This document shows, piece after piece, positions 1-33,134 of a stretch of 33,134 nt of DNA (its first letter is position 1; each line of letters opens with the position of its first letter). Origin of the DNA: Candidatus Nomurabacteria bacterium CG1_02_43_90 (GTDB lineage: Bacteria; Patescibacteriota; Minisyncoccia; Phycocordibacterales; UBA1550); contig MNVN01000021.1 in assembly GCA_001871765.1 (NCBI GenBank), forward strand, positions 1 to 33,134, written 5' to 3'. Under the pieces are notes generated by a model. It saw only the letters and a program-made list of their open reading frames with translations. It had not been told where the DNA came from and ran no database searches. Position numbers and translations under genes: made by a program.

Positions 1-32
1 GGTCGTAGGTTCGATCCCTACCCGCGGAGCCA
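1..32 (+). tRNA. 3' end of a tRNA gene (partial, cut by window edge), possibly tRNA-Asn
   Basis: T-arm gtagg-ttcgatc-cctac has a perfect 5-bp stem at 5-21; acceptor 3' strand ccgcgga at 22-28; G73; encoded CCA at 30-32. The GGAGCCA ending resembles bacterial tRNA-Asn, but the anticodon is outside the window. Confidence 0.9.
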
Positions 33-1535
33 GTTAGGACTGTCAGCCAGTTCTAGTACTAGATTGAACGGAGAAGCTATTGAAAAATATAGCTTTTTTC
101 CTTTTACAGTCGGGTTCTGAAGTATCAAACTTAAAAACGCTCTTTTATTAGCAACTTCAGAACTGTTCTCAAAAATAGATTTAGCTCTTCGTGCTACAGA
201 AAGCACTGTAGCAACGGTTGTTTGGTAATCGTAGTCTGCTTTTGTATGCTCTGAAAGTTCAATTTCCAAAGTCTGTATCTGGTCCTGATACTCTTCGTGC
301 TTTTTGTCATAGATGTCCTTAGTAATACTCTGGTCCAAAAATGCTTCAAGTAATCGGTTCTGTTTTGCCTTTAGTTTATCGTAATCTGTCCGTATACGAT
401 TTATTTGTGCCTTATGAAAAACCACTTCGGTTTCAGTGTTCTTGCGTAGCTCATCAACGAGTTCGTTCTGAGCTTCCTCTGTGATGCTTGCAAAGCGGTC
501 TAGGACCTCGTAGACGGGCTTGAGAAGCTCTAATTCGTTTACATATACTCTCTTACATATCTTCTTAGAATTGGTACAAGAATACAGGTTATATTCCTTA
601 CCACTTGGCTTTTTATGGTACTCAGGACTATAGAGACAACCGCAGTTCTGACACTTGAGCAAGCCATTGAACAGGAAGTCCCTAGACTTTGCCTTGTAGG
701 GCGTATTCCTGCGTTTTAGGCGTATCTCTTGGCACTTATCAAAGAGTTCTCTGTCTATCAAACGAGGGTATTTATGGGCATATGGACCATATTTTTTTGA
801 TATAGCAACACCGCAATAAAAACTATCTTTAAGCATATTTTCAATACAACTTTTGGATAGCTTAAAACCCTTGAGACTTCGTAGTCCAAGTTCCGTAATT
901 TTTATTCGTACGGTTTCTAGTGAGTAACTTCCTGTAGCATAAAGCTCAAACATCTTTTGAACTAGATGTCCTCTTTCAGGGTCTATGATGATGTCTTTTC
1001 GTAATCGCTTTTCTTGGTCTAGGTGAACATTCAAATAACCCAAACGAACACCTCCTGTCCATTCGCCATTTCTTCGTTTCTGTTCAAACGCTCGCTTAAC
1101 ATTATCGCCAATAGCATCTGAGTAATACTTTGCTAACCCTAAACTCATACCGAACTGGAACTTTTCAACGGCTGACATTTGGTTATTGATAACCTGACCG
1201 TCTGATACAAAGTGAAGTTCAATCTTATCGGCTAGAGCCATTTCGTAGAGTAAGCCAACCCTTTTATCAAAAACACTACCTCTTGAAAATCGGTCTACCT
1301 TATCAAAACAAACGGCAATCTTTCCTTTTTTTGATACTTCTTGTATATGTTCAACTATCGTATCAAACTCATCTCTTTTAGTTTTATAAGCACTTTCTTC
1401 AAAGCTGTAGGTTTTAATAATATCAAAAGACTTTTTGCTACAGTAACTTTTAATTCGCTCTTCCTGAGCAGGCAAAGAGTTATTAGCTTCCTTTTGTTCT
1501 TCAGTTGATACTCTGGCTACATTTATTGCTTTCAT
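18..1535 (-). CDS. Large serine recombinase / site-specific integrase
   Basis: 505 aa. N-terminal resolvase domain (ARVSTEEQ...SLPAQEERIKSYC, FDKVDRFSRG), recombinase domain, zinc-ribbon-like CQNCG...CTN region and coiled coil. The stop codon lies inside the tRNA. Confidence 0.95.
   Translation of the reverse strand: MKAINVARVSTEEQKEANNSLPAQEERIKSYCSKKSFDIIKTYSFEESAYKTKRDEFDTIVEHIQEVSKKGKIAVCFDKVDRFSRGSVFDKRVGLLYEMALADKIELHFVSDGQVINNQMSAVEKFQFGMSLGLAKYYSDAIGDNVKRAFEQKRRNGEWTGGVRLGYLNVHLDQEKRLRKDIIIDPERGHLVQKMFELYATGSYSLETVRIKITELGLRSLKGFKLSKSCIENMLKDSFYCGVAISKKYGPYAHKYPRLIDRELFDKCQEIRLKRRNTPYKAKSRDFLFNGLLKCQNCGCLYSPEYHKKPSGKEYNLYSCTNSKKICKRVYVNELELLKPVYEVLDRFASITEEAQNELVDELRKNTETEVVFHKAQINRIRTDYDKLKAKQNRLLEAFLDQSITKDIYDKKHEEYQDQIQTLEIELSEHTKADYDYQTTVATVLSVARRAKSIFENSSEVANKRAFLSLILQNPTVKGKKLYFSIASPFNLVLELADSPNWLRG
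24..33 (+). repeat. att core, left copy (attL), GCGGAGCCAG
   Basis: Identical to 7858-7867; overlaps tRNA acceptor end and CCA. Confidence 0.75.
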
Positions 1536-1538
1536 ATA

Positions 1539-2399
1539 TTATGCAACCGCAACTCTTGTGGTTTTTACTTTTATTTCACTAGTAGGAGTTAAGTTAGCTT
1601 CTTGAACATTGTAATTTGTAATTATAAGCTCTTTTCCTTTAGCTGCCGTTTCTTGTTTATAGTTGTTCATTCCATACTGAAATTCCCAACTTATAATGTT
1701 TGCAAAAGAAAATAATTCTCTAACTTCTGGACAATCATCGTATGTAATCATCCATTTGTGTTTTGTTTTTCTCATAACTTCAGCAAATCTTTTGTGGTCA
1801 AAACCTGTATGTAAATTACCGTTTTTCCCATAAAGGCGAGATTTTGTCGCAGAAAGATATGGAGGGTCTAAGAAGATAAACACATCTTTTCCGTCCTTGT
1901 TTACCAAATCCTCATAATCTAGATTTGTAATTTCAGTGTCATTCAGTATTGATGAAACTGGCTTCAATCTATCTATTGATGACTGAGTAAACCTAGCATC
2001 AAATGCTCCTTGTGAATAACCACCTGCTTCAATGGTCCCAGAGAATGTAATCCTATTTAGAACAAAAAATCTGATTGCTTTTTCTAGGCTAGATTTTGGA
2101 TTATTCTCTACAAGTTTTCTATGCAAAGACCTTCCATTTTTTTCAGTATCTTTTACCTTTTGAACTCCTTTCACTAGTCCTTTACAGTCATCTTTTAATT
2201 TTAACCAAAGGTGATACAAGTCATTATTCAAATCATTTACCCAGTATTTTTTATCAGGATATGCCTGTTTGAGTGCAATAAATACTGAGGCACCACCAAG
2301 AAATGGCTCTCTGAACTCGGAGAACTTTGGAACTAATGGTATTATTTTTTTAATCGCCTTAGCTTTTCCTCCTGGATACCTTAGTGGTGTAGTAATCAT
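1539..2399 (-). CDS. D12-class DNA N6-adenine methyltransferase (Dam/EcoRV-type)
   Basis: 286 aa with PLRYPGGKAK, REPFLGGASVF and DPPY motifs. Confidence 0.93.
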   Translation of the reverse strand: MITTPLRYPGGKAKAIKKIIPLVPKFSEFREPFLGGASVFIALKQAYPDKKYWVNDLNNDLYHLWLKLKDDCKGLVKGVQKVKDTEKNGRSLHRKLVENNPKSSLEKAIRFFVLNRITFSGTIEAGGYSQGAFDARFTQSSIDRLKPVSSILNDTEITNLDYEDLVNKDGKDVFIFLDPPYLSATKSRLYGKNGNLHTGFDHKRFAEVMRKTKHKWMITYDDCPEVRELFSFANIISWEFQYGMNNYKQETAAKGKELIITNYNVQEANLTPTSEIKVKTTRVAVA

Positions 2400-2401
2400 A
2401 A

Positions 2402-3556
2402 TTAGTTATTAGTTATTTCTACCTCATAATCATTCTCTGTAGCTTCTTCATTTAGCATTGTAATTGAAGCCGTATCTGGACGAGATATTTTTTCTTTATG
2501 TACAAAAGAAGCTATATTTTCCTGAGTAGTTGGCAACTTCAGAGAAGAAGATATTCTTCCAGTAAGTTTCAAACTAACCTTGTAGTCATATTTTATTTCA
2601 TCTATGTGAATAGTTTTTATTTGAGAAAATAATAGTATTTTAAATAAGCCATCTTTTATATCTGCTGATTTTGGTAACTTTTCAGTGGTTGCATTTTTTG
2701 CTTCCTGAATTATTAGCTGTTTTTTATCTTCATCAATAATAATTTCGTCTGCTGTCAAAAAATAGCTACCGCCTAAATTATTGACTATTTCAAATACCAG
2801 CTTTTCACTTTCAAGTGAAAGATGTTCATTTTTATGCTTAACAACAACTTCTCTTGCTGCTGCTAATCTTGATTTTGCTAGTGTCTCAGAAGCAAAATTA
2901 TTCAAACTAATTGTTTTAGGATTTGATTTATCAATTATTTTTTCTAGGAAAGCTTTATGCCCTGATGAAGGGTGCAATTTTACGGAAAGTTTTTCTGATA
3001 TTGCATCGTATGATGAAACAGCTTTTTCGTATACATCACGAAAATCTTTTATGAAATGCTCATTATTCCAATGATGTGCATCAAATTGATACTCGCTAAT
3101 TTCTTTTATTTTCTTTTTAATATAATTCGTATCAAACTTTTGACTTGTAATACGATATTCGGTTTTCTTTTCAGCATCAGAATACCAAGCTAGGATTACG
3201 AAAACATTGGTAAGGTTCATCCAAGATAAAGTGATGAAGTTTATTCTGTCATTGTTGGATTTATTTTTTGAAGCACCAATACCTTCATCTTTAATAATCG
3301 GAATTATGGTTATTCTTTTGCCGCCAAAACTATATGTGTCATAAATCCTTGCAAACGGATAGGACCTAGTACGCTTTGGTGTAACCCATTTAGAATAGGC
3401 GACTTTATTCTTTTCATCAATTTCTACAATACCACTAGCTGAAGCTTCATTTACATCAAAATCAGCAAGTTTATATTCATTTAGCTTGTTCTTCCTCATT
3501 GAAGTACCTGCTCGGTATTTCAGATTTTCAATTTTTGCTTTTATTATTTTTGCCAT
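2402..3556 (-). CDS. Hypothetical protein, candidate type II restriction endonuclease paired with the adjacent methyltransferase
   Basis: 384 aa ORF 2 nt upstream of the methyltransferase in the same operon. C-terminal IIIDEDKKQLIIQEAKN resembles a PD-(D/E)XK core. Confidence 0.5.
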   Translation of the reverse strand: MAKIIKAKIENLKYRAGTSMRKNKLNEYKLADFDVNEASASGIVEIDEKNKVAYSKWVTPKRTRSYPFARIYDTYSFGGKRITIIPIIKDEGIGASKNKSNNDRINFITLSWMNLTNVFVILAWYSDAEKKTEYRITSQKFDTNYIKKKIKEISEYQFDAHHWNNEHFIKDFRDVYEKAVSSYDAISEKLSVKLHPSSGHKAFLEKIIDKSNPKTISLNNFASETLAKSRLAAAREVVVKHKNEHLSLESEKLVFEIVNNLGGSYFLTADEIIIDEDKKQLIIQEAKNATTEKLPKSADIKDGLFKILLFSQIKTIHIDEIKYDYKVSLKLTGRISSSLKLPTTQENIASFVHKEKISRPDTASITMLNEEATENDYEVEITNN

Positions 3557-3557
3557 A

Positions 3558-3737
3558 TTATTTAGTACTTACTTTTTTCAGAAAAGCTTGAAACTCTGCA
3601 TCATCAACCCTATATTCACGACCAATCTTGTAAGCCTTAAGGCGACCTGCTTTTATGTATCGGTAAATTGTCATAATATTTACCTGTAGCAATTCAGCAA
3701 GGTCCTCTGCTTTATAAAACTCTTTTTCTTTAATCAT
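3558..3737 (-). CDS. Excisionase-family helix-turn-helix protein (59 aa)
   Basis: Translated directly: MIKEKEFYKAEDLAELLQVNIMTIYRYIKAGRLKAYKIGREYRVDDAEFQAFLKKVSTK. HTH_17-like pattern. Not in the ORF track (short). Confidence 0.88.
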   Translation of the reverse strand: MIKEKEFYKAEDLAELLQVNIMTIYRYIKAGRLKAYKIGREYRVDDAEFQAFLKKVSTK

Positions 3738-3793
3738 ATTTTTTGTAATTGATTTAATAATTATACTTTACTCTACGATACATAGCAAACGTC

Positions 3794-4093
3794 CTAACTC
3801 AATGTGGACATTAGAATTTCATCAAAAATCTTTTTCTTATCCTTACTGGTCCAATCAGGATTATCTCTAACGCTGATTTCATAAAAATGAGCCATATTTT
3901 CCCAAATAAGAAGCTCTTTTTCAGGATATAGGTCTCTCTGAAAATTGCTTAAGGTTTCTTCTATTGAAGATATCTCAACCTCTTTGATTATTTCTTTATA
4001 TTTTTGCACTCTTACAACAAATCCGTTCGGTAACACCTCTTGTCTAATTGGACCAATTTTTATATCTGACACTTTAATTTTATTTGTTTTCAT
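3794..4093 (-). CDS. Hypothetical protein (99 aa) in element operon
   Basis: Co-oriented ORF overlapping the end of the rep gene by 14 nt. Confidence 0.65.
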   Translation of the reverse strand: MKTNKIKVSDIKIGPIRQEVLPNGFVVRVQKYKEIIKEVEISSIEETLSNFQRDLYPEKELLIWENMAHFYEISVRDNPDWTSKDKKKIFDEILMSTLS

Positions 4094-5213
4094 ATTTTTT
4101 AGTTTTATATGGTTGATAATCTTCTAATTTTTTATCTATCTGAGTAACCCAATCTCTGAGCTTATTCTTGGTTATAAGCTCACTGGCTTGTTGCATATCT
4201 TTTGCTATGCGATACCAAGTTCTATCGTGAGAACGCTTTGATACAATCGTGCGTAACTGCCTCATTCCACTCTCATCCCTTGCGAGCATAAACAGCCCAA
4301 GAAGATAAATTGCTTGTTTTGGTTTTAGTTTCTTATCTGCCAAAAACAAGGTTCTCAAAATATCTTTGACGCTTATTGAGATTGAAAACAGCCCAAGATT
4401 TCGTTCCTTTATAAGCTTCTGCCAGTAGCTATTGACCACTTTCTTACTCAGTTCAGAACTAAATACTTCCTTGAATGTTGGGTTCTTTGTGTATCCCAAT
4501 TCTTCAATTAGTTTATTCATCTTCTGCTTATGATTTAGTCGTATCTCAAACCGTATCACTTCGTTAAGTTCTGGGTCTTTATTTAACTCTGCAAACAAGC
4601 TCCTCTGGTAAGGATTTTGGTCTTTATCTATGGCTCGTTTTTTATCCTTACCCAAGTCGGCAATCTTGTCGTAAATGACTAGCTGATGAGCAGTTGTATG
4701 AGCATACAAACTCTGACCGTCATTCATAAAGCGTGTCTTTGCAAAATCAAAACTCTTTCGTAGGTTCACTTTATTCATCTCAGAAATTAAATGAGTAACT
4801 GTATATCCGTCTTCAAGTTGAATGTTTTTTGAGAAGTGAACTGAACTGACTGATGCTTTTTCAAGGATTGATTTTGTTGCAACTATTCCCATAGTTTTCA
4901 ATCGGTCTTGAAGCGTATCAATCACTTTAGGGAAATCCCTATCTTCAAGTTCATCTAGGTTATTGAGGTAAAGCAATTTTGGAACAGAAAACTCAATTCG
5001 GACATTAGCATCCAGCCCATAGCTCTTTCTTCTGTAACCTGTCAGCCGAGGGAAATACAGACCACTATCCAAATCTCTTTTTGAGGGATTTTTCACAAAC
5101 TTGTCATATTGGTCTGTTTTGGAATGTAGGTTCCAAGTAGGCACGCCGTAAGATGATAAATCTAGGAATGTGAGCTTGTCTTTCGGTATCAATAAGCACA
5201 CAGTGTCAATCAT
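4080..5213 (-). CDS. Phage/plasmid replication initiator, gene II/X-like
   Basis: VRIEFSVPKLLYLNNLDELEDRDF and HQLVIYDKIADL resemble the phage replication protein II/X family. Start revised to the internal Met (MIDTVCLLIPKD), which overlaps the stop of the upstream 54-aa ORF. Confidence 0.75.
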   Translation of the reverse strand: MIDTVCLLIPKDKLTFLDLSSYGVPTWNLHSKTDQYDKFVKNPSKRDLDSGLYFPRLTGYRRKSYGLDANVRIEFSVPKLLYLNNLDELEDRDFPKVIDTLQDRLKTMGIVATKSILEKASVSSVHFSKNIQLEDGYTVTHLISEMNKVNLRKSFDFAKTRFMNDGQSLYAHTTAHQLVIYDKIADLGKDKKRAIDKDQNPYQRSLFAELNKDPELNEVIRFEIRLNHKQKMNKLIEELGYTKNPTFKEVFSSELSKKVVNSYWQKLIKERNLGLFSISISVKDILRTLFLADKKLKPKQAIYLLGLFMLARDESGMRQLRTIVSKRSHDRTWYRIAKDMQQASELITKNKLRDWVTQIDKKLEDYQPYKTKKYENK

Positions 5214-5370
5214 TTCTTTCTTTCTTAATCTGATAAAAAGCAGGGTTTTGTTTCTTATCCTCTTTGATAAGCCACACAAAAGCACCGACGAATTTGGTCC
5301 TGTCTTCAAGTGATAAATCGTTTATGTTGAAGCAAACTTTCGGCTCTTGTGGTTTAGTAGTACTCTGCAT
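5206..5370 (-). CDS. Small leader ORF upstream of rep (54 aa)
   Basis: Translated directly: MQSTTKPQEPKVCFNINDLSLEDRTKFVGAFVWLIKEDKKQNPAFYQIKKERND. Overlaps the rep start, as in a translationally coupled pair. Confidence 0.6.
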   Translation of the reverse strand: MQSTTKPQEPKVCFNINDLSLEDRTKFVGAFVWLIKEDKKQNPAFYQIKKERND

Positions 5371-5427
5371 AAAAACACAATCTTACGATTGTGCTTTTAG
5401 AATAAAGTATCGTTCGCTTAAGTTTGC

Positions 5428-6678
5428 TTAACTTACACTGACATATTTAGGGTCCAACCGTGCCGAATGTATGGTTAGGTCAAATAGATTTTCAACTTGC
5501 GGAATAGTAAGTTTAACTTTTTTGTTGAACTGGTAAATTGCATTTTTTACCGCAATTTCATTTACATCATCACCGCCAAGAGTTTCGCTTATCTCGTATA
5601 AACTCCATTCTCCGTAAGTGTTTTTAGGGTGTTGAAAGACAACTCTTAATACCTCTTTTTGTACTTGTCCCTGCACCTTAATTTTGTATTCTTTGCCGTT
5701 TGTATCAGTCAAAATCATTGTTCCAGTCTGTAGTGAAAAACTTAAGTTCAGCTTAATTTCTTTCTCGTTATCTATCTTTTCAGTCTCTTTTGTATCTTCC
5801 TGACCAAACAGAGAAGCCACTGTTATAGGCAGTTTATGGAACTTAACATTCCAAAGTTCGGTATCATTCCAGTTACGGACCTTAAGTCTTTTTTGTCTTT
5901 CAAGATATGAAAGCACTTTTACAACTTCAAAATCCTGCTCAGACAAAGATGAAAAAGGGATATTTATATTTCCGTCAATCAAAGGAAAGCGTTTAATATA
6001 TTCAACAAAGTTTTCTATCTGTTTTGAGAAGTAAAATCTTTTTTGCCGATAGGTTGGCTTCTTTTCTATAAATTGGTCCTCACTGAAGTTATCAATGTAA
6101 TCATCAATAGCTTCATTCGCTTCAATCGGACCCTTTTTATCAAACTCAACTTCAAACTCAATAAATGCGGAAGCTACTTGAGAAATGTATTGGATATTTC
6201 TATGAAAGTCGTATTCAGTAAAATCAACCCTGTCCCATTTTGCGGTATTATAGTCTTTCACATCTAAACGTTGAGCATCTTTCAAACCTTTTAATTTGTA
6301 CACTTCATCAATGTAAGCCGAATACATCATTACTTCGTTTTCAGTACCGTTCTTTTCCTCAACGGCTTCTCGTACGATTTTTTCTGCAAGACTAGATATG
6401 TCCTTTACGCTAACTCTTATAATTTTTCCTATATTCAAATCCTTAATCATCTGTATAACTTGCTGAAGAACAAGGTCTTCAGCCGAGCCGTAGTCATTGG
6501 TATCTCTGATTTCATCAGCTATTTCTTCAATCTTCCAATAATCCCCTTTGAGAAATTGGTCTAACGAAAATATATTTTGACCTCTATAAAAACTCTCAAG
6601 CACAATATGAAGTGCTAGTAGTTTTATATCCGTATTAAAATAATCAAAAGTATCTACCTGTTCGTCTTCTTCCATCAC
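5428..6678 (-). CDS. Hypothetical protein (416 aa), unknown function
   Basis: Long ORF, GTG or following ATG start; divergent from the AlbA_2 gene. C-terminal part could be winged-helix-like. Confidence 0.8.
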   Translation of the reverse strand: MMEEDEQVDTFDYFNTDIKLLALHIVLESFYRGQNIFSLDQFLKGDYWKIEEIADEIRDTNDYGSAEDLVLQQVIQMIKDLNIGKIIRVSVKDISSLAEKIVREAVEEKNGTENEVMMYSAYIDEVYKLKGLKDAQRLDVKDYNTAKWDRVDFTEYDFHRNIQYISQVASAFIEFEVEFDKKGPIEANEAIDDYIDNFSEDQFIEKKPTYRQKRFYFSKQIENFVEYIKRFPLIDGNINIPFSSLSEQDFEVVKVLSYLERQKRLKVRNWNDTELWNVKFHKLPITVASLFGQEDTKETEKIDNEKEIKLNLSFSLQTGTMILTDTNGKEYKIKVQGQVQKEVLRVVFQHPKNTYGEWSLYEISETLGGDDVNEIAVKNAIYQFNKKVKLTIPQVENLFDLTIHSARLDPKYVSVS

Positions 6679-6728
6679 TATACTTTACTCTAGTTTACAT
6701 ACCCAATCAAGATTGGTAGAATTAGATT

Positions 6729-7790
6729 ATGCAAAAAACTCCATCACAGGATTTGTTTAACCAGATAGAAAAGCAGGGTCTTACTTATATTGATGACGCC
6801 ATAAACAGCAAACAGGTAGAGAATTACTATTTAGATTTTAAGAGTACAGAAAAGGACGACTACACAGGCGAAAGAAAGCTTTTTGCATCTGATAAAAAGA
6901 ATTATGCAAAAGCCATATCAGCTTTTGGTAACAGTGATGGAGGAGTTCTTGTTTGGGGTGTTAAGACAGGAACTGCTGATGCTGACTATGCTACCGCAAA
7001 AGCATCCATAAAAAATGTTTCCAATTTTGTCAGTTTGCTTGAGGGTTTCACCTCAATACTAACTACACCTCCTCATCCAAATGTTACGAATAAGGTCATT
7101 TATGAAGATGAAGGAAATGATACAGGGTATGTAATAACCCATATTGGTAAATCAAACAGAAGACCTTTCCAAGTAATAAACGAGAACGATTTTAGATACT
7201 ACATCCGAGCAGGTAGTAATTCACAACCAGCATCCGATACTTTTCTCAGAGCTTTGTTTGGACAGGAGCCACAACCTGACACATTTGTTACTTTTGGAGT
7301 GTCGCCTGTAACAATTGATGCTGAGGGAGAAATAAAAATGCAGGTTGGTATCATCCTGCACAATGGAGGTGAAAATGTATCAAAAAATATAAACGGCTAC
7401 GTGCAAGTTGGTGGTTTGGGGATGATGCTTCAGATAAATACACCGAACGAGTTTACTTACTATCAGAATAAAATATCAGGTCTAAAAATTGGCTTTACAG
7501 CAAAACCAGATTTTATTCTGGGAGTTGAGCAAGAGGTTCAACCTTTGATTATGTATATAACTCTTAAAAAACCTATTACATCAAATGGCATTCAAATAAT
7601 TGTCTTGGTAAACGGAGCTAATCAAATGAGCCATAGGACTTATAAAGAAATCAGCAAAGATGACCTAGAGAAGATGTACGACAGTTTTGTTCAAGATAAT
7701 AGCTATGACATAGTAAACGCTATTCTTGGTAAAGAAGATACAGGAGTATCGGACCCTAGTTCTGAAGTGAGAGCTGAGGAAACAACGTAA
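6729..7790 (+). CDS. AlbA_2-domain protein (Schlafen AlbA_2-like putative DNA/RNA-binding)
   Basis: 353 aa: YLDFKSTEKDDYTGERKLFASDKKNYAKAISAFGNSDGGVLVWGVKT is AlbA_2-like; C-terminal half not recognised. Confidence 0.85.
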   Translation: MQKTPSQDLFNQIEKQGLTYIDDAINSKQVENYYLDFKSTEKDDYTGERKLFASDKKNYAKAISAFGNSDGGVLVWGVKTGTADADYATAKASIKNVSNFVSLLEGFTSILTTPPHPNVTNKVIYEDEGNDTGYVITHIGKSNRRPFQVINENDFRYYIRAGSNSQPASDTFLRALFGQEPQPDTFVTFGVSPVTIDAEGEIKMQVGIILHNGGENVSKNINGYVQVGGLGMMLQINTPNEFTYYQNKISGLKIGFTAKPDFILGVEQEVQPLIMYITLKKPITSNGIQIIVLVNGANQMSHRTYKEISKDDLEKMYDSFVQDNSYDIVNAILGKEDTGVSDPSSEVRAEETT

Positions 7791-7857
7791 GGATACCGCT
7801 AAACTGTAATTCGCTCTTAATTTTGGTCCAATTCGCAGTTCTGAATGCGTCCACTGT

Positions 7858-7867
7858 GCGGAGCCAG
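7858..7867 (+). repeat. att core, right copy (attR), GCGGAGCCAG
   Basis: Identical to 24-33. Both copies encode W-L-R in the same minus-strand reading frame. Confidence 0.75.
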
Positions 7868-8063
7868 GTATAAAAAACAGGCGAAAACTCGCTTGTTTTT
7901 TCATTTAAGCTTTTGATATCAATGTACTTTTTAGGTTCGAACTTTTCAATTTCTAATTTAACCAAAGGAATGCCATCTAATAGAGCTTGAATTGATTTTT
8001 TGTTGATAGCAATGAGTTTTTCTTCATTCCACGCTAGGTTCGTACCTAGTTTATGTAATAGTT
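7868..8063 (-). pseudogene. Probable relic C-terminus of a second serine recombinase, reading into attR
   Basis: Open minus-strand frame LLHKLGTNLAWNEEKLIAINKKSIQALLDGIPLVKLEIEKFEPKKYIDIKSLNEKTSEFSPVFYTWLR, in the same frame and orientation relative to the att core as the intact recombinase. Confidence 0.55.
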
Positions 8064-8294
8064 ACTTTTGTGCTTTTATTTCGACCCCAAGAGCACTATC
8101 CCCCATCTTGTTGTAATTGACGGTATTACCGATGGTACCATTTTCTATAATGATCCCGCGGCTAAAACCGGACAACTGCAAATCTCGACCGCCAACTTTC
8201 TTAAGGCATGGAAAAAAGACTAATCGTTATCCGTCCTGCAGGAGAAACTCTTTCTTTTACAGGAACCGCAACAGTTGAATACTCTGTGTAAGGT
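8057..8294 (+). pseudogene. Truncated C39-like peptidase fragment
   Basis: Frame gives FDPKSTIPHLVVIDGITDGTIFYNDPAAKTGQLQISTANFLKAWKKD-stop. A -1 shift at the A6 run continues as RLIVIRPAGETLSFTGTATVEYSV-stop. No N-terminal part. Confidence 0.5.
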
Positions 8295-8303
8295 GTTTAA
8301 AGT

Positions 8304-8804
8304 ATGTTGCAATTCAAACTTGAACTCGGGTTTCCTCACCTTGACCTTTCTCAAGCAACCCTTGCTGATATTCTTGAGTTCCATGAAGAAAATTCTGAAA
8401 AAATCCTCATCGACCAAGGGTTTGGAATCGCTGCAAGTATCGCAGGAAAACATCATAACTACCGCAACCTCAAAATGCGTTTCCCCATAAGTACTAGCGT
8501 CTTGAAGGTGAGCATCACGCTTGAAGAACTCCTTACCCTCTCCGACATAGAGCAAGCGTTGTCCTCAAAACGATCTTACAAAGAAACCTTAAAAATGCCT
8601 TCCCTTCTTTCTGGCTTGATCGCGGAGACAGAGCGACACAATATAAACCCTATAATAACAAGCCTTTTGGTGGGCCAAGAGATTTCGCGCATCTCAGGAG
8701 AAGACCGTGCGGGGTATGACAAAAAAGAGATGCTTGCACTAGGGAATTGTGAAAAATTTGTCCATGACCACCAAGTGGCAATCGACGAATTCACAACGGT
8801 ATAG
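8304..8804 (+). CDS. Hypothetical protein (166 aa)
   Basis: Longest ORF in the interval, upstream of uppP. Confidence 0.65.
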   Translation: MLQFKLELGFPHLDLSQATLADILEFHEENSEKILIDQGFGIAASIAGKHHNYRNLKMRFPISTSVLKVSITLEELLTLSDIEQALSSKRSYKETLKMPSLLSGLIAETERHNINPIITSLLVGQEISRISGEDRAGYDKKEMLALGNCEKFVHDHQVAIDEFTTV

Positions 8805-8847
8805 GTATAGGAGAGTAAAAAACGTAAATTGTGTTATGATATTTCCC

Positions 8848-9615
8848 ATGGATATATTACACACATTTATTTTGGGCGTAGTTGAGGGGGTTACCGAGTT
8901 TCTTCCCATCTCCTCCACCGGGCACCTTATTTTAGTAGGGGAACTTCTTAAAATTCCTGCAACTAATTTTCAAAAGAGTTTTGATATTATTATTCAACTT
9001 GGTGCTATTTTATCAGTCATCGTTCTCTATTGGAAAACTCTCTGGAATATTGAAGTAATTAAAAAACTTATTGTCGCCTTTATTCCGACAGGAATTATTG
9101 GTCTCGTTTTTTATCATATTGTAAAAACATATCTGATGGGGAATCACTCGATTGTTTTGTGGTCACTTCTCTTGGGAGGTATTGCGCTCATTATCTTTGA
9201 ACTCTGGCACAAGGAGTCAGCTACTACTACAGCAAACATAACCGATATTTCCTATAAGCAAGCAGCGCTCATTGGAGTTTTTCAATCTCTCGCTATTATT
9301 CCAGGGCTTTCGCGTTCCGCATCAACAATCGTAGGGGGGCTCATCCTTGGGCTCAACCGTACAACTATTGTCGAGTTCTCTTTCCTCCTTGCGGTCCCTA
9401 CCATGATAGCGGCTAGTGGACTTGATCTCGTAAAAAATGCTTCCTCGTTCTCTATGGATCAATTTGGTACCCTCACTATCGGATTTGTCACTTCTTTCGT
9501 TGTTGCCATCATCAGTATCAAATTCCTCCTCGGCTTTATCAAGAAGCACAACTTTATCCCCTTTGGTATCTATCGTATTCTTATTGCTATTCTCTTTTGG
9601 ATGGTGATCCTTTAG
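8848..9615 (+). CDS. uppP: Undecaprenyl-diphosphatase UppP/BacA
   Basis: GVVEGVTEFLPISSTGHLIL and PGLSRSASTIVGGLILGLNR motifs. Start revised to ATG 8848 (MDILHTFILGVVEG). Confidence 0.95.
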   Translation: MDILHTFILGVVEGVTEFLPISSTGHLILVGELLKIPATNFQKSFDIIIQLGAILSVIVLYWKTLWNIEVIKKLIVAFIPTGIIGLVFYHIVKTYLMGNHSIVLWSLLLGGIALIIFELWHKESATTTANITDISYKQAALIGVFQSLAIIPGLSRSASTIVGGLILGLNRTTIVEFSFLLAVPTMIAASGLDLVKNASSFSMDQFGTLTIGFVTSFVVAIISIKFLLGFIKKHNFIPFGIYRILIAILFWMVIL

Positions 9616-9625
9616 AAACTTCCTC

Positions 9626-9676
9626 TTCTCCCACAAAAAAGAACCGCTCATTGAGCGGTTCTTTTTTGTGGGAGAA
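9626..9676. terminator. Bidirectional intrinsic terminator
   Basis: 25-bp perfect inverted repeat around one central base, with A- and T-tracts, between convergent genes. Confidence 0.9.
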
Positions 9677-9692
9677 TTTAACTTACAAAAGC

Positions 9693-10610
9693 TTATTCTT
9701 CTTTCTTTGAGCGATCTTTCCAAATAAACGGTGCAAGGTTTAGCTTTTCAGAAAGACGGTTGAGGTACGGAATATAGGGAAAGGTAATGAAGATAAGCAT
9801 CACGATTCCAAGAATGATTGCTGCGTCTCGGTCCCCGTTTGGATCATTGGCAAGCACCGTACTGTTGAGCATGCCGATAGGAGCAAACCACCACGCTCCT
9901 GGAGGAACGTGCGTAAGCTCGGGTGGTGTTTCTTCTCGTGCCATCCCCCACTGCTCCGTCGCCATATTTACGCGTAGCGCCTCAATATCCATAACTCCCG
10001 TATCACTCAAAAAACGAAGCGAGCGTGTGGGGTTACTATTCAAATCTTCTTGGTTAATAACTGCCTCATATAGCGCGCTCGTTGCCATTGAGGTCAAGGC
10101 ACTCACTGCCGTAATTACCGGATTCAATTTGACTTGAGTGACCCCAACGCTGAGGGGATTCTCAAAATACTGTTTTGCCTCGTCGATAAAACTTTTTTGC
10201 ACCTCGGCGCTCTTACTTGAGAAGTCTGCAAGGACATCGAAACCTCCCATCGATGCAACGTACTTGCGATACGGAGTATCCACATAAGCTTCGCGCGTAT
10301 CATAGGTATACGGGTTGATAGAATTGAAGTAAGTTGCGGTATCAGAAGTTCTCCCAAACTCGCCAACGATGGTTCTACTGATGAGCATAGGGTCTGTTTT
10401 TGCGATGCGTGCAATGTCATAGGGAGCAACAAAAGGTGAAGGAAAAATAAACGCTAAGGTCACGATTCCCGCAAACAATGCTCCCCCACGCATAAACATT
10501 TTTTTATGATCGGCAGCAACCATTTTATATTTAATATCTTTACGGTATGGTTTCGATGGATCACTATTTTCTGTAACTTCTTTTTCTTCTGCTGTTGTTT
10601 TTTCATTCAT
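9693..10610 (-). CDS. Membrane protein of unknown function (possible cytochrome b/quinol-oxidoreductase-like C-terminal pattern)
   Basis: TM segments near both ends; C-terminal FPYIPYLNRLSEKLNLAPFIWKD. Start taken as MNEKTTAEEKEV. Confidence 0.75.
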   Translation of the reverse strand: MNEKTTAEEKEVTENSDPSKPYRKDIKYKMVAADHKKMFMRGGALFAGIVTLAFIFPSPFVAPYDIARIAKTDPMLISRTIVGEFGRTSDTATYFNSINPYTYDTREAYVDTPYRKYVASMGGFDVLADFSSKSAEVQKSFIDEAKQYFENPLSVGVTQVKLNPVITAVSALTSMATSALYEAVINQEDLNSNPTRSLRFLSDTGVMDIEALRVNMATEQWGMAREETPPELTHVPPGAWWFAPIGMLNSTVLANDPNGDRDAAIILGIVMLIFITFPYIPYLNRLSEKLNLAPFIWKDRSKKEE

Positions 10611-10615
10611 ATAAT

Positions 10616-10969
10616 CGCGAAGAGTGCACCCAAGAAGAGACAATATACACGCGGACGATAAAAACAGGAAAAGGGATCTCGCGACCCGAAGATGAGGTCG
10701 TACTTCCTCGAAAAGTTTTTAAGTCGATGTAGAAGATTGCAAAACATTGCTCGTTGCGGAAAAGCAGGTATTTCATTTGCCATGACGGGGTTCATTGCCA
10801 GCTCAATATTTTTCACGGTGCGCTTGCGGGGTACGTGCAGATCGAGGTAGAGTTCGACTCCAACGAGGAAGCCGTTGCTTTTGTCCCGCCCGCGTGGCTC
10901 GGAGAAGAAGTAACTCATGATAAAGCACATGGAAACTACTCTCTTGCGAAGTACGGGAGACCCGAGTAA
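10616..10969 (+). pseudogene. CYTH-domain (triphosphate tunnel metalloenzyme-like) protein, N-truncated with in-frame TAG
   Basis: One frame reads IYTRTIKTGKGISRPEDEVVLPRKVFKSM-TAG-KIAKHCSLRKSRYFICHDGVHCQLNIFHGALAGYVQIEVEFDSNEEAVAFVPPAWLGEEVTHDKAHGNYSLAKYGRPE. TIK.G.G..R.E.E and P.WLG.EVT are CYTH hallmarks. Confidence 0.7.
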
Positions 10970-11128
10970 TTGAATTCGCTCTGCGAGAGAACATTCCTTG
11001 CAGGGCTTTTGTTTTATTCTAAAAACTTGACTTTTTTGTAAATTTTTATCATAGTATACACAGAAAAAGTTTTTATGGCACCACGACGAGACTCGTGGAA
11101 AGAAGGTCTTTACACAAGGAGAGCAAAG

Positions 11129-11587
11129 ATGCAAAGAGGAACTAAACCTAACTATCCAGTGCCCGCTACTCGACAACCCAAAAAAAGAGAGCGGGGTCAA
11201 CGCGCGACAACAGACAAGGACATGATTGAGCTTATCTCTGCGGTAAAAACCGGGGACAGAATTGTTATTGAATTTTCTGGTGAGGACCGCCCTGACCTCG
11301 CCGATCGGATCAAGTCGATCTTGGGTATGGCAATATGCCGTAGGGTTCACCCTACCAAAGGAGGAGTTCTCAGTCATGTTTCTTTGAAGATTGAAGAGCT
11401 CTCAATACTCATCCTTTCCTCTGTTGCCAAAACGGGAGCATGGGACAGGAACGCACGAACTCATACCGTAATTGTTGGCGAACATTTTGATTCTCTCGAA
11501 TTCACGACTAAAACGATTGACTACGACATGGTTAAAAGTCTCACCCTTGTGTGTAAGGAAGCAACTTCAGGAAGGAGGGCGGCATGA
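11129..11587 (+). CDS. Hypothetical protein
   Basis: ORF 11075-11587; start moved to ATG 11129, preceded by AAGGAG Shine-Dalgarno. Confidence 0.6.
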   Translation: MQRGTKPNYPVPATRQPKKRERGQRATTDKDMIELISAVKTGDRIVIEFSGEDRPDLADRIKSILGMAICRRVHPTKGGVLSHVSLKIEELSILILSSVAKTGAWDRNARTHTVIVGEHFDSLEFTTKTIDYDMVKSLTLVCKEATSGRRAA

Positions 11588-11597
11588 AACGGAAATC

Positions 11598-11825
11598 TTA
11601 CACCATGTCAGTACGTGGGATTCTGATGATACGAGCTTTTTTAATGAACCCAAAAAGGTGACTATGGGGACGCGAGTTACTGTCGTTGGAGAAATGAACC
11701 AGTGTACATATGGATGCAGATTTGGGCATACTGAATATTGTGCCCGTATGCTTCATGAAGTACGCCTCCCCGAGGGAGATCAGTTCATGATCTCCCTTCT
11801 TCACTTGATGGAGGTGAGGGAGTAG
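11598..11825 (+). CDS. Hypothetical small protein (start uncertain)
   Basis: C-terminal part of the 117-aa ORF (HHVSTWDSDDTSFFNEPKKVTMGTRVTVVGEMNQCTYGCRFGHTEYC...), followed by a terminator. Confidence 0.4.
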   Translation, partial: LHHVSTWDSDDTSFFNEPKKVTMGTRVTVVGEMNQCTYGCRFGHTEYCARMLHEVRLPEGDQFMISLLHLMEVRE

Positions 11826-11828
11826 ACC

Positions 11829-11861
11829 CCCCCGTTTGGCGAAGCCAAACGGGGGTTTATT
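11829..11861 (+). terminator. Intrinsic terminator
   Basis: cccccgtttggc-gaa-gccaaacggggg then tttatttt. Confidence 0.92.
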
Positions 11862-11875
11862 TTAAAAACAAAAAT

Positions 11876-11904
11876 TTGACATTTAATATAATTGGATGTT
11901 ATAA
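11876..11904 (+). promoter_or_regulatory. Sigma70-type promoter
   Basis: TTGACA, 17-nt spacer, TTATAA; upstream of the 11943 ORF with its own SD. Confidence 0.7.
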
Positions 11905-11942
11905 GTTGAAGTAGTAAATTCAAAACTAAAAAGGAGCGAAAA

Positions 11943-12065
11943 ATGGACATGCTCAAAACATTAGAAACGTTCATTCGTTTCTCTTCACAAAGCCTTGACG
12001 CACAAGTTGATCTTATTGATACCCTTGGGCCACACCGCGATAGGTCGGCGTTCATCAAAAAGTAA
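11943..12065 (+). CDS. Small hypothetical protein (40 aa)
   Basis: Translated directly: MDMLKTLETFIRFSSQSLDAQVDLIDTLGPHRDRSAFIKK. AAGGAG SD upstream and a consensus promoter. Confidence 0.6.
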   Translation: MDMLKTLETFIRFSSQSLDAQVDLIDTLGPHRDRSAFIKK

Positions 12066-12070
12066 GGCAG

Positions 12071-12391
12071 ATGGCTTTATACCTGCAACGTATTACCCAG
12101 GAAACACAAGATAGGATAATTGAGGCAATTGAAGAAATTTCAGAAGACGCCATCGGGCAGACGACAGCTATTAATAAACTTTTTTCACAGATAACAAGCG
12201 AAGTAGCAGATGATGAGTCGCGTCAGCAGTTATTGGCTATTCAAAACTTCGCGGCAAAAAGTCACGACATGACTGTAAAGAGAGTCGGAAAAAAGGAAGC
12301 CGATATGGAAAAAGAGATTCTCGAAACCTTCCGAAGGGTGAGCAGTGAGATAGAGAAACTTCTTGCAAAAATCGACTGGTTACGCCCCTAG
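12071..12391 (+). CDS. Hypothetical helical protein (106 aa)
   Basis: ORF between the 40-aa ORF and a terminator; charged, helix-rich composition. Confidence 0.65.
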   Translation: MALYLQRITQETQDRIIEAIEEISEDAIGQTTAINKLFSQITSEVADDESRQQLLAIQNFAAKSHDMTVKRVGKKEADMEKEILETFRRVSSEIEKLLAKIDWLRP

Positions 12392-12414
12392 TCTCTTGAA
12401 CTTGACCTTTCCTT

Positions 12415-12454
12415 ACGTGTGGAACACTTTGGTGCTCCACACGTTTTCTATTTT
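12415..12454 (+). terminator. Intrinsic terminator
   Basis: acgtgtggaaca-ctttgg-tgctccacacgt then tttctatttt. Confidence 0.8.
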
Positions 12455-12492
12455 AATTCGCAAAACCAACACAATACGCTATACTTTATTTT

Positions 12493-13734
12493 ATGCACTC
12501 AAAACTAAAATCCCCAATCTTCATCCTCTTCATTACTATTTTTTTTGACCTGCTCGGTTTTGGAATATTGATTCCCGTCATCCCTTCCCTCTTTGCAAAC
12601 CCAAACTCGCCCTCCTATCTCTTGCCGGTCGGCACCAGTACAGAAACAGGGTATATCCTCATGGGACTTATTCTCGCGCTCTATTTTGTAGGGCAGTTCT
12701 TTATGTCTCCCATCTTAGGGGAGCTCTCAGACCGATTTGGAAGAAAGAAGATAATCCTCGCCTCTATTGCAGGAAGTGCTGTTTCGTACCTTCTTTTTGG
12801 TTTTGGAATTTTTACAAAAAGTATATTGCTCATTTTTATTGCGCGCGCAGTAAACGCAGTAACTTCTAGTATCATCTCGGTGAGCCAAGCAACGATTGCC
12901 GATATTTCTCATGAGTCCGATCGCACAAAAAACTTTGGCGTTATTGGAGCAGCCTTTGGTATGGGATTTGTAGTGGGTCCGTTCCTAGGGGGAACACTCT
13001 CGAACCCGGCGATAGTATCCTGGTTCGGTCCAACAACACCCTTTTGGTTTGCATCAGCGCTTGCCTGCATCAATGCTGTTTCCGTGATACTTTTTTTACC
13101 AGAAACAAACCATCATCTCGTACATCGACCAATCACTGCCACGCGCTCGCTCCGTAATATCTTGCGTGCTTTTCATATGCGCGAACTTCGAGCACTCTTT
13201 ACCACTAATTTTTTCTTCCAAGCAGGATTCACTTTTTTCACTACGTTTTTTAGTATATTTTTAATTACGCGCTATAATTTTTCCCAACAAGCTATCGGGA
13301 ACTATTTTGCCTTTGTAGGTATTTGGATTGCTATTTCGCAAGGATTCCTCTTGCGCCTCGTACCACCATCCGTTAATAGTACTTACATTCTTCGCATTAG
13401 CCTTCTTGCTACGAGTATCTTTATTTTACTTCAATTCTTTACGGGGGTATGGTGGGAACTTCTCTTTATCGCACCATTCCTTTCTATCGCGAATGGATTT
13501 TCTATGGCAAATATCCAAAGCACCATTTCAAAAAGCGCGTCGCGGTCGGAACAAGGAGAGATTATGGGGCTCAACACCAGTATCGAATCCCTCGCGCGTG
13601 CGATTCCTCCACTCATCTCTGGTTTTATTGCGGCAGTACTTTCGCCTTCTTCTCCCCTCCTTATTTCCGCACTCCTCATTTTTATCGCTTGGGCAATTTT
13701 TATCTTGACCCACACCACAAAACAATCGGCATAA
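12493..13734 (+). CDS. MFS transporter (TetA/multidrug-like)
   Basis: 413 aa, 12-TM pattern; GELSDRFGRKKI and FGMGFVVGPFLGG motifs. Confidence 0.93.
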   Translation: MHSKLKSPIFILFITIFFDLLGFGILIPVIPSLFANPNSPSYLLPVGTSTETGYILMGLILALYFVGQFFMSPILGELSDRFGRKKIILASIAGSAVSYLLFGFGIFTKSILLIFIARAVNAVTSSIISVSQATIADISHESDRTKNFGVIGAAFGMGFVVGPFLGGTLSNPAIVSWFGPTTPFWFASALACINAVSVILFLPETNHHLVHRPITATRSLRNILRAFHMRELRALFTTNFFFQAGFTFFTTFFSIFLITRYNFSQQAIGNYFAFVGIWIAISQGFLLRLVPPSVNSTYILRISLLATSIFILLQFFTGVWWELLFIAPFLSIANGFSMANIQSTISKSASRSEQGEIMGLNTSIESLARAIPPLISGFIAAVLSPSSPLLISALLIFIAWAIFILTHTTKQSA

Positions 13735-13750
13735 AAATGCCGATTGTTTT
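13719..13750. terminator. Intrinsic terminator
   Basis: aaaacaatcggcat ... atgccgattgtttt perfect inverted repeat at the end of the MFS gene. Confidence 0.88.
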
Positions 13751-13819
13751 CTTCCGGAAGGCCGGGCCTTCCTAGGAATAGCTTACGCCGTTTTTCTTTT
13801 GCACTTATATGCCCTATGC

Positions 13820-14230
13820 CTACTTTTTTGCCTTGCAGTGTGTACAGCGACAACCATACGGCTTAATATGTTCATCGATATACTCTTTGCCATAGTCATA
13901 GGTAAATTCTTCACCGGCAATAATAGGTTTTATTGATTTAATAAAAACTCTACCTGAGAAAATTTCTGCTTCGCAATTTGGCTTACACGAATGGTTAATA
14001 TAGCGAGCTGTATTCGAGCGTGCGCTACCATCGATCATTCTTGTGTTACTCGTTTCAAAGAGATATTTATTTGCAGGATAATTATCAACTTCTTTTTTCC
14101 CATTCAAAATCTTTCCTACGTATTCAATAATCCACGTGTTCTTCTTGATGGGTTCATCGGCAAAAAGTCCGAGCCCTGCGCTCGAACGTTTCACCTTATA
14201 TTTTACATTTCCAAGTTTTGGGATGGGCAT
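13820..14230 (-). CDS. SET-domain protein (protein-lysine methyltransferase-like)
   Basis: 136 aa: GLGLFADEPIKKNTWIIEYVG, RYINHSCKPNC, GEEFTYDYG, post-SET-like CRCTHC. Confidence 0.92.
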   Translation of the reverse strand: MPIPKLGNVKYKVKRSSAGLGLFADEPIKKNTWIIEYVGKILNGKKEVDNYPANKYLFETSNTRMIDGSARSNTARYINHSCKPNCEAEIFSGRVFIKSIKPIIAGEEFTYDYGKEYIDEHIKPYGCRCTHCKAKK

Positions 14231-14285
14231 AAGATTATATTTAAGTTCAGTGTGTAGTATACGAGAAATAGTGTAAAATGCAAAA

Positions 14286-15536
14286 ATGGAAGAAAAAATT
14301 AGTTATAATTGTGATGTTGCAATCATTGGAGGGGGTCCTGCCGGAATGATGGCAGCTATTTTTGCAGCACAAAGTGGCGCTAAGGTTATTCTCGTGGAAA
14401 AAAATAAAACACTCGGAAAAAAACTTCTCATTACTGGAGGTGGCCGATGCAACGTAACTAACGCCACTTTCGAAAACCGCGCACTTGCCCAAAAGTATGG
14501 AGAAAAAGGGAAATTCCTTCTCTCTCCTTTTTCAAAATGGAATGCACAAAGCACAGTTGATTTCTTCGAGTCCCATGGCATGTCTACAAAAACAGAGGCA
14601 GAAAACAGAGTCTTCCCTGAGAGTAACTCGGCACAGAGTGTATTCGACACCCTTGAACAAGAACTCAAAAAAAATGGGGTGCAGGTTCTCACGAATGCGC
14701 CGGTGATAAAAATAGTAGCGCAAGACAACATCATTCAAAAAATAGAAACCGTAGGAACAACTATTTACGCAAAAGCATTTATTGTTACCACAGGTGGTAC
14801 CGCACGACCTGAAACAGGCTCATCGGGTGATGGATTTCGATGGCTCACACTACTTGGACATACGATTATTACTCCTGATGCTGCCCTCGTTCCCGTCAAA
14901 ACTGCCGAAGCATGGTCACACAAAATGTCTGGGATCGCACTCCCGTCAGTAAAACTTGCCCTTTTTGAGAATGGAAAAAAAGTAGTGGCTCGTACAGGGA
15001 AAATCCTCTTCACCCACTTTGGATTATCAGGTCCACTCGTGCTCAACATGAGCAATCTCGTTAATAATACTTTGCAAAATAATCCAACCCTCACCATTGA
15101 TCTTTTTCCTGCGCTCGACCAAAAAACACTCGACGAAACCCTCCGCGCACACCTTGCGTCTCTACAAAATAAAAAATGGAAAAATGCACTCGCGGGATTT
15201 ATTCCTCCCCTCCTTGCCCATACAATCGTAGAACGTTCAGGTATCGACCCTGAGATACTAGTTAACAAAATTCCCCGTGAAGCACGGCTTACCTTTATAA
15301 AATTACTCAAAAATATTCCCCTTACCCCTAGCGGACTCCTCTCTCTTGAAAAAGCAATCGTCTCAAGTGGCGGTGTTGCCCTCGAAGAAATCGACTTCAA
15401 GACGATGCGGTCAACAAAGATAAAGAACCTCTATCTTGCTGGTGACATTCTTGACTTCGACCGTCCCTCAGGAGGCTTTAGTTTACAAATCTGCTGGACT
15501 ACAGGATTCATCGCAGGACAAAATGCAGTTCGTTAA
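14286..15536 (+). CDS. NAD(P)/FAD-dependent oxidoreductase, HI0933/YhiN family
   Basis: VAIIGGGPAGMMAAIFAAQSGAKVILVEKN, GGGRCNVTN, LYLAGDILDFDRPSGGFSLQICWTTG. Confidence 0.94.
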   Translation: MEEKISYNCDVAIIGGGPAGMMAAIFAAQSGAKVILVEKNKTLGKKLLITGGGRCNVTNATFENRALAQKYGEKGKFLLSPFSKWNAQSTVDFFESHGMSTKTEAENRVFPESNSAQSVFDTLEQELKKNGVQVLTNAPVIKIVAQDNIIQKIETVGTTIYAKAFIVTTGGTARPETGSSGDGFRWLTLLGHTIITPDAALVPVKTAEAWSHKMSGIALPSVKLALFENGKKVVARTGKILFTHFGLSGPLVLNMSNLVNNTLQNNPTLTIDLFPALDQKTLDETLRAHLASLQNKKWKNALAGFIPPLLAHTIVERSGIDPEILVNKIPREARLTFIKLLKNIPLTPSGLLSLEKAIVSSGGVALEEIDFKTMRSTKIKNLYLAGDILDFDRPSGGFSLQICWTTGFIAGQNAVR

Positions 15537-15561
15537 ATTAGTTTCTCAATGAGAAACTAAT
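15537..15561. terminator. Perfect inverted repeat, possible terminator
   Basis: attagtttctca-a-tgagaaactaat; weak T-tract. Confidence 0.5.
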
Positions 15562-15622
15562 TCTTTCACAACACAACCTCTGAACTTAGTTATACAAATT
15601 TAATTTGCTATACTATGTTCAT

Positions 15623-17080
15623 ATGAAAAAAATAATTTTAATTGCTGGTATTTTATTCGTCACACCATTATTTTCGTTTGCTGCATCACCATCCATAACG
15701 TCGTTCGTGGCAGGTTCATCAATAATTGGTTCAGGGCAAATAGCATCGCTTTCGTGGAACCTCGCTGATGCAGGAGGTTACTCTTTTGTTATTCCTTGTG
15801 TTACGAGTGTTACGTTTAAAAAACTAGATGGTACGCTTTTTCCTTGCGATACACCTACTCCTTCTACGGCAGTATCTGCTAATGGCATTGACCTTTCTGT
15901 GTGGAACTATTCAGGAAACACCAAGACCTTTACTGCGCGGGTTATTCCAAAAGACGCGTCGAGTGTGGATTACCTTTCTGGCGCACGCGAGATCCAACTT
16001 TCGGTTACGCCCATGCAACACCCCATAGAAAATGTAGTGGCAAGCACCTCAGTTTCTTCACTTGTTCCCTATGTTCTTTCTTGGACAGGTAGCCTGCTTG
16101 ATGGCATTAACCTTTCTCTTTCCTGTTCATCAAACATCCACACTGCCGTTATCACCTCATCTTCACCAAGTGTGCTTGCTCAGTCAGAGCTTCCTTGTGG
16201 AACACAAATCTTTCCCCAAGGGCTCCCTGCTTCTGGTTCAGTAACTCTCTCATTCAAAAACACCGATACGATGACCCGCGATATTACCCTCATCCTTAGC
16301 CCCATGATGTCTCCTGGCCTTTATAATGGAATGCAGACGGAACGCATTACCCTCTCGGTGAATCCTTACGTTGCTCTAAAAGCACAGACGAGTTCTTTTA
16401 CCGCATCAACAACATTACTAAGCACTCTGGAAGGAACCCCTCTCTCCTTTTCTTGGACGACAACAGGTACGACGGGAGCAAATATCATCCTTTCCTGTAA
16501 CGATCACGTTACCGCAACGATCGTCACTGAAAACGGGACTTCTACCCCCCGTTGTGGTGCGGTTGCATTCACTAAACCCTTGTCTCCAACAGGCACGGGG
16601 ACTATTGCTTTCTTCAATAATGATCTCGTAGGCCAACCTATCAACCTCACCCTTCTTCCCGCCCTTACTCAAGGAGGATTCGATGGAACAACAGGAAAAA
16701 GTCTTACTTTCCAGATTTTACCAAGGGGAGTGACTCCGACACTTTTACCTGAAACACCTCACCTCATAGGAACAGTGTTTGATATACCAACCCTGCAAAA
16801 AAAAACCGAGCAAGTAAGGACAACGATAGAGGCAAAAATAATTTTTACTAAAAATCTTGCGCGAGGGGCATCAGGCTCTGACGTACGTGATATACAAGAA
16901 TTTCTCAAAAAAGATGCCGATGTTTACCCCGAAGGAATTACAAACGGGATGTTTGGACCACTCACTGAACGTGCCATCAAAAGATTTCAACTAAAAAATA
17001 AAATTGCTGATGCAAAAAACCCTGGTTATGGTATAATAGGTCCGAAAACTCGTGCTTTTATGAATTCACTTAATAATTAA
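15623..17080 (+). CDS. Secreted protein with C-terminal peptidoglycan-binding (PG_binding_1) domain
   Basis: Signal peptide MKKIILIAGILFVTPLFSFA; C-terminal GASGSDVRDIQEFLKKDADVYPEG...GMFGPLTERAIKRFQ...GIIGPKTRAFMN. Confidence 0.88.
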   Translation: MKKIILIAGILFVTPLFSFAASPSITSFVAGSSIIGSGQIASLSWNLADAGGYSFVIPCVTSVTFKKLDGTLFPCDTPTPSTAVSANGIDLSVWNYSGNTKTFTARVIPKDASSVDYLSGAREIQLSVTPMQHPIENVVASTSVSSLVPYVLSWTGSLLDGINLSLSCSSNIHTAVITSSSPSVLAQSELPCGTQIFPQGLPASGSVTLSFKNTDTMTRDITLILSPMMSPGLYNGMQTERITLSVNPYVALKAQTSSFTASTTLLSTLEGTPLSFSWTTTGTTGANIILSCNDHVTATIVTENGTSTPRCGAVAFTKPLSPTGTGTIAFFNNDLVGQPINLTLLPALTQGGFDGTTGKSLTFQILPRGVTPTLLPETPHLIGTVFDIPTLQKKTEQVRTTIEAKIIFTKNLARGASGSDVRDIQEFLKKDADVYPEGITNGMFGPLTERAIKRFQLKNKIADAKNPGYGIIGPKTRAFMNSLNN

Positions 17081-17091
17081 TTACAAAAAAT

Positions 17092-17610
17092 ATGCACCCA
17101 TTCATCGTACATTTCCCTATCGCATTCCTGATGCTTTATGCGCTCTGTGAGCTCCTCCGTTTCCAAAAAATAACAGTTCAGCCATTTTGGTTCTACTTAA
17201 AGGCATCTCTCTCTATTATCGGCGTAATAAGCGCACTCGCTGCTATTATTACCGGAGGAATGATTGAAGCGATGTTCCGTTCAATCCCTGAGAAAAATGC
17301 TATTGTCCCTGTACATGAGATGTGGGCAATGATTACCCTTATTATCTTCGCAATACCTGCAATCGCGTACCTCATCACATGGATGCAGGCTCCTGAATGC
17401 GCAAAAAGTCTTGAACGTTGCACCTCGATCAAGAAAATAAGCAATGCCCTTTCCCCTCTTGCAAAGAAGGTACTCACGACAAAGATTGTCGTACCACTTG
17501 CCCTTATTGGTCTCGTGAGCGTCTCTATCACTGGAGGACTCGGTGGCGCAATGGTTCATGGAATAAACTTTGATCCTACTGTTGCGTTCATTTATAATCT
17601 CTTCTTCTAG
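17092..17610 (+). CDS. DUF2231-like membrane protein
   Basis: 172 aa: MHPFIVHFPIAFLMLYALCELL, 4 TM, GGLGGAMVHG. Confidence 0.82.
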   Translation: MHPFIVHFPIAFLMLYALCELLRFQKITVQPFWFYLKASLSIIGVISALAAIITGGMIEAMFRSIPEKNAIVPVHEMWAMITLIIFAIPAIAYLITWMQAPECAKSLERCTSIKKISNALSPLAKKVLTTKIVVPLALIGLVSVSITGGLGGAMVHGINFDPTVAFIYNLFF

Positions 17611-17626
17611 TCGCTAATCTTCTTGT

Positions 17627-19496
17627 ATGAATATATCTCGACCCAGTACCAACACGGAGCTTCGTTCTGAAATATTCACCATTGTCCTCTTTGTTCTCGT
17701 TTCTCTGCTCTATGTAGGGCACCTTATTCCTTCATCTTTCATTGTATGGGTAGTTGGAGCCACGGGTGTCGTAGGGCTCATTCCTGTAGCAAAAAGTGCG
17801 CTCGTTTCCCTTCGTGAGAAAAAAATAAACGTCGACTTGCTTGCAAGTATTGCATTATTTTTTTCATTCATTACCGCAGAATGGGGGTCACTTCTCTTTA
17901 TTAACATCATGCTCGCCTCGGCGCGTGTTCTCGACGTCTACACAAAGCGACGCATGAATATGTCCCTCGAGAGTCTTGCAAAACTCAAACCAAGTAAGGC
18001 TCGGGTTATTCGTGGTGAAAAGACAATAGAACTCCCCATTTCAGAAATAGTAGAGGGAGACCTGATTTCAGTAAACCTTGGAGAGCAAGTTCCTGTTGAC
18101 GGTACGGTAATAAAAGGTACCGCAACGATTGACCAAGCATCACTGACAGGAGAGTCTATGCCGGTACTCCGCACAACAGACGAGGCAGTCTTCTCTGCAA
18201 CGATTGTCGTATCGGGTAACATTATTGTCCGTGCAGAACGCATTGGTGGGGAAACAACTTTTGAGCGTATGGTCAAACTTGTGGAGGTCTCACAAAACGC
18301 CAAAACGCGGATGAAAACGCTCGCAGAGAAATTCGCTAGCTGGTATATTGGCGGTATCCTCATTATATCCATTGTTATTTATGCTATTACGGGGAACACC
18401 GCTCTCGTTCTTTCTGTCGTCCTCGTGGTCTGTGCAGACGATATTGCTATCGCTATCCCCCTCGCCTACATCGTCGCTATTGGTACCGCTGCGCGTAGAG
18501 GTATCATTGTGAAGAGCGCCGACTTCCTCGAGCAGATGGCGCGTGTCACCACACTCATTGTAGACAAAACAGGTACCCTTACGTTAGGAAAACTCATCGT
18601 TCGAGAGATGCAGACATTCAGCAGTACCACAGAACTCGAAGCACTCACCTTTGCACAAGCACTCGGCAAACGGTCTACTCACCCTATTTCAATAGGCAAT
18701 TGTCCTTTCTGCAAAAAATAAAAACGTACCCGCATATACACTCGCCACCTTTGAAGAAGTTGAGGGTCGTGGAATCAAAGGAGCAGGAGAAAACGAAAAC
18801 CAATTTGTCCTGGGGCGCCCTGATTTCCTCGAAGAGGAGGGGGTCGTCTTTGACGAAACCGTGACGCAAGCAATAGCAGACGGTATCGCAAAAAATAACA
18901 ACATCACGCTTCTTTCTTTAAATAAAAATGTTGTCGCACTCTTTGCTCTTGAAGACGAAGTGCGTGAAGGAGTCACCGAAACAGTTAGCACGCTGCGTGA
19001 AGGCGGTGTCAAAGAATTTATTATGCTCACGGGAGATAACGAAGGAGTGGCAAAAAAGATTTCGCAACGTATGGGGATTGATAGCTATCGTGCAAACCTC
19101 CTTCCCGAACAAAAACTTTCTGCTCTCGAAGAGTATGTGGGCAAAGAAGGACGCACGGTCGCAATGGTAGGTGACGGAGTCAATGACGCAGCCGTACTCA
19201 CCCGCGCCGATGTCGGTATCGCAATGGGTGGTATTGGCACCGATGTTGCCATCGAATCCGCAGACGTAGTTCTCGTCCAAGACAACTTTAAAAAGATTGC
19301 CGAGCTTCAAACCATTGCAAAAAAAGTGTTGTCCGTTGCCCGCCAAAACTTCACCCTCTGGGCAGTCGTCAACGCTATTGGGCTTTATTTTGTATTCTCG
19401 GGAGTATTTGACCCTTCCAAAGCGGCTGCGTACAACTTCCTTACCGATTTCATCCCTATTGCCAACTCATTGCGCCTGATTCGCTTCCGTGCGTAG
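17627..19496 (+). pseudogene. P1B-like heavy-metal P-type ATPase, interrupted by a 1-nt frameshift near 18695 (or sequencing error)
   Basis: TGES, DKTGTLT and GDGVND motifs across two ORFs (17627-18721 and the frame leading into 18861-19496). Removing one G of 18695-18696 gives HPISIAIVLSAKNKNVPAYTLATFEEVEGRGIKG. Confidence 0.85.
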
Positions 19497-19528
19497 AAAT
19501 TAACAGAGAATAGTACACTTTATCTATC

Positions 19529-22072
19529 ATGGATTTTTCAAAACACACAACCACCGACATCGCGACTTTTACCAATCTTTTTTCCGTCGACCCTGCACAA
19601 GGGCTCACCCGCCTGCAAGTTGCCGAGCAACATAAAAAATATGGCATCAATAAACTTTCCGAAAGCAAGGTCAGTGCACTCAAGATTTTTCTTCGTCAGT
19701 TTAATTCATCTTTTATTTACCTCTTGATTGCTGCCACTATCCTTTCTTTTTTCCTTGGCGAAATTATTGAAGGATGGATGATCGTTGCCTTTCTCTTCAT
19801 CAATACCACTCTTGGTTTTTATCAAGAATATCGTTCAGAACAAACCGTTGAGCTACTCAAAAAATACGTCACGAAGCACGTCACCGTGAAGCGTGACGGA
19901 GTAACCGCAACGATCCCTGCTCAAGAACTCGTCCCCGGAGATGTGGTTATCCTCGATGCAGGTGATAGTATCCCCGCTGATATGCGTATTGTTGAAACAT
20001 TCAATCTTTTGATAAGCGAGGAGCCTCTCACGGGAGAATCACTCCCTATTAAAAAAGAAGCTGAGGCACTTACACAGCCCGCCAACGAGCCTTACGAAGC
20101 CACCAACATCTGTTTTTCAGGCACAAGTGTTATTTCAGGAAGTGGTACGGGCGTTGTCTTTGCTATTAGTTCACAAACCATGCTCGGCGATATCGCGCGT
20201 ATAACAGGTGGGATGACACGCGAAAGCAAGTTTGAACAAGAACTCAATAAATTTAGTAAGTTCATCCTCTACCTCGTCATAGGGACACTTCTTTTTATTT
20301 TTGCGGCAAATATTGCTCTTAAAGGTTGGCGTGCGGACATCGCATCGCTTGCCATTTTCTCTATTGCACTTGCAGTCTCCGTAGTTCCTGAAGCACTCCC
20401 CGTGGTGATGACCTTCTCCCTTTCTCGTGGAGCACGTCGTCTTGCAGAAAACAAAGTTATCGTAAAACGTCTCTCTGCCATCGAAGACCTGGGGAGTATT
20501 CAAGTTCTCTGTAGTGACAAAACGGGTACGCTTACCGAAAACAAATTGACCGTCAAAAATACCTGGAGTACGACTCAGACCATCTCCACAAAAGAAATTC
20601 TTACCGCCGCTTCAATGGGTGGGTCCTATCTCTTTACGAGCGAACAAGGGAAAACACCCGACCCATTCGATACAGCACTCTGGTCAGCCATTTCCGAAGA
20701 AGATCAGGCGGCGATAAAAAATAAGCATCGTATTCATGACATTCCTTTTGATCCTGTACATAAAAAAAATAGTGTCATTGTAGAAGAGGGTGGTCGCACC
20801 ATACTCTATGTGCGTGGCGCACCAGAGTCGATTGTGAATGGTTCTCTTGTAGACCCAGCAGACCGCGAGAGCATGATGGAATGGATGGCAGAAGAAGGAC
20901 GTGCAGGAAGAAGGACTCTAGCAATTGCTTCCAAAGAACTCTTCTCTCCCTACCAAAGTATAGACAGTGATAGTGGGCTTTCTTTTATTGGGTGTATCTC
21001 ATTCGTCGACCCAGTCAAAGCAACAGCACACCAAGCTATCAAAGAAGCACGTGCCCTCAATGTAGCAATCAAAATTATTACGGGCGATAGTAAAGAAGTC
21101 GCAGGGCAAGTAGCCTTTGAAGTAGGGCTCGCAGAAAAACCCACTGATGTTCTCTCTGCACATGAGTTCTTTGCGCTCTCTGATCAAGACCGCGAGGAAA
21201 CCCTTGAACGTATCAATGTATTCGCACGCGTTTCCCCTGAAGAAAAGTACAAGATTATTGAACTCTTACAAAAGAAGTATCAAGTAGGATTTCTTGGTGA
21301 GGGCATCAACGACGCGCCAGCGCTCAAGATTGCAAACGTCGCTATTGTAGTTGACTCTGCTTCTGATATTGCGCGGGAGGCCGCGGACATTATTCTCCTC
21401 GAACGAAGTCTCGGAGCAGTCGTGTGCGGTATTCGTGAAGGGCGTATGATTTTTGCTAACACAATCAAATATATTCGCAGTTCCCTCTCTTCAAACTTTG
21501 GCAATTTTTATTCCGTCGCCGTGTCTTCGCTCTTCATCAGTTTTCTTCCGATGCTTCCGCTCCAAATCCTCCTCGTCAATCTCCTTTCCGACTTCCCTGC
21601 TATCGCCATTGCGAGTGACAATGTTGATCTTGAAGAACTCCAAGAGCCAAAACAATACAACGTGCGTAAAATTATTATGTTTGGTACCGTGCTTGGTATC
21701 GTTTCCACAATCTTTGACTTCATCATTTTTGCAGCATTCTACAAAGTGAGCCCTGAATCACTCCAGACACATTGGTTCATCGAGAGTATCCTCACCGAGC
21801 TCGTCTTCCTCTACTCGATACGCTCCCGTGCCTGGTTCTTTAGTACCGTGCGCCCTTCTGTCCCACTCCTCCTCCTTTCACTCTCTGCATTTATTGCCAC
21901 GATTGCTCTTCCTTTCACCTCAGTGGGACACGAACTCTTCCATTTTATGCAACCAAGTCTTGGCTCACTTGGTTTCGTCCTTTCACTCGTGGTCGCCTAC
22001 TTCATCACCACTGAATTTGCAAAAGTTGCGTACTATCGGCTCACGACTCCTCCCCCAGCTCTTGTACACTAG
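19529..22072 (+). CDS. Cation-transporting P-type ATPase (MgtA/Ca2+-ATPase-like)
   Basis: 847 aa: LTGES, SDKTGTLT, GEGINDAPALK, SSNFGNFYSVAVSSLFISFLPMLPLQILLVNLLSD. Confidence 0.94.
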   Translation: MDFSKHTTTDIATFTNLFSVDPAQGLTRLQVAEQHKKYGINKLSESKVSALKIFLRQFNSSFIYLLIAATILSFFLGEIIEGWMIVAFLFINTTLGFYQEYRSEQTVELLKKYVTKHVTVKRDGVTATIPAQELVPGDVVILDAGDSIPADMRIVETFNLLISEEPLTGESLPIKKEAEALTQPANEPYEATNICFSGTSVISGSGTGVVFAISSQTMLGDIARITGGMTRESKFEQELNKFSKFILYLVIGTLLFIFAANIALKGWRADIASLAIFSIALAVSVVPEALPVVMTFSLSRGARRLAENKVIVKRLSAIEDLGSIQVLCSDKTGTLTENKLTVKNTWSTTQTISTKEILTAASMGGSYLFTSEQGKTPDPFDTALWSAISEEDQAAIKNKHRIHDIPFDPVHKKNSVIVEEGGRTILYVRGAPESIVNGSLVDPADRESMMEWMAEEGRAGRRTLAIASKELFSPYQSIDSDSGLSFIGCISFVDPVKATAHQAIKEARALNVAIKIITGDSKEVAGQVAFEVGLAEKPTDVLSAHEFFALSDQDREETLERINVFARVSPEEKYKIIELLQKKYQVGFLGEGINDAPALKIANVAIVVDSASDIAREAADIILLERSLGAVVCGIREGRMIFANTIKYIRSSLSSNFGNFYSVAVSSLFISFLPMLPLQILLVNLLSDFPAIAIASDNVDLEELQEPKQYNVRKIIMFGTVLGIVSTIFDFIIFAAFYKVSPESLQTHWFIESILTELVFLYSIRSRAWFFSTVRPSVPLLLLSLSAFIATIALPFTSVGHELFHFMQPSLGSLGFVLSLVVAYFITTEFAKVAYYRLTTPPPALVH

Positions 22073-22160
22073 TAAGAGAGCCGTTTATACTCACAAGAAA
22101 AAGGAAAGGGGGATATTAGAGAATTATTTCCTTACGTCAATATAGTGATATACTACTGTT

Positions 22161-23666
22161 ATGAACTTCTCAAAAAAACAATTCCTCTGGGTGGCAGGTA
22201 TTATCATAATAATGGGCGCGATCTTTGTTCTTACGCGAAGTAAAAAAGTAGACACAACACAAAATACCGCAAAGGTGACTCGGGGTAACATTGTCCAAGA
22301 AGTGAGCGTTACCGGTCGCGTAAAACCGGCATCCGTTGTTGATCTTGGTTTTGAGAAAATAGGCCGTATCCAAAATGTCTATGTAAAAGTCGGTGATCAT
22401 GTATCCGAAGGAAAAGTCCTTGCAGAAATTGACTCCTCAAGCGCACAAGCAGCACTACAGGAAGCAGAGGCGCGTCTTGCTGAACTCAAGCGTGGTTCTC
22501 GCCCTGAAGAGCTTGCAGTGAAAGAAACTGAGCTTGCAAAAAACCAACAAGACCTTACGAATGCTTACGATGGGATTCTTGATATCATTGATGATGCTAT
22601 TACAAAAAATGATGACGCAATTCATTCAAAAACCGCAGGCATTTTTTCTGGATTTAAGACTTCATCCTACAAGTTCACCTTCTCTGTTTGTGATACGCAA
22701 CTTGCAAACGACACTGCATGGCTCCGTTATACGACAGAGGCAGATTTAGAACTCTGGCGTACCGAGCGAAATACTATCTCTTCTGAACCGACAGAAAAAG
22801 ACTTTACTGATGCGCTTGCAAAAGCAACAAAGCATCTTGAGCTCACGCGCACCTTCCTTGACTCACTTAACCGTACCCTCACCCTTGATTGTACGATGGC
22901 CAACACAACCCTCGATTTGTATCGCGCAAATATAACGCTTGCACGCACGTCTATCACTACCGCTATCACTACCATTAATACAAAAAGTCAAACAATTGCT
23001 TCACTTGCGCTTCTTACGAAAAAAGTAAACAACGAGCTCTCTCTCATGAAAGCGGGCACCGCAAAAGAAATTGTCACGGCGCAAGAAGCACGGGTATTTG
23101 CAGCACAAAGTGACCTCTCAAAATACAAAATCTACGCACCCATAAATGGCGCGATTACTAAGGTTGATGCTATTGCGGGAGAATTTGCAAATACAGCAAC
23201 GTCGCTCATCAGTGTGATATCTGATAGTTCCTACAAAATAGAGGCCAATGTACCCGAAGCAGACATCGCAAAGATTAAAATAAGAGACAACGCACGAGTC
23301 ACTCTCGATGCCTATGGCTCAGACGTTCTCTTCGAAGGTCGCGTTACCGCTATCAATCCCGCGGAGACAATTATCGACAATGTCCCAACCTATAAAGTAA
23401 CTTTTCACTTCACCAAGAACGATCCATGCATTAAGTCGGGTATGACCGCAAATATTGACGTTTCCACTGCTTCTCGTACTGACGTCCTCCTTATCCCCAC
23501 TCGCACGCTTATGGTAAAAAATAACGTAAAGCTTGTATCCGTAATTAACAATGATGGTACGATAACCGAAGTTCCTATTACGGTGGGACTCCGTGGCTCA
23601 GATGGTAACATCGAAATAGTAAGTGGGGTTACTGAAGGCACTCAAATCTCTGTAGCCCTTAAATAA
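22161..23666 (+). CDS. HlyD/MacA-like efflux periplasmic adaptor subunit
   Basis: N-terminal TM anchor, biotinyl-lipoyl-like halves and coiled coil; directly upstream of MacB-like ABC genes. Confidence 0.9.
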   Translation: MNFSKKQFLWVAGIIIIMGAIFVLTRSKKVDTTQNTAKVTRGNIVQEVSVTGRVKPASVVDLGFEKIGRIQNVYVKVGDHVSEGKVLAEIDSSSAQAALQEAEARLAELKRGSRPEELAVKETELAKNQQDLTNAYDGILDIIDDAITKNDDAIHSKTAGIFSGFKTSSYKFTFSVCDTQLANDTAWLRYTTEADLELWRTERNTISSEPTEKDFTDALAKATKHLELTRTFLDSLNRTLTLDCTMANTTLDLYRANITLARTSITTAITTINTKSQTIASLALLTKKVNNELSLMKAGTAKEIVTAQEARVFAAQSDLSKYKIYAPINGAITKVDAIAGEFANTATSLISVISDSSYKIEANVPEADIAKIKIRDNARVTLDAYGSDVLFEGRVTAINPAETIIDNVPTYKVTFHFTKNDPCIKSGMTANIDVSTASRTDVLLIPTRTLMVKNNVKLVSVINNDGTITEVPITVGLRGSDGNIEIVSGVTEGTQISVALK

Positions 23667-23667
23667 T

Positions 23668-24390
23668 ATGCCCCTCATCGAAGTTAACGGAATAAAAAAA
23701 GTTTATTTTGATGGAGAGCTCCAAACGCCCATCCTTCATGGTGTTTCCTTTGTTGTGAACCGCGGCGAGTTTGTTGCTATTATGGGTCCCTCTGGCTCAG
23801 GAAAATCAACTCTCCTCAACCTACTTGGCTTTCTTGATGACTACACTGATGGTTCCTACAAATTTGATGGCATCGAGGCAAAGAACTATACCGCTGACGA
23901 AATCGCAAAAATTCGCAACCAAAAGCTTGGTTTTATCTTTCAGTCGTTCAACCTTCTTCCGAATACTAACATCCTTGAAAACGTAAAGCTCCCCCTTCTC
24001 TATTCTGACTTTCCTGAATCAGAATGGGGGGAGCGTGCAATGAAAGCTATTCGCTCTGTAGGTCTCGTACATCGCGCACTCTTCGACTCTGCAAAAATCT
24101 CCGGCGGTGAGCGTCAACGCGTTGCCATCGCGCGGGCTTTAGTCTGTGACCCTGAGGTTATTTTTGCAGACGAGCCAACAGGTAACCTTGATTCAAAATC
24201 GGGAGGTATTATTATTGATATTTTACAAAAACTTCACGAAGAACTCGGGCATACTATTATCCTCATTACCCACGAAACAGATACGGCGGAGCATGCCGAG
24301 CGTATTATCCGTATTAAAGACGGCTTCGTCGAAAGCGATACAAAAGTAGCACACCCTCAACGTATGGGAGAAGGTGATTTAGATAAATAA
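23668..24390 (+). CDS. ABC transporter ATP-binding protein (MacB/LolD-like)
   Basis: Walker A GPSGSGKST, signature SGGERQRVAIARAL, Walker B VIFADEPTGNLDS. Confidence 0.96.
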   Translation: MPLIEVNGIKKVYFDGELQTPILHGVSFVVNRGEFVAIMGPSGSGKSTLLNLLGFLDDYTDGSYKFDGIEAKNYTADEIAKIRNQKLGFIFQSFNLLPNTNILENVKLPLLYSDFPESEWGERAMKAIRSVGLVHRALFDSAKISGGERQRVAIARALVCDPEVIFADEPTGNLDSKSGGIIIDILQKLHEELGHTIILITHETDTAEHAERIIRIKDGFVESDTKVAHPQRMGEGDLDK

Positions 24391-24395
24391 AAATC

Positions 24396-25631
24396 ATGAC
24401 CATTAAACACAGCATTCAAACAGCATTTCGCGGTCTTGAAACCAACCGTGCGCGATCACTCCTTACGATTCTTGGCATGGTTATTGGGGTTACGGCAATC
24501 ATCCTCGTCATGTCCCTCGGCCAAGGCGCGCAAAACCTCATTCTCGACCAAGTAAAAGGTATGGGCACTCGCACGGTGATTGTCGGTGGTGGGCGCGAGC
24601 CAACAGGTCCATCGGATGCAGGACAAATTTTTAGCGACTCCCTTAAACCACGTGACCTTGACCTCCTCAACCGTCGAGAAAATACACCAAGCGTAAAATA
24701 TGTAATGCCCCTTGTTTTTGGCGCAGCAAGTGCTTCGTATCAAAGTGACACCTACAATCTCACTATCTTTGGTGTATCCCCCCTCATGGAACAAATTTTT
24801 GATGTCCCCCTAAAAACAGGGGCATTCTTTACTAATGAAGATGTCCGCGCACGGGCAAAATATGTCGTCATTGGTAACAAAGTAAAGACACAACTCTTTG
24901 GTGCAAGTGATGCAGTAGGAAATATTATTAAAATGAAGGGTAACAATTTCCGCGTTGTTGGTGTACTCGCTGAACGTGGTCAAGATTTTTTCAACTTTGA
25001 CGAAGCAGCTATTATTCCCTACACAACTGCACAAGACTATGTTCTCGGGATTAAATACTTCAACCGTTTCATTACCGAAGCATCGAGCGATGCCCTCGTA
25101 CCGCAAGCAGCATCAGAAATAAAGAGTACCTTGCGCGAAGCCCATAATATTACCGAGACCGACAAAGAAGATTTTTTTGTTATCACGCAAGTTGATCTCG
25201 CGGTACGCCTTTCTGCGATCACCTCAGTCCTCACAATATTCCTCACGGCAGTCGCCGCAATATCACTCATCGTCGGTGGTATCGGCATCATGAACATCAT
25301 GCTCGTATCGGTCACCGAACGCACGAAAGAAATCGGACTCCGCAAAGCACTCGGTGCAACCGACAAGAATATCCTCACCCAATTCCTCCTTGAAGCGGTC
25401 ATGCTCACGGGCATTGGTGGTGTTGTTGGCATTATTTTGGGGGCATCGCTTTCATGGGCGATCGCAACAGGTATCACACGATTCACGAGCATCGTGTGGA
25501 CGTTCAGTTTTCCCGTATCCGCAGCAATCCTCGGGATAAGTGTTTCGGGTGCCATAGGGCTCATTTTTGGGCTTTACCCAGCACGTAAAGCAGCTCGCAA
25601 GAGTCCTATTGAGGCTCTACGCTACGAATAA
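24396..25631 (+). CDS. ABC transporter permease (MacB/FtsX-like)
   Basis: N-terminal RSLLTILGMVIGVTAII, periplasmic domain, GGIGIMNIMLVSVTERTKEIGLRKALGA, YPARKAARKSPIEALRYE. Confidence 0.96.
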   Translation: MTIKHSIQTAFRGLETNRARSLLTILGMVIGVTAIILVMSLGQGAQNLILDQVKGMGTRTVIVGGGREPTGPSDAGQIFSDSLKPRDLDLLNRRENTPSVKYVMPLVFGAASASYQSDTYNLTIFGVSPLMEQIFDVPLKTGAFFTNEDVRARAKYVVIGNKVKTQLFGASDAVGNIIKMKGNNFRVVGVLAERGQDFFNFDEAAIIPYTTAQDYVLGIKYFNRFITEASSDALVPQAASEIKSTLREAHNITETDKEDFFVITQVDLAVRLSAITSVLTIFLTAVAAISLIVGGIGIMNIMLVSVTERTKEIGLRKALGATDKNILTQFLLEAVMLTGIGGVVGIILGASLSWAIATGITRFTSIVWTFSFPVSAAILGISVSGAIGLIFGLYPARKAARKSPIEALRYE

Positions 25632-25733
25632 AAACTTCTCTATCGAGAACCTTGCATTTTTAATGCAAGTATGCTACAATACGATTTGGTTTTTTGAGGC
25701 ACATTTTTAGTTCATCAACAGGGAGAGTGTCAC

Positions 25734-26291
25734 ATGTTACAGAATATTATGGTAGTACCCATGGGGACAAGGATTTCGATTCACGACAAGAGATCGATGC
25801 TCCAATGTGAAGCATCGATCGCGGTTATGAAGAAAGATGGGGTTTATCACAAAGGGATTAACCTCGCCTGGGGAAGAAACTGTCATTTTTTTGTTGACAT
25901 GCAGTCAACAAAACCCGAGGTATTTTTACGGGCCCTTTTTGCAACAAGCAAAATGTTCCAAGTGGGAAGGAAAGCAGTAGAAATTGCTATCCTCCTGGCA
26001 AAAGGGACACCTTCTCATGATCTCCGTTTTGAAGATGCGGGACATTACTTGTCCTACGGTTACACGGTGGAAAAATTGAAGAAAAAGGTTTCTGATCAAA
26101 AAATAAACAAGCGAGACCTCCATAAGGTTTACCGCGGGTTTAAAAAGTTCGGGATTGAAATTGAGAACCCGATCGAAGCCCTAAAAAAAACACGGTCTTC
26201 GGTCAGAATCACTCCTTTTAAGATAGGAGCAGGACTGCTTCCAGGTTCGAGACCTTCGTATCAATATCACAGAAGTGCACGTGCAGGCTGA
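25734..26291 (+). CDS. Hypothetical protein (185 aa)
   Basis: ORF with agggag SD, followed by a terminator. Confidence 0.65.
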   Translation: MLQNIMVVPMGTRISIHDKRSMLQCEASIAVMKKDGVYHKGINLAWGRNCHFFVDMQSTKPEVFLRALFATSKMFQVGRKAVEIAILLAKGTPSHDLRFEDAGHYLSYGYTVEKLKKKVSDQKINKRDLHKVYRGFKKFGIEIENPIEALKKTRSSVRITPFKIGAGLLPGSRPSYQYHRSARAG

Positions 26292-26313
26292 TATAGGTTT
26301 TCAGCCACCCTTG

Positions 26314-26342
26314 AACTCCGCCTCACCCGCGGAGTTTTCTTT
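26314..26342 (+). terminator. Intrinsic terminator
   Basis: aactccgc-ctcaccc-gcggagtt then ttcttttg. Confidence 0.82.
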
Positions 26343-26374
26343 TGCTCTATTCTCTGTGATATACTATGCCTATC

Positions 26375-28027
26375 ATGGAAAAAAAGATAAAAACAAAATT
26401 AGGAATTCACACAACCAATTTTACCGGAGACGTCATTGACGAACCTACTTTACTTGTACCCTACGAAAATGACACGAGCCTTTTTGAGGTACATCCTACG
26501 CTCGTAGTGAAACCAAAGAATGCGGAAGATATTAAAAAAATTGTAACATTCGTAGCAGGAGAAAAAGCCGAAGACCCTTCGCTGTCTCTCACCGCACGCG
26601 CTGCGGGTACGGGAATGGCAGGAGGTGTACTCAATGAATCTATCATTGTGGATGTGACACACATGAACCATATCAAAAGTGTGACCACTGACCGCGCGGT
26701 CGTAGAACCAGGTGTTTTCTATCGCGACCTTGATACTGAGACCAAAAAGCTAGGCGTTATTATGCCCTCCTTTCCCGCATCACGCGAACTGTGCGCTGTT
26801 GGTGGAATGACAGGAACCAATGCCTCGGGAGAAATGACCCTTACGTATGGTAGTACGGAGAACTGGGTCAAACGATTAAAAATCGTACTTTCTGATGGTA
26901 ATGAATGTGAATTTGGACCTCTCTCCCCTCTCGAACTCGAAGAAAAGAAAAAACTTATGACCTTTGAGGGCGAAATATATCGCGAGATGCACACACTTCT
27001 TGAAGACAACTACGACCTTATAAAAAATGCGGAGCCAAAACTTGCAAAGAACGCTACGGGATACGCTCTCTGGAAAGTATGGGACCGAAAAACATTTGAC
27101 CTTACCAAACTCTTTGTAGGTTCAGAGGGGACGCTTGGTCTTTTTACTGAAATAGAATTCGCGCTCATCAAACCAAAGGAGTACCGCAAGTTGGTAGTCA
27201 TCTTTTTACCCAATTTAAATAACCTTGCACAAATCGTTGCACAAGTCCTTACCCACAAACCAGAGACGTTTGAATCCTACGATGATCACACTTTCCAATT
27301 TGCTATTCGCTTTTTCCCTGACATTGTAAAGTCACTCAAAACAGGAATCGTAAAACTTGGATTGTCCTTTATCCCCGAAGTATTCATGGTTCTCCGCGGA
27401 GGATTCCCCAAGCTTGTCCTCTTGGCAGAATTTACGGGAGATTCTGAAGAAGAAGCAACTAAAAAAGCAGAGGTCGCATTCGCTGACCTCAAACAATTCC
27501 CTGTTCAAACAGAAATCATGCGTAATCAAAAAGATGCTCAGAAATTTTGGACAATTCGTCATGAGAGCTTTAATCTTTTGCGCAACCACGGAAAGGCTGA
27601 TAAGACGGCTCCGTTTATTGATGATATTATCGTGAGTCCCGAAAAGCTTCCAGAATTCCTTCCCAAGCTTGCCGAGGTAATGAGCGCATACAAACTAACC
27701 TATACGATTGCAGGACATATTGGCGATGGCAACCTTCACATCATTCCCCTTATGAACCTTCGTAACGCACGAGACCGTGATATCGTTATGGAACTCGGAC
27801 AAAAGGTATTTGACCTCGTCTTCTCTTTTGGAGGGTCCATGTCAGCAGAACATAATGACGGACTTGTCCGCACTCCGTACCTCAAGCAAATGTACGGGGA
27901 TGAGGTCTACCGTCTTTTCGAAGAGACAAAGAATATTTTTGACCCACAGCATATTTTCAACCCGGGGAAAAAAGTATTCGGCAAGGGGCTTGATTATGTA
28001 AAAGACCACATCGATAAGACATACTAA
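26375..28027 (+). CDS. FAD-binding oxidoreductase (GlcD / D-lactate dehydrogenase-like)
   Basis: FAD_binding_4 pattern (HPTLVVKPKNAEDIKKIV, GTGMAGG, GGMTGTNASGEMTLTYG) and C-terminal GHIGDGNLHIIPL. The upstream ATG at 26366 abuts the -10 hexamer, so 26375 is preferred. Confidence 0.9.
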   Translation: MEKKIKTKLGIHTTNFTGDVIDEPTLLVPYENDTSLFEVHPTLVVKPKNAEDIKKIVTFVAGEKAEDPSLSLTARAAGTGMAGGVLNESIIVDVTHMNHIKSVTTDRAVVEPGVFYRDLDTETKKLGVIMPSFPASRELCAVGGMTGTNASGEMTLTYGSTENWVKRLKIVLSDGNECEFGPLSPLELEEKKKLMTFEGEIYREMHTLLEDNYDLIKNAEPKLAKNATGYALWKVWDRKTFDLTKLFVGSEGTLGLFTEIEFALIKPKEYRKLVVIFLPNLNNLAQIVAQVLTHKPETFESYDDHTFQFAIRFFPDIVKSLKTGIVKLGLSFIPEVFMVLRGGFPKLVLLAEFTGDSEEEATKKAEVAFADLKQFPVQTEIMRNQKDAQKFWTIRHESFNLLRNHGKADKTAPFIDDIIVSPEKLPEFLPKLAEVMSAYKLTYTIAGHIGDGNLHIIPLMNLRNARDRDIVMELGQKVFDLVFSFGGSMSAEHNDGLVRTPYLKQMYGDEVYRLFEETKNIFDPQHIFNPGKKVFGKGLDYVKDHIDKTY

Positions 28028-28036
28028 AAGCTAACA

Positions 28037-28095
28037 AAAACAACATACACAGAAAAAACACGGGGAACCCGTGTTTTTTCTGTGTATGTTGTTTT
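28037..28095. terminator. Bidirectional intrinsic terminator
   Basis: 28-bp perfect inverted repeat (aaaacaacatacacagaaaaaacacggg / cccgtgttttttctgtgtatgttgtttt), loop gaa. Confidence 0.9.
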
Positions 28096-28103
28096 AACAA
28101 ACT

Positions 28104-28663
28104 TTATTTTTTGCAATCAGTACAGACGTTTGAAGAAGTGCTGTGCCCAGTGCTTGAACCCCCCATAAGTTTAGCTGAAAGATTTTGAAGTAATGCTGCT
28201 GCTCCTGAAATCGCTAAAATCATAACAAACAAAAGTCCAATCAGACCCGCAGGAGTCATTACGGAGATAATGAACAAAACGAGGACGATAGAAGCTGACC
28301 AGATTCCCATACACCAAGGACAGGAGAAGAGTTGCGCCAAAATCATGCGGGGCCATACATCACCTTCGTACGAGAGATAAATTCTGCTCCAGAAGCTTCA
28401 TCTTTTTCAAACGAGACGCGAACAAAAAGATCGCGTGCACACTGAGTGATGTGATCAGAAATAAGAAGGCGCGTCATACGAAAAGTAGCAAGGAAAATGA
28501 TAATGAAGTAGAACAGCGTTATTCCTGCCAAAACCTGCAACAAGCTCCCTTTTAAAAGGAGAACAAAGATTATTGACAACAATAAAAACAGAACTGAAAA
28601 AACAATATTCCAACCATGTTCTGAATAATATGCTCGACGTGCTGAATAATGGGTAGTTTTCAT
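28104..28663 (-). pseudogene. DUF1360-like membrane protein split over two frames near 28349
   Basis: ORFs 28663-28343 (FLATFRMTRLLISDHI...KVMYGPA) and 28346-28104 (MILAQLFSCPWCMGIWSA) together match a DUF1360-like order. Adding one G to the GGGG at 28349-28352 gives GPRMILAQLFSCPWCMG. Confidence 0.6.
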
Positions 28664-28729
28664 ATATAAAAAATAATTACTATTAAGTAGACAGAGTTTA
28701 CCATCAGTATTCCCTGTGCGCAAGGATTT

Positions 28730-29527
28730 TTACTTTTTTACGATCAAGAGACTTGCGATAAAGAAGATGAGCGCAATAACAACGATAGCACCCCCTGAAG
28801 CAAGGTTAAAGTAGTACGAAGCAAAGAGTCCAAGGATAACTGATAATAATGAAAAGAATACCGAGAGCATAAGTGTCGTACGAAACCCTTTTCCGTATTG
28901 CATTGCCGATACGACAGGAATCACCATAAGAGCACCAATAAGGAGTACCCCTACGATACGGATAGAGAGTGCAATAGCAATTGCAGCAAGCACTACGATC
29001 ATGATATTGAGGCGTTTTACCGGAAGGCCACTCGCCTCGGCAAGCTCGGGATCAAATGAAGCAAAGAAAAGCTCCTTATAAAAAATAATGACTCCAAGAA
29101 ATACCACGACGGCGAGCCCCAGAGTAACCCAAAGATCTGAAAGTGAGACCGTAGAAATACTCCCAAAAAGATAACTAAAAAGATTTGCATTAAATCCCTT
29201 TGCGAGAGAGAGGATAATTACCGCAACCGCAAGCGAACCCGATAGAAAAAGCGCGAGCACTGACTCCCCAAAAATACGCCCTGAATTGCGCAATGATTCG
29301 ATACCAAAGGCTGCAACAACCGAGAGGACGATTGCGGAAAGGATAGGATTGATACTCAAAAAGATTCCAATAGCTACTCCTGCGAAAGACACGTGGGCGA
29401 GCGTGTCGGCAAGAAGTGAATACCTCCGGACCACAAGGAACATGCCAATAATCGGTGCAACAATACCGATAGCAACCCCCGCCTCGAATGCGCGCACCAT
29501 AAAGTCGTATTGAAAAATATCAAGCAT
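28730..29527 (-). CDS. znuB: Metal ABC transporter permease (ZnuB-like)
   Basis: 265 aa ABC-3 family pattern: LADTLAHVSFAGVAIG; adjacent to ATPase and substrate-binding genes. Confidence 0.92.
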   Translation of the reverse strand: MLDIFQYDFMVRAFEAGVAIGIVAPIIGMFLVVRRYSLLADTLAHVSFAGVAIGIFLSINPILSAIVLSVVAAFGIESLRNSGRIFGESVLALFLSGSLAVAVIILSLAKGFNANLFSYLFGSISTVSLSDLWVTLGLAVVVFLGVIIFYKELFFASFDPELAEASGLPVKRLNIMIVVLAAIAIALSIRIVGVLLIGALMVIPVVSAMQYGKGFRTTLMLSVFFSLLSVILGLFASYYFNLASGGAIVVIALIFFIASLLIVKK

Positions 29528-30287
29528 GGTTGTGGTCGTTATGAGATATATTTTTTACATGATCCCCGTAAAGCTTCCGCAGGACTTCTTCATTAAGAGA
29601 ATCTTCAGGTGCGCCATGGCACACCATATTGCGATTGAGACAGAGCACCGTCTTTGCTTCATGCGAAATCACGTCAATATCGTGCGAAATAAAAAGAATC
29701 GTTAAATGATGGTCACGGTTGAGGGACGTAAGGAACTCATAAAAAGTTTTTTGTGCGGCGATGTCCACCCCTACCGTTGGCTCATCAAGGATAAGTATGT
29801 CGGGTTCGCTCGCAAGGGCGCGCGCGATAAACACACGCTGACGCTCCCCTCCCGAAAGATCCCCAATGAGCGTATCTCGGTATTTTGCAATCCCCGCAAG
29901 CTCAAGAGCACGATCGACAATCTCTTTATCTTTTTTCGAAAATCTTTTCAAAAATCCTATTCGCGCAATCCGCCCTGTTCGCACAACCTCAAGTACTGTT
30001 ATGGGAAAATCTTTGTCGGTTTGTGCGACACGTTGAGGAACATATCCAATACGATATTTCTCTTTGAAATCATGGCGGTCTTTGCCAAAGAGGGTGACCG
30101 TGCCTGTCGTTGGATGCAAGAGTCCTAAAATAATATTAGTGAGCGTGGTTTTTCCTCCCCCATTCGGCCCAATGATACCCAAGTATTCACCTTTGCGCAC
30201 TGAAAAAGACAAGTTTTCAAGAACGAGATTATTGCCGTAAGAAAAACTTACATTATTAAGGATGATATAGGGTTCTTCTACTGACAT
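29520..30287 (-). CDS. znuC: Metal ABC transporter ATP-binding protein (ZnuC-like)
   Basis: Walker A GPNGGGKTT, LSGGERQRVFIARALA, ILDEPTVGVD. Confidence 0.94.
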   Translation of the reverse strand: MSVEEPYIILNNVSFSYGNNLVLENLSFSVRKGEYLGIIGPNGGGKTTLTNIILGLLHPTTGTVTLFGKDRHDFKEKYRIGYVPQRVAQTDKDFPITVLEVVRTGRIARIGFLKRFSKKDKEIVDRALELAGIAKYRDTLIGDLSGGERQRVFIARALASEPDILILDEPTVGVDIAAQKTFYEFLTSLNRDHHLTILFISHDIDVISHEAKTVLCLNRNMVCHGAPEDSLNEEVLRKLYGDHVKNISHNDHNHA

Positions 30288-31201
30288 GACATTGCTTTTT
30301 CGAGATTCACTAAGTTCAATTCCATTTTGGAAATATAATCTTCCCCTGATTGTACCTCAGATAGGGTCAAACTTTCAAGAGGGTTCAACACGAGAGTTGT
30401 GGCGCCGATTTCACGCGCGATAGCTTCCGAAAATTTTGGATTCGCAATTGTTTCAGAAAAAATATAGCGCACATTTTTCTCGCGAGCAACCGTAGCAATA
30501 CGCGCGAGATCTTTTGGAGCTGGTTCCTCATCAGGAGAAATACCCGCAATAGAAGTGACCGAGATACCATATCGTGCGCCAAGATAACCAAACGCATCAT
30601 GCGATACCACAATATCATGCACGGAGCATGAGGCAAGACCTTTTTGGAAATGTTGATCAAGTGCGTCCAATTTTAACATAAGCTCATCCGCATGCTCACG
30701 GAAAAACTCTTGATGTGCAGGGTCGCTGGCAATAAGTGCATCGCGTACAACCTCTACTTCTTTTTTATAGATCATGGGGTCAAGCCAAAAATGAGGGTTC
30801 ACCGCACCATTACGCTCAAAGAGAGGTACGGAATACTCGGTAAGTGACTTCGCCATGTCGATGATATGCACGGTACGCTTGCTACCGCTTGTGTTCCATT
30901 TAGTAACCCACGGTTCAAATCCGGCACCGTTATAAATAAGGAGTTGAGCTTTATCAATTTCAATAAAATCCTGCGGAGAAAGTTCAAAATCATGAGGTTC
31001 TGCTCCTGCAGGAGTAAGAGTACGTACAGAGACAAGATCGCCCCCCACCACCGAAATAATGTGCGCAAGAGGATAAAAACTCGCAACAACATGAATGTTC
31101 GCATCTCCCGTCGTCATCCGTGCAGGACGCAAAGAAAAAAGCCATACTCCTCCGAGTATAATTAAAAGAATAAAAAGGATTAAAAGAATGTTTCGTTTCA
31201 T
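30278..31201 (-). CDS. znuA: Metal ABC transporter substrate-binding protein (ZnuA-like)
   Basis: N-terminal membrane anchor, ASFYPLAHIISVVGGD, GAEPHDFELSPQD, NPHFWLDP, VVSHDAFGYLGARYG. Confidence 0.93.
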   Translation of the reverse strand: MKRNILLILFILLIILGGVWLFSLRPARMTTGDANIHVVASFYPLAHIISVVGGDLVSVRTLTPAGAEPHDFELSPQDFIEIDKAQLLIYNGAGFEPWVTKWNTSGSKRTVHIIDMAKSLTEYSVPLFERNGAVNPHFWLDPMIYKKEVEVVRDALIASDPAHQEFFREHADELMLKLDALDQHFQKGLASCSVHDIVVSHDAFGYLGARYGISVTSIAGISPDEEPAPKDLARIATVAREKNVRYIFSETIANPKFSEAIAREIGATTLVLNPLESLTLSEVQSGEDYISKMELNLVNLEKAMSCQ

Positions 31202-31342
31202 AAAAAATATAGATCCATGCGGCAGAGACCACGCAGTATTAACCTATATTAGCCCCTCGGCTCGAAAATGAAAAGGGTACTTTCTCATTTTGCTCGCTCT
31301 ACGTCGCTAATAAAAAGGATTAAAAAAGAATTCGAAAGAGAA

Positions 31343-31921
31343 CTACTTCGTACAAGCCTCGAGGATCGTGCCGAGGAGTATCTCACGACCTGCTTTCGTA
31401 CGAGCAGAGAAAGGAATCACCGGGGAACCAAGCGCAGCCTCAAGGGCTTTTATACTTTGTGCGCGTTCAGACTGGTTCAAGCGATCAGCCTTGTTTCCTA
31501 CGACGACAAAATTAATGTTTTCTGCGCGCAAGATATCTGCCATTTCTCGGTCATGTACCATAGGCTTCACCCCGAGATCAACAATAAGCACCACAAGCTT
31601 TACCCGCGCTTCCCCACTTCCCAGATACCACAAAATAAGTTTTCGTATTTTTTCTGCACCTTTTGCCCCCATGCGCGCAAACCCATATCCTGGCAAATCA
31701 ACAAAATAATATTCCTTGTTAATGAGGAAAAAATTTATCTCCCGTGTTTTCCCTGGCATCGAGCTCGACTTCACCAACCCTTTACGGAGGACCAAAGAAT
31801 TAATAGCGCTCGACTTTCCGACGTTAGAACGTCCCACAAAAGCAATTTGGGGATACCTTTGACCCAAGATAGCGTCTGTCCCAATAATACCCTTTACGAA
31901 TTCTGCAGTTTTAATTTCCAT
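31343..31921 (-). CDS. engB: Ribosome biogenesis GTPase EngB/YsxC/YihA
   Basis: GRSNVGKSSAINSL, PGKTREINFFLIN, DLPGYGFA, VGNKADRL. Confidence 0.96.
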   Translation of the reverse strand: MEIKTAEFVKGIIGTDAILGQRYPQIAFVGRSNVGKSSAINSLVLRKGLVKSSSMPGKTREINFFLINKEYYFVDLPGYGFARMGAKGAEKIRKLILWYLGSGEARVKLVVLIVDLGVKPMVHDREMADILRAENINFVVVGNKADRLNQSERAQSIKALEAALGSPVIPFSARTKAGREILLGTILEACTK

Positions 31922-31961
31922 GATATACTTATAGTATTAGCAAAAATACATAAAAAATACA

Positions 31962-32672
31962 ATGAATCAAGAAAACAATTCCGTATCCGTTCCAACGCCT
32001 AAACAAAGTTATGCTGTACCTTTCGCAATCGTTATTGCAGGCCTTGCTATCGCCGGCGCAATATATTTCGGTGATGGGAAAAAGGGGGTAGTCCCACTCG
32101 CTACAGCGTCAACAAATGCAGTTGTTGACGCTGTTACTTCAACAGACCACATTATTGGCAACCCTAATGCAAAAGTAATCATTGTTGAATATTCAGACCT
32201 TGAATGCCCCTTCTGTAAATCGTTTCACCCTACCATGGAGCGCCTCGTGAATGAGTATGCAAAGGATGGGCAAGTTGCATGGGTATATCGCCACTGGCCA
32301 CTTCCTTCCCACACCAAGGCTCCTCACGAAGCAGAGGCTGCTGAATGTGCGAACAAGCTTGGCGGTAATACAAAATTCTGGGAATTCGCTAATAAGGTTT
32401 TTGAGATAACACCAGGGAATAATGGGCTCGACGAAGCAGAGCTCCCTAAAATTGCAAAAAATATCGGACTCGACGAAACTGCATTCAACGCTTGCCTCAG
32501 TAGTGGAGAGATGAAAGCGATTGTGGATAAAGACCTTGCAAGCGGCGTTAAAGCAGGGGTGCAAGGTACTCCATTTTCTTTCATTCTCGTGGATAAAAAA
32601 CCTGTTTCTTCAATCAACGGCGCACAGCCATATGAAACAGTGAAGGCAGCGATTGATGAGGCACTAAAGTAA
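31962..32672 (+). CDS. DsbA-family thioredoxin-fold protein, membrane-anchored
   Basis: TM anchor; VIIVEYSDLECPFCKSFHPTMERL; GVQGTPFSFILVDKK. Confidence 0.94.
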   Translation: MNQENNSVSVPTPKQSYAVPFAIVIAGLAIAGAIYFGDGKKGVVPLATASTNAVVDAVTSTDHIIGNPNAKVIIVEYSDLECPFCKSFHPTMERLVNEYAKDGQVAWVYRHWPLPSHTKAPHEAEAAECANKLGGNTKFWEFANKVFEITPGNNGLDEAELPKIAKNIGLDETAFNACLSSGEMKAIVDKDLASGVKAGVQGTPFSFILVDKKPVSSINGAQPYETVKAAIDEALK

Positions 32673-32698
32673 GAACTAGCCAATTGAGGATCCGGGGG

Positions 32699-32745
32699 TA
32701 TAAATAGGGGGAGTTTGCGCTTTGCGCAAACTCCCGCTATTTATA
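32699..32745. terminator. Stem-loop terminator, likely bidirectional
   Basis: 22-bp near-perfect inverted repeat (one mismatch) between convergent genes. Confidence 0.8.
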
Positions 32746-32755
32746 TTGACCGTTT

Positions 32756-33134
32756 CTACCAACTGCTACAAGCGGGCTCTCCACTACAAAGCATCCATGA
32801 CCATGTCGGTCGGACAGGGTCATAAAATGGCTGTCCTGCACTAGGATAACTTTTAGGGGTTATACGATCAAGAAGTTTATAGCTGGTACCATTAGACCCA
32901 TAAAGATATCCACTACATGGAGCGCCAGGAGTAGGGTCGACCGGAAGAGATTTGATATAATTAGGAACTAACCCACTAATATACAAAGGAGAATTTCCTG
33001 GCCCACAAGGGCTAGCACTTGCACCACTCCACCAACCAGGGAAAGGTAACGGATACGCTCCATTATCGCTGTAATACATGTTGAGAGCATTTCTAATCGA
33101 GAGCATGTCCATTTTTCGCTGTGCATCTCGTGCT
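32756..33134 (-). CDS. Type II/IV pseudopilin-like protein, N-terminus beyond the window
   Basis: Frame continues upstream as ARDAQRKMDMLSIRNALNMYYSDNGAYP, typical of GspG-like pilins. Confidence 0.82.
   Translation of the reverse strand, partial: ARDAQRKMDMLSIRNALNMYYSDNGAYPLPFPGWWSGASASPCGPGNSPLYISGLVPNYIKSLPVDPTPGAPCSGYLYGSNGTSYKLLDRITPKSYPSAGQPFYDPVRPTWSWMLCSGEPACSSW

Follow-up and report, generated by a model that had tools for sequence, protein, structure and literature searches.

Large serine recombinases (LSRs), or serine integrases, are an enzyme class used in genome engineering. Among the archaeal "suicidal" integrases, a tRNA gene is the target for several members. The latter enzymes, exemplified by SSV1, pTN3 and pT26-2, are tyrosine recombinases with attP in the integrase gene itself; integration therefore leaves a gene fragment at each end of the element, the catalytic part being lost to the other fragment (PMC8371274). 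According to a 2021 review, only archaea possess recombinases that disrupt their own gene (PMC8371274), and serine integration into tRNA genes has been called rare (PMC3218068). Integration that truncates a protein is also known from the integration-dependent immunity of mycobacteriophages such as BPs, where attP is located near the 3' end of a repressor gene and integration into a tRNA gene by a tyrosine family integrase shortens the repressor and adds a stop codon (PMC9262239). Finally, several elements can be arranged in tandem at one tRNA, for example in the case of AICEs (PMC3218068).

Here, we describe a tRNA-Asn locus of Candidatus Nomurabacteria bacterium CG1_02_43_90, whose assembly comprises 0.68 Mb in 22 contigs. 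The window, i.e., the entire analyzed stretch of 33,134 nt, is contig C20 of this assembly. As the contig edge lies at position 1, only the last 32 nt of tRNA-Asn(GTT), from the T-arm to CCA, are contained in it (1-32, plus strand); these nucleotides match exactly the complete tRNA-Asn on contig C8 (G000:C8:156638-156713), the sole complete tRNA-Asn found in the assembly. The attL core GCGGAGCCAG is located at 24-33 and the 10-bp sequence is repeated exactly, as a direct repeat, at the attR site (7858-7867), which delimits an element termed Y. The minus strand of the window encodes the intact LSR of Y (18-1535, 505 aa, ..LELADSPNWLRG-stop), in which the N-terminal resolvase catalytic domain, the recombinase domain and the zinc ribbon are all present above the Pfam cut-off (Resolvase, 1e-17; Recombinase, 8e-13; Zn_ribbon_recom, 2e-6) and which also matches PHROG 95 (integrase, 9e-74). 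This protein ends in ..SPNWLRG, followed by a TAG that belongs to the tRNA; the last codons of the integrated recombinase (LRG) and its stop codon are thus supplied by tRNA-Asn.

Behind the recombinase, Y carries a type II restriction-modification cargo on the minus strand (1539-3568), consisting of a D12/Dam-type methyltransferase (1539-2399) and a restriction enzyme (2402-3556; PADLOC MTase_II, 4e-126, and REase_II, 6e-59; Pfam D12). It is followed by backbone genes on the same strand (3558-6684) that are shared with a second element, X, at 83% nucleotide identity over 2.1 kb: an excisionase-like HTH protein (3558-3737; TIGR01764 excisionase, 7e-12), a 99-aa protein, a conserved 409-aa protein (4080-5309) and a 416-aa protein. 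The 409-aa protein is without clear family match and might, as a guess, be a replication initiator; homologues that are 39-75% identical exist at six other loci (L126, L129, L135, L137, L141, and L142). The right end of Y is occupied by a gene for a SLFN/AlbA_2-domain protein on the plus strand (6729-7790; Pfam, 3e-10). X is found beside tRNA-Asn on contig C8, with 80% identity to Y in the recombinase and 83% DNA identity in the backbone. The two elements combine one backbone with different type II restriction-modification pairs in the slot behind the recombinase (window 1539-3556; L010 8219-10497), and methyltransferase genes are present in this slot at L135 and L137 as well.

X and Y both adjoin the tRNA-Asn 3' end in one assembly, with 41 nt identical (window 1-42; G000:C8:156682-156723). 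The right flank of the window, with genes for an MFS transporter and an HI0933-like protein, has kept its gene order with the related genome G011, in which both genes lie at least 11 kb downstream of tRNA-Asn, and a pyruvate kinase gene is located upstream of tRNA-Asn in most relatives and on C8. Most simply, therefore, C8 and C20 are the two sides of one locus. Since the assembly contains only one right-end piece, the population was probably mixed, with X and Y as alternatives at one tRNA. A tandem pair of X and Y in one cell was also considered: the start of C20 is identical to the tRNA over 32 nt, but the identity is limited to about 10 bp at the known right end, which makes alternative occupancy the likelier arrangement.

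Beyond attR, a preliminary description of this DNA had noted a minus-strand frame of about 65 codons, entering the core in the W-L-R frame of the intact recombinase and resembling the tail of another serine recombinase, and had proposed that an earlier element used the same site and decayed. We find that the minus frame is open from 8061 to 7756 (101 codons), 68 codons of which (8061-7858) are located outside Y, and that it reads Y-T-W-L-R on entering the core, its phase being that of S-P-N-W-L-R-G-stop in the intact recombinase. Homology to serine recombinases continues for four codons past an in-frame TAA (8062-8064), which interrupts a conserved stretch, and ends at about 8073. The region 7858-8073 thus comprises the C-terminal 72 codons of a second serine recombinase, of the type found in G006 and at locus L076; it retains the C-terminal family homology, lacks the catalytic domain and is a relic, not a working LSR. 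Compared with the C-termini of intact LSRs, it gives E-values of 1e-14 to 1e-18, and compared with those of the intact Patescibacteria LSRs of about 570 aa, it is about 43-57% identical without gaps.

Matches to the relic occur in 25 of 397 genomes of the order, in several of them at E-values of 1e-13 to 1e-18 and, where alignments were made, without gaps over 73 codons. The strong ones fall on the C-termini of 569-607-aa frames, of which nearly all are located at tRNA-Asn, and most of the intact homologues read into this tRNA and finish there as LRG-stop. In the same genus, the 564-aa recombinase of G006 (46% identity to the relic in its C-terminus, E = 1e-14) overlaps tRNA-Asn and ends as ..STMLRG-stop inside it, and a separate scan yielded 16 named loci, the best being L076 at 57% identity. 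A first scan of viral contigs with the relic alignment gave no match. Sequence comparison detected no relation at this level between the relic and the recombinase of Y itself, and the relic represents an LSR lineage other than that of the intact enzyme in the window. That the 68 codons are open by chance, or are plain intergenic sequence behind the tRNA, could be argued from the missing start codon and from the fragment's having no useful Pfam or PHROG family match on its own; given gapless alignments to intact recombinases at the same tRNA, we attach practically no probability to this view. It is further contradicted by the LSR-free loci of the genus (G003, G005, G008, G009, and G011), where the relic sequence is absent downstream of tRNA-Asn and the tRNA is followed by unrelated sequence, mostly a terminator hairpin. 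At three of these LSR-free sites (G003, L035; G008, L039; G009, L038), about 20 nt of the tRNA 3' end recur, inverted and imperfectly copied, after the terminator.

The relic also bears marks of decay. It is fused at about 8074-8077 to a C-terminal fragment of a C39-like peptidase (8077-8291, plus strand; about 65 of 200 aa; Pfam C39, 8e-4, and alignment to genes of G003 and G005), which has a frameshift near 8215-8220, and this fragment is followed by the C-terminal 166 aa of a 412-aa protein (8304-8804, plus strand; 61% identity, E = 4e-60) that exists whole near tRNA-Asn in G003. The ratio of first- plus second- to third-position changes is 1.73 in the relic, the highest of the set (intact genes, 1.28-1.62), and for this reason weakly suggests relaxed constraint. 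Joining the relic computationally to the tRNA as if Y were absent yields ..SPVFYTWLRG-stop, as the preliminary description had predicted. Its proposal of an older, decayed element at the same site withstood the two objections that it had named itself, as the frame has recombinase homologues and the LSR-free relatives in the genus lack the sequence. The rest of that element is lost, the relic leading to the in-frame TAA and then to the junction with the C39 fragment. A terminator-like hairpin lies inside the relic coding sequence adjoining the core (7872-7901, plus strand; -14.6 kcal/mol, z = -4.8) and a counterpart is present in G006 (-15.6 kcal/mol, z = -5.4); such a hairpin may take over from the tRNA terminator upon integration. 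A hairpin in the same position of a recombinase coding sequence was seen at L044 (about 4228-4260), and the stem sequences differ among relatives. As to other broken serine recombinases, the same genome contains two more (G000:C7:14300-14536 and G000:C14:94-252, with an internal TGA and a fragment at a contig edge), an isolated, decayed tail in G105 has no tRNA in its vicinity, and a candidate second isolated tail in G020 proved to be a contig end.

The preliminary description was correct that the relic frame reaches the core, but overlooked that the frame passes across attR and runs on for about 33 codons inside Y (7863-7756, minus strand; LRTVDAFRTANWTKIKSELQFSGILTLFPQLSLQN-stop). These codons are the true C-terminus of such LSRs, and the intact recombinase of the relic type at L076 has the same C-terminal continuation (..FSPVFSTMLHLVDKFRTANWTGIKSDLQFSGVLELL..), on which the AlphaFold model of this unsplit protein is uninformative (pLDDT below 50). 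Such orphan pieces, typically forming the right ends of elements behind tRNA-Asn, were detected at E <= 1e-3 in about 30 genomes out of 397 and at E <= 0.1 in 58, almost always as a short separate frame; at the latter threshold, none was found in G006, G002 and G015, whose right ends either differ or have been lost or were not assembled. In 24 of the 30 listed loci, the piece starts with the in-frame CTC of the core and is preceded by unrelated DNA, often a terminator. Among 20 fetched regions, which include some short contigs, 11 have a tRNA-Asn upstream of the piece on the predicted side and strand (about 0.2 expected) and none has it in the opposite orientation.

Six complete elements, Y included, consist of a tRNA-Asn-ending LSR on the left and an orphan piece on the right, 7-14 kb apart, and when attL and attR are joined at the core, all six yield a single uninterrupted frame. 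For Y, the predicted circular junction reads ..SPNWLRTVDAFRT.. and would make the recombinase gene whole (..SPNWLRTVDAFRTANWTKIKSELQFSG..). It follows directly from this arrangement that attP lies inside the LSR gene and that integration shortens the protein, as has happened to the recombinase at 18-1535. A different reading of 7756-8073 is that the relic and the orphan piece are a single unsplit, decayed recombinase of the older element, with Y ending elsewhere. This reading, suggested by the continuous 101-codon frame, is quite improbable in view of the exact repetition of the core at the tRNA end of Y and of complete elements in five other genomes that end at the same place with the same piece; moreover, a continuous frame across the junction is just what a gene split by integration predicts for a tandem array.

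Within the orphan piece, codons 9-25 show a pN/pS of 0.43 (bootstrap 0.27-0.64; 26 sequences), compared with values of 0.88 and 1.16, i.e., about 1, in the shifted frames. The piece is thus kept by purifying selection at the protein level. Codons 1-8, beside the core, are conserved in DNA as well, with TTCAGAAC nearly fixed and a smaller difference between frames, and may be constrained as DNA in addition. The latter observation would fit the idea that the conserved right end is a non-coding DNA arm of attP, serving as an integrase binding site only. We regard this as unlikely: DNA binding alone explains codons 9-25 poorly because they are farther from the core than the usual half-site, they vary mostly at third positions, and complete proteins with the same C-terminus exist at L076 and in G399. 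The fused C-terminus had no match in plasmid and phage collections, and an unsplit recombinase C-terminus is encoded on L149, a 37.6-kb IMG/VR contig. On this putative viral contig, an unrelated GIY-YIG-like stretch, fused in frame, stands in place of the upstream LSR part (2380-3084), possibly a homing endonuclease insertion.

Tandem elements, which the preliminary description had suggested looking for at this tRNA in related genomes, were indeed found. Three consecutive elements, with three recombinases of three lineages, lie behind a single tRNA-Asn in G399. The tRNA-proximal LSR0 is shortened in the tRNA (..SLLPR-stop), and LSR1 (Y type, 78% to Y) and LSR2 (relic type) are both unsplit, each receiving its C-terminus from the preceding element and thus having full length. 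G401 contains the 3' half of tRNA-Asn, an X/Y-type LSR with backbone, a junction with an orphan piece and then a relic-type LSR whose continuation is frameshifted just past the junction; it represents the arrangement of the window before decay. The window locus itself, with the relic and Y, is a tandem array in the sense that core-bounded integrase genes, here two, share one tRNA; G399 has three. Five further loci (L133, L134, L139, L144, and L145) were seen to carry two to three orphan pieces in series without recombinases, at one tRNA-Asn or on one short contig, and such series can be used to count past insertions. The coexistence of X on C8 and Y on C20 at the tRNA-Asn 3' end hints at a mixed population or a contig break and, with it, at a misassembly that joined the recombinase end of another strain to Y, so that no real second element would exist here. 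This is highly improbable, as the relic is fused to degraded gene fragments and contains an in-frame stop, which would not be expected of DNA from a living element, the right flank keeps the gene order of the same locus in G011, and intact versions of the arrangement occur in G401 and G399.

Taken together, successive integration at one tRNA-Asn is well supported, and we consider it very probable that the relic stems from the left end of an older element, that Y integrated later at the same core and that both belong to a group with attP inside its own gene. In this model, the older element would have been located at tRNA-Asn, its recombinase reading into the tRNA and the relic being its attL-side left end. 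Y would later have entered at this core, on the tRNA side of the older element, an order deduced from position only, and the older element would have been eroded to about 210 bp. Both would belong to a Patescibacterial LSR group with attP about 33 codons before the end of the recombinase gene. In the circular element, a form whose existence in cells we infer, the gene is whole; integration at the tRNA-Asn 3' end splits it, leaving the LRG-ending recombinase with its tRNA-derived stop at attL and the orphan C-terminal piece on the attR side. Upon a second insertion, the displaced recombinase is joined to the orphan piece of the newcomer and regains full length, and only the tRNA-proximal recombinase stays truncated, as seen in G399. 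Excision would likewise restore the full-length frame. The identity of the relic, the split gene and its restoration in frame, the selection on the orphan piece and the natural arrays are seen directly in the sequences.

The full-length and truncated proteins may differ in activity; probably, the full-length form would favor integration, or the truncated form would block or change excision. Hence the hypothesis that truncation regulates recombination. A widespread Patescibacterial switch, in which the full-length enzyme integrates, the truncated one is unable or differently able to excise, and a later insertion may reactivate a displaced integrase, is proposed tentatively, with somewhat less than even confidence. 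The split gene would give the LSR C-terminus a natural role in directionality, and one that can be tested. In turn, the orphan piece is a practical marker: it fixes the right ends of elements, which are difficult to locate as a rule, and allows successive insertions at one tRNA to be counted in a group of bacteria for which few experimental systems exist.

A literature search of incomplete coverage returned no report of self-splitting by integration for serine recombinases, and the novelty of the arrangement is therefore provisional. Y resembles known LSRs in its domain architecture, the short core repeat at the element ends and the nearby excisionase-like gene, but differs in targeting a tRNA 3' end and in the position of attP, which falls within the recombinase gene. 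In comparison to the tandem arrays of AICE type, several elements likewise stand in a row, but each insertion here also changes which recombinase reads full length. With BPs, Y shares an attP near the 3' end of a gene, truncation by integration into a tRNA and the added stop; the truncated protein, however, is not a phage repressor but the recombinase itself. The closest likeness is to the archaeal suicidal integrases, as attP within the gene and a fragment at each end are shown by the six complete elements, the arrays and the fusions. In contrast to these tyrosine recombinases, the Y type is a serine recombinase of bacteria whose catalytic domain is retained, the loss amounting to about 33 C-terminal residues, and self-splitting in bacterial serine integrases would be an invention independent of the archaeal enzymes.
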